Source: Geothrix sp. (GTDB lineage Bacteria; Acidobacteriota; Holophagae; Holophagales; Holophagaceae). Taken from it: a DNA stretch of 64,000 nucleotides. Made by a program: the position numbers and the translations under genes. Each line of letters begins with the position of its first letter. The stretch's first letter is position 1. Location of the stretch: NCBI RefSeq assembly GCF_020622065.1, contig NZ_JAHRYQ010000002.1, positions 1,051,905 through 1,115,904 on the forward strand, read 5' to 3'. Positions 1-64,000 of this stretch are shown piece after piece. The notes under the pieces are model-generated. The model ran no database searches and had not been told where the DNA came from. It was given only the letters and a program-made list of their open reading frames with translations.

Positions 1-868
1 TGGACATGGTCTTGTGGAGGTTCAGATGCATGACATCCACGCCGAAATCCCCAGGCCGGGCCACGCCCACCAGGGCGTTCATGTTGGCCCCATCCATGTA
101 GACCAGGGCGCCCACACTGTGCAGGAGGTCGCTGACTTCCTTGAAGCGGTATTCGAAAACGCCCACGGTGTTCGGATTCGTGATCATGGCGCCGGCGATC
201 TCGGTGCCGAGCTCGCTCACGAGCGTCTTGAGGCCCTTGCGGACCTTGCCATTCACAGGATCGGTCACATCGTCGAAGGCGATGGTGCCATCCGGCAGGG
301 AGGGCAGCTCGACCACCTCATATCCGGCCATGGCGGCGGTGGCAGGGTTGGTGCCGTGGCCGCTGTCGGGGATGAGGATCACGCGGCGCTTGGCACCCTT
401 GGACACATGGTAGGCCCGGATGAGCATGACGCCCGTCAGCTCGCCGGCGGCGCCGGCGCTGGGCTGGAGCGTGACGCCGGGCAGGCCGGTGATCTCCTTC
501 AGCCATTCCTGGAGGGTGTAGATCATCTCCAGGTTGCCCTGCACCAGCGCATCGGGGGCCATGGGGTGGCTGTCGGTGAAACCCGGCAGGCCGGCGACCT
601 TCTCGTTGAGCCGCGGGTTGTGCTTCATGGTGCAGGAGCCCAGCGGGTAGATGCCGTCGTCCACGCCGTAGTTCCACTTGGAGAGGCGCGTGAAGTGGCG
701 GATGACCTCCACCTCGCTCAGCTCGGGCAGGGCGTCGAAGCCGCTGCGCTTGAGGTGGGTGGGACGCGTGTCCTTGGCCTCGGGCACATCGAGCTTGGGC
801 AGATCCATGCCCCGCTTTCCGGAGACGGAGCGTTCGAAAGAGAGGGGTTCGCGCTGACGCAGAAACAT
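1..868 (-). CDS. gcvPB: Glycine dehydrogenase (decarboxylating) subunit 2, partial
   Basis: This is the C-terminal half-type subunit (GcvPB) of the split, PLP-dependent P-protein of the glycine cleavage system. It decarboxylates glycine and passes the aminomethyl group to the lipoyl H-protein. The frame is open through the left window edge, so the 3' part of the gene is missing. The last visible residues are the family NLHKT motif, whose lysine carries PLP. Earlier, LGSCTMKHNPR, the QPSAGAAGE stretch and GHGTNPA are typical of GcvPB. I chose the ATG at 868 because GAGGAG lies six bases upstream. An in-frame ATG at 874 abuts that Shine-Dalgarno too closely. The gene follows gcvPA by about ten bases and is surely cotranscribed with it. 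No gcvT or gcvH is visible in the window. Confidence 0.95.
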   Translation of the reverse strand, partial: MFLRQREPLSFERSVSGKRGMDLPKLDVPEAKDTRPTHLKRSGFDALPELSEVEVIRHFTRLSKWNYGVDDGIYPLGSCTMKHNPRLNEKVAGLPGFTDSHPMAPDALVQGNLEMIYTLQEWLKEITGLPGVTLQPSAGAAGELTGVMLIRAYHVSKGAKRRVILIPDSGHGTNPATAAMAGYEVVELPSLPDGTIAFDDVTDPVNGKVRKGLKTLVSELGTEIAGAMITNPNTVGVFEYRFKEVSDLLHSVGALVYMDGANMNALVGVARPGDFGVDVMHLNLHKTMS

Positions 869-878
869 GGCCATCTCC

Positions 879-2231
879 TCAGACGGTGGCAGGGACGCGG
901 GCCAGGATTTCGACGAGGCTCTCGATCATCCGGCGGGTGTGGAGTTCGGTGGCGCACCAGAGGATGCAGCCTTCGTATTCGGGGTAGAAGCGGCCCAGGT
1001 CCAGGCCCGGCAGCAGGCTCTCCGCGAGGCAGGCCTCCTGCAGCGCCGCCATGTCGCCCCGGTAGCGCAGCACGAACTCGTTGAAGAAGGGCGGGTCATC
1101 GACCGGCTCCATGTCCGGCAGCTCCAGCAGGCGCTGGCGCAGGTACTGGGCCTTGGCGGCGTTCTGCTCCGCCAGGCCGCGCAGGCCCTGCGGGCCCGCC
1201 AGCTGGAGGAAGATGTTGGCGCGCAGAGCCACGAGCCCCTGGTTCGAGCAGATGTTGCTGGTGGCCTTGTCGCGGCGGATGTGCTGCTCGCGGGCCGTCA
1301 GCGTGAGCACATAGCCCGTGCGGCCTTCCAGATCCTTGGTCTGGCCCACCACGCGGCCCGGGATCTCGCGCTTGTGGGCGTCCTTCACCGCGAGGAAGCC
1401 CAGGAAGGGTCCGCCGAAGGTGGGCTTGTTGCCGAAGGACATGGCCTCGCCGCAGGCCATGTCGGCGCCGGCCTTGCCGGGGGCCTCCAGCCAGCCGAAG
1501 GCGAAAGCCTCCTGGGTGACGCTCACCAGCAGGGCGCCGGCGGCGTGGACGGGGCCGGCCAGGGCCGTCAGATCCTCCACCGCGCCCAGGAAGTTGGGGT
1601 AGCCCACCATCACGGCGGCCACATCGCCATTCAGCTTCGCCTGCAGGTCGGCCAGGTCGGTGACGCCGTTCTTGAGCCCCACCTCCACCAGCTGGAGGTC
1701 GTCATGGGGCGCGAAATTGGTCTTGAGCACCTCGCGGTAGAGCGGGTGCAGGCCGCGGCTCACCAGGACGGTGTTGCGCTTCTTCGCCACGCGGACGGCC
1801 ATGAGGGCCGTCTCCACGCAGGCCGTGCCGCCGTCGTAGAGGCTGGCGTTCGTCACATCCAGGCCGGTGAGGTCGCAGATGAGGGTCTGGTATTCGAAGA
1901 TGTGCTGGAGCGTGCCTTGGCTGATCTCCGGCTGGTAGGGCGTGTAGGCCGTGAACCATTCCTGGCGGCTCACCATGGCGTCGATGGCTGAGGGCACGAA
2001 GTGGTCATAGGCGCCGGCCCCCAGGAACTGGGCGCAGAAACGGGTGTTCTTGTTGGCCAGGCCCACCATCTCCCAGGCCACCTCCTGCTCGGAGCCCTGG
2101 GTGGGCAGGTTCAGGTCCCTCTTCAACCGCAGGGCCTCCGGGATGCCCGCCAGCAGCTCCTCGGCGCGGGCGACGCCGATGGTGTCCAGGAGGGCACGAT
2201 CCTCGACAGGGGAAGAGGGCAGGTAGCGCAT
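879..2231 (-). CDS. gcvPA: Glycine dehydrogenase (decarboxylating) subunit 1
   Basis: GcvPA is the N-terminal-half-type subunit, which pairs with GcvPB to form the heterotetrameric P-protein of the glycine cleavage complex. The 450-residue length is standard. Recognisable family segments include the N-terminal MRYLPSSPVEDRALL, FLGAGAYDHFVPSAID, the AYTPYQPEISQGTLQ block and the SLYDGGTACVETALMA glycine-rich stretch. The start at 2231 has GAGG five bases upstream. gcvPB follows immediately. The 150 bases upstream contain no glycine riboswitch that I can recognise, so regulation is not evident. Assignment is firm. Confidence 0.96.
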   Translation of the reverse strand: MRYLPSSPVEDRALLDTIGVARAEELLAGIPEALRLKRDLNLPTQGSEQEVAWEMVGLANKNTRFCAQFLGAGAYDHFVPSAIDAMVSRQEWFTAYTPYQPEISQGTLQHIFEYQTLICDLTGLDVTNASLYDGGTACVETALMAVRVAKKRNTVLVSRGLHPLYREVLKTNFAPHDDLQLVEVGLKNGVTDLADLQAKLNGDVAAVMVGYPNFLGAVEDLTALAGPVHAAGALLVSVTQEAFAFGWLEAPGKAGADMACGEAMSFGNKPTFGGPFLGFLAVKDAHKREIPGRVVGQTKDLEGRTGYVLTLTAREQHIRRDKATSNICSNQGLVALRANIFLQLAGPQGLRGLAEQNAAKAQYLRQRLLELPDMEPVDDPPFFNEFVLRYRGDMAALQEACLAESLLPGLDLGRFYPEYEGCILWCATELHTRRMIESLVEILARVPATV

Positions 2232-2384
2232 GGCGGCCTCGGCAAAGAGCGCGTGAATCGCAGCACTTCAGGTTATCAGCCCGGGGCGCCGGGGGCCCCT
2301 GTGCAGGGGATCACAGACCACCCGGTGCAGACCGCCCGCTCCAAGAACCTGCCCCGAAGCCCAGGTGGGAGCCCGGGTAGGCGG

Positions 2385-5135
2385 CTACCGCCGCTTCCAG
2401 AGATCGAAGGGCTGGGTTCCGATGAGCACATTGAAGCTGCCGGAGACCTGTCCGGTTTCCTGGGGTGACCGTTGCCGGAGGAAGCCGTAGGACACTTCCA
2501 CATAGAAATTGGACAGGGTGGTGCGCAGCATGAGGCCTGCTCCCTGGGGACGGAGGTTCGCGTCCGAACGGAAGAGGCTGCTCGCCTCCCGGGACAGCCA
2601 GGCCATGTCGAAGCGCGGCACCGCCTCCAGCGTGAGCCCCAGCCCGGCATAGACCCGGAAGGGCACCCCGAACCGCAGGGCGGCGAAGTTGGGGGCGAGG
2701 TAGCCCACGGCCCGGGAGCCGATGACGAAGGAGGGGCCGCCGAGGGCCCACCAGCGGTCCAGGGGCAGGTGGCGGCCCTGGCTCCATTCCAGATCCAGGT
2801 CGGCCCCCAGGAATTCGCTGAAGGGGTGGACGCCCCGGGCCCGGAAATAGACCTGCTGGAAGTCCCCCGCAGGCAGGGCCCCGGCCCGGGTCTCGCCCAA
2901 TCCGAAGCGCCCCCTCAGGAGCAGACCCTCCCGGGGCAAGGTATGGCGGTCGAAGTTGTCCCACTCGGCGGACAGGTAGGCGGTGTTCTGGGCCTGGGTC
3001 CGGCGCAGCCCCGTCTCCCGGTAGGCGGCATCCCGGCGGCCCAGGTCCAGGCTGACTTTGCCTGTGCCCAGATTGCTGAACCCGGCATAGGTCCGCAGGA
3101 TCAGATCCGACGCGCTGATCCGGGCGCCCGCGCCCCCGTTGGGAAGTTCCGGGGCCGTCCAGTTCAAGGGCAATTCCAGGCGCTGCTGCCAGTAGTTCCC
3201 CGTCAGTTCGACGCCCGCCCCGGGGGCGAAGCCGAAAGGGCTGCGCAGGGACAGGCTCGCCTGCTCCTGCAGTCGGTTGCGGGCGGCGCTCAGGTTCAGC
3301 TCGGTGCCCTGGAAGCCCAGGTTGAGGGCCCGGTAGGACAGGCCCAGCTGGCTGCCCAGCGTGCTCTCGTAACCCAGGGAGATGTCCAGCCGATCCCGCT
3401 GCTGGGGCACGGGAACCAGGGTGAGGATGCAGCCGCCCTTGCCGTCCGGGCGGATCAGGTAGTGCAGCACGGAGAGGTATAGGCGGTGCTCGGCCAGGGC
3501 GATGCGGTTCTGGAGCTCGCTGGGCCGGAAGGGCCGCCCCTCCAGTTCGCCCAGCAGCCGGCGCAGGCGGACTTCATCCACGGGAGGGCCAGGTACGGCC
3601 CAGACCTCCACCTGGGAGATCAGGGGTTCCTGGAGCACCACCCGGAGGCGCCCCGTCGCGGGATCGAAGCTGGACCCCCGGGCATCCACCAAGGGGCTGC
3701 CCTCCATGAGCAGGCGGTAGACCAGCTGGGACATCTGGCCGCCGAACACCTGGGGGTTGAAGGGTGCGCCGAGCTTCACCTCCTCGGCCAGGGCCTGGTG
3801 AACCAGGGGAAGCCAGGCGGCGGGGGCGTCCACCTGCAGCTCCGTCATGGCCGGGTAGGGCCGCATGTGGATGGTCAGCACCTGGCCTGCATCCACCGTG
3901 GCCCAGGCGTCCTGGGCCAACCCGTGGACGAGGATCTGCTGGAGGAGGATCTGGATGTCCAGGAGCCGGTAGCCTTCGGCGCCGGGCTTCAAGGTGGCGG
4001 CCAGCAGCCCTTCCAGGGACGCGTCGATGGGGTAGGGGCTCTCGAAGACGACCCGGGTCGCCGCCACGAGCTCTTGCCCGCCGGCCTTCCGGCGCAGGAG
4101 GGCGCCCAGTTCTTCCAGCCGGGCGTCGAAGGCTTCGCGCCCCTGGAGGACGAGCTTGGGTGCCAGGCCCCCGTACTCCAGGAAGGGCGCATCCCGGATC
4201 TCGGGGCGGATGAGGAAGTCGGCCTCGGCGCGGCTTTCCCACTGGCGGCGCTCCACCACCAGATCCAGGCTGCGGGTGGCCACGGAGAAGATGCTGGTGG
4301 CCTGCCGGCGCTCCAGGGGCGAGCTGATGTCCACGGCGATGACCACATCCGGGTGGAAGGCCTCCTTGGCCGTGAAGACGGGCAGGTTCTCCACCAGGGC
4401 GCCGTCCACATACTGCTGGCCATCGATCATCACGGGCCGGAAGCCTCCCGGGACGGCCATGGATGCGCGCACGGCCTCCACCAGGTCGCCGTTGCCGAAC
4501 ACCCGCCCCTGCCCGGTTTCCAGGTTCGTGGCCAGGATGCGGAGCGGCCGCTGAAGCTGGTCGAAGTCCCCGCCGGAGAAGTAGGCGCCCCGGGCCAGCA
4601 GGCCCTGGAGCGTGCGCTGGACCTCGGCGCCGGTCCGCAGCCCCTGGGCCAGGGTGGTCTGGCCCTTCTGCCGCTCGATGGACAGGAAGGTGGACTCGTG
4701 TTCCTCCTGCTCGCCCAGGGTCTCACCCGGGTTGCGGAGCAGGGGTTCCAGGAAGGCCCGGGTGAGGTCCCGGCTGCGGAAGAGCTCCTCGATCTCCCGC
4801 CCCGAGAAGCCGCTGGCGTAGAGCGCGCCCACCAGGGCTCCGGCGCTGGTGCCCGTGACGCTGCCCAGGGGAAATCCCACCTCCTCCAGGCGCTGGATCA
4901 CGCCGATGTGGGCCAGCCCGCGGGCGCCGCCGCCGCTGAGGGCCAGGGCCACCTTGGGCATCCCCGGGATCACCACCCGGGGCGCGAAGCGGAACACCAT
5001 GTCCGGGGGCTGCACCGTGACCTCGATGCGCCGGGGCGCCGTGGGTGGTGCCGCCGAAGGGGGCGTTGCAGGCGCAGCCTGGCCCGCCAGCAGGGCTGGA
5101 AGCCCCAGGGCCAGGGCCAGCCGCACCCTCCTCAT
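2385..5135 (-). CDS. Patatin-like phospholipase with POTRA/BamA-type barrel (type Vd autotransporter-like)
   Basis: A 916-residue outer-membrane protein. A signal peptide (residues about 1-20) precedes a patatin domain with oxyanion loop GGGARG (68-73), nucleophile motif GTSAG (Ser97) and DGA (Asp244), so the Ser/Asp dyad is intact. The middle holds one or more POTRA-like repeats. The C-terminal third looks like a BamA/TamA surface-antigen beta barrel ending near FDLWKRR. This architecture matches PlpD-type (type Vd) autotransporters, in which a lipase passenger is delivered to the surface. The start at 5135 is chosen over an upstream in-frame one because its ATG overlaps the rph stop (ATGA) and the signal peptide begins there. 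The substrate and whether the passenger is released cannot be told from sequence. Confidence 0.88.
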   Translation of the reverse strand: MRRVRLALALGLPALLAGQAAPATPPSAAPPTAPRRIEVTVQPPDMVFRFAPRVVIPGMPKVALALSGGGARGLAHIGVIQRLEEVGFPLGSVTGTSAGALVGALYASGFSGREIEELFRSRDLTRAFLEPLLRNPGETLGEQEEHESTFLSIERQKGQTTLAQGLRTGAEVQRTLQGLLARGAYFSGGDFDQLQRPLRILATNLETGQGRVFGNGDLVEAVRASMAVPGGFRPVMIDGQQYVDGALVENLPVFTAKEAFHPDVVIAVDISSPLERRQATSIFSVATRSLDLVVERRQWESRAEADFLIRPEIRDAPFLEYGGLAPKLVLQGREAFDARLEELGALLRRKAGGQELVAATRVVFESPYPIDASLEGLLAATLKPGAEGYRLLDIQILLQQILVHGLAQDAWATVDAGQVLTIHMRPYPAMTELQVDAPAAWLPLVHQALAEEVKLGAPFNPQVFGGQMSQLVYRLLMEGSPLVDARGSSFDPATGRLRVVLQEPLISQVEVWAVPGPPVDEVRLRRLLGELEGRPFRPSELQNRIALAEHRLYLSVLHYLIRPDGKGGCILTLVPVPQQRDRLDISLGYESTLGSQLGLSYRALNLGFQGTELNLSAARNRLQEQASLSLRSPFGFAPGAGVELTGNYWQQRLELPLNWTAPELPNGGAGARISASDLILRTYAGFSNLGTGKVSLDLGRRDAAYRETGLRRTQAQNTAYLSAEWDNFDRHTLPREGLLLRGRFGLGETRAGALPAGDFQQVYFRARGVHPFSEFLGADLDLEWSQGRHLPLDRWWALGGPSFVIGSRAVGYLAPNFAALRFGVPFRVYAGLGLTLEAVPRFDMAWLSREASSLFRSDANLRPQGAGLMLRTTLSNFYVEVSYGFLRQRSPQETGQVSGSFNVLIGTQPFDLWKRR

Positions 5136-5854
5136 GCGAGGGCCGCCCGCTGAACCTCCATGAGCGTGGCGCACCCGGCCAGCCCCAGGTCCACGAGGCC
5201 ATCTGCCTCGGCCCGGCTGAACGGGCGGCCTTCGCCCGTGCCCTGCCATTCCACCAGCATCAAGTCCCCGCCCGCCCCCATCGTCGGGCGGGCCGCCACC
5301 AAGTTGCAGTCCACGGCAGCCCGATGGTCCTCCTCGTATTCCAGGTCCAGCACCAGGCCCCGGCGGCCCTCACCGGCCTCGACGAGACCCACGCTCACGG
5401 CCGCCAACTGGCGGATCAGGGCCGCCTCCAGCCCCTGGGACCGCAGCGCCAGCGCCACGGCCACCCAGGCGCCGGTGATGGCGGCGCAGCGGGTGCCGCC
5501 ATCGGCGTTCAGCACATCGCAGTCCACCGAGAGGGTGCGCTCGCCCAGGGCGGCCAGATCCACTGCCTGCCTCAGGCTGCGGCCGATGAGCCGCTGGATT
5601 TCCACGGTGCGCCCCTGCTGTTTCCCCTTGGTGGCCTCGCGGTCTGACCGCGTGTTCGTGGCTGCGGGAAGCATGCCGTACTCGGCCGTGAGCCAGCCGG
5701 TGCCCCGCCCCTTCATCCACCCCGGCACCTTGGCCTCCAGGCTGGCGGCGCACAGGACATGGGTCCGGCCCACTTTCACCAGGCAGGAGCCGGCCGCGTG
5801 GAGCTGCACGCCCGTCTCAAAGGCCAGGCTTCGAAGCTCGCCATTCCCGCGCAT
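5132..5854 (-). CDS. rph: Ribonuclease PH
   Basis: A phosphorolytic 3'-5' exoribonuclease that trims tRNA 3' ends. The 240 residues match the usual length of about 238-240. The N-terminus MRGNGELRSLAFETG corresponds to the family MRxxGRxxxELRP start. ATNTRSDREATKGKQQGRTVEIQRLIGRSLR and DVLNADGGTRCAAITGA are signature segments with phosphate-binding Arg residues. The ATG at 5854 overlaps the rpiB stop (TGATG). A start 15 bases further upstream would add five residues not found in the family. The patatin gene begins inside the rph stop (ATGA), so rpiB, rph and the patatin gene are translationally coupled. Confidence 0.95.
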   Translation of the reverse strand: MRGNGELRSLAFETGVQLHAAGSCLVKVGRTHVLCAASLEAKVPGWMKGRGTGWLTAEYGMLPAATNTRSDREATKGKQQGRTVEIQRLIGRSLRQAVDLAALGERTLSVDCDVLNADGGTRCAAITGAWVAVALALRSQGLEAALIRQLAAVSVGLVEAGEGRRGLVLDLEYEEDHRAAVDCNLVAARPTMGAGGDLMLVEWQGTGEGRPFSRAEADGLVDLGLAGCATLMEVQRAALA

Positions 5855-6285
5855 CAGCAGCCCTTCCATTCGATCTTGTCCACCCGCCCCTGGTGGCGCC
5901 CTCCTTCAAAAGGTGTTTCCAGGAACGATTTGAGGTAGTATTCCGCCTTGAGCGGATCCGTCAGCCGCTGGCCGAAAGCGATGGCGTTCGCGTCATTGTG
6001 CTGCCGAGCCAGCGCCGCGTGCTCAGGGGAGGTCACCAGTGCGCAGCGGATGCCAGCATGGCGGTTTGCCGCGATGCTGATGCCGATGCCGGATCCGCAG
6101 ACCAGCACCAGGCGCTCCCACCGGTCCCGGCCCTCCGCCGCCCGATGCGCGAAATCCGGGTAGTCCACCGAGGCGGTTCCATCCGTGCCGAAATCCACCA
6201 CTTCATGCCCCTGACTCAGGGCCCAGGTCTTGAGCCGCTCTTTCAGGTCGAACCCCGCATGATCGCTTGCAAACCCGAGTTTCAT
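5854..6285 (-). CDS. rpiB: Ribose-5-phosphate isomerase B
   Basis: A 143-residue RpiB-type sugar-phosphate isomerase that interconverts ribose 5-phosphate and ribulose 5-phosphate in the pentose phosphate pathway. Visible family features are the N-terminal GFASDHAG, the CGSGIGISIAANR loop with catalytic Cys63, and HNDANAIAFGQR. The start at 6285 has AAGG close upstream. It is first of the rpiB-rph-patatin group and divergent from the SNF2 helicase gene across only 50 bases. It is confidently the RpiB rather than the RpiA family. Confidence 0.96.
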   Translation of the reverse strand: MKLGFASDHAGFDLKERLKTWALSQGHEVVDFGTDGTASVDYPDFAHRAAEGRDRWERLVLVCGSGIGISIAANRHAGIRCALVTSPEHAALARQHNDANAIAFGQRLTDPLKAEYYLKSFLETPFEGGRHQGRVDKIEWKGC

Positions 6286-6314
6286 CCTTCAACCCTTTCA
6301 TCCACAGCCTGCTG

Positions 6315-6330
6315 CCTACAGCCTACAGCC
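6315..6330. repeat. Heptamer CCTACAG tandem repeat in short divergent spacer
   Basis: Two perfect copies of CCTACAG plus a partial third lie in the 50-base gap between rpiB and the SNF2 helicase. They are flanked by a 14-base near-identical direct repeat (AACCCTTTCATCCA and AACCCCTTCATCCA, near 6292 and 6342). No clear promoter or Shine-Dalgarno is visible for the rightward gene. Confidence 0.55.
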
Positions 6331-6335
6331 CCTTC

Positions 6336-9300
6336 ATGTTGAACCCCTTCATCCAGTACCGCCCCCAAGATCGGGGCTTCCTGCTCTGCATGCCCGAGGC
6401 CGTCGGGGCCGCGGAGTGGGTGCGTGCCCTCCGCACCCTGCCGGGCGAGCTCCAGGGCCGCGAACGCCTCACCCCGGCCAAGGCCCAGATCTTCCTGCCG
6501 GACGCCACCCTGGTGGAGATGCACGCCGTGCCCCTGCGGTGGCAGCGGGCCTATCCCTGGCTGTCGTCCCTCGCCCTCCACCCGGGCAATGCCGGTCCCA
6601 CCCTGCGCTACTGGGCCACGGCCCTGCGCCTGCTCCAGTCGCTGGTGGTCCGCGGGGCCATCCTGCCCCAGCTGGACACCAAGGGCCAGCCCTGGAAGGC
6701 CCGCTGGGGCGTGAGCCTCACCAGCCCCTCCGACCGGGCCGCCCTGCGCCAGCTCGCCGAGGCCATGCCCCCGGCGGCCCTGGCCTTCCCCGAGAACGAC
6801 ACCTGGGCCTTCACCAAGACCGTGGCCCTGGGCGACCTGGATGCCTTCGACATCGAGGACGACCTGGCCATGCCCCCCGCCGCCGACGCCGTGCTGACGG
6901 CCTTCCTGGAGGACGGCGCGGACTTCATCATGCGCTTCGTGGCCGGGGGCCTGCGGGCCGGGGACGATCCCCGCCTGGGCCTCATCCACCGGCTCCGCGG
7001 CCACAAGCGCGACCGGCTGCCCTGGGACGAGCGCCTGATGGTGGCCCTGTCCCACCAGCTGCCCGAATTCCCGACCATCGGCATCACCGAGCGCACCCTG
7101 GGCGAGCAGCTGGCCCAGTGGAGCGAGGGCGCGCGGCCCCAGTGGGTGCGCCCCAGCCTGCGGCTGGAGGCCCCGCCCGTGCCCGCGGCCGATCAGACCG
7201 TGCAGGATGCGGACCGGCTGGCGGAAGAGGGCTGGATCCTGAAGGTGGGCCTGGAGACGGAAGCCGGCACCGACCTGGGCGTGGCCCGGCTCTGGGAGCC
7301 GTCCACCGAGCCCGAGGTGCTTCAGGCCCGCCAGACCCTGCTGCGCGGCCTGGCCCGCGCCGTCCCCTTCTTCCCCGCCCTGGAGCGCGCCCTCTCCGGC
7401 CAGCGCCCCGAAGATCTGGTCCTCCGGCCCACGGAGGCCTGGAGCTTCCTCACCCGCGGTGCCGCCCAGCTGAAGGAAGCCGGTTTCCTCGTCCACATCC
7501 CCGGGGACCTGGCGGATTTCGGCGGGGCCAAGCGCCTGCGCGCGAAGGTCCGCCTGGGGGCCCGCAGCGTGGAGGAGGACGAGCCCCTGGCCCAGGCCGG
7601 GCTCGACGGCAGCGTCAGCGCCGACTGGTCGCTCATGCTGGGCGACGACGCGCTGAGCGTGGAGGACTTCGCCCAGATGGCGAGCCTCAAGCACCCGCTG
7701 GTGGCCTGGAAGGGCAAGTGGGTGGCCCTCGATCCCGAGACCCTCAAGCAGATCTCGACGGTCATCCAGGCCAGCCGGGGTGCGGGCTTCGAGAGCATGA
7801 CCAAGGGCGAGGCCCTGGCCGCGGCCCTCACGGGCACGGCCCGCATCCCCGGCGTCAGCGAGGCCATCGAGGTCGAAGTCGCCGGCGATTTCGGCGCGGC
7901 CCTCAACGACCTGAAGGTCCTCCCCGACAAGCCCATCACCCAGCCCGCCACCTTCCATGGCCAGCTGCGCCCCTACCAGCTGCGGGGCCTTGCCTGGCTG
8001 GAGGGCCTCTCCCGCCTGGGCCTGGGCGGCATCCTCGCCGACGACATGGGCCTCGGCAAGACCATCCAGGTGCTGGCCCTGTTGCTGCACCGGCAGGAGC
8101 AAAGCCCTCAGCACGGCCCCGCCACCCTGCTGGTCTGCCCCACCTCCCTGCTGGGCAACTGGGAGCGCGAGCTGGCCAAGTTCGCCCCCAGCGTCCCGGT
8201 CTTCGTCCACCACGGCAACAACCGGAACCGCCTGCCCGCCACCTTCAAGCCCCACACCCTGGTGCTCACCACCTACGGCGTCGTCCGCCGCGAGGAGGAG
8301 ACCTTCGCCTCTCGGGCCTGGGGGATGGTGGTGGTCGATGAGGCCCAGGCCATCAAGAACGCCGGATCGGCCCAGGCCAAGGCGATCCGCAAGCTGCGGG
8401 GGAGCTTCCGGCTGGCCCTGACGGGCACGCCCATCGAGAACCGCCTCACGGAGCTGTGGGCGATCATGAGCGCCGGCCTGCCCGGCTACCTCGGCAGCGA
8501 ATCCCAGTTCAAGGAGCACTTCGCCACGCCCATCGAGAAGTACCGCGATCCGGACGCCGCCGCCGAGCTGCGCCAGCGCATCGGCCCCTTCATCCTCCGC
8601 CGCCTCAAGAGCGACAAGACCATCATCCAGGACCTGCCCGAGAAGCAGGAGATGAAGGTCTTCACCACGCTGAGTCGCGAACAGGCCGAGCTCTACCAGT
8701 ACCGCGTCGAGAAGATGGACGAGGAGCTGGACGCCGTCAGCGGCATCGAGCGTCGGGGCCGCATCCTGGCCCTGCTGACCCACCTCAAGCAGATCTGCAA
8801 CCACCCCAGCCAGTTCCTCAAGGCGCAAGGGCCCTACCGGGGCCGGAGCGGCAAGCTGGACCGCCTCACGGAAATGCTCGAGGAAGTGGTCGAGGCCGGC
8901 GAGCGGGCCATCGTCTTCACGCAGTTCAAGGAGATGGGCGACCGGCTCCAGATCCACCTCCACGACGCTCTTGGTTTCGAGCCCCCGTTCCTCCACGGCG
9001 GCACCACGCGCGAAGGCCGCGACGAGCTGGTCCGCAGCTTCCAGGAGGACCCGGATTCCTCCCCGGTGCTGCTGCTCAGCCTCAAGGCCGGCGGCGTGGG
9101 CCTGAACCTCACGGCGGCCACCCATGTCTTCCACTTTGACCGCTGGTGGAACCCCGCCGTGGAGGACCAGGCCACGGACCGCACCTACCGCATCGGGCAG
9201 ACGAAGAATGTGCAGGTGCACAAGCTCGTCACCATCGGCACGCTGGAAGAGAAGATCGACGCCCTGCTGGAATCCAAGCGGGACCTGGCGGACCGCGTGG

Positions 9301-9473
9301 TGGGCACCGGCGAAGGTTGGCTCACGGAACTGGACGACGACGCCCTGCGCCGCCTGGTCGCCCTGGATCCCGATGCCGAGCTGCTGGATCCCGATGAAGG
9401 CAACGGCGAAGAGCCCGAGGCCAAGTCCGAGCCCAAGCCCGTTCGGCGCAAGGTCAAGGAGGTGGCGCCATGA
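6336..9473 (+). CDS. SNF2-family DNA helicase/translocase (SWIM-partner type)
   Basis: A 1045-residue Swi2/Snf2 ATPase expected to translocate on double-stranded DNA. The N-terminal half (about residues 1-530) resembles the bacterial SNF2-associated region. The helicase core follows: Walker A DDMGLGKT near 570, DEAQ (motif II) near 666, LTGTPIENRLTELW, then the C-terminal RecA lobe with ICNHP, SLKAGGVGLNLTAA and DRWWNPAVEDQATDRTYRIGQ. The start at 6336 begins MLNPFIQYRP. A longer frame reaching back to 6267 would run into rpiB. No good Shine-Dalgarno is visible. The gene overlaps the following SWIM zinc-finger gene by ATGA, a known pairing in bacteria. The role is probably DNA repair or chromatin-like remodelling, but the target is unknown. 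Confidence 0.92.
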   Translation: MLNPFIQYRPQDRGFLLCMPEAVGAAEWVRALRTLPGELQGRERLTPAKAQIFLPDATLVEMHAVPLRWQRAYPWLSSLALHPGNAGPTLRYWATALRLLQSLVVRGAILPQLDTKGQPWKARWGVSLTSPSDRAALRQLAEAMPPAALAFPENDTWAFTKTVALGDLDAFDIEDDLAMPPAADAVLTAFLEDGADFIMRFVAGGLRAGDDPRLGLIHRLRGHKRDRLPWDERLMVALSHQLPEFPTIGITERTLGEQLAQWSEGARPQWVRPSLRLEAPPVPAADQTVQDADRLAEEGWILKVGLETEAGTDLGVARLWEPSTEPEVLQARQTLLRGLARAVPFFPALERALSGQRPEDLVLRPTEAWSFLTRGAAQLKEAGFLVHIPGDLADFGGAKRLRAKVRLGARSVEEDEPLAQAGLDGSVSADWSLMLGDDALSVEDFAQMASLKHPLVAWKGKWVALDPETLKQISTVIQASRGAGFESMTKGEALAAALTGTARIPGVSEAIEVEVAGDFGAALNDLKVLPDKPITQPATFHGQLRPYQLRGLAWLEGLSRLGLGGILADDMGLGKTIQVLALLLHRQEQSPQHGPATLLVCPTSLLGNWERELAKFAPSVPVFVHHGNNRNRLPATFKPHTLVLTTYGVVRREEETFASRAWGMVVVDEAQAIKNAGSAQAKAIRKLRGSFRLALTGTPIENRLTELWAIMSAGLPGYLGSESQFKEHFATPIEKYRDPDAAAELRQRIGPFILRRLKSDKTIIQDLPEKQEMKVFTTLSREQAELYQYRVEKMDEELDAVSGIERRGRILALLTHLKQICNHPSQFLKAQGPYRGRSGKLDRLTEMLEEVVEAGERAIVFTQFKEMGDRLQIHLHDALGFEPPFLHGGTTREGRDELVRSFQEDPDSSPVLLLSLKAGGVGLNLTAATHVFHFDRWWNPAVEDQATDRTYRIGQTKNVQVHKLVTIGTLEEKIDALLESKRDLADRVVGTGEGWLTELDDDALRRLVALDPDAELLDPDEGNGEEPEAKSEPKPVRRKVKEVAP

Positions 9474-10447
9474 TCAGCCACGCCGACCGCTTCGGCGCCA
9501 CCTGGTGGGGCCGCCTCTGGATCCAGGGCCTCGAGAAGCTGGGGGACGACTACGAGAACCGGCTGCCTCGCGGCAAGAAGTACGCGGAGGACGGCCATGT
9601 GTCGCACTTCGGCGTGCAGCCCGGCGAGATCCAGGCCCGCGTCCACGGCCGCAAGACCTACAATGTGACCCTCGGCCTGCCCGCCCTGACCCCCACCCAG
9701 TGGGAGAAGGCCCTGGACCGCATCGCCCAGGAGAGCCGCTTCGTGGCCTCCCTGCTGGCGGGCGAGATGCCCCAGGGCCTGGACGAGACCTTCCGCGAGG
9801 CGGGCGCCAGCCTCTACCCGCGCGTGCCCAAGGAACTGCAGACCCACTGCGACTGCCCGGACTGGGCCAATCCCTGCAAGCATGTGGCGGCGGTCTGCTA
9901 TGTGATGGCGGAAGCCCTGGACCGCGACCCCTGGCTGCTCTTCGATCTGCGGGGCAAGACCCGCGACGAGGTGATGCAGGCCCTCCAGTCGGCCCTGGAT
10001 GCCGCCGCCGTGGCCGCCCCGAAGAAGCGGGGCCGTCCGCCCAAAAAACGGCAGACCGTGGCGGATCTCCTCGGCCGCGAGCAGGCCCAGCCCGAACCCT
10101 GGCGCCGCCTGCCCGACGAGGCCTACGACGCGCTGCCCATGCCCCTGCCTGAAGTCGGCATCCCGCGGGTGATCCCGCCGGATCCCTCCGTGTTCACCCA
10201 ACTCGGACCCCTGCCCCACGCCCGCATCGAGACGAGCCTCTGCCTCGCGGCCCTCATGCACCGCACGGCCCAGTGGGTGCTGCAGCAGATCGAGGAGGGC
10301 CCCCGCCGGCTGGATGACGGCGAGGGCGAGGACGAACCCGAGCAGCCCGCCTCCCCCTTCGACGCCCCCATCCCCTCTGTCACCCGCCCCAACCGCAACT
10401 GGCGCCACAAAAAGCGGCGCTGGGGCAAAAAGAACGGTCAGGGCTAG
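9470..10447 (+). CDS. SWIM zinc-finger domain protein
   Basis: A 325-residue protein whose ATG overlaps the helicase stop (ATGA). Near residues 125-140 it carries CDC followed by six residues and CKH, the CxCx(n)CxH ligand pattern of a SWIM zinc finger, which binds DNA or proteins. A Lys/Arg/Pro patch (KKRGRPPKKRQ) resembles an AT-hook and may add DNA contact. The C-terminus is again basic (WRHKKRRWGKKNG). SWIM proteins are commonly encoded beside SNF2 helicases, so they probably act together, but the process served is not known. Confidence 0.87.
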   Translation: MISHADRFGATWWGRLWIQGLEKLGDDYENRLPRGKKYAEDGHVSHFGVQPGEIQARVHGRKTYNVTLGLPALTPTQWEKALDRIAQESRFVASLLAGEMPQGLDETFREAGASLYPRVPKELQTHCDCPDWANPCKHVAAVCYVMAEALDRDPWLLFDLRGKTRDEVMQALQSALDAAAVAAPKKRGRPPKKRQTVADLLGREQAQPEPWRRLPDEAYDALPMPLPEVGIPRVIPPDPSVFTQLGPLPHARIETSLCLAALMHRTAQWVLQQIEEGPRRLDDGEGEDEPEQPASPFDAPIPSVTRPNRNWRHKKRRWGKKNGQG

Positions 10448-10468
10448 ACTGGCTCTCCTGGAGTTCCC

Positions 10469-10843
10469 ATGCGCACCATCAGCACCCCGAACGCCCCCTC
10501 CGCCATCGGCCCTTACAGCCAGGCCCAGATTTCCGGCGGCCACCTCTTCACCTCGGGCCAGATCCCCCTCGTGCCCGAGACCATGGAGATGGTCACCGGC
10601 TCCATCGAGCCCCAGGCCGAGCAGGTGATGAAGAACCTCGCTGCCGTCCTCGCCGCCGCCAACACCGGCTGGGACCGCGTGGTGAAGACCACCGTGTTCC
10701 TCACGGACATGGCTGACTTCGCCGCCTTCAACGCCGTCTACGAGAAGGCGCTCGGCGGCGCCAAGCCCGCCCGCAGCACCGTGCAGGTGGCGGCGCTCCC
10801 CCGCGGCGCCAAGGTCGAGATCGAGCTCATCGCCGAAGTCTAG
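10469..10843 (+). CDS. RidA family enamine/imine deaminase
   Basis: A 124-residue YjgF/YER057c/UK114 protein. RidA hydrolyses reactive 2-aminoacrylate-type enamines released by PLP enzymes. The family features are NAPSAIGPYSQA at the N-terminus, TSGQIPL, and the C-terminal block PARSTVQVAALPRGAKVEIE, whose first Arg contacts the substrate carboxylate. A Shine-Dalgarno-like GGAG precedes the ATG. It lies 21 bases after the SWIM gene and converges tail to tail with the hemerythrin gene. The two stop codons touch (TAGCTA), leaving no room for a separate terminator. Confidence 0.93.
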   Translation: MRTISTPNAPSAIGPYSQAQISGGHLFTSGQIPLVPETMEMVTGSIEPQAEQVMKNLAAVLAAANTGWDRVVKTTVFLTDMADFAAFNAVYEKALGGAKPARSTVQVAALPRGAKVEIELIAEV

Positions 10844-11263
10844 CTAGACCGCCAGCGTCTCCAGCATCGGGTAGAAGTCGCGGTCCTCGGCTTCCAGCCG
10901 GGTCCGGAGAGCCTGCAGGATCGCGAGCGTTTCCTTCCGGAAGGCCGGCGCCTCCGCCTGGACGCGCCCCGTCGACAGCCACCGCTGCAGGTGGTCCTTC
11001 AGGGCCGCCTTGATGCCGCCCATCTCTTCCATGTACTGGCGGGTCCGCTGCTGGACCCGGGGGTCGGGGTGCTTGAGCACCGTCGGATAGAGGGCCGTGT
11101 CCTCGAAGGCGAGATGGATGTTCAGCCGGGCTCCGAGGGTCACCAGGCTCTGCCGCGCGGCACCGGGGTCGGCGGCCAGGGCCTCGGGCTCGATCCGCTG
11201 CTGCAGGTCCTTCACCTGCTGGCGGATGTCCGCATGCTGCTCATGGTAGCGGTCGAGGTTCAT
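10844..11263 (-). CDS. Hemerythrin HHE-type domain protein
   Basis: A 139-residue four-helix protein predicted to bind a di-iron centre. Candidate ligands are His residues in HEQHADIR near the N-terminus, the HxxxE pair in NIHLAFEDTALYP, and His in KDHLQRWL. The last helix reads RLEAEDRDFYPML, where many family members have a histidine before ED. Here it is Arg, so the site may lack one ligand. Such proteins sense or scavenge oxygen or nitric oxide, or help repair iron-sulfur clusters. The upstream region holds two palindromes (11309-11324 and 11339-11349) that could be operators. Confidence 0.78.
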   Translation of the reverse strand: MNLDRYHEQHADIRQQVKDLQQRIEPEALAADPGAARQSLVTLGARLNIHLAFEDTALYPTVLKHPDPRVQQRTRQYMEEMGGIKAALKDHLQRWLSTGRVQAEAPAFRKETLAILQALRTRLEAEDRDFYPMLETLAV

Positions 11264-11308
11264 GGATCCCCCAGGGTCGGCCGACGGGCCGGACTTCCAC
11301 TCTGGAAT

Positions 11309-11324
11309 CCCTCACCGGTGAGGG
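11309..11324. promoter_or_regulatory. Perfect 16-base palindrome upstream of hemerythrin gene
   Basis: CCCTCACCGGTGAGGG is fully self-complementary and lies about 46 bases before the hemerythrin start. It could be a dimeric repressor site or a transcript hairpin. I do not recognise the cognate regulator. Confidence 0.5.
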
Positions 11325-11338
11325 GGATCACAATCTTG

Positions 11339-11349
11339 ACTAAATTAGT
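11339..11349. promoter_or_regulatory. Candidate Rrf2-type operator or promoter element
   Basis: ACTAAATTAGT, with TTG before it, is an AT-rich palindrome (five-base arms, one central base) in otherwise GC-rich DNA, about 75 bases upstream of the hemerythrin gene. The TTGACTAAATTAGT pattern resembles operators I associate with Rrf2-family iron-sulfur or NO regulators. That link is from memory and tentative. The outer bases on the right do not complete the symmetry. Confidence 0.4.
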
Positions 11350-11376
11350 ATGAATTATGGAATCGGCGGAAAGGGA

Positions 11377-11850
11377 TTACTCCTCCTCGGTCTCCCCGAT
11401 GTCTTCCGCCACGGCCTCCCAACGCCGCCGGGCCTGGAAGTCGGGGTCCCTCAGGTGGGCCAGGAAGTCCGTCATCCGCGCTCCCCAGGTCGACCCGGCC
11501 ACGCAACCTTCCGGCGCGTGGGGCAGCAGTTCCGCCGGGGCCTCCTCCAGGCAGAGCTGGGTGAGCACGAGGCTCTGCCGGTAGCTCTCCCCCACGGGTG
11601 TGAGGTTGGCCGCCAGGGTATCCAGGGTCTCGGCCAGAGGTGCATCCTCCGGCAGGGTCTCGGCGGCGGCTTCGAGGAGCTCCACGGTCTTGAGACGGGC
11701 CGTGATCAGCTTCAGGTGCAGGCGCTCCAGGTCGCGCCGGGCGGCCCCCTGGGCCAGGGCGTGCGCGGCATCCTCCAGGTGCGGGTGGAGCTTGCGGAAC
11801 AGCAGGGAGAGGGCGGTCTCCGCCGGGGTCATGGGTGCGGTTTCGGTCAT
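11377..11850 (-). CDS. Conserved-looking hypothetical helical protein
   Basis: A 157-residue soluble protein that I do not recognise. It is rich in Ala, Leu and Glu and likely all-helical, ending in an acidic tail (EDIGETEEE). It has no signal peptide, membrane segment or metal motif. It lies upstream of the hemerythrin gene in the same direction, with a 113-base gap that contains two palindromes. Codon usage matches its neighbours, so it is a credible gene. Confidence 0.7.
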   Translation of the reverse strand: MTETAPMTPAETALSLLFRKLHPHLEDAAHALAQGAARRDLERLHLKLITARLKTVELLEAAAETLPEDAPLAETLDTLAANLTPVGESYRQSLVLTQLCLEEAPAELLPHAPEGCVAGSTWGARMTDFLAHLRDPDFQARRRWEAVAEDIGETEEE

Positions 11851-11944
11851 GTTTCCAGCGTAACCCCAAGCGTTCCCGGGGCCACCTGGGATCCCGTTGG
11901 ACGAACGGATCCGCCTGCCTCAGCATGGGACCTTGGAGTCTCCC

Positions 11945-12319
11945 ATGGTCTCATCCGACCTCCTCGACCTGACCACCCTCCAGAACCTGGTGGAGTTGGA
12001 CGATGGCGCCCATGGCCTGGTGTCGGAAATGATCGGCATCTTCCAGGACGACACGCCCCGTCGCATCCAGGCCATCCTCCAGGCCATCGCCCAGCAGGAT
12101 GCCGAGGCGCTCTCCCGGGCCGGGCACGCCCTCAAGGGGGGCGCCGGAGCCCTGGGCGCCAAGACCCTCCGCACCCTGGGCGCGGAGCTCGAGCAGCTGG
12201 GCCGCGGCGGCTCCGTGGATGCCGGTGCAGACCTGCCGGTGCGGCTGGAGGCGGCCTTCCAGGCGAGTCTGGCCGCCCTGGAGAGCTTCGTGCGCGACGG
12301 CGAGGCGAATCGGACCTGA
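11945..12319 (+). CDS. Hpt (histidine phosphotransfer) domain protein
   Basis: A 124-residue single-domain Hpt protein. The motif HALKGGAGALGA fits HxxKGxxxxxG, with His61 as the phosphoacceptor that would shuttle phosphate between receiver domains in a phosphorelay. I start it at 11945, where GGAG sits six bases upstream. An upstream in-frame start at 11897 lacks this. No histidine kinase or response regulator is adjacent, so partners are elsewhere. It converges with the lytic transglycosylase gene. Confidence 0.88.
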   Translation: MVSSDLLDLTTLQNLVELDDGAHGLVSEMIGIFQDDTPRRIQAILQAIAQQDAEALSRAGHALKGGAGALGAKTLRTLGAELEQLGRGGSVDAGADLPVRLEAAFQASLAALESFVRDGEANRT

Positions 12320-12355
12320 TCCATCCCCCTCACGGGCACCCTCACCAAGGCGAGA

Positions 12356-13216
12356 TCAGGGCTCCCCGAAGGATTTCACGCTGGCGGTGCCCTTGGGCGG
12401 GGGCTGGTCGCTGATCTGGACCCGGCCGTTGGCATCGGTCCACTGGTAGATGCGCGTGGCCGCCCGCTGCTGAACCGTGGGCTCCGGCACGGTCTTCTGC
12501 TCCTCGACCTTGAAGCCGCCCCGGCCCTTCTGGAGCAGCCCCATGCTGCCCGCCAGCTTGGGATCAGGTTGCACGGCCTTGCGCTGGTAGAGATCCAGCA
12601 CCTTCGGGACATAGGCCCGGGTCTCGCGGAAGGGCGGGACGCCCTTGTGGCGGTTCACCGCGCCTTCGCCGGCGTTGTAGGCCGCCACCACCCGCGTGAG
12701 GTCCCCCTGGTAGTAGTCGTGGAGCCACTTGAGGTATTTCACGCCGCCGGAGATGTTCTGGCGCGGATCGAAGGGATCCACGACGCCGAAGCGCTCCGCC
12801 GTGGAGGGCATCAGCTGCATGAGGCCCAGGGCCCCGGCCTTGGAGCGGGCCTTGTAGTTGAAGGCGCTCTCGGCCTGGATGATGGCGCGGGCCAGGTGCA
12901 TGTCCACGCCTTCGGCGGAGGCGATCTCGTCCACCATCGCGATGAGTTCCGGGCTCTTGAGGGCCCGGGCCATCTCCGCGGTGGTGATCGCGAGCCGCAC
13001 CTTGCCCACGCCCACATGCTTCAGCACCAGCCCCTGCCCCTTCATGTAGCTGGGGGGCAGGTTGTTGATCACCAGGCGGCCTTGCCGGTCGTAGTAGGTG
13101 TAGAGGTAGGTGACGCCGGGCTTCGTGGACGCCCGCCCGGCCTTCGGCGCCCTGGCGCCCAGCATCTGAGCTGGCGCCAGGGCGGCGAGGGCGAGGATCA
13201 GGGCAGCGCGGACCAT
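12356..13216 (-). CDS. Periplasmic lytic transglycosylase with flanking DUF4124-like modules
   Basis: A 286-residue exported muramidase that would cleave peptidoglycan glycan strands to 1,6-anhydro ends. A signal peptide occupies about residues 1-21. The SLT domain has catalytic Glu116 in QAESAFN, then GALGLMQLMPSTAERFGV, and VVAAYNAGEGAV. Short segments on both sides, YLYTYYDRQGRLVINNLPP (37-55) and YQWTDANGRVQISDQPPP near the C-terminus, look like two DUF4124 modules. I use the ATG at 13216 because the signal peptide begins there. An in-frame GTG at 13333 overlaps the icmF stop but would add an unlikely leader. The partner of the DUF4124 modules is unknown. Confidence 0.87.
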   Translation of the reverse strand: MVRAALILALAALAPAQMLGARAPKAGRASTKPGVTYLYTYYDRQGRLVINNLPPSYMKGQGLVLKHVGVGKVRLAITTAEMARALKSPELIAMVDEIASAEGVDMHLARAIIQAESAFNYKARSKAGALGLMQLMPSTAERFGVVDPFDPRQNISGGVKYLKWLHDYYQGDLTRVVAAYNAGEGAVNRHKGVPPFRETRAYVPKVLDLYQRKAVQPDPKLAGSMGLLQKGRGGFKVEEQKTVPEPTVQQRAATRIYQWTDANGRVQISDQPPPKGTASVKSFGEP

Positions 13217-13289
13217 CTGAACCCCATGATAAGGCTCTCCCGATCCCCTGGTGGCTCGTGGCATGAGCTCCTCGCCGGGCCCCGGCTTC

Positions 13290-13310
13290 GCAGGCTGCCC
13301 CGCAGCCTGC
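13290..13310 (-). terminator. Hairpin downstream of icmF
   Basis: GCAGGCTGC, loop CCC, GCAGCCTGC gives a perfect nine-base stem about 20 bases after the icmF stop and before the transglycosylase start. No T-run follows, so it could be a weak terminator or an mRNA-stabilising hairpin. Confidence 0.45.
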
Positions 13311-13329
13311 TTCACCACCCGGCGGTCGC

Positions 13330-16300
13330 TCACATGTTCCGCCGGTACTGGCCGCCCACTTCGTAGAGGGCCTGGCTGATCTGGCCGAGGCTGCAGACCT
13401 TGGCGGCATCGAGCAGGGCGTCGAAAAGGTTGCCGTTGGCGCGGGCCAGGTCCTTCAGGCGGTTCAGCGCCGCGGGGGCCCGGTCGGCATTGCGGGCATG
13501 GAAAGCGCTGAGGTTCCGGATCTGCTGCTGCTTCTCCGCCTCAGTGCTGCGGATCAGTTCGGGCGTGCCCAGCTCGGGCGGCTGGGGATTCAGGAAGGTG
13601 TTCACCCCCACGATGGGCAGTTCCCCGCTGTGCTTGAGGTGCTCGTACTGCATGGATTCTTCCTGGATCTTGCCCCGCTGGTACATGGTCTCCATGGCCC
13701 CCAGCACGCCGCCGCGGTCGGCGATGCGGCGGAACTCGAGCAGCACGGCCTCTTCCACCAGCTCCGTCAGCTGCTCGATGTAGAAGGCGCCTTGCAGCGG
13801 GTTCTCGTTCTTCGCCTGGCCCAGCTCGCGGTTGATGATGAGCTGGATGGCGATGGCCCGGCGCACGCTTTCTTCCGTGGGCGTGGTGATGGCCTCGTCG
13901 TAGGCGTTGGTGTGCAGGCTGTTGCAGTTGTCGTAGATTGCGTAGAGGGCCTGCAGGGTGGTGCGGATGTCGTTGAAGTCGATTTCCTGGGCGTGGAGCG
14001 AGCGGCCCGAGGTCTGGATGTGGTACTTCAGCTTCTGGCTGCGGTCGTTGGCGCCGTATTTCTCCTTCATGGCCACGGCCCAGATGCGCCGGGCCACGCG
14101 GCCGATGACGCTGTATTCCGGATCGAGCCCGTTGCTGAAGAAGAAGCTGAGGTTCGGCGCGAAGTCGTCGATGTGCATGCCGCGGGAGAGGTAGTACTCG
14201 ACGAAGGTGAAGCCGTTGGCCAGGGTGAAGGCCAGCTGGCTGATGGGGTTCGCCCCGGCCTCGGCGATGTGGTAGCCGCTGATGCTCACCGAATAGAAAT
14301 TGCGGATCTTCTCCTCGATGAAGGTGGACTGGATGTCCCCCATGACCTTGAGACTGAATTCCGTGCTGAAGATGCAGGTGTTCTGGGCCTGATCTTCCTT
14401 GAGGATGTCTGCCTGCACCGTGCCCCGCACGGTCTGCAGAGCCTCGGTACGGAGCTTCGCGTAGACCTCCGGCGGCAGGATCTCGTCCGCGGTGACGCCC
14501 AGCAGGGCGAGCCCGAGGCCGTCGTTGCCCTCGGGCAGGGCGCCTTCGTAGCGGGGGCGCGACAGGCCCTTCGCCGCGTACATCCCCTCGATCTTCGCCT
14601 GGGCCGCTTCGAGCTGGCCATGCTCCTTCAGCCAGGCCTCGGCCCGCTGGTCGATGGCCGCATTGAGGAAGAAAGCGAGCATCGTGGGCGCGGGGCCGTT
14701 GATGGTCATGCTCACGCTGGTGGTGGGGCAGAGCAGGTCGAAGCCCGAGTAGAGCTTCTTCGCATCGTCCACCGTGCAGACGGACACGCCGCTGTTGCCC
14801 ACCTTGCCGTAGATGTCGGGGCGGCCGTGGGGATCCTCCCCGTAGAGGGTGACGCTGTCGAAGGCCGTGCTGAGACGGACCGCGGGCTGGCCCTTGCTCA
14901 CGAAGTGGAAGCGCTTGTTGGTGCGCTCGGGCGTGCCCTCGCCCGCGAACATGCGGGTGGGATCCTCGCCCACGCGCTTGTACTCAAAGACGCCGGCCGT
15001 GAAGGGGAAGCGTCCCGGCAGGTTCTCCAGCAGCTGCCAGCGCAGCAGCTCGCCCCACCCCGAATGGGGCGGCAGGGCGACTTTCGGCACCAGGGTACCG
15101 CTGAGAGACACCGTGTAGTTCGCGGTTCGGATCTCCTTGCCTCGTACCACATAGACATTCTCAGGCTCGGTATAGCTGCGCTTCAATTCCGACCAGTCGC
15201 GGATGAGGCGGCGGCTTTCGGCGTGCAGTTCCCCCAGGTGCTCCTGGTAACGCTGGCGGAGCAGCAGGATGGCCACGCCCTGATCCCCTTCGGCGGGTTC
15301 CACGAGGTGTGCGGCATCGTAGAAGCTCCCTGCTGGCGGCACCTTGTCGCCCAGGGCCACAAGACTCGTCCACAGGGCGTGGGCCAGCTCCGCGGTCTCC
15401 ATCTGGCGGCGGGCCCAGGCTTTGTAGCCTTGCACCGCGTCGGCGATCTCGGCCAGGTAGCGCACGCGCTCCGGGGGGATGATGGCGGCCCGCCGGGGAT
15501 TCCCCGCCACGGCCTCGAGCCTCGAGACCCAAGCCAGTCCGGTCTTCGCGGCGATGGTCTTCACCAGATTCACGAAGAGCCAGTTGGTGGCGGGGTCGTT
15601 GAACTGGCTGGCGCAGGTGGCATAGACCGGCATTTCCTCCGCCGGCTCACTGAAGCGCTTGTGGGCCCGCTGGTACTGCTTGCGCACATCGCGCAGGGCG
15701 TCCTCGGCGCCGCGCTTGTCCGCCTTGTTCAGCACCACGAGGTCGGCGAAATCCAGCATGTCGATCTTCTCGAGCTGGCTGGCGGCGCCATATTCCGGCG
15801 TCATCACATACATGGACAGATCCACGAGGTCCGAGATCTCGCTATCGCTCTGGCCGATGCCCGCGGTCTCCACGATCACCAGGTCGAATCCCTCGGCTTT
15901 GGCGGCGGCGATGCTGGCCACCAGGGCCTCGCTGGTGGCACGGTGAGCCGCGCTGCGGGTGGCCAGGCTGCGCATGAAGACCCGGTCGCGCAGCTCGGGG
16001 TGGTACAGCGAGTTCATGCGGATGCGGTCGCCCAGCAGGGCGCCGCCGGTCTTGCGCTTGGTGGGATCGACGCTGAGCACGGCCACCCGCTTGTCCGGGA
16101 AATCCACCAGGAAGCGGCGCAACAGTTCGTCGATGAGCGAGGACTTGCCCGCGCCGCCCGTGCCAGTGATGCCGAGGACCGCCGTCGCCTGGGGTGGGTG
16201 GCCTGCGGGAAGCGCGCTGGCATCGCCGAGCTCGATCCGGGTGATGCGGCGGGCCAGGCGATGGAACTCGGGGGTGGTGCGGGGGTCGATGTCACACCGG

Positions 16301-16752
16301 CGCACCATGTCGTCGATCATGCCCTGCAGGCCCATGTGGCGGCCATCCTCGGGGCTGTAGAGACGAGCCACGCCATAGGCTTCCAGCTCCCGGACCTCCT
16401 CGGGCGAGATGGCGCCGCCGCCGCCGCCGAAGACCTGGATGTGGCCCGCGCCGCGCTCCCGCAGCAGGTCCACCATGTACTTGAAGTACTCGACATGGCC
16501 GCCCTGGTAGCTGGACACCGCGATGCCCTGGGCATCCTCCTGGATGGCGGTCTCCACCACATCCAGCACGGAGCGGTTGTGGCCCAGGTGGATCACCTCG
16601 CAGCCCGTGGCCTGGAGGATGCGTCGCATGATGTTGATGCTGGCGTCGTGCCCGTCGAAGAGACTGGCGGCAGTGACGAAGCGCACCTTGTGTCGGGGCA
16701 GGTAGCCTTCGGGCAGGACGGCGGCGGTCTCGGATGCGGTGAGTGTGGTCAT
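13330..16752 (-). CDS. icmF: Fused isobutyryl-CoA mutase (IcmF)
   Basis: A 1140-residue adenosylcobalamin enzyme interconverting isobutyryl-CoA and n-butyryl-CoA. The order is an N-terminal B12-binding domain (SLFDGHDAS, His35 as likely lower ligand), a MeaB-type G-protein chaperone domain (Walker [13 protein letters not shown] at 194-205, NKAD later), then the mutase barrel. Two specificity positions read IcmF-like. Phe in TRMF (near 602) stands where methylmalonyl-CoA mutase has Tyr. Gln in DQAQNTC (near 788) stands where it has Arg. This alignment is from memory of the families. The gene stands alone and has a GGGGGG Shine-Dalgarno-like run. Its likely use is branched-chain or short-chain acyl-CoA metabolism. 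Confidence 0.93.
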
Positions 16753-16824
16753 GAACCCCCCAGTCGGGCGAAATCTCAGTCTACCGGGGCCCTTGATCCT
16801 GCCGAAGCGATGCTTTCCCCGGGG

Positions 16825-18333
16825 TCAGTTGTCCTCCAGCAGCCCGATGGGGAAGCGCTCCTCCATGAGGGACTGGCGCTCCCTCAGGTGCTGCAGCAGG
16901 GCCTTCCACTTCGGCAGCCCCCGCAGGGGCTCCAGCATGGGACTGCGCTCGTACCAGGCCGTGCAGCCAAAGCCTCGGGCAAAGGCCCGGCCCGCCATGT
17001 CCATGGCGCTGGCCCGGTCTCCCAGCATCGCGTAGGCCTCCGCCAGCCGCAGCGTGAACTCCCCATCGGGTTCACGCATGCCGATGCGCTCCTGGTCGTA
17101 CTCCCGCAGCTTCTTCCAGGCTTCATCCTTCTGGTCCGAGAGGATCAGATCGTAGATCTGGCTCAGCCGGAGGATGTTCGGGTAGCCCCTGGACAGGGCC
17201 GCGGCCGCCCGGAACTCCAGCTGCGCCAGCGTCCGGTCACCCCGCACCAGGGCCAGGTACCCGCGGTAGAAGGGGAGCACCCCGGAGGTGCTGCGCAGGT
17301 GGCCCGGCTGCTCCTGGAGGCTCGCCTCGAAGCGCTGGATCTCACCCGTGTAGAGGCAGGTGATGTCCACGGCCTGGGGTTGGATCTTGGCGAGGGCCAG
17401 CTCGTCCCGCAACGCCATGGCCCGGCGGGAGAAGGGCAGCAGGCCCGCCCCCCGGGCCGCGTAGGCGACGCCCGTCAGGAGGGTCGGATTGTGCGGCTGG
17501 CGCCGCCGGGCCTGCAGGAGCAGGTTGAGGGCGTCGGCCTGATTGCCGCTGTCGGCCTTGAGCAGCGACAGCAGGAAGGTGGCCCGCGGATGGCCCGGGG
17601 CCAATTCGAGGCCGCGCTGGAGCAGGGCCTCCGCCTCCGCTTGCTCCTGCCGGAAGGCTGCCGGATTGTTGAGCATTCGGCGGTACCGGAGGTTGCCCAC
17701 GAGGATCCAGGCGCTGGCGCAATCCGGTTCTCTTGCCGCGACCCGATCCGCGAGGGTCATGGCCTCATCCAGGTGATCGTTCTGGAGGCGCCAGGCCCCG
17801 GCCTGGATCAGGTCCCAGAAGGCCGCCGGCGCCTGGGGGCACAACCGGGGACCCTGGGTCTGGAGCGTCCGCGGGAACCCGCGGAGAAAACCCTCGAAGG
17901 ATGCGGAAGGGCTCAGGGGCTGGGCCTCGTGCCGGACCCAGGCGAGGGGCGTCCCCGCCGGGCGTTCCACTCCGGCGTGGCGGTAGGCCAGCGTCAGCAA
18001 CTCCCCCTGGCGGGACGGCTCCAGCAGGATGGCCAAGGTGTGGGGATGGGTCCGGAGGCTCTCCAGATCCTCGGGCACGCTGGTGGCGCTCGTGATGGCC
18101 AGACCGCCGAGCTGCTCCAGGTGGTCCTGGACCAGGGCCCCGATGGCGCGGCACTGGGCGGCGTCCAGGCCTGAACCGGCGCCCGGAGGCGGTGAGATCA
18201 GCAGCACCCTGAAGGGACCGCGGAGGTTGCCGCGGGCGATCAGCCAGGCCGCGCCCGATCCCAATCCCAGAAGGAGGAGGAAGGCCAGGCCCAGCAGGAG
18301 CGTCGAGTGGCGAGAGCGGGTGGAGTCAGACAT
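16825..18333 (-). CDS. Membrane-anchored TPR-repeat protein
   Basis: A 502-residue protein with one N-terminal transmembrane helix (about 11-33, LLLGLAFLLLLGLGSGAAWLI). The remainder, probably periplasmic, is largely helical with tetratricopeptide-like repeats from about residue 165. A region around 40-150 (VLLISPPP, ITSATSVPEDLESL, LAILLEPS) resembles a receptor-like alpha/beta fold. The function is unknown. It is divergent from the HtrA protease gene across 90 bases and follows icmF's direction with a 72-base gap. GGAG lies eight bases before the start. Confidence 0.75.
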   Translation of the reverse strand: MSDSTRSRHSTLLLGLAFLLLLGLGSGAAWLIARGNLRGPFRVLLISPPPGAGSGLDAAQCRAIGALVQDHLEQLGGLAITSATSVPEDLESLRTHPHTLAILLEPSRQGELLTLAYRHAGVERPAGTPLAWVRHEAQPLSPSASFEGFLRGFPRTLQTQGPRLCPQAPAAFWDLIQAGAWRLQNDHLDEAMTLADRVAAREPDCASAWILVGNLRYRRMLNNPAAFRQEQAEAEALLQRGLELAPGHPRATFLLSLLKADSGNQADALNLLLQARRRQPHNPTLLTGVAYAARGAGLLPFSRRAMALRDELALAKIQPQAVDITCLYTGEIQRFEASLQEQPGHLRSTSGVLPFYRGYLALVRGDRTLAQLEFRAAAALSRGYPNILRLSQIYDLILSDQKDEAWKKLREYDQERIGMREPDGEFTLRLAEAYAMLGDRASAMDMAGRAFARGFGCTAWYERSPMLEPLRGLPKWKALLQHLRERQSLMEERFPIGLLEDN

Positions 18334-18423
18334 GGGGTGGCTCCAGGTTACAAGGTTTGGCGCGGCTCACCGCGGTGAAGGCGCAGACGGAGGCAAGGCC
18401 GCATAATCTCGGAGGGAGCCCCC

Positions 18424-19590
18424 ATGATCCGCCTGTCCTGCACCCTCCTCCTCCTGACCGCCCTCCTCCAGGGCCAGGAGCCTCCCAAATCCGCCCCCAC
18501 GGAGGATGCGACGATCCAGCGCTTCCGGGCCCACGCGAAGCCCCGAACCGTGACTCAGAGGGCACCCCTGGGGGCCGAGGAGAAGAACACGATCCGGCGC
18601 TTCAAGGAGGCCAAGCCCAGCGTGGTGTATGTCTCGGCCATCGCCCCCGTGCAGGACCTCCGGACTTTGGACATCACCAAGGTCCCCACCGGCACGGGCA
18701 CCGGGTTCGTGTGGGATGAGTGGGGCCATGTGGTCACCAACCACCATGTCATCACCGTGGAGGAGGGTGGGCGGCGGGTCCGCGATGTGGACGAGGTGGA
18801 GGTCACGCTGGCCGACGGGAAGACCTACAAAGGCCGGGTCATCGGCACCAGCTTCGCCCTCGACATCGCCGTGCTCCAGGTCTTCGCGCCCCTGGAGGCC
18901 ATGCGCCCCATCCCCATCGGGCGCAGCCACGACCTCCAGGTGGGCCAGTCCGTCATGGCCATCGGCAACCCCTTCGGCCTGGACCACTCGCTGACCAAGG
19001 GCGTCATCTCCGCGCTGGGCCGGGGGATCGACACGGGCTACAACACGCGGATCCTGAACGCCATCCAGACGGACGCCGCGGTGAACCCCGGCAACTCCGG
19101 CGGCCCGCTTCTCGACAGCACGGGGCGCCTAGTGGGCATGAACACCGCCATCGCCGCGGCCACGGGGGCCTCCGTGGGCATCGGCTTCGCCATCCCCGTC
19201 GATACCCTCAACGACATCGTGCCCAAGCTCATTGCCCGGGACCGCCTGGAACCCCCCCGCATGGGTTTCGTCGCCCTTCTCGCCTACGAGGCCCACCGGG
19301 TCTTCGGCATCACCCGTGGCCTGGTGGTGAAAGAGGTGGATGCGGATTCACCCGCCGGTCGGGCGGGGCTCCGCCCCCTGGAAGTGGATGCGGATGGGCG
19401 CGTGAAGACCATGGGCGACATCCTGCTGGCCTACCAGGGCCGGGTCATCGAGAACGAGGGCCAGTTCCTGGCCATGCTCGAGCTCGAGCCCCCCGCCGAC
19501 GAGGTCGTCTTCGATGTCCTGCGGGAGGGCCAGGTCATCAAGGTGACCCTCCGCCTCAAAGGCAGCAAAGCCGCCCCGGCCAGCCTCTGA
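18424..19590 (+). CDS. HtrA/Deg-type periplasmic serine protease with one PDZ domain
   Basis: A 388-residue exported trypsin-like protease for quality control of envelope proteins. A signal peptide spans about 1-17. The catalytic triad is complete: His108 in TNHHVI, Asp147 in FALDIAVL and Ser225 in GNSGGP. A single PDZ domain follows (about 275-375, with the DSPAGRAGL loop), so it is closer to DegS/HtrA2-like proteins than to two-PDZ DegP. CGGAGGGAG precedes the ATG. It converges with the DUF1573-like gene. Confidence 0.92.
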   Translation: MIRLSCTLLLLTALLQGQEPPKSAPTEDATIQRFRAHAKPRTVTQRAPLGAEEKNTIRRFKEAKPSVVYVSAIAPVQDLRTLDITKVPTGTGTGFVWDEWGHVVTNHHVITVEEGGRRVRDVDEVEVTLADGKTYKGRVIGTSFALDIAVLQVFAPLEAMRPIPIGRSHDLQVGQSVMAIGNPFGLDHSLTKGVISALGRGIDTGYNTRILNAIQTDAAVNPGNSGGPLLDSTGRLVGMNTAIAAATGASVGIGFAIPVDTLNDIVPKLIARDRLEPPRMGFVALLAYEAHRVFGITRGLVVKEVDADSPAGRAGLRPLEVDADGRVKTMGDILLAYQGRVIENEGQFLAMLELEPPADEVVFDVLREGQVIKVTLRLKGSKAAPASL

Positions 19591-19609
19591 TTCCCGGACC
19601 CGGCGCCCA

Positions 19610-19655
19610 GATCCAAGTTCAGGCCCAAGTTCAGACCCGAGTTCGGGTTTGGATC
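19610..19655. repeat. Inverted and tandem repeat between convergent genes
   Basis: GATCCAA (19610-19616) and TTGGATC (19649-19655) form an inverted repeat enclosing three imperfect 12-base copies of CCAAGTTCAGGC and a smaller hairpin ACCCG-AGTT-CGGGT. It sits between the HtrA and DUF1573-like stops and may act as a bidirectional terminator, although no T-run is present. Confidence 0.45.
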
Positions 19656-20706
19656 AATGCGTGTGCCGCGGTCCCGCCTCTTCCACGGGGGATGGGGCCG
19701 GCACGGCCCCCTTCGCGGGCCGTGCCTTCGGATCCAGATAGCGCAGGGGCACCTTCAGGGACGCCTCCAGGTTGGAGCACCGGAGCACCAGCATGGCTTC
19801 GGCCGTGCGGCCCGTGCGGCGGATCCGCAGCACCTGGCGGGCAGCCTCCGGCCCCGGGGCGTCCAGCAGGCTGAAGCCCTGCCCCTCGATCTCAGTCTTC
19901 AGAATGCGGAAGGGGCGGCCATCGCGGGCCGTCAGCTCCACGCTGAGGAGCGTGGTCTTCGGGTCCGTGAACACCAGGCGCGAGGGGCTGGCCATCACCG
20001 GCTGCACGATCCGCCAGTCCACATACAGCGTGAACAGGGGCTGCTGGGGGGCGTTGGTGGCCACTTTCAGCACCTCCAGCCCCGCCGCCACGCCGGGCTG
20101 GAGCCGACCAGGCCGCAGGGTCAGGCGCAAGTCTCCGGTCTCGCCCTCGTGGATCAGGTCTGCCTCGAGGTGGGGCGGGAGCTCGGAGGCCAGCACCAGC
20201 TTGAGGGGGTCGCCACCCTCGCGGCGAAAATGGAAGCGGAGCTCCGGGCTCTCGTGGGGTGCCACCTCGCCCAAGGTCTTCCGCTCGGCATCCACCGACA
20301 CCTCGGGCCGCACGATCATGTCGTAGCGCAGGATGTAGTTGGGCTGCCCGGGATCGTCCGTGCCCAGGCGCACCGCCCCCTTGATGAACCCCAGCAGGCC
20401 CGACGGATCCACCTTCACCTTCACCCGACGGACCTCGCCCGGCTGCAGGGGTGCGGCCAGCTGGTCCCCCTCCAGGCTCAGGCCGAGGGAAAGGTCCAGC
20501 ACGCGGAGGTGGAAGGGCCGGTCGTGGGTGCTCTTGATGCCGTAGACCGCCTCGCGGATCTCGCGCGGCCCCACGCTTCCCAGGTGCACCGGAAAGGGCG
20601 TGGTCAGCTCGATGCGCGCGGGCGGCACGGGATCTGGGGGCGGGGTCGTGGCCGGGGCGGGTACCGGCGTCTGCAGCAGGAGGAGGAAGGCGGAGACGAG
20701 GAGCAT
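19654..20706 (-). CDS. Exported DUF1573-like beta-sandwich protein
   Basis: A 350-residue secreted protein with an N-terminal hydrophobic signal (MLLVSAFLLLL) and a Pro-rich linker. Two segments, AVRLGTDDPGQPNYILRYDM and KVATNAPQQPLFTLYVDW, match the TNDPxxPxxxLxVxG pattern of DUF1573 Ig-like modules. The function of this family is unknown. I start it at 20706, where AGGA lies six bases upstream. The longer frame to 21120 runs into the opposite gene. The tail RHTH is His-rich. It is divergent from the PKD-domain protein. Confidence 0.72.
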   Translation of the reverse strand: MLLVSAFLLLLQTPVPAPATTPPPDPVPPARIELTTPFPVHLGSVGPREIREAVYGIKSTHDRPFHLRVLDLSLGLSLEGDQLAAPLQPGEVRRVKVKVDPSGLLGFIKGAVRLGTDDPGQPNYILRYDMIVRPEVSVDAERKTLGEVAPHESPELRFHFRREGGDPLKLVLASELPPHLEADLIHEGETGDLRLTLRPGRLQPGVAAGLEVLKVATNAPQQPLFTLYVDWRIVQPVMASPSRLVFTDPKTTLLSVELTARDGRPFRILKTEIEGQGFSLLDAPGPEAARQVLRIRRTGRTAEAMLVLRCSNLEASLKVPLRYLDPKARPAKGAVPAPSPVEEAGPRHTH

Positions 20707-20854
20707 GTCGGGTCCTGGAAGGGTCCCACCAGTGTGCCCTGGAGGCGCCGAGAGGACCCGGATGTTAATTGTTGTTAAGACCGCCGAATTCACCTCGCGG
20801 TCACGCCCGGGGCGGGTGGAATGGGGTGGAATCCTTCCTTTCCACGAGGTGACC

Positions 20855-22714
20855 ATGCGCGCGTTCCGCATCCTGTTGATCCCGATCCTGGCCCTGAGCC
20901 TGGGTCTGGGCCTGAGGGCCCAGACCCCGAAAAAGATCCTCTTCGACCACACCCGGCACGAAGAGGCCGGCACCTCGGCCGAGTGGGTGATCTGCTCCGC
21001 CAGCGAGCCCAACCCCAGCCCGGCCGCGCCTGCCTCCGAAGCGGACTGGAACGGCGGCATCAGCGCCTGGGGCTTCGACCTCTTCAAGGCCGGGTATGCG
21101 GTGCAGACGCTCCCGCCCACGGGGCGTGTGACCTATGGCGATGCCACCAATCCCCAGGACCTGAGCAACTACGCGGTCTATGTCATCCCTGAGCCGTATC
21201 TGAAGTTCACGACCGCTGAGAAGCAGGCCATCTTCACCTTCGTGCAGAACGGCGGCGGCCTCTTCATGGTCGGCAACCATCCTGGTGCCGTCCGCTACAG
21301 CGGCACGGGCGGAACCGACGCCTACACGGTGTTCAACGATCTGGTGACAGTGAACGGCGGCAATCCCTACGGCTTCTCGTTTGTGCCTGGACACGGGCCG
21401 GGCGATGCGCTGGCGAACACCACCAGCACGGCCTTCGCCCTGGGCACCAGCCCCGCCGAGCAGGCCATCATCCGCGGGACTTACGGCTCGCTGGGCCTGA
21501 TGGACTTCCATTCCTACTCCTACCTGAACCTCAACCCCGCCCAGAACCCGAATGTGCAGGAGATCCTCCATACCCAGGTGTCGGGAGACACCGGCTCCTT
21601 CATCGTGACCTGCACCGTGGGGGCCGGCCGGGTGGTGGCCATCAGCGACAGCGCCCCGGCCGATGACGGCACCACCAGCACTTCCGGCAAGGCCCTCCAC
21701 AACAGCTACACCCTCAACAGCAACCGGGCCTTCTTCCTCAACGCCACCACCTACCTGGCGGGGGCGGCCAGCGCTCCGGTCCCGGTGGTGGGCATCGTCT
21801 CCCCCGCCTCCAATCCGACGATCACCGCCGGAGGTGCCGTGACCTTCCAGGGCAGCGCCAGCATCTCGGATGGCAGCACCCTGAGCTACGGCTGGGCTTT
21901 CGGAGACGGCGGCACCGCCGCGGCCCTCGGCCCTGTCAGCCACGCCTACCCCACGGCCGGCACCTACACGGCCACCTTCACGGCCACCAGCAATCAGGGG
22001 CAGGCCGCTTCGGCCACCCGCACCATCACCGTGAACGCCGCCTCCTTCACCCTCACCGCCAGCGCCGGCACGGGCGGAGCCATCAGCCCGGCGGGTGCCG
22101 TCAGCGTGGCGAACGGCGGAAGCCAGACCTTTACCATCTCCCCGGCCGCGGGCTATGTGATCAGCAGCGTCACCGTGGATGGCGTCAACCAGGGGGCGCT
22201 CGGCACCTACACCTTCAGCAATGTGACCGCCAACCACACCATCGCGGCGGCCTTCACCGCCAGCGCCGGATCCAGCCTGACCGAGTCCTTCAACACCGGC
22301 ACCAAAGGCGCCTACGCCATCGGCACCGTGGCCCTGGCCACCGGCACCTGGACCTTGGATGACGCCCTCCTGGGCAATACCACCAGCGACCGGAAGGCTG
22401 GCGCCCAGAGTGTGCGCGTCCGCAACAGCGGCAAGGTGACCATGGGCTTCACCTTCCCCACCGGGGCCAAGACCGTCTCCCTCAAGCACGCCAAGTACGG
22501 CACCGACGGCAATTCCACCTGGGGCCTCTGGTACTCCACCAACGGCGGCGCCACCTGGACCCAGGCCGGCAGCACCGTGACCACCTCCTCCACCACGCTC
22601 GCCACCGCCACCTTCACCGTCAATGTGGCCGGCGGCATCCGGTTCGAGGTCCGCAAGACCGATGGTAGTGCCAACCGCATGAATTTCGACGATTTCCAGA
22701 TCGTCGGCTACTGA
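20855..22714 (+). CDS. Secreted multidomain protein: GATase-like, PKD, bacterial repeat and C-terminal beta-sandwich
   Basis: A 619-residue exported protein with a signal peptide (1-22). Residues about 24-300 look like a ThuA/class-I glutamine-amidotransferase-like fold (LSNYAVYVIPEPYLKFTTAEKQ, then NGGGLFMVGNHPG). A PKD domain follows (about 310-395, YGWAFGDGG and HAYPTAGTYTATFTAT), then a bacterial repeat module (about 396-470). The C-terminal module (ESFNTG through NFDDFQIVGY) is like those at the ends of secreted nucleases and adhesins in Bacteroidota. GAGGTGA precedes the ATG at 20855. No catalytic motif is certain. The likely role is surface or extracellular carbohydrate or matrix interaction. 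Confidence 0.78.
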   Translation: MRAFRILLIPILALSLGLGLRAQTPKKILFDHTRHEEAGTSAEWVICSASEPNPSPAAPASEADWNGGISAWGFDLFKAGYAVQTLPPTGRVTYGDATNPQDLSNYAVYVIPEPYLKFTTAEKQAIFTFVQNGGGLFMVGNHPGAVRYSGTGGTDAYTVFNDLVTVNGGNPYGFSFVPGHGPGDALANTTSTAFALGTSPAEQAIIRGTYGSLGLMDFHSYSYLNLNPAQNPNVQEILHTQVSGDTGSFIVTCTVGAGRVVAISDSAPADDGTTSTSGKALHNSYTLNSNRAFFLNATTYLAGAASAPVPVVGIVSPASNPTITAGGAVTFQGSASISDGSTLSYGWAFGDGGTAAALGPVSHAYPTAGTYTATFTATSNQGQAASATRTITVNAASFTLTASAGTGGAISPAGAVSVANGGSQTFTISPAAGYVISSVTVDGVNQGALGTYTFSNVTANHTIAAAFTASAGSSLTESFNTGTKGAYAIGTVALATGTWTLDDALLGNTTSDRKAGAQSVRVRNSGKVTMGFTFPTGAKTVSLKHAKYGTDGNSTWGLWYSTNGGATWTQAGSTVTTSSTTLATATFTVNVAGGIRFEVRKTDGSANRMNFDDFQIVGY

Positions 22715-22730
22715 TCCCCCCGATTTCACG

Positions 22731-22760
22731 AACCCCGGGTTCCGGCCCGGGGTTTTCGTT
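22731..22760 (+). terminator. Rho-independent terminator
   Basis: AACCCCGGG, loop TTCCGG, CCCGGGGTT gives a perfect nine-base stem followed by TTCGTT, 17 bases after the PKD-protein stop. It is the clearest intrinsic terminator in the window. Confidence 0.85.
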
Positions 22761-22771
22761 ATGCTTCGCCC

Positions 22772-23206
22772 ATGAAGAGCCATCGGAAGGTCCTCACGCT
22801 CCATGTCCCCGGCCGGACCGGCTTCGTGAACATCACGGAGGAAGTGGCCGCCGCCGTCCGGGACAGCGGGGTGCAGGAGGGCCTCTGCCTGGTGAACTCC
22901 ATGCACATCACTTCCAGCGTGTTCATCAATGATGAGGAATCCGGCCTCAAGCAGGACTACCTCCGCTGGCTGGAGCGGCTGGCGCCCTTCAATCCGGGAT
23001 CCGATCCCGCCCAGGGAGGCTACCTCCACAACCGCAGCGGCGAGGACAACGGCGACGCCCATCACAAGCGCCAGATCATGGGCCGGGAGGTGGTGGTGGC
23101 CATCACCGGCGGCCGCCTGGATTTCGGCACCTGGGAGCAGATCTTCTACGGCGAATTCGACGGCCGGCGGGACAAGCGCATCCTTATTAAGATCATCGGG
23201 GAATGA
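22772..23206 (+). CDS. YjbQ family (UPF0047) protein
   Basis: A 144-residue single-domain protein of the YjbQ/UPF0047 family, some members of which show weak thiamine-phosphate synthase activity. The family hallmarks are the N-terminal [29 protein letters not shown], and [23 protein letters not shown] histidines ([21 protein letters not shown]). The biological role is unsettled. It starts 12 bases after the terminator hairpin and converges with the CDF transporter gene across six bases. Confidence 0.9.
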
Positions 23207-23212
23207 TCGGCC

Positions 23213-24115
23213 TCAGACCTCGTCGGGCTCCACGAAGAGGTGCTGGATCTGGGGAAAACGCTCGTGGAGGCGGCGCTCCAGGGCATTGATGGCCGCCACC
23301 AGGGCCGTGCCGCTGGGCTGGTCCCGGAACTTCACCTGCAGGGCCACCATGAGACGGTCGCTCCCCACGAGGACGGCCACCAGATTCAGCACGCGGTCCA
23401 CCGCCGGATCCTCGTCCACGGCGGCGCGGAGGGCCGCCCTCAACGCCAGGGGCGGCGCCTCGTTCAGGAGGAGGCTGGTCACCTCCACGCCGACGAAGCC
23501 CGCCACGGCGATGAGGAGGACGCCGATGGCCACGCTCCCGATGCCGTCCCACACGGGGTTGCCCGTGACCAGGGTCAGCAGCACGGCGGCCAGGGCGAAC
23601 AGCAGGCCCAGGAGGGCTGCGATGTCCTCCGCCAGCACCACCACCAATTCGGTGCTGCTGGATTGGCGCAGGTACCGCAGCAGGGAGCGCCCCCGTCGCT
23701 CGGGTCCAGCCGCGCGGAGGGCGCCGCGCAGGGACCAACCCTCCAGACCGAGGGCGAAGGCCAGCAGGGCCACGGCCCATCCGAGCTGGTGCGGCTGCTC
23801 GGGATGCCGGATCTTGTGGAGGCCCTCCACCAGGGAGTAGAGCCCGCCCACACTGAAGAGCAGCAGGGCCACCAGGAAGCTGGCCACGAAGGCTGCCTGG
23901 CCGTGCCCCAGGGGATGCTTCGCCGTGGCCGGCTTGGCGCCCTGGCGCATGCCGAGGAAGAGCAGGGCCTGGTTGATGCAGTCCGCGGTGGAGTGGATGG
24001 CTTCGGTCAGGAGGCTCGAACTGCCCGTGAGCAGGAAGACGCCGAACTTGGAGACGGCGATTCCCCCGTTGGCGACGAGGGCGAGGGCGACGGCGCGAGC
24101 GGAACCGGAGGACAT
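23213..24115 (-). CDS. Cation diffusion facilitator transporter, SLC30A9/ZnT9-like
   Basis: A 300-residue inner-membrane metal/proton antiporter with about six hydrophobic helices and a cytoplasmic C-terminal domain. Helix II has HSTAD (HxxxD), the usual metal site. Helix V reads LAEDIAALLG, where common zinc CDFs have HxxxD. An ED pair there is what I recall from the ZnT9-like branch. The transported ion is therefore uncertain. It lies 17 bases after the OmpA-like gene in the same direction and is probably the last gene of the eno-to-CDF run. Confidence 0.87.
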   Translation of the reverse strand: MSSGSARAVALALVANGGIAVSKFGVFLLTGSSSLLTEAIHSTADCINQALLFLGMRQGAKPATAKHPLGHGQAAFVASFLVALLLFSVGGLYSLVEGLHKIRHPEQPHQLGWAVALLAFALGLEGWSLRGALRAAGPERRGRSLLRYLRQSSSTELVVVLAEDIAALLGLLFALAAVLLTLVTGNPVWDGIGSVAIGVLLIAVAGFVGVEVTSLLLNEAPPLALRAALRAAVDEDPAVDRVLNLVAVLVGSDRLMVALQVKFRDQPSGTALVAAINALERRLHERFPQIQHLFVEPDEV

Positions 24116-24132
24116 GGGTCCAGGTTAGCGCC

Positions 24133-24801
24133 TCAGTCCCAGTGGCGAATCCAGGCTGGATCGTACTTGCCGTCCGCCGTCCGCGGATCGGTCTCCACAA
24201 CCGGGTGCTCGATGCCGAGCTCCCGCAGCCCGGCCAGCAGCGACTCCGTCCGCTGTTTCTGAAGGGTCGGCTTGAGGGCCTTGGTCGCGGGGACCTGCAC
24301 GACCCAGCGGCCCGGTGCGCCCCAGGCCTCCACCCAGGTCTTCAGTTTCTGGTGCCCGGCGGGACTCAGGTCGGCGCGCTGGGGCAGGAAGAAGATCACC
24401 CCTTCCTGCGGCGGCGGCCCCGCCGGCCGGTCAGGTTGGACCGGGACGGGGATCGGTCCGGGCTCCGGGAGGGCAAGGACCGGCAGGCCCGCCAGATCCT
24501 CGCGGCAGGCCAGATCCCCCTTCAGCGGATAGGCGGCTCCAATGGGCTCGAAGCGCGCTTCGGCCTCGGTGGCCCGCACCTCGACCACCCGGAAATGTCC
24601 CAGCGTCCTGGCTTCGCCCGGATGTCGGAAGGCCAGGCGGTGGCCCACCCGGAGCCCGCGGTCCTGGCCTCCTTCCAGCCGGTAGATGCGGTCGGCGACT
24701 TCGTAGGGGGGCAGGCCCTTGCGCTCCACCGCGAGGATGCGGTGCGGCGCCTGGGCGCCCAGGGCACCCGCGAGGCAGGCCATCAACAGGATTCGTCGCA
24801 C
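24133..24801 (-). CDS. Secreted protein with possible OmpA-like C-terminal fold
   Basis: A 222-residue exported protein with a signal peptide of about 16 residues. Residues about 20-105 are predicted beta-rich (HRLAFRHPGEARTLGHFRVVEV). After a Pro-rich linker, VIFFLPQRADLSPAGHQKLKTWVEAWG followed by KQRTESLLAGLRELGI follows the strand-helix pattern of OmpA C-terminal domains, in which a phrase like FDFDKADLTPEG is usual. The usual peptidoglycan-binding Asp and Arg are not clear. The function is unknown. It lies 40 bases downstream of folC. Confidence 0.65.
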   Translation of the reverse strand: MRRILLMACLAGALGAQAPHRILAVERKGLPPYEVADRIYRLEGGQDRGLRVGHRLAFRHPGEARTLGHFRVVEVRATEAEARFEPIGAAYPLKGDLACREDLAGLPVLALPEPGPIPVPVQPDRPAGPPPQEGVIFFLPQRADLSPAGHQKLKTWVEAWGAPGRWVVQVPATKALKPTLQKQRTESLLAGLRELGIEHPVVETDPRTADGKYDPAWIRHWD

Positions 24802-24841
24802 GCCATCTCATCGGCCGACGCGCCCCGGAACTTGGGTCCGG

Positions 24842-26071
24842 TCAGCGGGCGGGAATCCCGAACTCGCGCAGCAGGTCGCCCACCAGGTAGAGGGAGCCCG
24901 TCACCAGGCGCGGGGCATCGGAGGGCGCCTTCAGGTGGGCCACCGCCTGCCGCAGGGTCAGCATCGGGGCCTCCAGTCCCCAGGCCTGCCCCAGGGCCGA
25001 GGCCGTGGCGTACCGTGGGGCATCGCCCTGGATGAAGGTCACCGACAGGGGTCGCATCCGCTTCAGCTCCGCGGCCACGCCCGCCAAGTCCTTGTCGCCC
25101 ATGGCCCCGAAGGAGAGGTGGGGCCGGACGCCGCAAGCCAGGGCATGATCGGCGAGCACCCGGGCTCCATCGGGGTTGTGGGCGCCGTCCATCCACACGC
25201 CTTCGAGCCCAGGCACCCTCCAGAGGCGGCCGGGCCAGCGGGTCTCGGCCACCCCCGGCCACAGGCGGTCATCGGGAATGGGGAAACCCAGGGCCTGGAG
25301 CTGACGCACCACCTCGAAGGCCGTGGCCAGGTTGTCCAGCTGGTGGAGCCCCGCCAGCCCCACGCGCCTGCCGCCGACTCGCGAGTGGTCCCAGCGGATG
25401 TCGGCGGGCCCCAGGTGGGGCGCGGGATGCAGGGTGGGCTCGCTGGAGAGGAGGGGGCGGATCCACGCGGGATCGAGGGTGGGGCCCAGCACGAGGGGAC
25501 GGCCGTCGCGGGCCGTGCAGAGTTTCTCCCGGGCGATGGCCTCCCGGGTGTCGCCCAGGTACTGCTGGTGGTCCAGGCCCACGCTGGTGAGCACGGTGAG
25601 GAGGGGTTCCGTGGCATTGGTGGCATCCCAGCGCCCGCCCATGCCCACCTCGACCAGGGCGACTTCCACGCCGGTCATGCGGAAGGCCGAGAGGGCCGCC
25701 GTGATCATCAACTCGAAGTAGGTGGCCTGGAGGCCCGCCCGGGCCTCGGCCTCGAAGGCCTCTCCCAGCAACAGCTCCAGGGCGCCGGCACCGATGGGCT
25801 CGCCATCCACCCAGATGCGCTCGGTGACATCCACCAGATGAGGCGAGGTGGTCCACCCCACCACGAAGCCCGCGGCCTTCAGCATGTGCGCCAGGAAGGC
25901 CCCGGTGCTGCCCTTGCCGTTGGTGCCCGCGATGAGGATGACCGGGTAGCCCTCGTCGGGGCGGCCCAGCCCATCCAGCAGGGCATGGATGTTCTCCAGC
26001 CCGCACTTGATGCCGAGGTGTCCCCGCTCTTGAAGGCGCGGAATGTTGACGAGGTCCAGGCCGCCGTTCAT
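24842..26071 (-). CDS. folC: Bifunctional folylpolyglutamate synthase / dihydrofolate synthase
   Basis: A 409-residue Mur-ligase-superfamily enzyme that adds glutamate to dihydropteroate and tetrahydrofolates. The ATP loop is AGTNGKGSTGAF near residue 48. Other signatures are TSPHLVDVTERI, VEVGMGGRWDATN, TSVGLDHQQYLG and MDGAHNPDGA. The ATG at 26071 overlaps the accD stop (TGATG). The longer open frame upstream lies inside accD and is not used. The order accD-folC is common in bacteria. Confidence 0.94.
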   Translation of the reverse strand: MNGGLDLVNIPRLQERGHLGIKCGLENIHALLDGLGRPDEGYPVILIAGTNGKGSTGAFLAHMLKAAGFVVGWTTSPHLVDVTERIWVDGEPIGAGALELLLGEAFEAEARAGLQATYFELMITAALSAFRMTGVEVALVEVGMGGRWDATNATEPLLTVLTSVGLDHQQYLGDTREAIAREKLCTARDGRPLVLGPTLDPAWIRPLLSSEPTLHPAPHLGPADIRWDHSRVGGRRVGLAGLHQLDNLATAFEVVRQLQALGFPIPDDRLWPGVAETRWPGRLWRVPGLEGVWMDGAHNPDGARVLADHALACGVRPHLSFGAMGDKDLAGVAAELKRMRPLSVTFIQGDAPRYATASALGQAWGLEAPMLTLRQAVAHLKAPSDAPRLVTGSLYLVGDLLREFGIPAR

Positions 26072-26928
26072 CAGTCCCTGGGCGAAGGCATCATCCACAC
26101 CAGGCAGGCGGCGATGAAATCCTTGAGGTGATCGCGGTTCACCACCTTGTCCACCATGCCGTGGGCCTGAAGGAATTCCGAGCGCTGGAAGCCCTCGGGA
26201 AGGCTCTGCTTGATGGTCTGCTCGATGACGCGGGGGCCGGCGAAGCCGATGAGAGCCTTGGGCTCGGCGATGTTCAGGTCGCCCAGCATGGCGAAGCTGG
26301 CACTCACACCGCCCGTGGTGGGATCGGTCAGGATGCTGAGGTAGGGCAGGCCGGCCTTGTCGAGCTTGGCCAGGGCGGCGCTGACCTTGGCCATCTGCAT
26401 GAGGGACAGGGTGCCCTCCTGCATGCGGGCACCCCCGCTGCAGCTCACGATGAGGAAGGCGCACTGCTTCTCCAGGGCCCGCTCAGCCCCCAGCCGCATC
26501 TTCTCACCCACCACACTGCCCATGCTGGCGGCCAGGAAGTCGAAGTTCATGACGGCGGCCACCACCGGGGTGCCCGAGAGGGTGCCCTCCACCACGACCA
26601 CGGCATCCTCGGTCTGGCCCGCCTGCTCCAGCTTCTTCAGCTGGTCCTTGTAGCTCTTGGTGGAGACGAACCCGAGGGGGTCCCCGCTCCGCAGGTGGCT
26701 GAAGAGGACGGTCCAGCCCTCGTCCATCAGGTTCTCCAGCCGCTCATCCACCCCGATGCGGAAGTGGTAGCCGCACTTGGGGCAGACATTGTGGGTGTTG
26801 ACCAGCTCCTTGCGGTAGATCAACTCCTTGCAGGCCTCGCACTTGATCCAGAGGCCCTCGGGCACGCGGACGGTCTTCTCCTCGACGGCGGTCTTCTGCT
26901 GACGCTTCTTCACGAACCAGGACGACAT
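26071..26928 (-). CDS. accD: Acetyl-CoA carboxylase carboxyltransferase subunit beta
   Basis: A 285-residue beta subunit of the carboxyltransferase that makes malonyl-CoA for fatty-acid synthesis. The N-terminal zinc ribbon is complete (CEAC, then CPKC, residues about 30-55). The crotonase-like body follows with GSVVGEKMRLGAERA, SGGARMQEGTLSLMQMAK, and LIGFAGPRVIEQTI. accA is not in the window. It sits 27 bases after parB and is coupled to folC. Confidence 0.96.
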   Translation of the reverse strand: MSSWFVKKRQQKTAVEEKTVRVPEGLWIKCEACKELIYRKELVNTHNVCPKCGYHFRIGVDERLENLMDEGWTVLFSHLRSGDPLGFVSTKSYKDQLKKLEQAGQTEDAVVVVEGTLSGTPVVAAVMNFDFLAASMGSVVGEKMRLGAERALEKQCAFLIVSCSGGARMQEGTLSLMQMAKVSAALAKLDKAGLPYLSILTDPTTGGVSASFAMLGDLNIAEPKALIGFAGPRVIEQTIKQSLPEGFQRSEFLQAHGMVDKVVNRDHLKDFIAACLVWMMPSPRD

Positions 26929-26955
26929 GGGGACTCCTAACCTTGGGACACGGTG

Positions 26956-27822
26956 CTAGCGGCGCTTCGCCGGACCGTGCTTGAGGGCCTCGAAGAGGCG
27001 GTCCAACTCGCCTTCGCTGCCGTAGTGCATGACCAGGGTGCCCGTCTTGCCTTTGGCCTTGATCTCGATGCGGGTGCCCCAGGACTGGGTGAGCTCCTCC
27101 GCCGCGGCCTTGATAAACAACTCCTGGGGATGCTTCTTCTTGCCCTTCGTCTTGCTCTGCTTCTGGAGGTGCTGGATGCGGGCCTCCAGGGCGCGCACGC
27201 TCAGCTGTTGTTCCACGACCTCATGGGCGAGCTGTTCCTGAAGGCGGGGATCCGCCACGCCGAGCAGCACCTTGGCATGGCCGGTGCTGAGACGGCCGTG
27301 GGAGACATCCGCCTTCAACTCCGCCGGGAGGCGCAGCAGGCGCAGGGTGTTGGCGACCTGCGGACGCGACTTGCCGACGCGGTCCGCCACCTGCTCCTGG
27401 GTGAGCCGGAGGTGTTCCCCCAGCTGCCAGTAGGCCGTGGCCTCCTCGATGGGGTTCAACTCCTGGCGCTGGATGTTCTCGACCAGGGCGAATTCCAACA
27501 GGCGGTCGTCCGGGACCTCCTTGATCACCACCGGCACCATGGCGATGCCGGCCTTCCGGGCCGCCCGCCAGCGGCGCTCGCCGGCGATGATCTCGAACTG
27601 CTCGCCGACCTTGCGGACGACGATGGGCTGGACCATGCCGTGCTGCTTCAGGCTTTCGGCCAGCTCCGCCAGGGCGGTCTCGTCGAAGTGCGTGCGGGGC
27701 TGGGCGCGGTTGGGCACCAGGCTGCCCAGGGGCAGCTCTCGCTGGTTGGCATCGTCCGGCGCCATCTGGCTCATGAGCGAGGTCAGTCCCCGGCCCAGGG
27801 CCGGGCGCTTCAGCTGGGTCAT
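26956..27822 (-). CDS. parB: Chromosome-partitioning protein ParB
   Basis: A 288-residue ParB/Spo0J CTPase clamp that loads at parS sites. LGRGLTSLM is the N-terminal ParA-interacting patch. GERRWRAARKAG is the CTP-binding box, NIQRQELNPIEEA the next motif, and LTQEQVADRVGKSRPQVANTLRLLRL the helix-turn-helix. The C-terminal dimer domain is basic. The ATG at 27822 overlaps the parA stop (TGATG). I did not find a complete parS in the window. Confidence 0.96.
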   Translation of the reverse strand: MTQLKRPALGRGLTSLMSQMAPDDANQRELPLGSLVPNRAQPRTHFDETALAELAESLKQHGMVQPIVVRKVGEQFEIIAGERRWRAARKAGIAMVPVVIKEVPDDRLLEFALVENIQRQELNPIEEATAYWQLGEHLRLTQEQVADRVGKSRPQVANTLRLLRLPAELKADVSHGRLSTGHAKVLLGVADPRLQEQLAHEVVEQQLSVRALEARIQHLQKQSKTKGKKKHPQELFIKAAAEELTQSWGTRIEIKAKGKTGTLVMHYGSEGELDRLFEALKHGPAKRR

Positions 27823-28601
27823 CAAGCTTCCCTCCTCGCGGGCACATCCAACTCCAACCACTCCTTGGCGAGGTTGAGGTAGGCCTGGGCGCCCTTGGAT
27901 CGCAGGTCGTAGAAGGCCACGGGCTTGCCGTGGCTGGGTGCCTCGGCGAGCCGGATGTTGCGGGGAATCATGGTCTGGAAGACCTTGCCCGGGAAGGCGT
28001 GGCGCACTTCGGCGGCGACCGCCGCCCCGAGGTTGGTCCGCTCCTCCGCCATGGTCAGCAGGATTCCACCGAGCCGGAGGCGGGGGTTCGGACCGGCCTG
28101 GATGCGCCGGAGCGTTTCGGTGAGTTCTGCCAGTCCATCGAGCGCGAAGAACTCGCAAGGCATGGGGACGATGACCTCGTCCGCCGCGGTGAGGGCGTTC
28201 AGGGTGATCATGCCGAGGCTGGGCGGCGGATCGATGAGGATGTAGTCGAAGCGGTCCATGAGCGGCGCAAGACCCTGCCTCAGCACCTGGAGCTGGGGCA
28301 GCTCGAAGAGTTCGAACTCCAGCTGCGCCAGATCCTTGCCTGCGGGGATCACCTGCATCATGGGCACTTCCGTGCTCAGCACGAGGGCTTCGGCTGGGGC
28401 GCCCTTCATCAGCGCGTAGGATCCCGCACGGTGGTCCGGCTTGGGGAACCCGAGACCAGTGGTGCTGTGGCCCTGAGGATCGAAGTCCACCAGCAGAACC
28501 ATCTTCTCCATCATCGCAAGCGAAGCTGCGAGGTTGATGGCCGTCGTGGTCTTGCCCACCCCGCCTTTCTGGTTGGCCAATGCCACCACCCGGGCTCGCA
28601 T
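27822..28601 (-). CDS. parA: Chromosome-partitioning ATPase ParA
   Basis: A 259-residue ParA/Soj-type ATPase that forms the gradient used by ParB-parS complexes. The deviant Walker A is KGGVGKTT (12-19), followed by [16 protein letters not shown] and the Walker [10 protein letters not shown] start at 28601 ([14 protein letters not shown]), where GAGG lies upstream at a suitable distance. The frame continues upstream to 28697 but those residues are not family-like. It precedes parB with an overlapping codon and follows dapF by about 115 bases. Confidence 0.95.
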
Positions 28602-28663
28602 CAGGCGGCCCTCATCATCGCTCTGGCGCTGGACAAACCACGCATCTCGGCATCCCTTCGGGT

Positions 28664-28697
28664 GTGGAACACGCCAGTCTAGCAGGTCGGGTTCCAC
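28664..28697. promoter_or_regulatory. Inverted repeat upstream of parA
   Basis: GTGGAAC (28664-28670) and GTTCCAC (28691-28697) are separated by 20 bases. Each arm equals a half of the parS core TGTTCCACGTGGAACA, but they are in the reverse arrangement and spaced apart. It is not a standard parS and may be chance or a ParB autoregulatory site. Confidence 0.3.
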
Positions 28698-28715
28698 GGC
28701 GAAGTGCCGGTGCGA

Positions 28716-29519
28716 TCAGTGGCGCATCCGCAGCAGGAGCGAGGGTTCTGGATGAACAATCCCCAACCGCCGGACCGGGCCGGAAAGCCACAAGTCGTGC
28801 CACGCGCCCTCCGCGTCCAGCGCGAGGCTCACGGTGACCACCTCGCCTCCCGCCGTGTGGAGCCGCCAGGTGCCGGGGCCTTCAGTCCGGGCGAGCCAGG
28901 CCGCCGCGACGGCGCTGCCGGTTCCGCAGCAGAGCGTTTCGCCTTCGACGCCGCGCTCCCAGGAACGGATGCGCGCCTCGCCCGGCCCGAGCACCTCGAC
29001 CACATTCACATTGGTTCCGCCGATGAGGGAGGCGTGATGGCGGAGCGGCGGCGCCAGGACCGGGAGGTCCACCGCCGCCACGGATGGCACGCGCAGGACC
29101 AGCTGCGGGTTGCCGATCCAGCCGAAGCCCGCGGGTACCTCCGTGGCCATGGGAACGGGCCGCAGGCCGAAGCCCGTCCCCTCGGGCATGCGGATGCCGA
29201 CACCGTCTTCGTCCCGGCGCAGGAGAATGCGCTCGCCGCTGGAGAGCGCTTCGACCAGGGGGCCTTCCGGGGCTCCCGGGAGGGCCATGGCCGCCCGGCT
29301 TCCATTGGAACAAAAGGATTTAGAGCCGTCGGTATCCCAGTGCTCCAGCTGCCAGAACCCCGATTCCGGCTTTTGCATCAAAAAAAGGCCATCTAAACCG
29401 AACCCGTGGCCCCTCGGGCAGAAGATTTTCGCATAATCCTCGCCAGAACAATCTTTAGCCTCATCAGCCCAGAGGTAGCCGAACACATTGCCCGAGGCGG
29501 AGGCGAGATGCAGTTCCAA
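28716..29519 (-). CDS. dapF: Diaminopimelate epimerase
   Basis: A 267-residue epimerase converting LL- to meso-diaminopimelate for lysine and peptidoglycan synthesis. Both active-site cysteines are present: Cys70 in FCSNGSRA and the one in CCGTGS near 197. These contexts differ somewhat from the usual CGNGARC and ACGTGA. The start codon is TTG at 29519, one base after the ftsB stop, with GGGAG seven bases upstream. The N-terminus (HLASASGNVFGY) aligns with the family MHGxGNDF, so a later start would cut the fold. Somewhat divergent, but the assignment is sound. Confidence 0.9.
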   Translation of the reverse strand: MELHLASASGNVFGYLWADEAKDCSGEDYAKIFCPRGHGFGLDGLFLMQKPESGFWQLEHWDTDGSKSFCSNGSRAAMALPGAPEGPLVEALSSGERILLRRDEDGVGIRMPEGTGFGLRPVPMATEVPAGFGWIGNPQLVLRVPSVAAVDLPVLAPPLRHHASLIGGTNVNVVEVLGPGEARIRSWERGVEGETLCCGTGSAVAAAWLARTEGPGTWRLHTAGGEVVTVSLALDAEGAWHDLWLSGPVRRLGIVHPEPSLLLRMRH

Positions 29520-29520
29520 G

Positions 29521-29823
29521 CTACCGCTCCCGGTTGCGGAAGGTGTAGACCGTCTCGCCGGGGCGCGCGTAGCCCTGGCGGCGGGCCAGGGCTTCCATGA
29601 GCTCGGGGTCCTTCGCCGCCAGGCGCTGGACCTCCTCCAGCAGCTCCCGGTTGCGCCGGTTAAGCTCGACCAGCCGGGCGTGGGCGGTGGCCAGCTCCGC
29701 TTCGCGCTTGCGCAGTTCGGGCAGGCCGCCCTCCGAGAAGAGCAGCGCCATCAGGGAGAGCAGGCCCGAGGCTCCCAGCACGCCCCACAGGGTGGAGGAC
29801 TTCAGGAGCCAGTTGGCGTTCAT
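29521..29823 (-). CDS. ftsB: FtsB/DivIC family septum formation initiator
   Basis: A 100-residue bitopic division protein. One transmembrane helix (about 11-30) is followed by a coiled coil (about 33-70) and the conserved ending RRQGYARPGETVYTF. FtsB/DivIC works with FtsL and FtsQ/DivIB in the divisome. It lies 12 bases after eno, a frequent eno-ftsB arrangement, and abuts dapF. Confidence 0.92.
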   Translation of the reverse strand: MNANWLLKSSTLWGVLGASGLLSLMALLFSEGGLPELRKREAELATAHARLVELNRRNRELLEEVQRLAAKDPELMEALARRQGYARPGETVYTFRNRER

Positions 29824-29835
29824 GCCCGGGTTCTC

Positions 29836-31161
<1,326 letters not shown>

Positions 31162-31189
31162 TTAGCCAGGTTGGATGAGCCGATTGGCC

Positions 31190-31675
31190 CTACTTCTTGG
31201 CGGCCTTCTTCGGCGCGGCCTTCTTCACGACCTTCTTGGCGGCCGGCTTCTTGGCGGCGGCCTTCTTCGGCGCGGCCTTCTTCACGGCCTTCTTCACGAC
31301 CTTCTTGGCGGCCGGCTTCTTGGCGGCGGCCTTCTTCGGCGCGGCCTTCTTCACGGTCTTCTTGGCAGCGGCCTTCTTCGGCGCAGCCTTCTTCGCGGCG
31401 GCCTTCTTCGGCGCAGCCTTCTTCGCAGCAGCCTTCTTCGGCGCGGCCTTCTTCACGACCTTCTTGGCAGCCGGCTTCTTGGCGGCGGCCTTCTTCGGCG
31501 CGGCCTTCTTCACGGCCTTCTTGGCAGCCGGCTTCTTGGCGGCGGCCTTCTTCGGCGCGGCCTTCTTCGCGGCGGGCTTCTTGGCGGCGGCCTTCTTCTT
31601 GGGGGCAGCCTTCTTCGCCGGCTTCTTGGCGGCGACGGGTTCGGTGGGGGCGACCAGGTTGGTCAGTTCGGCCAT
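31190..31675 (-). CDS. Candidate independent histone H1-like Lys/Ala-rich protein (internal start)
   Basis: An ATG at 31675 (MAELTNLVAPTEPV) lies in frame within the TrpC-like ORF, with AAAGGAG six bases upstream. This is among the best Shine-Dalgarno sequences in the window. Starting there gives a 161-residue protein made almost entirely of AAKK, APKK and PAAKK repeats, like bacterial histone H1-like proteins (HctB, AlgP, BpH1 type) that bind DNA non-specifically. Whether it is made separately, only as a fusion tail, or both, cannot be decided from sequence. Its lysine-rich repeats predict nucleoid or nucleic-acid binding. Confidence 0.65.
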   Translation of the reverse strand: MAELTNLVAPTEPVAAKKPAKKAAPKKKAAAKKPAAKKAAPKKAAAKKPAAKKAVKKAAPKKAAAKKPAAKKVVKKAAPKKAAAKKAAPKKAAAKKAAPKKAAAKKTVKKAAPKKAAAKKPAAKKVVKKAVKKAAPKKAAAKKPAAKKVVKKAAPKKAAKK

Positions 31676-32644
31676 GGGTGGCTCCTTTGCGCCCTTTTGG
31701 GCGAGGTTGGAAGGGGTCGTACGGAAAGATGGTTTGTCCTTAGCATCTTTCATGCCAGGTGCGGACACATCTTTCCGCGGGGTGGATGGGCGTTCCTTGG
31801 CTGCAGATGCAGCCGTGGGGGCTTGCGCCGCCTCAGCGGCAGAGCCGGTCTTGCCCTTGGGCTTCGCGGCTTTTTTCGGGGGCTCCACGCCAGCCAGGAT
31901 CTGGGCCAGGCGCTTGCCGGGATAGTAGTCATCGAGAAGGGCATCGCCGATGACCAGGCCATGGACACCCAGGGCCTCCATCTGCTTGATCTGCTCCAAC
32001 CGGTGGATGCCGCCCTCGACCAGCTTCAGGCAGCTCTTGGGCACCTTCTTGACCAGCGCCACGGCCTGATCCCATGAGGCGGCCCATGTATCGAGGTTCC
32101 TCCCCACGGCGCAGATGATGTCGGCGCCCGCTTCCACGGCGCGCTGCAACTCAGCCTCCGAGGTCACCTCGACCACGACATCAAGTCCCTTGCTGGTGGC
32201 GAACTTCAGGAGCACCTGGAGGCGCTCATCGCTCAGCAGGGCTGGCATCAGGAAGATGGCGTCCGCGCCGAGGATCTTGCTCTCCTCGACCTGGTACTCC
32301 TCGAAGATGAACTCGCGGCGGATCAAGGGCACCTTCACCTGGCCCCGGACTTCGGAGAGGTGCTTGTCCTCGCCGTAGTAGAGGAACTTGTCCGTGGCCA
32401 CCGACAGGGCCCGGGCTCCGTTTTCGACCAGGCTCTTGGCATGGGTCGAGGCTTTGTACGACTCCCGGACCTGGCCACGGCCGGGATCGCCCCCGGCCAC
32501 CTCACCTAAGATAGTGATTCCAGGCTGGCTAAGCTCTTCCTTCAACGAATGATGACCCTTGTAGGCATCTTTCACCGCCACAGGGCCCCGCTGCTTCTTG
32601 ATTTCCACATCCAGGGCCTTGAAGATGGCGACTTTCTTTAGCAT
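31190..32644 (-). CDS. TrpC-like (IGPS-family) barrel fused to histone H1-like tail
   Basis: A 484-residue ORF. Residues 1 to about 255 are an indole-3-glycerol-phosphate-synthase-like barrel (ALSVATDKFLYYGE, RREFIFEEYQVEESKILGADAIFL, VVVEVTSEAELQRAVEAGADII). Compared with IGPS motifs as I know them, EVAGGDPGRG replaces ExKxASPSKG (Lys lost), RREF replaces RKDF (catalytic Lys to Arg), AVGRNL replaces INNRNL (Asn lost) and VEGGI replaces SESGI (Ser lost). The two glutamates remain. Residues about 256-323 are a low-complexity linker. 324-484 is a Lys/Ala/Pro repeat tail. No other trp gene is near. It may be a pseudoenzyme or a new activity, possibly tethered to DNA. A strong promoter lies upstream. 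Confidence 0.8.
   Translation of the reverse strand: MLKKVAIFKALDVEIKKQRGPVAVKDAYKGHHSLKEELSQPGITILGEVAGGDPGRGQVRESYKASTHAKSLVENGARALSVATDKFLYYGEDKHLSEVRGQVKVPLIRREFIFEEYQVEESKILGADAIFLMPALLSDERLQVLLKFATSKGLDVVVEVTSEAELQRAVEAGADIICAVGRNLDTWAASWDQAVALVKKVPKSCLKLVEGGIHRLEQIKQMEALGVHGLVIGDALLDDYYPGKRLAQILAGVEPPKKAAKPKGKTGSAAEAAQAPTAASAAKERPSTPRKDVSAPGMKDAKDKPSFRTTPSNLAQKGAKEPPMAELTNLVAPTEPVAAKKPAKKAAPKKKAAAKKPAAKKAAPKKAAAKKPAAKKAVKKAAPKKAAAKKPAAKKVVKKAAPKKAAAKKAAPKKAAAKKAAPKKAAAKKTVKKAAPKKAAAKKPAAKKVVKKAVKKAAPKKAAAKKPAAKKVVKKAAPKKAAKK
31197..31640. repeat. Imperfect tandem repeats encoding Lys/Ala tail
   Basis: GCCTTCTTCGGCGC-type units recur throughout, building larger blocks of about 60-80 bases that encode PAAKKxVKKAAPKKAAAKK. 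Such DNA is prone to slippage, so copy number is likely to vary between strains without frameshift when units of three change. Confidence 0.85.
31723..31776. repeat. Nested inverted repeat in the linker before the internal start
   Basis: GGAAAGATG (31723-31731) can pair with CATCTTTC (31744-31751) or, over nine bases, with CATCTTTCC (31768-31776). The stretch is more AT-rich than the surrounding coding DNA and lies about 50-100 bases upstream of the internal ATG, as expected of a former or present intergenic control region. Confidence 0.55.
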
Positions 32645-33130
32645 TTCCCACGCTCCAAATCTCAGATACCTCGCTGTTGGCCCTATGGGGAAGATGATCG
32701 GTCGTTTTTCCTCTGATTCAACATAAAACCAGCGATCTGGATGAGGTCAACAGAGAAAAACGAAAAATCTTCATTTTTTTTGACGCTACCTCCCCCCCAG
32801 GTGCCCATTCGTTTCCCACTCGGGTGAACCGCTTTCTCCTCCATCCGATCCACGCGATCACCGCTGGATCCAGCAACGCCGCATCGATGCGCGTGTTCGC
32901 GCCGACCCCTGGGAACCCGCACCATCGCGCGCTTCACGGCCTGCGATCCCTTCGGCCACACTCCGTCGCGATCCTGGCCTGGAACCGTCGGAACGCCCTG
33001 TGCGCGGGTGGTTCCGCTTCGTGCCGCGGGTCGCAGGCTCCTCCTGTTAGGCTTCAACTCGCGCCATCCATCACCTCTGCGGCGCCGTGAATGCGGCCCG
33101 TGGAACCCCGCCGAAACGCCCGAGGCACCC
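32645..33130. other. Longest intergenic region (486 bases)
   Basis: The left third (about 32690-32790) is AT-rich and contains the leftward promoter of the TrpC-like gene. The remaining 340 bases before upp are GC-rich. I see no tRNA, no conserved structured RNA and no convincing small gene in them. Open frames there have codon patterns unlike the neighbours. Confidence 0.6.
32722..32781 (-). promoter_or_regulatory. Strong sigma-70-type promoter with UP-like A/T tracts
   Basis: Read on the minus strand, TTGACC (32750-32745) is followed after 16 bases by TTTTAT (32728-32723). Runs of A and T (32755-32781) lie directly upstream of the -35, as in UP elements. The predicted leader to the TrpC-like ATG at 32644 is about 70 bases. 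Confidence 0.65.
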
Positions 33131-33757
33131 ATGACGATCCATGTGCTTGACCATCCCCTCGTCCATCACAAGCTCTCCCTCATCCGTGATCGCAAGACAC
33201 CCGGCAGCCTCTTCCGTGCGCTGATCGAAGAGGTCGGCCTGATCCTCGCGGTCGAATCGACGCGCGACCTTCCCGTCGAATCCGTGGTCGTGGAAACGCC
33301 GCTGGAGCGCACCACCACGCTCCGCCTGAAGTCCCTCGATCTGGTGCTGGTCCCCGTACTGCGTGCTGGGCTCGGCCTGCTGCCCTCCTTCCTGCAGCTG
33401 CTCCCGACGGCCAAGGTCGGCCACCTCGGGCTCTACCGCGATCACGATTCCCTGGTGCCCGTACCCTACTACCGGAACTTCCCGCCCATGCTCGAGGCGC
33501 GCCCCGTCTTCGTGCTCGACCCCATGCTCGCCACGGGCGGCAGCGCATCGGAAGCGGTCCGACAGCTCAAGAGCGCCGGCGCCGTGAACCTCACCCTCGT
33601 CGCACTGCTCGCCGCCCCCGAGGGCCTCGAGCGCCTCCACGCCGACCATCCCGACCTGAAAATCGTCGTGGGCGCCGTCGACCGCCAGCTCAACGACAAG
33701 GGCTACATCCTCCCTGGCCTGGGCGACGCGGGCGACCGGCTGTTCGGAACGGCCTAG
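33131..33757 (+). CDS. upp: Uracil phosphoribosyltransferase
   Basis: A 208-residue pyrimidine-salvage enzyme making UMP from uracil and PRPP. The PRPP-binding motif is VFVLDPMLATGGSASEA near residue 126. The uracil-binding C-terminus is YILPGLGDAGDRLFGT. The N-terminal VLDHPLVHHKLSLIRD is typical. The ATG at 33131 is used. The upstream in-frame extension to 33008 is not family-like. It stands alone with a short palindromic spacer downstream. Confidence 0.96.
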   Translation: MTIHVLDHPLVHHKLSLIRDRKTPGSLFRALIEEVGLILAVESTRDLPVESVVVETPLERTTTLRLKSLDLVLVPVLRAGLGLLPSFLQLLPTAKVGHLGLYRDHDSLVPVPYYRNFPPMLEARPVFVLDPMLATGGSASEAVRQLKSAGAVNLTLVALLAAPEGLERLHADHPDLKIVVGAVDRQLNDKGYILPGLGDAGDRLFGTA

Positions 33758-33808
33758 GCCCATTAGAACCCTCGGTACAGCCCCGGCGGGCGTCGCGATG
33801 CCGCGTCA

Positions 33809-33821
33809 CGCACGCCGTGCG
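33809..33821. repeat. Short palindrome after upp
   Basis: CGCACG-C-CGTGCG is a perfect palindrome in a GC-rich 119-base spacer between upp and the flagellar cluster. It could be a REP-like element or a hairpin shared by the convergent transcripts. Confidence 0.35.
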
Positions 33822-33876
33822 CAGTGCCCCCGCTACGCGTCTCCCCGCGCGATCTCGGGAAGGGTGTTAGGCGCTC

Positions 33877-34176
33877 TTAGCGGGCGCTGGCGCCGTATCC
33901 CTTGAGTGCGCGCTGGCCCCGCTCCTGCCCCGCGAGCTCATGCCGGATCGCATCCATCTCCTTGGCCAACCGGTCGACGACTGAAGGCACCCGGTCCCCT
34001 AACGCATGGGCGCGCTTGAGGATCTCCGGCCACTCCGGACCGCGCTCGGCGCGGGCCGCGGCTTCCGCGAACCGCTGGTTCCATCCGAGCAGGAAGTCCG
34101 GGTCGGGAACCCACGCCGGGTCCGCAAGGATGCCTTCCAGCTCCTCTACCAGCCCGAGCACCAGGGCGTCACTCAT
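33877..34176 (-). CDS. Small flagellar protein, FliT-like candidate
   Basis: A 99-residue helical protein whose start overlaps the fliS stop (ATGA). It is acidic in the first half and basic at the end (GQERGQRALKGYGASAR). Its position last in fliC-flaG-fliD-fliS, its size and its helical character fit a FliT-type export chaperone for the cap protein, but the sequence match is weak. An alternative is an unrelated small flagellar regulator. Confidence 0.6.
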   Translation of the reverse strand: MSDALVLGLVEELEGILADPAWVPDPDFLLGWNQRFAEAAARAERGPEWPEILKRAHALGDRVPSVVDRLAKEMDAIRHELAGQERGQRALKGYGASAR

Positions 34177-34601
34177 CCCGCGAGGGCGCCGGTCAGAAAG
34201 GGCGTCTGGGCCTGAGCCGCGCCCACCTTCATCTGATGCAGTTGTTCCCAGGTCTGCTTCAGGTCGCCCATCTGCTCACTGATGCGCTCCAGCCTCTCGG
34301 GCTGCCGCTTCATGTTCGCCTGCATCAATTCCCGGCCCCACCATTCATAGGTGCGGAGGAGGTTGGTGGCCAGTTCCCCGCCCTCTTCCCGGTTCAGGCG
34401 CAGGGTCAGTTCCTGGAGGATGGCGAAGACCCGGTCCGTGGCCTGTGCCTGGCCCGGACAATCGCGCCGGCCCATGGCCTGCACGGTCTTGAGCAGGTAC
34501 CGCTGCCCAGCCTCGAGCAGCATGGCGACCAACTGCTCCGGCGAAGCGCCCATGACCTTCTGGGCAAGGTACTGATCAGTGGCGCGGCTATAAGGAGTCA
34601 T
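34173..34601 (-). CDS. fliS: Flagellar export chaperone FliS
   Basis: A 142-residue four-helix chaperone that binds the flagellin C-terminus and prevents polymerisation in the cytoplasm. The N-terminus MTPYSRATDQYLAQKVMGASPEQLVAMLLEAGQRYL and the following helix (RVFAILQELTLRLNREEGGELATNLLRTYEWW) are characteristic. AAGGAAGG precedes the start. It lies about 50 bases after fliD. Confidence 0.93.
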   Translation of the reverse strand: MTPYSRATDQYLAQKVMGASPEQLVAMLLEAGQRYLLKTVQAMGRRDCPGQAQATDRVFAILQELTLRLNREEGGELATNLLRTYEWWGRELMQANMKRQPERLERISEQMGDLKQTWEQLHQMKVGAAQAQTPFLTGALAG

Positions 34602-34654
34602 GGGGAATGCCTTCCTTCAGATTCTCATCGGTCCGAGCCCGGACGAACTCAAGT

Positions 34655-36115
34655 TCAACTCAGCTTGGACAGCGCCGTGGCGGACCCTTGCAACTGCGAC
34701 ACCGCCGACTCCATTCGGGCGAACTGCGCGGTGAGCACGGCCTTCCGGCGATCCATCCGCGACTGCCAGGTGCTGATCTGGGAAGTCAGGGATTGGTTCT
34801 GGAGGGTGATCTGCTGCATGTCCTGGGCCAGGCTGCCCGTGACGGCGGCCGTGATGTCGGTGATGGTCTTGCCGGTCACCTGGGCCACACCACCACCGGC
34901 CGCATTCGTGAAGATCTGTTTGACGGCGGCCGGATCCGTGTCCAGGGCCTTCTGGAAAGCCGTGACATCGAGAGAGAGGGTTCCGTCGGCCCCGGTCTTG
35001 AGGCCCACGGCCGAAGGTGCCGTGAGCGTCGCGCCACCGGGCAGCCCCGTGGCGACCCCCGTGAGGGCGGCCCGCACCTGCTGCATGATGGCGCGGGTCT
35101 GTCCGTCCCCGGTCAGCACACCCGCGGTCTTGTTGCCGGAGCTGTCCTTGGTCACGGCCGTGGCCGCCTTGTAGGCCTGGAGCAGGGTGTTGTACTTGCT
35201 CACCACATCCTGCATGGCCGTCGTGATGGCGGACTTGTCCTGACTCACCGTCAGGGTGGTGCTGCCCGTCTGGCCACCTTGCTTGAGGGTGAAGGTCATC
35301 CCATCCACCGCATCGGTCACCACATTCGATTTCCGGGTGAGCGAAACGCCGTTCAAGGTGAAGAGGGCGTCCACCGCTGCGGGCGACTGCAGCCCACCCG
35401 CCAGCGTCACAGGGTCGGCGGAGGCGGTGATGCCGATGGTGTTCGTGGAGCCCCCGGCCGTCAGGTCCGCCAGGGTGATCACCCCCTGCGTGGAGCCCGT
35501 CCCGGTGTCCTGGGCCGTCAGCACCAGCTGATAGGGCGTGGAGCCCGATCCCGTGTTGACCACCGAGGCGGTCACGCCCGCGCCGGAGGCGTTGATGGCA
35601 TCCCGCAGGGCGTTGAGGTTGTTCTGAGCCGGATCGGTGAGCGAGAAGGTATGAACCACGCCATCCGTCCCCCGGATGCCGAAGCTCTCGGTGCTCCCCG
35701 GGGCGAAGATCGCAGTGGTCTGGGGGTTGGCGACCGCCATCGTGTTGGTGGGGCCCCCGAGATCCGGGCCCTGGGCCGGCGAGATCCGGGCCCTGGTGGC
35801 AACCTGGGTGACCCGGAGGTCATAACTGCCTACGGCGGCCCCCGAAGCGGTCGCCGAAACATAAGTGCCGTTGGGATCCGAACTCGCGACGCTCCGGGCG
35901 TCGAAACTCGTCGCGCTGAGGGCCGCCAGGCTGGAACCCAGGGCCGCCAGGTTGCTGCTCATGGTGGTCAGCGCAGTCGTGCGCTTGGTGTTGGCCGCCT
36001 GCCGGGCCTGCAAGCGCTGCAGTGGAAGGCTTTCCTGCTGGAGGATGGCTGTCACCAGCTGATCCGTCTGGACGCCCGAGAAGATGCCCGAAAAGCTGAC
36101 CGACGACGATGCCAT
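34655..36115 (-). CDS. fliD: Flagellar filament cap protein FliD
   Basis: A 486-residue cap (hook-associated protein 2) that guides flagellin assembly at the filament tip. The N-terminal coiled-coil domain contains GIFSGVQTDQLVTAIL and a helix with LPLQRLQARQAA. The variable middle is Ser/Thr/Ala-rich. The C-terminal domain ends with a heptad helix (SLTSQISTWQSRMDRRKAVLTAQFARMESAVSQLQ). It is placed between flaG and fliS in the canonical order. Confidence 0.95.
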   Translation of the reverse strand: MASSSVSFSGIFSGVQTDQLVTAILQQESLPLQRLQARQAANTKRTTALTTMSSNLAALGSSLAALSATSFDARSVASSDPNGTYVSATASGAAVGSYDLRVTQVATRARISPAQGPDLGGPTNTMAVANPQTTAIFAPGSTESFGIRGTDGVVHTFSLTDPAQNNLNALRDAINASGAGVTASVVNTGSGSTPYQLVLTAQDTGTGSTQGVITLADLTAGGSTNTIGITASADPVTLAGGLQSPAAVDALFTLNGVSLTRKSNVVTDAVDGMTFTLKQGGQTGSTTLTVSQDKSAITTAMQDVVSKYNTLLQAYKAATAVTKDSSGNKTAGVLTGDGQTRAIMQQVRAALTGVATGLPGGATLTAPSAVGLKTGADGTLSLDVTAFQKALDTDPAAVKQIFTNAAGGGVAQVTGKTITDITAAVTGSLAQDMQQITLQNQSLTSQISTWQSRMDRRKAVLTAQFARMESAVSQLQGSATALSKLS

Positions 36116-36139
36116 GGAATACCTCCCTCCCAGCCGGGC

Positions 36140-36532
36140 TCAGCCCTTCTGGTCCACCAGGATGCCAGCGGCGGTCTTGGCGTCGGCCATCTCACGCAAT
36201 TTCCTCGCCGCCCCCAGAACCTCCTCGGAGGGAATCTGAAGGATGACCTCTCCGGTGGAGTGGTCGACGACCTTGAAATACATTTTTCCCGTGCCCTTGT
36301 CCACCAGGAACCGGAGTTCCGACGAGGACTGCTGCACATGCGCCTGCAGGGCCTCCACGGCCCGATCAAGCGTCATCGCGGGTGCACCTGGATTCCCCGT
36401 TCCCGGCTGTGCGGGCCGGGGTTCGTCAACTTGGGCGGGTCGGTCTGAGACCGGCTGGGCCTTCGGAGCGTTGAAGAAAACCGCCTGAACGCCGGCCGCC
36501 AAGCTGCCTGTGGGGGTGATGAGATCGGCCAT
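36140..36532 (-). CDS. flaG: FlaG family flagellar protein
   Basis: A 130-residue FlaG protein, a family implicated in filament length control. The first 60 residues are disordered and Pro/Ala-rich. The conserved domain is SELRFLVDKGTGKMYFKVVDHSTGEVILQIPSEEVL. I use the ATG at 36532 (MADLITPTG), which has AGGAGG five bases upstream. The in-frame ATG at 36553 lies in the fliC hairpin and has no Shine-Dalgarno. Confidence 0.9.
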   Translation of the reverse strand: MADLITPTGSLAAGVQAVFFNAPKAQPVSDRPAQVDEPRPAQPGTGNPGAPAMTLDRAVEALQAHVQQSSSELRFLVDKGTGKMYFKVVDHSTGEVILQIPSEEVLGAARKLREMADAKTAAGILVDQKG

Positions 36533-36553
36533 TTCAGCCTCCTCAGCCGACAT

Positions 36554-36584
36554 TCGGGAGGGCAGGTTTGACCTGCCCCCCCGA
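36554..36584 (-). terminator. Hairpin terminator after fliC
   Basis: A 14-base stem (one G-T wobble on the RNA) with loop CAA lies between fliC and flaG. There is no T-run. It probably protects the abundant fliC mRNA or attenuates readthrough into flaG-fliD-fliS. Confidence 0.65.
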
Positions 36585-36601
36585 GTGATCAGCCATCCCT
36601 A

Positions 36602-37327
36602 CTAGCGAAGGAGTGCGAGGACGGACTGGCCGGCCGAATTGGCCTGGCTCAGGGCGCTGATACCCGCCTGGTTCAGGATCTGGAACTTGGACATCTTCAC
36701 CACTTCGGCGCCGATATCCGCACCCATGATCTGGTCGTACTGGGCGGTCTTGTTCTCGGAGATCGTCGCGAGCGAGTTGCCGTAGCTCTGCAGCTGCGTC
36801 ATGACGGCGCCGTAGTTGCCGCGCTCCTTGGCGATGTCCGCCAGGACGGTGGCAGCATTGCCGCTGGCCGCGGAGGCGGCGAGAGCGGTGACGGCCGTCT
36901 TGGTGGCGGTGACCGAACCGTAGACGCCGGCATCAGCGGTGATGGTCGCGCGCTGGCCATCGAACTTCGTGATGGCATCGCCGATGGTCTTGTACTCGGC
37001 GTCGATGGCGGTCTTGCCGGCGGTGTCGGCACCCTTGTAGGCCGATTCCAGCTCGGCGGCGCGGGTGGCGAGGGCCGTGGCCTCTTCCATGTAGGAGTCC
37101 GCGGTCTGGACCTGGAAGTAGCCGTCCATGGCGTTCCGGGAGGCCTGGGTGGCGACCCGGGCGTCAGCGCCCAGGGTGTTGGCGATGGACAGGCCGGCGG
37201 CGTCGTCGTTCGCGCGATTGATGCGCTTGCCGGTGCTGAGGCGCTCCACGGTCTTCTGGAGGTTGAGGCTGGTGACGCCGATCTGACGGGCAGCGCCCAG
37301 GGCGGCAACATTATTGAGAACTGACAT
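36602..37327 (-). CDS. fliC: Flagellin
   Basis: A 241-residue compact flagellin. The N-terminal D0/D1 helices (SVLNNVAALGAARQIGVTSLNLQKTVERLSTGKRINRANDDAAGLSIANTL) and the C-terminal D0 helix (AEVVKMSKFQILNQAGISALSQANSAGQSVLALL) are intact. The central part is short and Ala/Thr-rich, so surface domains D2/D3 are essentially absent. GGAGG lies six bases upstream of the start. A sigma-28-like promoter is found further upstream, and a hairpin follows. Divergent glycosyltransferase genes suggest the filament could be glycosylated on D1 surface Ser/Thr. Confidence 0.96.
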   Translation of the reverse strand: MSVLNNVAALGAARQIGVTSLNLQKTVERLSTGKRINRANDDAAGLSIANTLGADARVATQASRNAMDGYFQVQTADSYMEEATALATRAAELESAYKGADTAGKTAIDAEYKTIGDAITKFDGQRATITADAGVYGSVTATKTAVTALAASAASGNAATVLADIAKERGNYGAVMTQLQSYGNSLATISENKTAQYDQIMGADIGAEVVKMSKFQILNQAGISALSQANSAGQSVLALLR

Positions 37328-37399
37328 AGCATCCTCCGTGATGCAAACGGCGGCATCCGTGCCACCAAGTTGTGTGGGGGAAACCCCCGACTTTCTCCC

Positions 37400-37427
37400 T
37401 TTCGGGCCGGGGTCGAAAAACCTTTAA
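37400..37427 (-). promoter_or_regulatory. Sigma-28 (FliA)-like promoter of fliC
   Basis: On the minus strand TTAAAG is followed, 15 bases after its TAAA, by GCCCGAAA, close to the TAAA-N15-GCCGATAA flagellar consensus. The predicted leader is about 65 bases. Confidence 0.55.
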
Positions 37428-37499
37428 CTTTTTTTGAAGGGCTCGTGGGACGGCTTCCATCACTATTGCCGCCGGGGGCCAGCCGGGCTCCAATGGGGC

Positions 37500-38819
37500 A
37501 TGTCCACGCTGTCCCTGGCCATGATCGTCAAGAATGAGGAGGCCAACCTCCTCCACTGCCTGGGCTCGGTCGAGGGCCTGGTCGATGAGATCGTGATCCT
37601 GGACACGGGGTCGACGGACCGCACCCTCGAGATCGCCTCATCCTTTGGCGCCAAAATCGGCCACTTCCAATGGTGCAACGACTTTGCCGCCGCGAGAAAC
37701 GCCGCCCTCGGCCTCTGCACTCAGGAATGGGTGCTGGTGCTGGATGCCGACGAGGCCGTGGACCGGGCGGACCACGCGGTGATCCGGGACGCCCTCCAGC
37801 CCGGGGGTGCCCCGGCGTTCTGCCTGCCCGTCCGAAGCTATGTGCCCACGGGAGATGTACTCTGCTTCGACCAAGTGCCCAGCCGGAATACATCTTCGTA
37901 CACAGAGGGCTCCTCCTGTTCCTACTTCGTGGATGTCCCCCTGCTGCGCCTCTGCCGAAACTTCCCGGACTTGGCCTTTCGAGGGGCCATCCACGAGATC
38001 CTGGATGGGTATTTCCAGGCGAAGGGGCTCCCCGTGGGGACCTGCCCCGCTGTCATCCATCATTATGGGAAGCTCGCCACGGACTACGACCAGTCCAAGC
38101 AGCCCCTGTACCTGGCCATCGCCGAGAAGGAAGCCGCGCGGACGCCGGGCAATGCCCACGCGCAATTTCTGCTGCTCATGCAAGCCAAGATGCTGGAGGA
38201 CTGGAAGCTGGTCCTCAAGGCCTTCAAGGCCTTCCAAAAGCTGGAGAAACACCCTCCCGCCTTTGTGTTGATCGCCGCCGCGGAAGCCCGGCTGAACCTG
38301 GGGAATCCCGCCGAAGCCCTGCCCCTCCTGGAGCGTGTGCTGCGCTCCGAGCCCCGCAACACGCTGGCGCGCCATGTCCAGGCGCTGGCCCTCGCGGCGG
38401 TTCAGCGCCCCAGGGAGGCCGTGGAGGCCTTGAAGAAAGCCATCGCTTCCAACCCCGGCTTCGCCCCATCTGTGCACTTGCTCTCCAGCCTCGAACACCA
38501 GGCGGGCTGGCCTGACAGGGCCCGGGCGACCCTGAGGGAGGGCCTCGGCCACAGCCCCGCAAACGAGCGCCTGTACCGGGCCCTGATCAAGCTGGATCTG
38601 GACACCCAACAGAACGAGCTGGCCTCCAGGGACGCCCAGGAGGCGCTCCAGGCCTGTCCCAACGGGGGCGAAGGCATCTGGCACTGGCTGGCGGCGGTGG
38701 GGATGCTGGCCCAGGGCCAGTCCGGGCCCGCCCTGGCCTTCCTGGAGCAGGGTTTGCGGCTTGTTCCGGACCATGCGGGGCTCCTGCGCCTCCGAAACGA
38801 TCTAACCCGCCGGCCATGA
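37500..38819 (+). CDS. Glycosyltransferase family 2 with TPR-like C-terminus
   Basis: A 439-residue protein. The N-terminal GT-A domain (about 1-220) begins LSLAMIVKNEEANL and has DTGSTDRT (sugar-nucleotide) and DADE (metal) motifs plus an HEILDGYF segment. The rest is tetratricopeptide-like (ALPLLERVLRSEP, REAVEALKKAIASNPG). I start at 37500, omitting an upstream stretch that overlaps the fliC promoter region. Such GT2-TPR proteins modify surface glycans or proteins. Being divergent from flagellin, flagellar glycosylation is a reasonable guess but unproven. Confidence 0.85.
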   Translation: MSTLSLAMIVKNEEANLLHCLGSVEGLVDEIVILDTGSTDRTLEIASSFGAKIGHFQWCNDFAAARNAALGLCTQEWVLVLDADEAVDRADHAVIRDALQPGGAPAFCLPVRSYVPTGDVLCFDQVPSRNTSSYTEGSSCSYFVDVPLLRLCRNFPDLAFRGAIHEILDGYFQAKGLPVGTCPAVIHHYGKLATDYDQSKQPLYLAIAEKEAARTPGNAHAQFLLLMQAKMLEDWKLVLKAFKAFQKLEKHPPAFVLIAAAEARLNLGNPAEALPLLERVLRSEPRNTLARHVQALALAAVQRPREAVEALKKAIASNPGFAPSVHLLSSLEHQAGWPDRARATLREGLGHSPANERLYRALIKLDLDTQQNELASRDAQEALQACPNGGEGIWHWLAAVGMLAQGQSGPALAFLEQGLRLVPDHAGLLRLRNDLTRRP

Positions 38820-38888
38820 ATCAAGCTGCGCGTGCCCCCCATCCGATGGTCCGGCCTGGGTCCACCTTCCCCACCCATTAGGTTCCTC

Positions 38889-41800
38889 ATGTCCAAGCCC
38901 CGCCATTCCGCCAGCCTCCGCGCAGACGCCTCCCGCCGCGAGGGAAGGGTGGCGCCGCCGGCCCTCCGCCAACTGCTGGTCGATGTGACCAACTTGGCCC
39001 TCTACGACCGGAAAACGGGCATCCAACGGGTCGTGCGGAATGTCATGCGCGAGCTACTGGCGCACCCCCCGGCCGGATTCCAGGTCGAGCCCGTCTACGC
39101 CCACCCCGAGCGGCCCGGGTTCCTCTATGCGCGCCAGTTCCTGCATCGCCTCGGCCAGGGGCCCGATGTCCAGGACGAACCCATGTCCGCCGCGCGCGGG
39201 GATGTCTTCCTCGGGCTCGACCTCAACCACGAGGCGGTCCTGATCCAGCCTGAAACCTTCCAGGCCCTTCGACGGGCCGGGGTCCGGGTCTGTTCTCTCG
39301 TCTACGACCTGCTCCCCATCCTTCTCCCCCACGCCTTCCCGGGCCAGGGTTCGGCCCTCCTCCATGCCCCCTGGCTTTCGAGGCTGGCCGAGATGGACGG
39401 GCTCATCTGCATTTCCAAAGCCGTGGCAGATGAAACGCTGGCCTGGCTCGAGGTCCAGGGCCCCCGGCGGAAGACCCCCCTTCCCGTGGGGTGGTTCCAC
39501 CTGGGGGCGGACCTGGGGGCCTTCCTGCCTACCCGCGGGGTCCCTCCAGAGGCCGAGGGACTGCTCATGGAGCTCCGGAAGCGCCCCACCTTCCTGATGG
39601 TGGCCACGCTGGAACCACGCAAGGGACACCGGCAGGTGCTGGAGGCCTTTGACCGGCTCTGGGCCCGAGGGGTGGACGCGAACCTCCTGTTTGTGGGAGG
39701 CGAGGGCTGGTCCGTGGAGAAGCTGGTCCACCGCATCCGCCATCATCACCCGGAGCGGAATCAGCGCCTGTTCTGGATCGAAGGTGCCAGTGACGAATAC
39801 CTCGAACAGCTCTACGACGCCTCCAGCTGCCTCATCGCGGCCAGCGAAGGCGAAGGGTTCGGCCTCCCCCTGATCGAGGCCGCCGAGCACGGCCTCCCCA
39901 TCCTGGCTCGGGACATTCCCGTGTTCCGTGAGGTCGCAGGAGACGGCGCCTTCTACTTCGCGGGACCGGATCCCGAGGTCCTGGCCGATCGCGTAGCGGA
40001 ATGGCTGGCGCGCGCCGCGGAAAACCGCGCACCCGATTCACGCGGGATCCGGCGCCTGACCTGGGAAGAAAGCACCCGCGACCTGATGGCCGTGCTCTTG
40101 GGAGGCCGGTGGTACCGGCACTGGGTCGCGACGGGCCGGCGGCCCCAGGGGTCCGTCCACGCCCATCCCAGGGTCGAGGCCAGCTCCTGGGAGCGCACCA
40201 TCGGCGTGGATGGACGCACACTCTCCAACCTGGGCTCCACCCAGCAGGGCATCGGCCACTACACCGTCCACCACCTCCAGGCACTCGCCGCCCTCACACC
40301 CCGCTGGCGCTACCGGCTCTTTCTGGACACGCCGGAGCTTTCGAATTGGGCGCTGGACCGCCTCCGCTCCCTTCCCAACATCGAGTTCTCGTCCTTCGGA
40401 GCCTTCCGGGCGGAGGACCACGACCTCGTCCATGTACCCGATCTCCTCTTCGTGCCCAACCCCATCCTGGTGGGCCCCGCTTTCCCGGCGGGAACGCCCC
40501 TCACCGTCACCTTCTATGACCTGATCCCCCTCCTCCTCCGGGAGCGCTACCTGGATCGCTGGCCCCAGGATCTCCAGGATGAATATGCAGAGCGTCTCGA
40601 CGCGCTGAAACAGAGCCGCGCGCAGGTCCTCACCTGTTCCGAACACACCCGTCAGGATCTCATTGCCCACCTGAGTCTGCCGGAGACCCGTCTGGACTCC
40701 ATCCTGGCGGGCCTCAATAAACACCCAGGGGCCCCGGCCTCCCCTGAAACCATCCAAAGGGTCCGGTCGGAGTGGGGGCTCGAGGATCCCTTCTTCCTCG
40801 TGGTGGGGGCCCTGGATGACCACAAGCGCTTCGACCTCAGCCTCCAGGCCTTTGCGGAGGTCCGCCGATCCCAGGTGGTACAGCTGGTCGTGGTGGGAAG
40901 CCTCGATAGCCCCGCCGCCCGGGCCTGGCGGGATCGACTTCGCACACAGGGCGTTCAGAGCGTGGTCTTCACGGGCTTCCTGCCCAGGCCCGAATTGGAA
41001 TGCCTTTATCGTTCGGCGACGGCCCTGTTGTTCCCCTCGGACTATGAAGGGTTCGGGCTCCCTGTGCTGGAGGCCATGGCCTGCGGGTGCCCCGTCATCA
41101 CCACCACCTCGAGTTCACTGCCCGAGGTGGCCGGCGATGCCGCGCTGATGATCCCCCCTGGCGATGCGGCGGCCCTGGCCAAGGGCATGCTCGCACTGCT
41201 CGGGGACGAGTCCCTGCGGCAGGGTCTGAAGGCCCGGGGAGTGGCCCAGGCCGGCCGGTTCAGCTGGGAATCCGTGGCCAGGGAGACCTTGAGGGTCTGG
41301 AAGGGCCTCTGGGAATCGGTCCCATCCACGAATCGCGAGGGCCTCGCCGCGGGAGGCGCATCACCCTCCGTGGTGTGGGAAGGATCCCAGTTCGTGTGGC
41401 ACAGTCTGGCGCATGTGAACCGTCAGATCAGCCTCGGCCTGCTGCGCGAGGAGACCCTGGATCTGTGTCTGATTCCCTATGAAGCCGATCAGTTCCGTCC
41501 CGAGGACCACCCCGCCTTTCTGCCCTTGGCCGCACGCGTGAATCGCCCGCCGGCGGGTCCAGTGGGCGTCCATGTCCGCCATCAGTGGCCGCCCCGCTTC
41601 TCCCCGCCGCGGTCGGGTTGCTGGGTCATGATCCAGCCCTGGGAGTTCGGCGGCCTCCCCCAGGCCTGGGTCCGCCCCATGGTGGCGTCCGTGGACGAAA
41701 TCTGGGTCTACACCTCCTGGTTGCGCGATCGCTATCTCGAAAGCGGTGTGCCGGAAGACAAGGTGGTGGTCATCTCCCTGGGTGTGGACACCACCCGGTT

Positions 41801-42875
41801 CTGCCCCGAAGGCCCCAGATTCGCCCTGAAGACGCGAAAGCCCTTCCGCTTCTTGTATGTGGGCGGCGCCATCTACCGCAAGGGCTTCGATGTGCTCCTC
41901 CGGGCCTACCGCCGGGCCTTCACTGCGGCCGATGATGTCTGCCTGGTCATCAAGGCTCAGGGCGGAGGCGTCTACAGTGGCTCAGAACTCCAGGCCCAGC
42001 TGGAGTCCCTCCGGACCGACCCCCTGGCTCCGGAGGTGGAGTTCCTCCAGCAGGACCTCTCGGAGGCGGACTTGTCGGCCCTCTACCGAAGCTGCCACGC
42101 CTTCGTGATGCCCTACCGGGGCGAGGGCTTCGGGCTGCCCATCGCCGAGGCCATGGCCAGCGGCCTTCCCGTGATCGTGACAGGCCGAGGGGCGGCCATG
42201 GATTTCACCCAGGGCGACTGGGCGTACCGGATTCCCAGCCAGCCCCTCGCCATCCCCCGCGTGGATGACCTCCTGCCCGGTCCCGCCGGCTTCTGGTTGG
42301 AAGAGCCCGACGAGGCCTTTCTCGCCGAATGCCTGTCCGGCGTGGCCCTCCATCCTGAGGAAGCCCGGGCCAAGGGAGCCCTGGCCCGGGCCTACGCAGA
42401 GACGAACCTCAGCTGGGAAGGGCCCGTCAAAAGGGTCGCCGAGCGGGTCCGCATCCTCGCCACACGCCAGCCGCTGCGCTTCCGAGCCGAGGCGTCACCG
42501 CCTCCTACCCCCGTGGCCACGGCGCTCCTCTTTACCCCCGACTGGACCCAGTCCGGCTGGGTGGAAGTGGTGGTGAGTTACCTGATGGCCTTCACTCCGG
42601 GCGATCCCGTGGCCCTCGTCCTGCTCCCACCGGCGGAGGGGCCGGGCCTCAGCGTGGCCGAAGCGGAACAAAGGGTGGTCGCGGTAGCCCAGAAGATGGG
42701 CCGCGCGGACTTCCCCGACATCTTCATCCTCGGCCCCGGCGATGACCTGGCGGGAACCCTGAAGCCCTACCTCATCCGCGAATCGATCCCCCCCGGCCGC
42801 GGAGCCACCGCCGGACTCTGCAGCCTGGCGGGGCTCAAGTTCTCACAGGCCCGTCGATCCCTCGCCCAGGGCTGA
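38889..42875 (+). CDS. Giant glycosyltransferase with three GT4-type (GT-B) units
   Basis: A 1328-residue protein containing three successive family-4 glycosyltransferase units. Unit A (about 20-400) has VDVTNLALYDRKTGIQRV and EGFGLPLIEAAEHGLP. Unit B (about 437-810) begins VGIDGR-like (GVDGRTL) and has YEGFGLPVLEAMACGCPV. Unit C (about 827-1190) has VGGAIYRKGFDVLLRA and GEGFGLPIAEAMASGLPV. Each keeps an E-x7-E signature. A further incomplete alpha/beta segment ends the protein. The start at 38889 avoids a poorly supported 19-residue leader. It lies 70 bases after the GT2-TPR gene. It could build a trisaccharide or longer glycan processively. Confidence 0.87.
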   Translation: MSKPRHSASLRADASRREGRVAPPALRQLLVDVTNLALYDRKTGIQRVVRNVMRELLAHPPAGFQVEPVYAHPERPGFLYARQFLHRLGQGPDVQDEPMSAARGDVFLGLDLNHEAVLIQPETFQALRRAGVRVCSLVYDLLPILLPHAFPGQGSALLHAPWLSRLAEMDGLICISKAVADETLAWLEVQGPRRKTPLPVGWFHLGADLGAFLPTRGVPPEAEGLLMELRKRPTFLMVATLEPRKGHRQVLEAFDRLWARGVDANLLFVGGEGWSVEKLVHRIRHHHPERNQRLFWIEGASDEYLEQLYDASSCLIAASEGEGFGLPLIEAAEHGLPILARDIPVFREVAGDGAFYFAGPDPEVLADRVAEWLARAAENRAPDSRGIRRLTWEESTRDLMAVLLGGRWYRHWVATGRRPQGSVHAHPRVEASSWERTIGVDGRTLSNLGSTQQGIGHYTVHHLQALAALTPRWRYRLFLDTPELSNWALDRLRSLPNIEFSSFGAFRAEDHDLVHVPDLLFVPNPILVGPAFPAGTPLTVTFYDLIPLLLRERYLDRWPQDLQDEYAERLDALKQSRAQVLTCSEHTRQDLIAHLSLPETRLDSILAGLNKHPGAPASPETIQRVRSEWGLEDPFFLVVGALDDHKRFDLSLQAFAEVRRSQVVQLVVVGSLDSPAARAWRDRLRTQGVQSVVFTGFLPRPELECLYRSATALLFPSDYEGFGLPVLEAMACGCPVITTTSSSLPEVAGDAALMIPPGDAAALAKGMLALLGDESLRQGLKARGVAQAGRFSWESVARETLRVWKGLWESVPSTNREGLAAGGASPSVVWEGSQFVWHSLAHVNRQISLGLLREETLDLCLIPYEADQFRPEDHPAFLPLAARVNRPPAGPVGVHVRHQWPPRFSPPRSGCWVMIQPWEFGGLPQAWVRPMVASVDEIWVYTSWLRDRYLESGVPEDKVVVISLGVDTTRFCPEGPRFALKTRKPFRFLYVGGAIYRKGFDVLLRAYRRAFTAADDVCLVIKAQGGGVYSGSELQAQLESLRTDPLAPEVEFLQQDLSEADLSALYRSCHAFVMPYRGEGFGLPIAEAMASGLPVIVTGRGAAMDFTQGDWAYRIPSQPLAIPRVDDLLPGPAGFWLEEPDEAFLAECLSGVALHPEEARAKGALARAYAETNLSWEGPVKRVAERVRILATRQPLRFRAEASPPPTPVATALLFTPDWTQSGWVEVVVSYLMAFTPGDPVALVLLPPAEGPGLSVAEAEQRVVAVAQKMGRADFPDIFILGPGDDLAGTLKPYLIRESIPPGRGATAGLCSLAGLKFSQARRSLAQG

Positions 42876-42898
42876 TCCAATCTGGCCCATGGAGGCCG

Positions 42899-44293
42899 TC
42901 AGCCCTTCTCCCGCCCCAGCATGGCCTTCAGCTTGCCCATGAGGCCGTGGCCTTCACGAGCGGACGGGCCGGAACCATCGTCGCCACCGTAGTCCGAGGG
43001 CACGGCCACGGAGGGATCCAACTCCAGGGCGCGCCGGAAGCAGCCCTGGGCGTTGGCCTGGAAGCCCTTGCGGTGGTAGAGCTCGCCCATGAGGGCCCAG
43101 GGCTCGGCCGCGCGGGGGTTGATGCGGGAGGCCACCTGCAGGGCCTCGACCGCGCGGGTGGACCAGGCGGGATTGCCGATCCGCAGCCGTCCCAGCAGGA
43201 GCCAGGCCTCGTAGGCCGAACCCGAATCCCCATCCAGCTTGATGGACTGCTCCAGGGCGCGGATCGCCTCGCTGGTCCGGGCCTGCATCATGTAGGACTT
43301 CGCCTTGATCACCAGCCGGTGGGCCCGCTCGGCGGGCGACAGGGCCTCCTCCTCCGCGGCGGAGGGGAGCAGCGGCAGGCTCAGCGCCGGCTCTGCGAAG
43401 GTCAGGTCCAGGGCCTCCGGCAAGGGGGGAAGCGAAGAAGGCGTCGGGGGCGGGAGGGGCATGGGGTCGGCGTGGGGCTCGAACACCAGGTCGTCCTGCT
43501 CCAGCAGGATGGGCTCAACCTCGGGCTCGATCAGCGTCGGCGGTGGGATCGGCGGCGGCTCCTCTTTGGGCACGAGCGGCAGGTCGCCCTTCACGAGGGT
43601 GAGTCCCCCCAGGGCCCAAAGCGTGGCCACCAGACGGGCGGCCTCGTCCGCGGGCAGGCTCGAGAGGGAACCGATGGTTTCGTAGCCCAGGGCCTCATGG
43701 CCCAGCAGGGACAGCGCGTAGGCGAGGGTGGGCGTCAGGGGCAGATCGCTCAGGGCCTCCAGCAGATCCGGCCGCGCCTCCCAGCGCCAATCCGGTTCGC
43801 TGCGGAACATCTCCACCAGCTCACGGTCGATCTTGGCGTTCTGGAAGGTGTCCCACACGAGCCGCCGATGGTCCGGCCGGAACTGGAACTCGCCGGTGAG
43901 GCTCTCGTCGAGCGCCCCGGGGTTCCAAGTCATCTTCAGGATCGGATGCTCCATGGCGTGGAGCAGCACCGAACCCATCAGCTCATGCAGGCGATTGTCC
44001 CGCTCGGCGACCGTCAGAAGGCCCCACTGCACCACGCGGTCGCCCATGCGGGAGCCTTCGCCATCGGCCAGCAGCTCCTTGAGCGATGCCATGTCCAGCA
44101 CGCCCCGCCGAATGAGGAAATTGCCGAACTGCTCGCCCACCGCATCGCTGCGGAGGTTCACCAGGTCGCCCCCTGCCCAGTACAGCCGGCGCGTGCCATC
44201 GTTCTGCTCGAGTACAAGCTCCCCTTCGGCCCGCTGCTGATGCAGGGACCCCATGAGGGCCGGCAGAAAATGGCGGAGACGGACTTCGGGCAC
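42899..44293 (-). CDS. DUF4388 domain protein with TPR C-terminus
   Basis: A 464-residue protein. The N-terminal DUF4388 (about 1-100: FLPALMGSLHQQRAEGELVLEQNDGTRRLYWAGGDLVNLRSD) is found in Myxococcota and Acidobacteriota signalling proteins. A helical middle, an acidic Pro-rich linker and TPR-like repeats (AHRLVIKAKSYMMQARTSEAIRALEQSI, and onward) follow. A GTG at 44293 is taken as the start: it has GGAG five bases upstream and leads straight into the domain. The longer frame to 44509 enters the kinase gene. Divergent orientation with the kinase suggests a shared pathway. Confidence 0.78.
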   Translation of the reverse strand: MPEVRLRHFLPALMGSLHQQRAEGELVLEQNDGTRRLYWAGGDLVNLRSDAVGEQFGNFLIRRGVLDMASLKELLADGEGSRMGDRVVQWGLLTVAERDNRLHELMGSVLLHAMEHPILKMTWNPGALDESLTGEFQFRPDHRRLVWDTFQNAKIDRELVEMFRSEPDWRWEARPDLLEALSDLPLTPTLAYALSLLGHEALGYETIGSLSSLPADEAARLVATLWALGGLTLVKGDLPLVPKEEPPPIPPPTLIEPEVEPILLEQDDLVFEPHADPMPLPPPTPSSLPPLPEALDLTFAEPALSLPLLPSAAEEEALSPAERAHRLVIKAKSYMMQARTSEAIRALEQSIKLDGDSGSAYEAWLLLGRLRIGNPAWSTRAVEALQVASRINPRAAEPWALMGELYHRKGFQANAQGCFRRALELDPSVAVPSDYGGDDGSGPSAREGHGLMGKLKAMLGREKG

Positions 44294-44387
44294 CGGGGCT
44301 CCGGGTGGATTGCATCCAAGTTTGCATGTTCCGCGCCAGGATGCCAGTCGGAAACAGGCCGGGGGATGCCGAAATATCCCAAGTCCC

Positions 44388-44416
44388 TTGGCCCGGATCA
44401 GGAGTGGACCTATGCT
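44388..44416 (+). promoter_or_regulatory. Candidate sigma-70-type promoter of the kinase gene
   Basis: TTGGCC and TATGCT are separated by exactly 17 bases and lie about 40 bases upstream of the kinase ATG. Each box matches four of six consensus bases. Confidence 0.45.
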
Positions 44417-44453
44417 GTCCCTCCAACCACTCCATGCCCAGGGGTCTCCTCTC

Positions 44454-46139
44454 ATGTTCGAGAAGCTTGGCAAATTCGAGATCAAGCGCGTGCTGGGCAA
44501 TGGCGCCATGGGCGAGGTCTACCTCGGCGTGGATCCCTCCATCGGCCGCGAGGTGGCCATCAAGACCATCCTGCCCGCGGCGGCGCAGGGCGGGGAGGCC
44601 AAGGAGCGCTTCGCCCGGGAGGCCCGGGCCGCTGGCGTGCTCAACCACCCGAACCTGGTGACGATCTACGAATTCGGCGAGGACCAGGGCGTGCTCTACA
44701 TCGCCATGGAATTCGTGAAGGGGCACGACCTGGACGAGCTGCTCCAGGAGCAGTCCCTCACGCGCTCCGAGGCCCTCGAGGTGCTGGCCCAGGTCTGCGA
44801 CGGCCTCGGTTTCGCCCACCGCCAGCATATCGTCCACCGCGACATCAAGCCCACCAATGTGCGCGTGCAGCAGGACGGGCGGCGGCTCCACGCCAAGGTC
44901 ATGGATTTCGGCGTGGCCAAGATCAGCAACTCGGACATGACGGCCACGGGCATGGTCATGGGCACGGTGAGCTACATGGCGCCGGAGTATATCCGCACCG
45001 GCAAGCCCGATCCCCGCAGTGACCTCTTCGCCGTGGGCGTGATGCTCTACGAGTGCCTGAGCGGCCGCAAGCCCTTCGCCGGCGACACCACCCCCACCGT
45101 GCTGTACAAGATCGTGAACGAGGAGCCCGAGCCCATCGAGGTCGAGAAGCTCCGCGGCCTCAGCCCCGCCATCCGCTCGGTGCTGGACCGCTCCCTCGCC
45201 AAGAACCCCGATGAGCGGTTCCAGACGGCCGAGGACCTGGCCAAGGCCCTGCGCTCGGCCAAGGATCCCTCCTGGCAGGGCCAGGTGGAGGAGGCCACTT
45301 CGCTCCTCCAGACTTCCGCCCCCACAGCTCCGGCCCGAGCCGCGGCGACCTCCCCGACCTCGGCCCCCACCGTCCAGGCACCGGTGACCCTGACCACGCC
45401 CGCGCCGGCCTCGGTCCCGCCGACCTCTGCGCCGACGGCGCCTCCCCCCGCTGCCAGCAGCAGGCGGGGCCTCTGGATCGGCCTCGCGGCCCTCGTCCTG
45501 GCCGGCGTCGGCGGCGCGGGTTGGTGGGCGCTGCGAAGCGGCCACCCCGAGGCCTCGGCCCCGGAGGTAGTTCTGCCTTCCGCCGCCCCTGCCGATCCGA
45601 AGGCGGATCCGGCCACCCGCGCGGCGACCTCCGGACCAGGCGCCAAGGCCGCCCCTGCGCTCCAGACCAAGCCTGGTTCCGAGGCCGGCCCCGGGGGCGG
45701 TCCCGGGATCGGCGAGCCCCCCGGTCCCGCCGCCAAATCCGCCGAACCCCGCGTGGCGGAGCGCAAGGCGGAGGAACCCCGGGTCATCGACCAACCCGAG
45801 CGCTACCAGCCCGAGAAGCTCGACAAGCTGGAGACCCATGAGCGCATGAACCTCGGGCATGTGTCCCTCAGCGAGGCCATCCAACTGGCCGACAGCCAGC
45901 CCGACAAGGCCGTCCACGGCTTCCGGCAGGCCCTCAAGGCGGATCCCTATAATGCCAATGCCCGTGCGTGGCTGGCTGCGGTGCTGTGGGAACAGGGCCG
46001 CACGGCCGAGTTCGTCCAGGAAGTCCGCGAAGCCCGGCAGCAGGGCCTCGTGGGCCAGATGACCCGCAACATCCGGTTCAGGACCGCGTTCAACAAGGCC
46101 CGGCTCAACCGGAAGCTCCCCCCGGAGCTGGCGAATTGA
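44454..46139 (+). CDS. Membrane-anchored Ser/Thr protein kinase with periplasmic TPR-like domain
   Basis: A 561-residue Hanks-type kinase. The kinase domain (about 8-270) is complete: GNGAMGEVYLG loop, VAIK lysine near 36, HRDIKPTN near 130, DFG near 151 and MAPE. A Pro/Ala/Thr-rich linker leads to one transmembrane helix (about 337-359), a second low-complexity stretch and a C-terminal TPR-like region (about 470-561, DKAVHGFRQALKADPYNANARAWLAAVLW). The ATG at 44454 begins MFEKLGKFEIKRVL. Its stop overlaps the rnc start (TTGA), so rnc may be coupled. The extracytoplasmic domain is a candidate sensor. Confidence 0.93.
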   Translation: MFEKLGKFEIKRVLGNGAMGEVYLGVDPSIGREVAIKTILPAAAQGGEAKERFAREARAAGVLNHPNLVTIYEFGEDQGVLYIAMEFVKGHDLDELLQEQSLTRSEALEVLAQVCDGLGFAHRQHIVHRDIKPTNVRVQQDGRRLHAKVMDFGVAKISNSDMTATGMVMGTVSYMAPEYIRTGKPDPRSDLFAVGVMLYECLSGRKPFAGDTTPTVLYKIVNEEPEPIEVEKLRGLSPAIRSVLDRSLAKNPDERFQTAEDLAKALRSAKDPSWQGQVEEATSLLQTSAPTAPARAAATSPTSAPTVQAPVTLTTPAPASVPPTSAPTAPPPAASSRRGLWIGLAALVLAGVGGAGWWALRSGHPEASAPEVVLPSAAPADPKADPATRAATSGPGAKAAPALQTKPGSEAGPGGGPGIGEPPGPAAKSAEPRVAERKAEEPRVIDQPERYQPEKLDKLETHERMNLGHVSLSEAIQLADSQPDKAVHGFRQALKADPYNANARAWLAAVLWEQGRTAEFVQEVREARQQGLVGQMTRNIRFRTAFNKARLNRKLPPELAN

Positions 46140-46843
46140 CCACGGCCCGACGCCCCGACAGCCTGAGCGATCTGGAGGCCCGGTTGGGCCACCCCTTCGC
46201 GGACCGCGCCCTGCTCCAGGAGGCGCTGACCCACATTTCCGCCTCCAAGGGCCGGGACAACCAGCGGCTGGAGTTCCTGGGGGACGCCCTCCTCAATTTC
46301 GCCGTGGCGTTCCTGCTGCACCGGGAGCGCCCGGACTGGCAGGAAGGCCCCATGAGCAAGTTCCGTGGCGTCCTCGTGCGCACGGACTCGCTGCACGAGT
46401 GGGCCCTCGACCTGGGCCTGGACCGCGCCCTCACCGCCACCCACCCGCGCAAGGCCCCGCCCATGGGCCCCAAGCCCCTGGCCGACGCCCTGGAAGCCAT
46501 TCTCGCGGCCCTGTTCCTGGATGCCCAGGCCTCGGGCCAGGACGGTACGGCCGTCGTCCTGGCCCTGGTGGAGGCGCGGTTCCTTGAGCCCATCCGGTCC
46601 GCCGCCCCCGAGGCCTGGGCCCGGCTGGACCCCAAGACCACCCTGCAGGAGACGGCCGCCCGCCTGGGCCGTCCGGCGCCCGTCTACACCCAGGTGTCCC
46701 AGTCGGGCCCAGGCCACGCGCCGCGCTTCACGGTGCGCGCCGAGGTAGGCGCCCTCCAGGCCGAGGCCTGCGGCCCCTCCCGCAAGCGGGCCGAAGGGGA
46801 TGCCGCCCGGCGGCTCCTGGATCTGCTCACGGGATCCACATAG
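46136..46843 (+). CDS. rnc: Ribonuclease III
   Basis: A 235-residue double-strand-specific endoribonuclease for rRNA and mRNA processing. The signature is QRLEFLGDALLNFAV. A second acidic pair is in LADALEAILAALFLD. The double-stranded RNA-binding domain occupies about 160-235 (DPKTTLQETAARLG, then RKRAEGDAARRLLDLL). The start is TTG at 46136, overlapping the kinase stop by two bases, with GGAG a few bases before. Any upstream start in this frame would sit inside the kinase coding sequence. Confidence 0.92.
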   Translation: MTTARRPDSLSDLEARLGHPFADRALLQEALTHISASKGRDNQRLEFLGDALLNFAVAFLLHRERPDWQEGPMSKFRGVLVRTDSLHEWALDLGLDRALTATHPRKAPPMGPKPLADALEAILAALFLDAQASGQDGTAVVLALVEARFLEPIRSAAPEAWARLDPKTTLQETAARLGRPAPVYTQVSQSGPGHAPRFTVRAEVGALQAEACGPSRKRAEGDAARRLLDLLTGST

Positions 46844-46893
46844 GCCCAAGCCTTGCGTTACACTCCCCTCTGCCGGTCTACCGGGGTGTACGC

Positions 46894-47610
46894 TTGAAGA
46901 TCTACCCGACTTTGAACCTCCAGCACGGCCGTGTGGTCCCCACCACGGGGGACGGAGATCCGTGCGCCGAGGCGCCCCTGGAGCTCGCAGCCCGGCTCCT
47001 CGACGAGGGCACCACCCGCATGGCCCTCGTGGATGTGGACGCGGCCATGGGCAAGGGCAACAACCGCGACCTCATCGCCCAGATCCTCCAGCGCTGCCAC
47101 GCCCGGGACCGCAAGGTCTGCATCCAGGTGGCCGGTGGCATCCGCAGCTCCGACCAGGCCCAGTTCTTCATCGACCAGGGCGCGGCCTGGCTGGTGGCCG
47201 GCACCATCCTCCACAAGTCCCCCATGGTGGCTGAGCAGCTGATGGCGCGGTTCCAACCCTTCCTCACCGCGGCCATCGACGCCCGGGGCGGCAAGGTCCA
47301 CCGCTCGGGTTGGGTGGATGCTTCGACCCTCAGTGCCCAGGACCTGGCTCTCCGGGCCAAGGCCTACGGCTTCCGACGGCTGCTGTTCGTGGACATTCCC
47401 GAGGATCCCGGCTCGGATCCCGATTTCGAGACGGCGCAGCTGCTGGCCTCCTCGACGGGCCTGCCCGTGGTCATGGGCGGCAGCATCACCTCCCCGCGCC
47501 ACCTCGCCGCGGTCCATGCCCACCAGGGGCTCAAGGGCGCTCTGGTGGACGCCCTGCTCTTCCGGGAAGATCCGGAACTCCTGGCCCTCCTCCAAGCCGC
47601 CTGCGCCTGA
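46894..47610 (+). CDS. HisA-like TIM-barrel protein with altered catalytic site
   Basis: A 238-residue barrel of the HisA/HisF family (ALVDVDAAMGKGNN, VCIQVAGGIRS, AAIDARGGKVHRSGW). HisA isomerises ProFAR using two aspartates. The first, in PALD near residue 8, is Asn here (YPTLNLQHG), while the second (AAIDAR) remains. The loop usually reading DISRDGT is DIPEDPGSD. The start is TTG at 46894 with a GGGGTG-like Shine-Dalgarno. No other his genes are near. It may be a paralogue with another substrate or a non-catalytic protein. A true HisA is expected elsewhere. Confidence 0.78.
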   Translation: MKIYPTLNLQHGRVVPTTGDGDPCAEAPLELAARLLDEGTTRMALVDVDAAMGKGNNRDLIAQILQRCHARDRKVCIQVAGGIRSSDQAQFFIDQGAAWLVAGTILHKSPMVAEQLMARFQPFLTAAIDARGGKVHRSGWVDASTLSAQDLALRAKAYGFRRLLFVDIPEDPGSDPDFETAQLLASSTGLPVVMGGSITSPRHLAAVHAHQGLKGALVDALLFREDPELLALLQAACA

Positions 47611-47621
47611 ACGGAGGGATC

Positions 47622-49406
47622 GTGTCGGAAGCGGAAGGCGCGTTCCTCGCCAGCCTCGCAGAATCCGAACGGATCCACTTCCGCCATCTGGCCCTGGTGC
47701 GGCCCCAGCTGCCCACGGACAGCCAGGTGCACATGCTGGAGGGGCTCGCCCGCTCTCTGGCCTCGCCGCGCCTGCTGACCCTCATGGCCCGCACACCCCA
47801 CTGGCTGGCCCACTGGCCCATCCTCCTGGGCCTGGCCGAGAATGAGGCCACCCCCGAAGCCATCCGCCGCGACCTGGAGATGGTGGTTTCCCTTTTCGAC
47901 CAGATGCGCGAGATGGACCAGGCCCCCGCCGCCGAGAAAGATGAGCGCTCGGAGGCCGTGAAGACGCTCTACTCGCAGCTGAGCCCCCCCCTCAAGCCCG
48001 TGGCCAAGCTCCTGGCCAAACAGCTGGCCAAGACCGTCTCCGCCACCGGGAACACCCAGGAGCTGCCTCCCCTTCCCCCGGAACACCCGGACTGGGATGC
48101 CCTCACGGCCCCGCCCGCCGCCCTGCCCCCCCAGGCGTCAGGCCGTGGCCTGCACAAGGAGGACCGCCTGGCCCGGGCCAAGCAGACAGCCCAGCCGGAC
48201 GAGCTGCTGGGCTTCCTCGTGGATCCCGATGCCGACCTGCGCCTGGCGGCCCTCCAGAATCCGCTGGTCTCCGAGGATCTGGTGTGCCGGGCCCTGGCCC
48301 AGAGCGCCGATCCCGGGTTCTTCGAGGAGGTCTACGCCGAGGCCCGTTGGTATTTCCGGGAACCCGTGCGGGACAGCCTGCAGGAGGCCCCGGGCTGCCC
48401 GCCGGAGCTCTCCCGGCGCCTGGCCCTCTCGGGACACCTGGTGGCGGCCCTGGAGCACGGGGCCCGCAACCGGGCCGCCCTCCGCCGCATCGTGAGCTAC
48501 TTCACCCAGCTGGAGGAGAGTGAGTACCAGTTCATCACCTATTGGGCCAAGCGGCAGTCGCCCCAGCTGCTCCGGGTGGTGAAGTATTTCTACGACCGCC
48601 TGCAGCGCCAGCAGTCCGGGCTCTCCTCGGCCCTGCCGGAGCGCGGCGAGGAGGGCCGCTGGGCCACCATGGAGGAGCGGGTCTTCCTGGCCACCCAGGC
48701 CACCCAGGAGGACCAGATCAGCCAGATCCTCAAGGATCCGGATCCCCAGGTGTTCCGCCTGGCCCTGGAAAACCCGGCCCTCACGCCCCGCCTGCTGGCC
48801 TCCACCCTGCCCGCGTTCGACCAGGCCCGGGCTGAGCTCGTGGCCGCGCACCCGGCCTGGTCCGAGGAGCCGCTGGTGGCCGAGGCCCTGATCCACCAGC
48901 CCCACCTGACGGAAGCCACGGCCCTGCGGCTGCTGGCGCATCTCCCCGGGCTGAAGCCCGCCCTCGAGATCCTGCGCGACCCGCGGCTCCTTCATCTCGA
49001 AGTCAAGCGGCGGGCCCTGGAATCCCTGCGGAACCTCTACCTTTCCCTCGACATCCCCGACCGCATCGCGGCGCTTCGCACCTCCGGCGGCGAACTCATG
49101 CGCCATCTGCCCCAGGAGGTGCTCCAGGACGAGGAGACGCTCCGCCGGATGGTGTCCGACCGCCAGCTCGACCCGGGCGTCCTCCTCCGGCTCGCCCGCA
49201 ACAAGCTGACCCCGCGCGCCGTGCTGGAGCAGATCGCGGGCCATCCCGTGCTCATGGCCCACGCCGCCATCATGTCGGAGCTGCTGCTCAACCCGAAGAC
49301 CCCCCGGGAGGCCTCCGTCCGCATCTGGGGTCTCCTCTCCGAGGCGGAACAGCAGCAGCTGCTCCGCAGCCCCCATCTTCCCGCCGCCCTTCGGACCCTC
49401 GGGTAA
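47622..49406 (+). CDS. HEAT-like repeat protein
   Basis: A 594-residue soluble, entirely helical protein. Repeats such as ELLGFLVDPDADLRLAALQNPLVSEDLVCRALAQ and QILKDPDPQVFRLALENPALTPRLLASTL resemble HEAT or leucine-rich-variant repeats, which form protein-binding solenoids. No catalytic motif is visible. The GTG at 47622 is preceded by GGAGGG and lies 11 bases after the HisA-like stop. The frame upstream overlaps that gene and is excluded. A scaffold role is an inference. Confidence 0.72.
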   Translation: MSEAEGAFLASLAESERIHFRHLALVRPQLPTDSQVHMLEGLARSLASPRLLTLMARTPHWLAHWPILLGLAENEATPEAIRRDLEMVVSLFDQMREMDQAPAAEKDERSEAVKTLYSQLSPPLKPVAKLLAKQLAKTVSATGNTQELPPLPPEHPDWDALTAPPAALPPQASGRGLHKEDRLARAKQTAQPDELLGFLVDPDADLRLAALQNPLVSEDLVCRALAQSADPGFFEEVYAEARWYFREPVRDSLQEAPGCPPELSRRLALSGHLVAALEHGARNRAALRRIVSYFTQLEESEYQFITYWAKRQSPQLLRVVKYFYDRLQRQQSGLSSALPERGEEGRWATMEERVFLATQATQEDQISQILKDPDPQVFRLALENPALTPRLLASTLPAFDQARAELVAAHPAWSEEPLVAEALIHQPHLTEATALRLLAHLPGLKPALEILRDPRLLHLEVKRRALESLRNLYLSLDIPDRIAALRTSGGELMRHLPQEVLQDEETLRRMVSDRQLDPGVLLRLARNKLTPRAVLEQIAGHPVLMAHAAIMSELLLNPKTPREASVRIWGLLSEAEQQQLLRSPHLPAALRTLG

Positions 49407-49448
49407 ACGCTCCCAGTGCGATCCCGTAGCCCAAGTCCAGGAGCCCCC

Positions 49449-50459
49449 ATGCGACGCCCCGCCGCTTTTCTGATCCCCGCCGCGGTGGCTCTGATCTGCC
49501 TTCCCTTCGCCACCTCCTGCCGGCCCAAGCCCCGGGTCCCGGGCTGGGTGCAGGCCGCGCCGGCCGACAGCCTCGCGGCCTTCTCCGGCGAGGCGGGCTG
49601 GGTGCTGACCCACAAGGATGTCCAGTCCCTGATCTCCCGGGATCCCATGGTGGAGCGGGCCCTGGACCTCTTCCTCCAGAAGGCCCGAATCAATCCCCGC
49701 AACGAAACCGGGCGGGTGACCTTCCATGTCATCGGCATGCCGCAAAAGGGCGAGGACAACCTCCAGAAGGGCCTGGAGCATGTCCTCATCCAGCTCAACC
49801 AGTTCAAGGACCCCACCGCCCTGGTCTCGGCCCTGGCCGAGTCCTTCCCTCAGGAGGGTAGCCTGCGCCTGCAGGGCCGGGACTGGCCCCTCCATGTGAT
49901 CCTCGACATCGAGGCCCAGGGGACGAAGGCCCACATCCGCGCCGCCAGCGACGAGCAGGGCCAGGTCTGGATCGGCTCCCTCGAGGCCCTCAACCGCATG
50001 GCCACGCGCGGCAGCCTGGCCGCCCAGCCCGATGCGGCCCTCGCCGCCGAGTGGATCAGCGCCCGCGCACCCTTCCAGGGCTACCTCCAGCCGGAGACGC
50101 TGCTGGGCGGGTTGCGCCAGAACCTGGAAAGCACCTTCATCAAGGATCTGCCCCAGGGTGTCAACGCCCTCTTCTGGAGCATCACGCCAGCCACCGAGAA
50201 GGACCAGCCCATCCGCTTCGAGCTGGCCCTGGCCGGCACCCCCGAGGGCATCAACCAGGTCACGCCCTGGCTCCAGCGCCTGGTCGCCGCCGCCAATGCG
50301 GTCCAGGCCACGCCGGGCTCCACTCCCGAGCTTCTCCAGGAGAAGCGCCGGGTGGGCCTGCGCTGCACCCTTACGCCCGACCAGCTCAAGCTGGTGATGG
50401 AAAAGCTCGGCCAGCCCGGCTTCTCCTTCCGCCTCCCGACCGGAGGCCCCAAGGCATGA
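49449..50459 (+). CDS. Putative lipoprotein of unknown function
   Basis: A 336-residue exported protein. The signal ends in a lipobox-like ATSC (Cys24), so it is probably lipid-anchored. The mature part is mixed alpha/beta (GWVLTHKDVQSLISRDPMVERALDLF, FELALAGTPEGINQVTPWLQRLVAAANAVQ) and resembles no family that I can name. AGGAG precedes the ATG. It lies ten bases upstream of the ECF sigma gene, so it may be part of the same envelope-stress circuit. Confidence 0.7.
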   Translation: MRRPAAFLIPAAVALICLPFATSCRPKPRVPGWVQAAPADSLAAFSGEAGWVLTHKDVQSLISRDPMVERALDLFLQKARINPRNETGRVTFHVIGMPQKGEDNLQKGLEHVLIQLNQFKDPTALVSALAESFPQEGSLRLQGRDWPLHVILDIEAQGTKAHIRAASDEQGQVWIGSLEALNRMATRGSLAAQPDAALAAEWISARAPFQGYLQPETLLGGLRQNLESTFIKDLPQGVNALFWSITPATEKDQPIRFELALAGTPEGINQVTPWLQRLVAAANAVQATPGSTPELLQEKRRVGLRCTLTPDQLKLVMEKLGQPGFSFRLPTGGPKA

Positions 50460-50469
50460 GCGTGGCGGC

Positions 50470-51066
50470 ATGAGCGCGGTCCTGCCCCTGTCTCCGGGTC
50501 CCGGCGGCGAACCCGCCGGGCCGGAGGCGGAGTCCCCCGAATACTGGATGGCCCAGCTCAAGGCCGGACGCGAGGAGGCCCTGGCCCACCTCATGGCCCG
50601 CTTCGAGCGGCCGCTCTGCGCCTTTCTGCACCGCCGCCTCCAGGGGGAGGCCGGGGTCGTCCAGGAGTTGGCCCAGGAGGTTTTCCTCAAATGCCTCCAG
50701 CATTGCCAACGGTTTGAGGACGGTCGTCCGGTGGCCGCCTGGCTTTTTACGCTGGCGGCTAATGCGGCGACGGACCATCTGCGTAGACGAGGGCGAGAGG
50801 TATCCCCTCCCGAGACCTTTGACGCACCGGACCCCCACCAGGCTTCACCCTGGGAATCCGTGGACCAAAGCCGACGGCTCCAGGCCCTTCGCGGGGCTCT
50901 GGACGGACTCACCCCCCGCCAGCGGGCCATGGTTCTCGCCTACTACGTGCATGAACATCCGGTGAAGCGGATCGCCCTGGATCTGGGCTGCGCCGAAGGC
51001 ACCGTCAAAGCCACGCTCTTCCAAAGCCTCCAGAAGCTCCGCAAGACCCTCGGACCCCAGCCATGA
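50470..51066 (+). CDS. ECF-type RNA polymerase sigma factor
   Basis: A 198-residue group 4 sigma factor. Region 2 (about 25-100) has ALAHLMARFERPLCAFLHRRL and QELAQEVFLKCLQ, with a promoter-melting helix RPVAAWLFTLAANAATDHLRRR. Region 4 (about 135-195) has LTPRQRAMVLAYYVHEHPVKRIALDLGCAEGTVKATLFQSLQKLRK. It overlaps the next gene by ATGA, as sigma/anti-sigma pairs usually do. There is no obvious Shine-Dalgarno, so it is likely coupled to the lipoprotein gene. The target promoters are unknown. Confidence 0.92.
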   Translation: MSAVLPLSPGPGGEPAGPEAESPEYWMAQLKAGREEALAHLMARFERPLCAFLHRRLQGEAGVVQELAQEVFLKCLQHCQRFEDGRPVAAWLFTLAANAATDHLRRRGREVSPPETFDAPDPHQASPWESVDQSRRLQALRGALDGLTPRQRAMVLAYYVHEHPVKRIALDLGCAEGTVKATLFQSLQKLRKTLGPQP

Positions 51067-51755
51067 CCCCCGCCCCCGACCCCAACCGCCCCGACCCCCG
51101 CCTCCAAGACGAGGCCCGGTGCTTCGAGATCCTCGACCAGCCCGAGCTCTGGCCCGAGGACCCCGCGCGGCAGGCCGAGCTGGCGGACCTGCTGGAACTC
51201 CACCTGGCCCTCCGGAGCCACGGACCCGCCCTGGCGGCGGACCTGGCCCCCGCTCCGCGCACCCGCTGGACCGGCTCCTGGACCCTGGCCGCCGCCGCCG
51301 TCCTTCTGGTGGCCCTGATCCCCGCCGTCGCCACCCTCCAGCGCACCCGGAGCCTGCAGGCTTTGGCCCGCGACACGGCGCGCCTCGAGCAGTTGGCCCA
51401 GAAGCGCACCCAGGATCGTGCCTGGATCGCTTTCTTCCAACAGAGCACCACCCTGCTCCAGGACTTTGAGCAGAATCCAACCCTGTGCAAGAAGGGCGAG
51501 GAAGACCGTCGCCAGGAGCGCGAGATGGCCGTGGCCCTCCTGGAAGCCAGCCATCAGCTCGCCGCCCAGGGCGCCCCCCTCAAGGAAGCCGAGGCCATCC
51601 GCGCCACCCTGCACACCTGGCTCTCCGAAGTGGCCTTCGAGGACAACTGCCTCAGCGTCGAGCGCGCCAAAGAACTCCGGCAGTGGGCGGCCGCCCACAA
51701 CCTGGAGACCCAGGCCGAACGCATGGAACGCCGCCTGAGGGGAGAGGACGCATGA
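51063..51755 (+). CDS. Single-pass membrane protein, candidate anti-sigma factor
   Basis: A 230-residue protein coupled to the ECF gene by ATGA. The N-terminal 65 residues are cytoplasmic and acidic, followed by one transmembrane helix (about 72-92, WTLAAAAVLLVALIPAVATLQ) and a coiled-coil-rich periplasmic part. This topology and position fit an anti-sigma factor. A zinc-binding HxxxCxxC motif is absent, so it would be a non-ZAS type. Two later cysteines (TLCKK and DNCLS) might form a disulfide. Confidence 0.72.
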   Translation: MTPAPDPNRPDPRLQDEARCFEILDQPELWPEDPARQAELADLLELHLALRSHGPALAADLAPAPRTRWTGSWTLAAAAVLLVALIPAVATLQRTRSLQALARDTARLEQLAQKRTQDRAWIAFFQQSTTLLQDFEQNPTLCKKGEEDRRQEREMAVALLEASHQLAAQGAPLKEAEAIRATLHTWLSEVAFEDNCLSVERAKELRQWAAAHNLETQAERMERRLRGEDA

Positions 51756-52564
51756 CCCTGTCCCTCCTGTTGGCCCTGCCGGCCCTGGTGGCTCCGGCGG
51801 CGCCGGAACCCCTCGCCATGGTGGCGATGGAGAGCCCCGCCGAGGCCCTCTTCCGCGCGGGCCGGGACCTCCGTTACGCCCAGCGCTGGTATGAAGCCTC
51901 CCTGGTCTACCGCGCGCTGATCCGCGACTTCCCCACCTCCTCCCGCGCCGCCGACGCCCGCTACTGGCTGGCTTCCAGCCTGGAGCAGGACCAGCGGTGG
52001 GACGAGGCGGCCGAGGCCTACACCGAATTCCTGGCCAAGCACGCCGACCAGCGCCTCCTGGGCAAGGAGGCCCGGCTGAACCGCGTGCGCTGCTGGGGCA
52101 TCCGCCAATGGGACAGCCCGGCCGCCAGCACAGGCCTGGCCAACGCCCTGTCCGACGACCGCGAAGAAGTCCGTATCGCCGCGGCCCTCCAGCTCGCCAA
52201 GCGCCGGGACACCCGTGCCCTGCCGGTGCTCCAGGCCGGCCTGCGGGTGGACGCCTCGTCCGAAGCCTGCCGCCTGGCCCTCCTCGCCATGGGCGTCCAA
52301 CCCCAGGCCGCCGGGCCCGCCCAAGGACGCTTCCTCGTGGTGCGGGTGAAGGAGCGCGCCAAGGCCGAAGCCCTCACTGTGCGCCTGGCCCTGGGCCTCG
52401 CCCGGGCCGTGGGCGGTTACCTCTCGGACGAGCAGATGCGCCAGGCGAAGAAGAAGGGCGTGGACCTGGAGCGCCTCATGGACCAGGCCCTCAATGCCCC
52501 GAAGGGCACCGAGCTCTTCAGCCTCGATGACGGCAAGAGCACCGTGACGGTGACGGTCGAATAG
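51752..52564 (+). CDS. Exported TPR protein (YbgF/CpoB-like)
   Basis: A 270-residue protein with a signal peptide and TPR repeats (ALFRAGRDLRYAQRWYEASLVYRALIRDFPTSSRAADARYWLASSLEQ, WDEAAEAYTEFL). A HEAT-like part (DREEVRIAAALQLAKRRDTRAL) follows. The first part resembles the YbgF/CpoB TPR domain of the Tol-Pal system, but the trimerising coiled coil is missing. Its ATG overlaps the previous stop (ATGA), making a sigma, membrane protein and TPR protein trio. Confidence 0.75.
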   Translation: MTLSLLLALPALVAPAAPEPLAMVAMESPAEALFRAGRDLRYAQRWYEASLVYRALIRDFPTSSRAADARYWLASSLEQDQRWDEAAEAYTEFLAKHADQRLLGKEARLNRVRCWGIRQWDSPAASTGLANALSDDREEVRIAAALQLAKRRDTRALPVLQAGLRVDASSEACRLALLAMGVQPQAAGPAQGRFLVVRVKERAKAEALTVRLALGLARAVGGYLSDEQMRQAKKKGVDLERLMDQALNAPKGTELFSLDDGKSTVTVTVE

Positions 52565-52612
52565 CCCGCGCCGCGGCCGGGCCGGACAGACCGGCTAAGC
52601 TGGTCTCTGACC

Positions 52613-54421
<1,809 letters not shown>

Positions 54422-54431
54422 CCTCCTTCCG

Positions 54432-55496
54432 ATGAAGCGCTCCGACTTCCACTTCGACCTGCCGCCGGACCTCATCGCGCAGCACCCTGCGCTGGACCGG
54501 GATGGCGCCCGCCTGCTGGTGGTGGACGCACAGACCGGTAGCTGGTCCCACCGCACCATCCGCGACCTGCCCGAACTCGTGCCCCCGCACAGCCTGTGCG
54601 TACCGAACGATGTAAGGGTCCGCCATGCGCGGCTCTTCCTGAAGCGCTCGGGCGGGGGCGCGGGCGAGGCCCTGCTGCTCCGCAGCCTGGGGCAGGGTCG
54701 GTTCGAGGCCATGGTGAAACCAGGAGCCCGTCTGAAACCCGGCGCCTCGGCCACCGTGGTGGACCCGATCTCCGGCGCGGCGCTGGCCCGGATCGAGATC
54801 CTCGACACCCTGCCGGAGGGCCTGCGCGCCGTGCGGGTCCATGCGGACCACGACCTGGACTGGGACGAGATCGACCGCATCGGCCGCCTGCCCCTCCCGC
54901 CCTACATCGAGCACCTGGCCGCCGACGAGGACGAGACCCGCTACCAGACCGTGTTCGCCGCCCGGGAGGGCGAGGCGGTGGCCGCCCCCACGGCGGGCCT
55001 GCACTTCACCCCGGAGCTCATCGCCGAGCTCCAGACCAGGGGCTGCGGCTGGCATCCGGTGAGGCTCCATGTGGGTCTCGGCACCTTCCGCCCCATGACC
55101 GCCGAGCGCCTGGAGGATCACGCCATGCACGAGGAGCGCTTCGAGGTTCCCGCCTCCACGGCGGCCATCCTCGAACCCGTGCTGCGCGACCACTCCCGCC
55201 CCGTCCTCTGCGTGGGCACCACTTCGCTGCGCACCCTTGAAGGGGCCTGGGACGGCGTGCGGCTCACGCGAGAGGGCGCCACCCGCCTCTTCATCACGCC
55301 GGGCCATCGGCTCCGCACCGCGGACCACCTGCTGACCAACTTCCACCTGCCGGAGAGCACCCTGTTTGTGCTGGTGTCGGCCCTGCTGGGCGTCGACCTG
55401 GCCCGGGCCGCCTACGCCGAGGCCGTGCGTGAGCGCTACCGGTTCTTCAGCTACGGCGACGCCATGCTGATCCTCAACGCGCGCCGTCCCAGCTAA
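54432..55496 (+). CDS. queA: S-adenosylmethionine:tRNA ribosyltransferase-isomerase
   Basis: A 354-residue enzyme that makes epoxyqueuosine in tRNA. Length and motifs are typical: FDLPPDLIAQHP, LPPYIEHLAADEDETRYQTVFA, AAPTAGLHFTPEL, HVGLGTFRP, HEERFEVP, and LLTNFHLPESTLFVLVSALLG. The ATG at 54432 follows CTTCC of the ABC stop region by ten bases. tgt is not in the window. Confidence 0.96.
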   Translation: MKRSDFHFDLPPDLIAQHPALDRDGARLLVVDAQTGSWSHRTIRDLPELVPPHSLCVPNDVRVRHARLFLKRSGGGAGEALLLRSLGQGRFEAMVKPGARLKPGASATVVDPISGAALARIEILDTLPEGLRAVRVHADHDLDWDEIDRIGRLPLPPYIEHLAADEDETRYQTVFAAREGEAVAAPTAGLHFTPELIAELQTRGCGWHPVRLHVGLGTFRPMTAERLEDHAMHEERFEVPASTAAILEPVLRDHSRPVLCVGTTSLRTLEGAWDGVRLTREGATRLFITPGHRLRTADHLLTNFHLPESTLFVLVSALLGVDLARAAYAEAVRERYRFFSYGDAMLILNARRPS

Positions 55497-55587
55497 GAGG
55501 CGGGAAAAGCAGGAGCGTGGCTTGCCCACGATTCTGCGCGGGCGTCCCGGGGGGAGGCTCCAGGTCCACGAGCCACAGGCGAGTGAG

Positions 55588-55606
55588 CGCAACGCAGGGC
55601 GTTGCG
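55588..55606. repeat. Hairpin element in intergenic DNA after queA
   Basis: CGCAACGC, loop AGG, GCGTTGCG gives a perfect eight-base stem. It sits in a 179-base spacer that also has a repeated CGCAGCGCAC. It could be a REP-type element. Confidence 0.45.
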
Positions 55607-55675
55607 TCACATGGAGGCGCGCAGCGCACCGTGAGATCCCCGCAGCGCACGCGCCGCGAGGGGAACCCCGGACCG

Positions 55676-56023
55676 TTACAGGTAATCCACGAACTGGTGG
55701 ATCACGGGGATGCGGTGCTTCTTGCCCTTGGTGGCCTGCAGGATGCTCGTGACGGACATGCCCAGGCACCAGAGCAGCCAGAGGGGTAGGAAGAAGCGCA
55801 CCGAGACCGGCCCGAAGATGGGAAACAGCCCCATGATGACCATGGCCAGGGTCACGGCGCATTCCGTGAAGGCCAGGATGACGCCCTGTCGCGCATGCCA
55901 GAGCAACTCGGAGTCCTCCCGGTTGCGCATGTAGGGCAGGAAGGCCCAGGGCCCGGCGTAGCACAGGATCAGGTCTCGCAGGCGCTCCCCCACATAGAGG
56001 GGAGTCTGGGTATCCAGGGGCAC
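55676..56023 (-). CDS. Small DUF4870-like membrane protein
   Basis: A 115-residue protein with about three hydrophobic segments (LILCYAGPWAFLPYM, GVILAFTECAVTLAMVIMGLF, RFFLPLWLLWCLGMSV). The arrangement HARQGVILAF and the C-terminal GKKHRIPVI are DUF4870-like. I use GTG at 56023 because GGAGG lies five bases upstream. The ATG at 56062 has no such signal. The function is unknown. Confidence 0.72.
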   Translation of the reverse strand: MPLDTQTPLYVGERLRDLILCYAGPWAFLPYMRNREDSELLWHARQGVILAFTECAVTLAMVIMGLFPIFGPVSVRFFLPLWLLWCLGMSVTSILQATKGKKHRIPVIHQFVDYL

Positions 56024-56170
56024 GGCAACCTCCGAATCGAGGATAGCGCAAGGCCCTTCCATCCATGAATTCCGTCTCCGTCCACCCTTCGGTCTAGGGA
56101 AAATTACCTGTTTGGACCTTGACCGTGCTCCGGGCCCGTCCATCCTGGATCCACACCTTCCCGGAGCCCC

Positions 56171-56650
56171 ATGCGCCAGACCTTCCCCCTGGTCGCCCTC
56201 GCCCTGCTGGCCGCCTGCGGCGGGGGAGGTGGCGGAGGCACCCCGGTGGTCGCGGCGCCGGCCCCCCCGCCCGCCACCTGCCCCATTTCCGTGGCCAAGC
56301 CCAACCCCTCCTTCGCGGGCGACCTGGTTCCGGCCCTACAGAGCAGCTGCGGGGCGGCCGCCACCAGCTGCCACGGCGGCGCCTCCCCCACGGGCCACGC
56401 GACCTTTTCCGGCACCGCGGCCGAGGTCTACGCGCAGCTGGTCAATGTCGTTCCCGCCAGCGCTCCCGCAGGCTGGCTCCGCGTGAAACCTGGCGATCCC
56501 GCCCACTCCTGGATCCTGGAGAAGGTCACCAAGGACCAGCCGGGGGGATCCGGATATGGCACTCGCATGCCCCAGGGGGCGCCCAACCTCTGTCAGCCCA
56601 CCGTGGACACGCTCTCGGCCTGGATCAGCGCCGGGGCCCCCAACAACTAG
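56171..56650 (+). CDS. Lipoprotein with c-type-cytochrome-like CxnCH motif
   Basis: A 159-residue lipoprotein. The signal ends LLAAC (Cys16), followed by a run of glycines. SSCGAAATSCHGG is a C-x6-CH motif, an expanded version of the CxxCH heme site seen in Planctomycete-type cytochrome domains. RMPQGAPNLCQPTVDTLSAWISAGAPNN is a typical end for that family, so heme binding is possible but not assured. It is first of a three-gene set with DUF1800 and DUF1501 proteins, spaced by six and ten bases. Confidence 0.75.
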   Translation: MRQTFPLVALALLAACGGGGGGGTPVVAAPAPPPATCPISVAKPNPSFAGDLVPALQSSCGAAATSCHGGASPTGHATFSGTAAEVYAQLVNVVPASAPAGWLRVKPGDPAHSWILEKVTKDQPGGSGYGTRMPQGAPNLCQPTVDTLSAWISAGAPNN

Positions 56651-56656
56651 GATCCC

Positions 56657-58315
56657 ATGGCCGACCTCACCCCTGTTTCCAGCTGGACCCTCGCGGATGT
56701 GCAGCACTTCGCCCGGCGCGCGGGCTTCGGTCTGAGCCCCGAGGAGACCGCTCTCCTTCAGCTTCAAGCTCCCGGGGCCGCCATTGATGCCTGGATCGAT
56801 GGTTCCGGCGCCGCCTACGATCCCGCGGCCTTCAACGCTGCCCTGGGCACCGCCGATGTGGTGGCCGAACCCCTCGTGGCCGCCAACACCTCGACTGCCG
56901 GCAGTGTGGATGTGCCGGCCGTGCCCGCTCCCCATGCCTTTCTCGTCGAAGGGCCGGATGCCTGGCGGAACAGCCTCAACACCGCCCAGGCCCTCTGCCT
57001 CTGGCGCATGCAGTTCAATCCCTACGCCTTCCAGGAGCGCATGGCGCTCTTTTGGCACAACCTCTTCGCCACGGGCTTCCACAAGGTCAACAACGCGGCC
57101 CTGATGCTCAAGCAGATCCAGCTGTTCCGCAGCCAAGGCCTGGCCCGGTTCGACGACCTGCTCGTCGCCGTCAGCAAAGATCCGGCCATGGGCATCTGGC
57201 TGGACTCCGTGCTCAATAACGCCTCGGGGTCGAACATCCCCAATGAGAACTATGCCCGGGAAGTTCTGGAGCTCTACAGCCTGGGCGCGGACAACGGCTA
57301 CAACCAGACCGACATCACGCAGCTGGCCCGGGCCCTCAGCGGTTGGAGCTTCACCTTCGCCGAGGGCGACTACCCCGCGAACCCCGCCAACCCCACCCAA
57401 AAGGTCGTGGCGGACGGCCGCTTCAAGGTCTACGACGGCTCGGCCATCACTCCGGATACGCGTCTCTGGAGTGGAACGGCCCGAGCCACCTCCTATTCCA
57501 TGCACGGCACGGGCACCATCAGCCTCTTCGGCCAGACCCTCGACATCACCACCACGACCAACGGCTGGGCCAAGGGCGAGAACGCCCTGCGCAGCATCCT
57601 TTCCGCCAGGGGCGCCAACTGCGCGCAGTTCCTGGCCAAGCGGCTGATCCTCCACTTCATCACTCCGGCCTACTCGGCGCAGGACCTCAACGATGTGGCC
57701 GCCATGATCCAGACGGCGAACTTCGATCTCCGCACCGTGATGAAAACCCTCCTCAAATCCCGGTACTTCTTCGACCCGGCCAACCAGCACGCGCTCATCG
57801 AAGGCCCCATCTCGTGGCTCGTGCGGGGGGCCCGAGCCCTCTGCCCCTCTCTGGCCGTCGGTGGTGCCCAGGCCCCGAAGGCCTTCCCGGCCTGGCGCCT
57901 CCTCACCAACAACGCGACCACCCTCGACCAAGCCGGCATGAAGCTCCTGGATCCCAGCGGTCCCAACGGCTGGAAGGAGCATGCCGCCTGGCTCAACAGC
58001 AACACCATGCGCTACCGGACCAAGCTGGCGGCCGCCCTGACCCTGGGCGAAGCCCGAAGCTCCAACGGCACCTCGTACCCGCTGTTCCCCACGACCGTCG
58101 CCACGGGTTGGTTCCCCACGGCCCCCACCAGCGCCCAGGGCGTCCTCGACCGTCTCCTGGCGTTGCTGCAACCGGGTCCCATCCCCGCCCCGGTCTCCGC
58201 CGCCTGGCTGTCGGCGCTGTGGCCCACGGCCTTCACTTGGGACGCAGCTTCACAGACGAAGGCACGGGAGCTGGCCTTCCTCATCCTCTGCTCGCCCTCG
58301 GGCCAGCTCTATTGA
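56657..58315 (+). CDS. DUF1800 family protein
   Basis: A 552-residue protein of the DUF1800 family. Family segments are HFARRAGFGLSPEE, MALFWHNLFATGF, NENYAREVLELYSLG, TDITQLARALSGW, and RYFFDPANQHALIEGPISWLVRGAR. It usually lies next to a DUF1501 gene, as here. The function is not established. Roles proposed in Planctomycetota and related groups involve exported or surface carbohydrate metabolism. No classical signal peptide is visible, so export may depend on a partner. Confidence 0.9.
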   Translation: MADLTPVSSWTLADVQHFARRAGFGLSPEETALLQLQAPGAAIDAWIDGSGAAYDPAAFNAALGTADVVAEPLVAANTSTAGSVDVPAVPAPHAFLVEGPDAWRNSLNTAQALCLWRMQFNPYAFQERMALFWHNLFATGFHKVNNAALMLKQIQLFRSQGLARFDDLLVAVSKDPAMGIWLDSVLNNASGSNIPNENYAREVLELYSLGADNGYNQTDITQLARALSGWSFTFAEGDYPANPANPTQKVVADGRFKVYDGSAITPDTRLWSGTARATSYSMHGTGTISLFGQTLDITTTTNGWAKGENALRSILSARGANCAQFLAKRLILHFITPAYSAQDLNDVAAMIQTANFDLRTVMKTLLKSRYFFDPANQHALIEGPISWLVRGARALCPSLAVGGAQAPKAFPAWRLLTNNATTLDQAGMKLLDPSGPNGWKEHAAWLNSNTMRYRTKLAAALTLGEARSSNGTSYPLFPTTVATGWFPTAPTSAQGVLDRLLALLQPGPIPAPVSAAWLSALWPTAFTWDAASQTKARELAFLILCSPSGQLY

Positions 58316-58325
58316 CGGGGGCGCC

Positions 58326-59666
58326 ATGACCACGCGACGCGAGTTCATTCAGACCCTCGGCGCCACCGGGGCCGCGCTGGCCGGTCTCAGCGCCTGCGGA
58401 GGCGGGGGAAAGGGCAGCGGGGGCGGAGGCACCTCCGGCCAGCCGCCCGCCCCCATCCCGGCGGCGCCCATCCTCGTCGTCGTGAACATCGACGGCGGCT
58501 ATGACTGGCTGAATGTCATGCCACCCAACACCGGGGCCAACCTCGGCGTGTACCAGGCGAAGCGGGCGACCCTGGGCATCACCGACCCGGCCCTGCTCAC
58601 GGACCTCGGCAGCGGCGCCGCCCTCAACAAGGACCTCACGGGCCTGGATCAGCTGCACACCCTGGGGCGGGTGGCCTGGATTCCCGGCATCGGCATGCCG
58701 AATCCCAATCTCTCCCATTTCACCTCCATTGACCTCTGGGGCCAGGGCGCCACCGTGCCCGCGGGAACGGGCTGGCTGGGCCGGTTCGCGGATGCGGCCT
58801 TCAACCCCACGGGCGATGTGCTCCGGGGGCTCACGGTGACCTCGGACCTGCCCGTGATGCTGAAGGGCGGCACCCGAAGCTTCGTCTCCATCACCGGTGC
58901 CGGGGGCTATGTGTTCCCCGCCTACCTCCTGAGCGGGAGCACGGTGCCGGATGCCGCCACCCTGGAAGCGGGCTGGGGCGCGGCGCTCAACGCTTCCTCC
59001 CCGGACGCCGCCACCCTGGCCGCGGCCCAGGCCGGAAAGCTCTTCTTCGACGCCCAGAACAACGCCGCCTTCGGCGCGGGGGGGTCCCTCACGGCCCGCA
59101 CGCCTTCCGTGCCCTACCCCGGCGATGCGGCCTACCCCGTCACCCGGCTCAACGGCGCCGCGCTTTCGGGCAGCCTCAGCGGCCAATTCAAGCTCATCGC
59201 GCAGATGATCGCGGCCGGGCTGCCGGCCCAGGTCTATTTCTCCCGCCTGGGAGGCTGGGACACGCACAGCAACCAGGCCGTGGACCACCCGAACCTCCAG
59301 CGCACCCTGGGTGGCTCCATCAAGGCCTTCTACGACGACCTCGCCAGCATCACCACTCCTTCCGGCAATGCCCAGGACCGGGTGATGGTCCTCGCCTACA
59401 GCGAATTCGGACGGCGGGTCCAGGAGAACAACGGCGGCACGGACCACGGCACGGCCGGCCTCTCCTTCTGTGTGGGCAAGGCCGTGAAGGGCGGCCTCTA
59501 CGGCGCCTACCCCGACCTCTCGAACCTCGATGCCAACGGGAACATGAAGTTCACCACCGATTTCCGCAGCCTCTACGCGACGGTGCTGGACCGCTGGCTG
59601 GGCCAGGCGACCACCACCACCGACGGGCTCCTCGGCACCAGCTACCCGCGGCTCGGCTTCCTCTGA
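58326..59666 (+). CDS. DUF1501 family protein with Tat/lipoprotein signal
   Basis: A 446-residue protein. The N-terminus TTRREFIQTLGATGAALAGLSAC contains the twin-arginine motif RRxFI and a lipobox-like LSAC (Cys24), so Tat export and lipidation are both possible. DUF1501 features include VNIDGGYDWLN, GWLGRFAD, GWDTHSNQ, and EFGRRVQENNGGTDHGTAG, a metal-binding-like motif of the sulfatase/alkaline phosphatase fold. The function of this family is unproven. It follows DUF1800 by ten bases and almost touches the convergent TauE gene. Confidence 0.9.
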   Translation: MTTRREFIQTLGATGAALAGLSACGGGGKGSGGGGTSGQPPAPIPAAPILVVVNIDGGYDWLNVMPPNTGANLGVYQAKRATLGITDPALLTDLGSGAALNKDLTGLDQLHTLGRVAWIPGIGMPNPNLSHFTSIDLWGQGATVPAGTGWLGRFADAAFNPTGDVLRGLTVTSDLPVMLKGGTRSFVSITGAGGYVFPAYLLSGSTVPDAATLEAGWGAALNASSPDAATLAAAQAGKLFFDAQNNAAFGAGGSLTARTPSVPYPGDAAYPVTRLNGAALSGSLSGQFKLIAQMIAAGLPAQVYFSRLGGWDTHSNQAVDHPNLQRTLGGSIKAFYDDLASITTPSGNAQDRVMVLAYSEFGRRVQENNGGTDHGTAGLSFCVGKAVKGGLYGAYPDLSNLDANGNMKFTTDFRSLYATVLDRWLGQATTTTDGLLGTSYPRLGFL

Positions 59667-59667
59667 G

Positions 59668-60456
59668 CTAGCGTCCCCGGAACGCCACCAGCAGGGCCAT
59701 CAGCAGCACGATCACGGCATAGGTCTGCTTCAGCTTCACGCCCTGGATGCGGGTGGCCACCCGGGCGCCCCCCAGGGCCCCCACGGCGAAGCCCACGGCC
59801 ACGCCGGCGATCACGCCCCAGGGGAGACCACCCTGGGCCTTGGCGTAGACATAGACGCCGGGCAGGCCGATGGGCGGCAGCAGCATCACCAGGCTGGTGA
59901 GCTGGGCCTCGTGCTGGGTCATGCGGAACCGCGAGGCCAGCAGCGGAATCACCACCACGGCCCCGCCCAGCCCTGTGAGCCCGGACACCACGCCGGCCAG
60001 GAGGCCGATGGGCACGCCCGCGCTCCACAGGCCCGTGGACAGGTCGAGGGGTTCCAGGGTGCGATCCACCGGAGCGGGTTCGTGGCGGAAGAAGGTCTTG
60101 AAGGCCAGCAGCACCAGAAAGGCCGCATACCCCCACCGCAGCGGCTCCGAGGGAATGCGGTTGGCCACCAGGGAACCCCCGTAGATGCCGAAGAGGAAGG
60201 CCAGCACCAGCACGCCCACCAGACGCAGGCTGGTGTGGATGCCCCGGCTGCGGTACTGCAGCACTGCCGGCAGACCCGTGGGCAGCAACATGGCGGCCAG
60301 GGTGGCGCCCTGGGCCCGGTGCTGGTCCAGATGCAGGACGAGGCCCAGCAGCGGCACCATCACGATGCCGCCCCCCACGCCGAAGAGGCCCGACAACAGG
60401 CCGCCGCAGAGGCCCGTGCCAAGGCCCGCCAGAAGGTGGCCGGGTGCGAAGGTCAT
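59668..60456 (-). CDS. TauE/SafE family membrane permease
   Basis: A 262-residue inner-membrane protein with about eight helices in two repeats, each starting with a glycine-rich phrase (GLLSGLFGVGGGIVMVPLLGL and GVVSGLTGLGGAVVVIPLL). The family exports sulfonates, sulfite or other organic anions. The substrate is not predictable here. Its ATG overlaps the esterase stop (ATGA). Confidence 0.9.
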   Translation of the reverse strand: MTFAPGHLLAGLGTGLCGGLLSGLFGVGGGIVMVPLLGLVLHLDQHRAQGATLAAMLLPTGLPAVLQYRSRGIHTSLRLVGVLVLAFLFGIYGGSLVANRIPSEPLRWGYAAFLVLLAFKTFFRHEPAPVDRTLEPLDLSTGLWSAGVPIGLLAGVVSGLTGLGGAVVVIPLLASRFRMTQHEAQLTSLVMLLPPIGLPGVYVYAKAQGGLPWGVIAGVAVGFAVGALGGARVATRIQGVKLKQTYAVIVLLMALLVAFRGR

Positions 60457-61298
60457 GGAGCCCCCGGGGCATGGGCCTCAAAGAAGGCCCAGATCAGGTG
60501 GGCGGCCGAGAGGTCGGTGACCGGTCGGTCCGCTCCGGGGGCGTAGGCCCGCCCCCCCGGCCAGGCATGGCCCATACCCCTCACGGTCCAGAGGCCCACT
60601 TCGCAGTCGCCACCGGACCACAGGTCCAGGTGGTGGGGCTCCAGTCCCTCCCTCACCGGCCCCGCCCCGCAGCCCATGAGCGCCGCCCAGCGGGCCAGAG
60701 CCTCCGGGGCCGGCTGGGCCGGGAGCCGCCGCCCCTGGGGGCCCACCCCACCGAGGTAGGGAATGTGCCGATCATCGGTGCCGTGGAAGGCCAGGGTGGG
60801 CACGGGACGCGCCGGGGCCTGGCCCCAGACCGGCGCCCCGGCCACGGCCGCGATGGCGGCGACCCAGGGGGCGGAGAGGGCCATCCGGTAAGCCATGCGC
60901 GCCCCATTGGAAAAGCCCGCCACGAAGAGACGCCGGGCGTCCACGGGCGCGTGGCGGCCCACCCGGTCCACAACGGCGCCCAGGAACGCCACATCATCCA
61001 CCTCGGGATGCAGAGGGTGTCCCAGCCCGGGCCCCGCATTCCAGGCCGCCCCCCGGGCCGGATCCTCCGTGCCGGCTTCGCCCAGGGCCTGGGGATAGGC
61101 CACCCGGAAGCCCCGCTCGTCCGCCAGGCGGCTCAGGCCCGAGAGCAGGGCCATGAGGCGACCGGTGCCGCCCGTGCCATGCAGGGCCAGCACCAGGGGC
61201 AGATCCCGGCCCTCGGCCCCGGGCGGATCGTGGATCAGGATCCGCCGGGCCTCGCCTTCCCAATCCAGCTTCAGGTAGTGGCCCTGGCCGTGCTGCAC
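60453..61298 (-). CDS. PHB-depolymerase/feruloyl-esterase-like alpha/beta hydrolase
   Basis: A 281-residue alpha/beta hydrolase of the LpqC/PHB depolymerase type. HGTGGTG forms the oxyanion region, GFSNGA carries the nucleophile Ser, GTDDRHIPY the acid and GMGHAWPG the histidine. There is no signal peptide, so it is cytoplasmic unless exported otherwise. Likely substrates are small esters, but this is inference. It is divergent from the metallophosphoesterase-like gene across about 60 bases. Confidence 0.85.
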   Translation of the reverse strand: MQHGQGHYLKLDWEGEARRILIHDPPGAEGRDLPLVLALHGTGGTGRLMALLSGLSRLADERGFRVAYPQALGEAGTEDPARGAAWNAGPGLGHPLHPEVDDVAFLGAVVDRVGRHAPVDARRLFVAGFSNGARMAYRMALSAPWVAAIAAVAGAPVWGQAPARPVPTLAFHGTDDRHIPYLGGVGPQGRRLPAQPAPEALARWAALMGCGAGPVREGLEPHHLDLWSGGDCEVGLWTVRGMGHAWPGGRAYAPGADRPVTDLSAAHLIWAFFEAHAPGAP

Positions 61299-61357
61299 CT
61301 GTCCCCCTCCCGGGATTCTGACCTTCCGTGTGTTCCAATGGAAGGCGGGAGGCCTTC

Positions 61358-62134
61358 GTGCAGGTCCAGCTCAGCGATGATGTGGTACTCGATAGCCGGC
61401 GCGCCGTCTGGCTGCCCCGGCAGAAGACGCTGGTGATCTCAGACCTCTTCTTCGGCCTGGGCGCGGCCCGCCGCCGCCGCCCGGACCCCCTGCCCGCCAC
61501 GCCCCACCTGGAGATCTGGGAGCGGCTCTTCAGCCTCATCGACGACCACGATCCGGCCCAGATCGCCCTCCTCGGGGACCTCAAGCCCGCCCAGGGCGCA
61601 GTGGAAGGCGACGAGGCCGAGGAACTCCGCACGATCTTCCGCAAGCTCAAGGGCGGAGGCCGCCAGGTGGTCCAGATCGTGGGCCATCCCGAGCGCAGCA
61701 GCGGCCCCGCCCTGGAGGGCACCGGCATCCAGCCCGTGGAGCAGCACCGGGTGGGCCCCTTCACCCTCATGCACCGCCGCCGCATCTTCGTCTATCCCCG
61801 CCACGATGCCTCCCAGGGCTTCTGGATCAACGGCGGCGTCCACCCGCTCTTCGCCGTGCCGGGCCCCGGGCCGGCGGGCGAACCGGACTGGATGCGCCTG
61901 CCCGCCTTCCTCTACACGGGTTTCGCCCTGGTGATGCCGCCCTTTGTGAGCTACGCCCAGGGCTTCGAGGTCATCCAGGCCGAACGCCTGCCCCGCCAGG
62001 CCCGGGCCTGGAAGCTGCTGGCCGACCGCCTGAGCCCCCTGGACCTGGCGGAGCTGCCCCCGGCGCCTGAATCCTTGCGCACCCTCACCCGCCCGCCCCG
62101 CAAGGGACGGGAGGCCGCCAAGGGCGGCGAGTAG
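61358..62134 (+). CDS. PdeM-like metallophosphoesterase homologue with degenerate metal site
   Basis: A 258-residue protein of the calcineurin-like fold, resembling ligase-associated nuclease PdeM. Canonical DLHLG is DLFFG, GDLxH is GDLKP, GNHD is GHPE, and GHIHP is GGVHP. TLMH is retained. So several metal ligands are changed or lost, and hydrolase activity is doubtful. The GTG at 61358 has GGGAGG six bases upstream. The in-frame GTG at 61328 does not. Confidence 0.72.
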   Translation: MQVQLSDDVVLDSRRAVWLPRQKTLVISDLFFGLGAARRRRPDPLPATPHLEIWERLFSLIDDHDPAQIALLGDLKPAQGAVEGDEAEELRTIFRKLKGGGRQVVQIVGHPERSSGPALEGTGIQPVEQHRVGPFTLMHRRRIFVYPRHDASQGFWINGGVHPLFAVPGPGPAGEPDWMRLPAFLYTGFALVMPPFVSYAQGFEVIQAERLPRQARAWKLLADRLSPLDLAELPPAPESLRTLTRPPRKGREAAKGGE

Positions 62135-62141
62135 GCGTTCG

Positions 62142-62624
62142 CTACTTCTTTTTCGCCTTGGGTACCGGCGCGCCGCCCCGGAGGCTGCGGCCGTCATCCA
62201 GCACCAGGTCCCAGCCCAGGCGGTCGCCCTTCCTCAGGCCAAGGCGCTTCAGCGTTCCCGCGGCGAACTCGATGAAATGGCGGGCGGGCACATTGCCGCC
62301 GTAGGTGGGGCAGTCGTCGCCGCGCATGGGACTGCAGGGCGGCACATGCTCGGCGGTCTCCACCACCCGGCCCTCGGCATCCACCCACGCCACATCCAGG
62401 GCGATGAGGCAGTTCTTCATCCAGATGGCGTGACTGCCGTCCTCACCGTAGACGAAGAACATGCAGCGGTCCTTGGCCAGGCTCTGCCGGTACATCAGCC
62501 CCTTGGCCTTCTCCGGCTCCGTGGCGGCCACTTCGGCCAGAAAGGCCGTCTGCTTGAAGGCCACGGTGCCCCCGCCCCCCGCCAGCAGCGGAAAGGACAG
62601 CAGGGCGGCGTACAGCATGCGCAT
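62142..62624 (-). CDS. Exported DUF192 protein
   Basis: A 160-residue protein with a hydrophobic leader (MRMLYAALLSFPLLAGGGG) and a DUF192 domain: FLAEVAATEPEKAKGLMYRQSL, FFVYGEDGSHAIWMKNCLIALDVAWVDAEGRVVETAEHVPPC and the YGGNVPARHFIEFAAGT loop. AAGGAG sits five bases before the ATG. The family's role is unknown. It converges with the PdeM-like gene at seven bases. Confidence 0.9.
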   Translation of the reverse strand: MRMLYAALLSFPLLAGGGGTVAFKQTAFLAEVAATEPEKAKGLMYRQSLAKDRCMFFVYGEDGSHAIWMKNCLIALDVAWVDAEGRVVETAEHVPPCSPMRGDDCPTYGGNVPARHFIEFAAGTLKRLGLRKGDRLGWDLVLDDGRSLRGGAPVPKAKKK

Positions 62625-62757
62625 GTCGACTCCTTGAAACCCATTATCAATGAAGTGCCGGAAGCCGCGCGGGGGTTCGGTCATTCATGATACCTCGCAA
62701 GGTGTGGCACCATGATCGAGGATGCCGGAGCGCTCCGCTTCGCGCCCTTGGAGACCC

Positions 62758-64000
62758 ATGCGCCCACTCGTCCCGCTCGTGCTTCTTCTCCTTGGCGGGC
62801 TGGCCGTGGCCTCCCCGGGCCCCGCCACGGGCCTCCAGGCGCTGCGCACGACCGAGCCCATCCACCTGGACGGGCGCCTGGATGAATCCATCTGGCGGCG
62901 GGTGCCTGCAGCGTCGGGCTTCACCCAGGAGTGGCCCCTCCGCGGCCAGCCCGCGCGGCAGCGCACCGAGGTGCGGGTGCTCTACGACGACCACTACCTC
63001 TATGTGGGCGCCCGCATGGATCACAACCAGGCCCTGGAGGGCGGCTCGGCCCGCGTGGTTCGCCGCCTCCATCGCCGGGACCAGGACAGCATGGGCGACT
63101 GGTTCGGCGTGGCCCTGGACTCCAACCACGACCGCCGCACCGCCCTCGTCTTCGAGGTGAATGCGGCGGGGGTGCAGAAGGACCAGGTCATCTACAACGA
63201 CAGTTCCTTCGATCCCAGCTGGGATGGCGTCTGGGAAAGCGCGGTGAGCGTGGACGCGAAGGGCTGGAGTGCCGAGCTGAAGATCCCTCTCTCCCTGCTG
63301 CGCTTCAAGGGCGATGGCGGCCCTCAGACCTGGGGCGTCAACTTCAGCCGCGTGGATCAGGGCACCGTGCGGGAATCCAGCCGCTGGCAGGTGGTGCCCC
63401 GGGGCGAGAACGGCTTCGTGAGCCGCTTTCCCGAGCTCACAGGTCTGGAGGGCCTCCATCCCCAGCCCCGCCGGGAATACATGCCGTACCTCGGACTCTC
63501 GCGGAAGTTCGAGACGAGCCGCAGCTACGACGACCGGCGCGGAGAGTCGCGCGTGGGCCTGGACGCCCGCTGGGGCCTCAACTCTCATGCCCAGGTGGAT
63601 CTGTCCGTGAGGCCCGACTTCGGCCAGGTGGAGGTGGACCAGACCGTGCTGAACCTGAGCACTGTGGAGACCTTCTTCCCGGAGAAGCGGCCCTTCTTCC
63701 TTGAGGGCATGGATATCTTCCGCGTGGCGGGACCCGACCTCTTCTACAGCCGCCGCATTGGACATGGACTGTCCGATCCTGACCTGAACCCCGGCGAGTC
63801 CCTGCAGGACCGCCCTAACGCCACCGACATCACCGCCGCGGCAAAGTACACCGCCAAGTACGCCACGGGCACCAATGTGGGCCTGCTGGGCGCCAGCGTG
63901 GAGCCGGCCCGCGCCACGATCCAGGACGCCGGCGGGGGACGGTTCCGCCGCGAGATCTCGCCCCTCACCAACTTCGGCGTGATGCGCGTTCAGCAGCTGA
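62758..64000 (+). CDS. DUF5916/CBM9-like outer-membrane protein, partial
   Basis: The first 414 residues of a large exported protein that continues beyond the right edge. A signal peptide (1-19) is followed by a CBM9-like beta sandwich (about 30-215: PIHLDGRLDESIWRRVPAASGFTQEWPL, VRVLYDDHYLYVGARM, WGVNFSRVDQG). A DUF5916-type barrel then begins (YMPYLGLSRKFETSR, ETFFPEKRPFFLEGMDIF). Such proteins are common in Bacteroidota and Acidobacteriota outer membranes. The substrate is unknown. GGAG lies five bases before the ATG. Confidence 0.87.
   Translation, partial: MRPLVPLVLLLLGGLAVASPGPATGLQALRTTEPIHLDGRLDESIWRRVPAASGFTQEWPLRGQPARQRTEVRVLYDDHYLYVGARMDHNQALEGGSARVVRRLHRRDQDSMGDWFGVALDSNHDRRTALVFEVNAAGVQKDQVIYNDSSFDPSWDGVWESAVSVDAKGWSAELKIPLSLLRFKGDGGPQTWGVNFSRVDQGTVRESSRWQVVPRGENGFVSRFPELTGLEGLHPQPRREYMPYLGLSRKFETSRSYDDRRGESRVGLDARWGLNSHAQVDLSVRPDFGQVEVDQTVLNLSTVETFFPEKRPFFLEGMDIFRVAGPDLFYSRRIGHGLSDPDLNPGESLQDRPNATDITAAAKYTAKYATGTNVGLLGASVEPARATIQDAGGGRFRREISPLTNFGVMRVQQL

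Follow-up and report, generated by a model that had tools for sequence, protein, structure and literature searches.

Five adjacent genes of Geothrix sp., a bacterium of soils and sediments (contig NZ_JAHRYQ010000002.1, assembly GCF_020622065.1), raise the question of whether an ECF sigma factor and the products of its neighbors form one envelope-stress circuit and where such a circuit would begin and end. An earlier note on this DNA had proposed a five-gene cassette composed of a HEAT scaffold, a lipoprotein, an ECF sigma factor, a non-zinc membrane anti-sigma candidate, and an exported TPR protein. The present analysis indicates that this idea was largely right but that the borders of the cassette were wrong, since it contains four genes rather than five, and we consider it quite likely that the region 49404-52564 forms an operon in which an ECF sigma factor responds to envelope stress and regulates its own expression. 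All coordinates are positions in the window, i.e. the whole 64,000-nt stretch analyzed, and the features are as follows.

46859-46864, + strand: TACACT, before the HisA-like gene
47622-49406, + strand: upstream gene ('HEAT'), 594 aa, judged to lie outside the operon
49404-49428, + strand: predicted ECF promoter TAAAC-N16-CGTA (-35 at 49404-49408, -10 at 49425-49428), overlapping the upstream stop codon
49449-50459, + strand: LIPO, lipoprotein, 336 aa, first gene in the operon
50470-51066, + strand: SIG, ECF sigma factor, 198 aa
51063-51755, + strand: ASIG, candidate anti-sigma factor predicted to span the membrane once and lacking the zinc motif, 230 aa
51752-52564, + strand: TPR, exported TPR and HEAT protein, 270 aa
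52325-52561, + strand: C-terminal domain of TPR, also present in a SHOCT-like protein
52596-52601, + strand: TAAGCT, before msbA

Gene Order and Borders of the Operon

The five open reading frames were all present at the positions proposed and on the + strand. The ATGA junctions ascribed to them held for two gene pairs, SIG/ASIG (at 51063) and ASIG/TPR (at 51752), which overlap by four bases, but LIPO and SIG are separated here by a 10-base gap; at this last junction 19 of the 20 loci from the same genus show a 4-base overlap, and in the remaining one, L069, the frame of the sigma gene is broken. The junctions within the operon are retained across the genus. The SIG and ASIG genes overlapped in 20/20 same-genus loci and in 18/20 further loci of the family; L125 and L126 showed a gap with the start as called, and an earlier start in L126 restores the overlap. 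Of the 22 other matches, 20 made up the same-genus set; the two that were excluded lie on contigs only 4.4 and 6.0 kb long. All five genes were complete and in the same order in each of the 20 loci, a gene order far beyond chance, and thus the lack of conservation in close relatives that had been set beforehand as the result that would count against the cassette was not observed.

Nevertheless, the conserved block reaches beyond the five genes on both sides, where RNase III, HisA-like, MsbA, and QueA genes are found, and therefore adjacency by itself does not define a five-gene cassette. The label of 'HEAT protein' given to the product of 47622-49406 was not borne out, because comparison with Pfam (E<=10) and NCBIfam (E<=1) yielded no family. 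That this protein is the scaffold of the circuit, as proposed, agrees with the location of its gene on the same strand and 17-116 bases from the cassette, which it adjoins in 20/20 same-genus loci and in 15/20 further family loci. However, the conserved ECF promoter begins at its stop codon, so that the four remaining genes lie behind that promoter and the 'HEAT' gene runs with the neighboring block, whose HisA-like, MsbA, and QueA genes are linked to the cassette about equally well. Of the five further loci without an adjoining 'HEAT' gene, four are truncated by a contig end or begin at one; the fifth, the 15-kb locus L126 from a distant genus, has the four genes and the promoter in a different neighborhood without the block and without the 'HEAT' gene. 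In addition, a 'HEAT' profile that found its two positive controls had no match next to the cassette in L125 and L126 or in 40 loci of the phylum, many of them with short flanks. We therefore regard the scaffold role as very improbable; the functional unit consists of LIPO, SIG, ASIG, and TPR, and the 'HEAT' gene is part of the neighboring block.

Two conserved hexamers lie outside this unit. TACACT, which is conserved in a 21-row upstream alignment, is a possible housekeeping -10 element for the HisA-like and 'HEAT' genes, and TAAGCT, invariant in a 21-row alignment, is a candidate for a separate msbA promoter that would mark the end of the operon. A scan of sigma-70 and terminator consensus sequences gave nothing above shuffled sequences, with neither hexamer among the matches, and the window contains no Rfam family or tRNA gene by the respective scans.

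The Predicted Promoter of the Operon

A site of the form TAA[ACG]C-N16/17-CGTA precedes LIPO in 20/20 same-genus loci and in 17/20 further family loci, compared with 0.6% of random 110-nt windows, a comparison that is generous because the pattern was fixed after inspecting the counted loci. In the upstream alignment both halves of the promoter are conserved while the spacer varies, and TAAAC (TAACC in L065) is retained even if the upstream gene of the locus has an earlier stop codon. No promoter site was found within the 74 nt of upstream sequence of L123. Elsewhere in the phylum, AACC-N16-CGT is located at <=100 nt from the first gene of the operon in 8/9 loci versus 0.8% of random windows, a figure to which the same caution about inspected loci applies. 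A review of ECF sigma factors gives an AAC -35/CGT -10 promoter together with autoregulation as their hallmark, and the predicted promoter of the operon matches this AAC/CGT form (PMC8103513).

SIG and Its Candidate Anti-sigma Factor

The assignment of SIG as an ECF sigma factor was confirmed by matches to Sigma70_r2 (1.6e-12) and Sigma70_r4_2 (4.6e-13), with which NCBIfam agrees, and all 22 solved chains that SIG matched in the PDB were sigma factors (best, SigL 6dv9, 2.5e-16). Group IV (ECF) members are recognized by having only sigma2 and sigma4, joined by a linker of <50 residues (PMC8103513); SIG has sigma2 at residues 42-109 and sigma4 at residues 138-190, with a 28-residue linker. Across 19 loci from other genera SIG is 72-82% identical, versus 35-47% for LIPO and 34-58% for ASIG.

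ASIG probably comprises a cytosolic part (residues ~1-70), a membrane segment (~74-93), and a periplasmic helical bundle containing C142 and C196. It gave no Pfam match above threshold, either with the whole protein (RskA_C only, E 2.1) or with residues 1-74, and its profile matched no solved structure. Its profile did match that of the zinc-type anti-sigma factors encoded at the equivalent position in other members of the phylum (prob 88, E 3e-6), over 92 columns of the periplasmic part and not over the cytosolic inhibitor part, whereas the control comparisons gave prob 0.1 for ASIG with TPR and prob 0.7 for LIPO with the anti-sigma profile. The phylum anti-sigma profile itself found anti-sigma-W RsiW as its best PDB match, weakly (E 0.094) and over the RsiW N terminus. 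The zinc motif HxxxCxxC is present in 24/25 phylum anti-sigma factors and in 0/27 ASIG proteins of the family of the window; a later cysteine pair in the periplasmic part is kept in 27/27 of the latter and is common to the phylum zinc-type proteins. To judge from these sequences, the family has lost HxxxCxxC from its anti-sigma factor. The earlier proposal of a non-zinc membrane anti-sigma candidate stands as regards relationship and absence of zinc motif, and ASIG would act as the inhibitor of SIG.

In the AlphaFold2 model, ASIG has helices at residues 12-24 and 34-61 ahead of the membrane helix, at low confidence, the pLDDT of the cytosolic part being 45-71 by blocks. A fold search with this model returned only generic helical bundles (best Z 9.2, a designed protein, in a range uninformative for bundles); no anti-sigma structure was among the matches, an absence that carries no information because the N terminus was barely covered by that search. 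The low-confidence cytosolic model, together with the lack of a recognized anti-sigma domain and of the zinc motif, would also suit an activator located in the membrane or a protein that shares the operon but is otherwise unrelated. Such a role appears quite unlikely, since slot, topology, cysteine pair, and profile match are all common with anti-sigma factors carrying HxxxCxxC, and SIG and ASIG occur together in all 20 same-genus, all 20 further family, and all 25 uncut phylum loci.

Distribution across the Phylum

Outside the family, sigma, anti-sigma, and TPR/HEAT genes were found in that order in 25/25 uncut phylum loci, 16 of which had not been used in building the anti-sigma profile. The earlier view of sigma factor, membrane protein, and TPR protein as one unit is in agreement with this conservation well beyond close relatives. 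The TPR/HEAT profile matched 77 phylum genomes, and 32 were dropped as weak, mostly TPR-only matches. The full-length TPR profile matched the phylum-wide TPR/HEAT family (prob 99.9, E 2.6e-33), and TPR together with SIG and ASIG belongs, by gene order and C-terminal domain, to the phylum-wide sigma/anti-sigma/TPR-HEAT cassette as defined in this analysis.

The search of the order genomes with ASIG gave 63 matches, from which G012 was dropped at 17 bits, and ASIG was not found in 15 of the 77 genomes of the order. These absences combine poor assemblies and possible true loss: three are reduced genomes of 0.9-1.2 Mb, the contig of G010 ends inside the block, and G012 lacks both the cassette and its HisA-like neighbor yet keeps the promoter before its DUF4097 gene, which makes an assembly gap likely.

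The Exported Partners and the Sensor Question

LIPO was confirmed as a lipoprotein by its lipid-attachment cysteine C24, invariant in 25/25 rows. It matched no Pfam family, and its sequence search of the PDB gave nothing credible (best E 0.013, a sensor kinase fragment). Its AlphaFold2 model (pLDDT 82) found TP0453 as the best PDB match (Z 9.1, rmsd 5.3, 207 residues aligned). Homology to the lipoprotein that occupies the same slot in L169 was rejected (hhalign prob 0.4).

The TPR call for 51752-52564 proved correct (TPR_6, 5.4e-8), and a HEAT_2 match was also obtained (9.2e-7). The C-terminal domain of this protein also occurs in a SHOCT-like protein (prob 92.9, E 3.6e-7) and gave nothing credible against PDB sequences (best E 0.018, ribosomal protein L22). 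TPR as a whole was rejected as a SHOCT-like/LiaX-type protein: its N terminus is TPR/HEAT instead of a SHOCT-like helix pair, and the C-terminal domain alone is common.

We propose that in unstressed cells SIG would be held at the inner membrane by the single-pass, zinc-less ASIG. The helical bundle of ASIG in the periplasm, in which a single conserved pair of cysteines probably serves as a staple, would take in the signal. LIPO and the exported TPR would act outside the inner membrane as the sensor or relay partners of ASIG. Upon damage, ASIG would release SIG, which would then drive TAAAC-N16-CGTA promoters, amplifying its own operon and producing a small regulon. The nature of the signal, the outer part that senses it, and the contacts between the proteins are inferred in this scheme.

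A different role for the two exported proteins, which we find doubtful but take seriously, is that they are outputs of the circuit, i.e. envelope repair or lipid-binding proteins, with ASIG as the sole sensor. Both are encoded inside the autoregulated operon, as typical targets are, and other predicted targets are exported as well, one of them with TPRs. LIPO is fast-evolving across genera, and its profile had no match in 40 phylum loci, of which many have a short upstream flank, so that it seems dispensable for the core switch. On the other hand, the presence of TPR beside sigma and anti-sigma genes in every uncut phylum locus would be expected of a dedicated partner more than of a target that can be exchanged, and the LIPO model bears a weak, partial likeness to RseB/MucB (Z up to 4.9, ~86 residues), which are anti-sigma partners. 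We lean tentatively towards LIPO and TPR as partners of ASIG.

The Predicted Regulon

The motif TAAAC-N16-CGTA occurs at eight sites in the Geothrix genome, seven of them 20-52 nt before a start with ribosome-site-like sequence and a protein with a hydrophobic N terminus; the same position test was passed by 1.2% (window) or 0.8% (loci) of random positions and by 0/14 reversed-motif controls. Over 15 genomes, 20 of 23 strict sites passed, and 12/14 still passed when the nine LIPO sites were removed. The DUF4097 'toastrack' gene keeps its site in 9/9 close orthologues, although the nine are not independent because the spacer is partly conserved as well. By count the motif is not over-represented, with 8 sites versus 22 reversed-motif sites in its own genome (23 versus 14 over the 15 genomes), and the case for the regulon rests on site position and not on count. 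The sole wrong spacing tried, N12, gave 0 sites. In a genome rich in GC, an AT-rich motif whose first letters are TAA tends to fall at the ends of genes.

Besides the DUF4097 toastrack protein, the regulon is predicted to include an Rce1-like membrane protease, a transglutaminase-TPR protein, a DUF5694 protein, a 248-aa exported protein, and a weakly GldB-like exported protein. This predicted regulon is envelope-directed, in line with the envelope-stress circuit that had been suggested.

The scattered sites could instead be read by another ECF sigma factor or be chance intergenic occurrences, only the promoter of the operon being real. Their count does not exceed the reversed control, AAC/CGT is common to many ECF promoters (PMC8103513), and other ECF sigma factors are encoded in the same genome that could read them. 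We consider this improbable in view of the position of 7/8 sites at starts of proteins with a hydrophobic N terminus, the conservation of the DUF4097 site, and the fact that no other ECF factor is among the seven genes after the sites; we infer that SIG, and not another ECF factor, reads them.

Relationship to Known Systems

The ECF sigma/anti-sigma principle is already known, and what is new here is a variant, a probably autoregulated ECF envelope-stress system. Systems with a class I anti-sigma factor (ASDI), such as SigW-RsiW and ChrR, likewise have a sigma factor with only sigma2 and sigma4, an AAC/CGT promoter like the one predicted here, and an adjacent anti-sigma factor, single-pass as predicted for ASIG, and the phylum relatives of ASIG carry HxxxCxxC. 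Unlike them, ASIG has a periplasmic part that belongs to no Pfam family and forms, in the model, a bundle of helices containing a conserved pair of cysteines; the TPR/HEAT partner encoded downstream is constant, and in the family of the window a lipoprotein gene precedes the sigma gene. Loss of zinc is not exotic, since HxxxCxxC is present in ~48% of membrane-bound ASDIs, about half being without it, with zinc and non-zinc members mixed within groups (PMC7406223).

The arrangement of AlgU-MucA-MucB is comparable to that of RpoE-RseA-RseB. In the latter system of E. coli, as proposed for Geothrix, sigma factor, anti-sigma factor, and periplasmic modulator are co-encoded (PMC8103513). LIPO and RseB/MucB show partial fold likeness, with no sequence relation found, and LIPO differs in being a lipoprotein encoded by the first gene of the operon and in fitting TP0453 better (Z 9.1 versus 4.9). 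To our knowledge, the TPR/HEAT protein has no counterpart in RpoE-RseA-RseB. The likeness to TP0453, an outer-membrane lipoprotein of Treponema pallidum, is one of fold only: four of its crystal forms gave the best LIPO matches (Z 8.3-9.1 over 207-211 residues), but with 8-10% identity, rmsd of 5.3-6.0, and no match by sequence profile.

YvlB is a SHOCT-like toastrack protein. Its gene belongs to the core sigma-W regulon of Bacillus (PMC3498285). The SHOCT-like/toastrack stress systems, including the sigma-W-controlled yvlABCD, resemble the Geothrix system in that the C-terminal domain of TPR is found in a SHOCT-like protein and the DUF4097 gene has the promoter of the operon. They differ in that the common domain is located in Geothrix on an exported TPR/HEAT protein beside the sigma factor; the Geothrix toastrack protein is encoded elsewhere in the genome with an exported-type start, whereas a published prediction places the toastrack inside the cell. 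The Geothrix system also connects ECF signaling with the toastrack/SHOCT-like domains that belong to the Lia and Psp responses to stress.

Acidobacteriota are common in soils and difficult to culture (PMC3174227), and among the papers listed in our literature searches there was no worked-out envelope-stress sigma system for this phylum. A tentative joint reading, which is rather unlikely, is that Acidobacteriota run the LiaX/YvlB-toastrack membrane alarm in an ECF form peculiar to them. The domain found beside toastrack systems in SHOCT-like proteins would have moved onto an exported TPR/HEAT protein, which now constantly accompanies an ECF anti-sigma factor as its periplasmic partner, with the toastrack as regulon output. 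Zinc would then have been lost from the anti-sigma factor in the class of the window, and in Holophagaceae the operon would have gained a new first gene, for an RseB-like lipoprotein of the outer membrane, so that the signal would pass through four parts on its way from the outer membrane to RNA polymerase. The proposed promoter, the short target list, and the presence of the loci in cultured strains (e.g. Geothrix fermentans DSM 14018) make the predictions directly testable.

Gene order and borders of the sigma factor operon

The five open reading frames proposed in the earlier note as a possible envelope-stress cassette were confirmed at their positions in this 3.35-Mb genome, and the assignment of an ECF sigma factor and a TPR protein stood, since Pfam and NCBIfam recognise both, with a HEAT_2 stretch inside the TPR protein. 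The first gene had been called a HEAT protein, but it gave nothing above threshold in either collection, and neither did LIPO or the membrane protein ASIG.

47622-49406, + strand, 'HEAT', gene upstream of LIPO
49404-49428, predicted ECF promoter TAAAC-N16-CGTA, ahead of LIPO
49449-50459, + strand, LIPO, lipoprotein
50470-51066, + strand, SIG, ECF sigma factor
51063-51755, + strand, ASIG, putative single-pass anti-sigma factor
51752-52564, + strand, TPR, exported TPR/HEAT protein

Same-genus loci were compared from 20 of the 22 other matched genomes. In all 20 the five genes keep one order and lie within a block of STK, RNase III, HisA-like, 'HEAT', LIPO, SIG, ASIG, TPR, MsbA and QueA genes whose order is likewise constant, three loci being cut at the left by contig ends. 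In a second set of 20 loci (19 of 22 other-genus matches plus one same-genus locus, L127), 'HEAT' to TPR were complete and in order in 15; four of the remainder were cut or started near a contig end, and the fifth, L126, carried LIPO, SIG, ASIG and TPR only. The SIG/ASIG and ASIG/TPR junctions are 4-base overlaps in 20/20 same-genus loci and the LIPO/SIG junction in 19/20, and SIG and ASIG overlap in 18/20 second-set loci. At the LIPO/SIG junction of the window (50456-50472), the ATGA that forms the overlap in relatives is still present but opens a 5-codon stub, and the SIG start is shifted 14 bases downstream relative to it. In L069 a frame change separates the first quarter of the sigma gene from the rest of it, reflecting either a true loss or an assembly error.

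The TPR protein's relatives among named genomes came from Geothrix and other Holophagaceae, which marks this genome as a Geothrix-type member of the Acidobacteriota. Two contigs titled Bacillota and Deltaproteobacteria (L244 and L246) bear a Holophagaceae-type TPR gene (56-58% identity), and these titles are probably wrong. With an ASIG profile and a cut-off of E 0.01, 63 of the order's 77 genomes matched, and 62 of these were counted as real. Outside the family, 16 genomes of the class were searched and gave no match at E 0.1, although one of these, G026, has a relative in the right place. The HisA/HisF-like gene (46894-47610), a His_biosynth family match with 99 of 229 bits, well under the HisA equivalog cut-off, is kept beside RNase III across the family.

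The inclusion of 'HEAT' in the cassette was not upheld. In L126, the genes on either side of LIPO-SIG-ASIG-TPR are unrelated ones, 15 kb of sequence gave no match to 'HEAT', HisA-like or MsbA, and a 'HEAT' profile that found its two positive controls detected nothing in L126, L125 or 40 phylum loci. The predicted promoter conserved between 'HEAT' and LIPO puts the border of the unit at the same place, between these two genes.

A predicted ECF promoter ahead of LIPO

Alignment of the upstream regions revealed that TAAAC and CGTA are kept between 'HEAT' and LIPO while the intervening 16 bases vary. The Bacillus sigma-W consensus is very similar. The TAA of the site is the 'HEAT' stop codon in the window; in loci where 'HEAT' stops earlier (TGA or TAG), TAAAC is still present (TAACC in L065). 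Counted as TAA[ACG]C-N16/17-CGTA at most 110 bases from the LIPO start, the site was present in 20/20 same-genus and 17/20 second-set loci, including L125 (GC 52%) and L126 (GC 44%), versus 244 of 40,000 random windows of the same loci, a generous yardstick because the pattern was settled after inspecting these loci. The misses were L112, where 12 bases of contig remained, L123, where 74 bases remained and contained no site, and L109 (by eye, a TAAGT variant). A review (PMC8103513) gives the AAC/CGT form as the ECF promoter hallmark, with autoregulation and a co-transcribed anti-sigma factor, and the window's site has that same form.

Predicted regulon

The pattern TAAVC-N16-CGTA occurs at eight sites in the whole genome, one of them (by eye) in 23S rRNA. 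The other seven end 20-52 bases ahead of a start codon meeting a position test (a start with a ribosome-site-like sequence, at least 130 open codons and a hydrophobic stretch at the beginning), which random positions pass at 1.2% (window) or 0.8% (loci) and reversed-motif sites in 0/14 cases. A spacer of 12 instead of 16 bases, the sole wrong spacing tried, gave no site. The raw count is not enriched (8 sites versus 22 for the reversed pattern in this genome); the evidence for a regulon is site position, not site number.

Predicted regulon of SIG
LIPO, site-bearing, own operon
DUF4097 toastrack protein
Rce1-like membrane protease
transglutaminase-TPR protein
DUF5694 protein
248-aa exported protein
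protein with a weak GldB match, below threshold

We take the Rce1-like protease to be reminiscent of PrsW of the sigma-W system, as a lead only. A stricter pattern gave 23 sites in 15 genomes, of which 20 passed the position test (12/14 once nine LIPO sites were removed); by eye, three other genomes have such a site at a DUF4097-like gene, three at the transglutaminase-TPR gene and two at a relative of the exported protein. Among 31 genomes searched with the DUF4097 protein, 18 had a match and nine a close orthologue (at least 73% identity, one partial); the site, with its 16-base spacer, is retained in all nine orthologues, although the spacer sequence is itself partly conserved. In G012 (L282), 95% complete, the cassette is absent, yet the ECF promoter is present at the DUF4097 gene, reflecting either an assembly gap or another sigma factor reading the site.

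A phylum-wide core and the probable origin of the anti-sigma factor

TPR ends in a 79-residue domain that matches nothing in Pfam; a profile of this domain found relatives across the phylum, some of them full TPR/HEAT proteins. One relative, in L177, has an N-terminal SHOCT-like domain (PF22746, 1.3e-8; C-terminal domain profile match probability 92.9), and its gene directly follows one reading, by eye, like DUF2089. A profile of eight full TPR/HEAT relatives was searched against 199 phylum genomes. Outside the family it matched 28 genomes, all at E 1.3e-35 or better, and within the family 17, at E 1e-26 or better; 32 genomes with weaker matches were left out. Of the resulting 30 loci, the two from the family were set aside; three of the other 28 are cut by contig ends, and sigma, anti-sigma and TPR/HEAT genes stand in order in 25/25 uncut loci, nine from genomes that supplied the anti-sigma profile and 16 independent. 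AACC-N16-CGT, a pattern chosen after inspecting phylum upstream regions, lies within 100 bases upstream in 8/9 phylum loci versus 0.8% of random windows, and in the ninth it spans the assumed start.

In 17 of the 28 loci (L310, L312, L314-L320, L323, L326-L328, L330-L333) the TPR/HEAT gene is followed by a second small gene whose product is that same C-terminal domain on its own; the examples read completely (L172, L174, L175) have exported-protein-like starts. By eye, a LemA-like gene lies downstream of the cassette in L168, L176 and L178, and a DUF2207/TPM-like gene also in L168 and L176.

The phylum anti-sigma factors carry an HxxxCxxC zinc motif in 24/25 open frames, the exception being G026, of the window's class, versus 0/27 in the window's family, where ASIG keeps one histidine, H47, in a conserved LExH stretch. 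The periplasmic parts of the two groups matched by profile (probability 88, E 3e-6, 92 columns; controls 0.1 and 0.7). A periplasmic cysteine pair is present in 27/27 family proteins, 54-56 residues apart, and in 8/9 phylum proteins, 53-58 apart, the ninth lacking it. Given the profile match, the common cysteine pair and HxxxCxxC in the phylum relatives, the preferred reading of ASIG is a zinc-type anti-sigma factor after zinc loss. Membrane-bound anti-sigma factors without the motif are common (PMC7406223).

The lipoprotein and a proposed mechanism

The predicted LIPO model is good (pLDDT 82). Its top four structural matches are TP0453 crystal forms (Z 8.3-9.1), followed, clearly lower, by LpqN (Z 5.7) and then by partial RseB/MucB matches (Z at most 4.9), which makes a lipid-binding or outer-membrane role plausible.

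The components of the system are of known kinds, and the most likely working would be a classical ECF switch, in which SIG is held by ASIG until a periplasmic or outer-membrane signal, relayed by LIPO and TPR, releases it; freed SIG would then amplify its own operon and make envelope proteins. The gene combination was not found in the literature searched, and an existing ECF group may already include this sigma factor.

In the class sibling G026 (L169 2957-3931), a lipoprotein-like gene occupies the same first slot before the sigma gene; it has no profile similarity to LIPO and is a possible functional replacement. In G148 (L172 1448-1870, reverse strand reading), the first-gene slot before the sigma gene is taken by a lipoprotein-like protein that carries the C-terminal domain alone.
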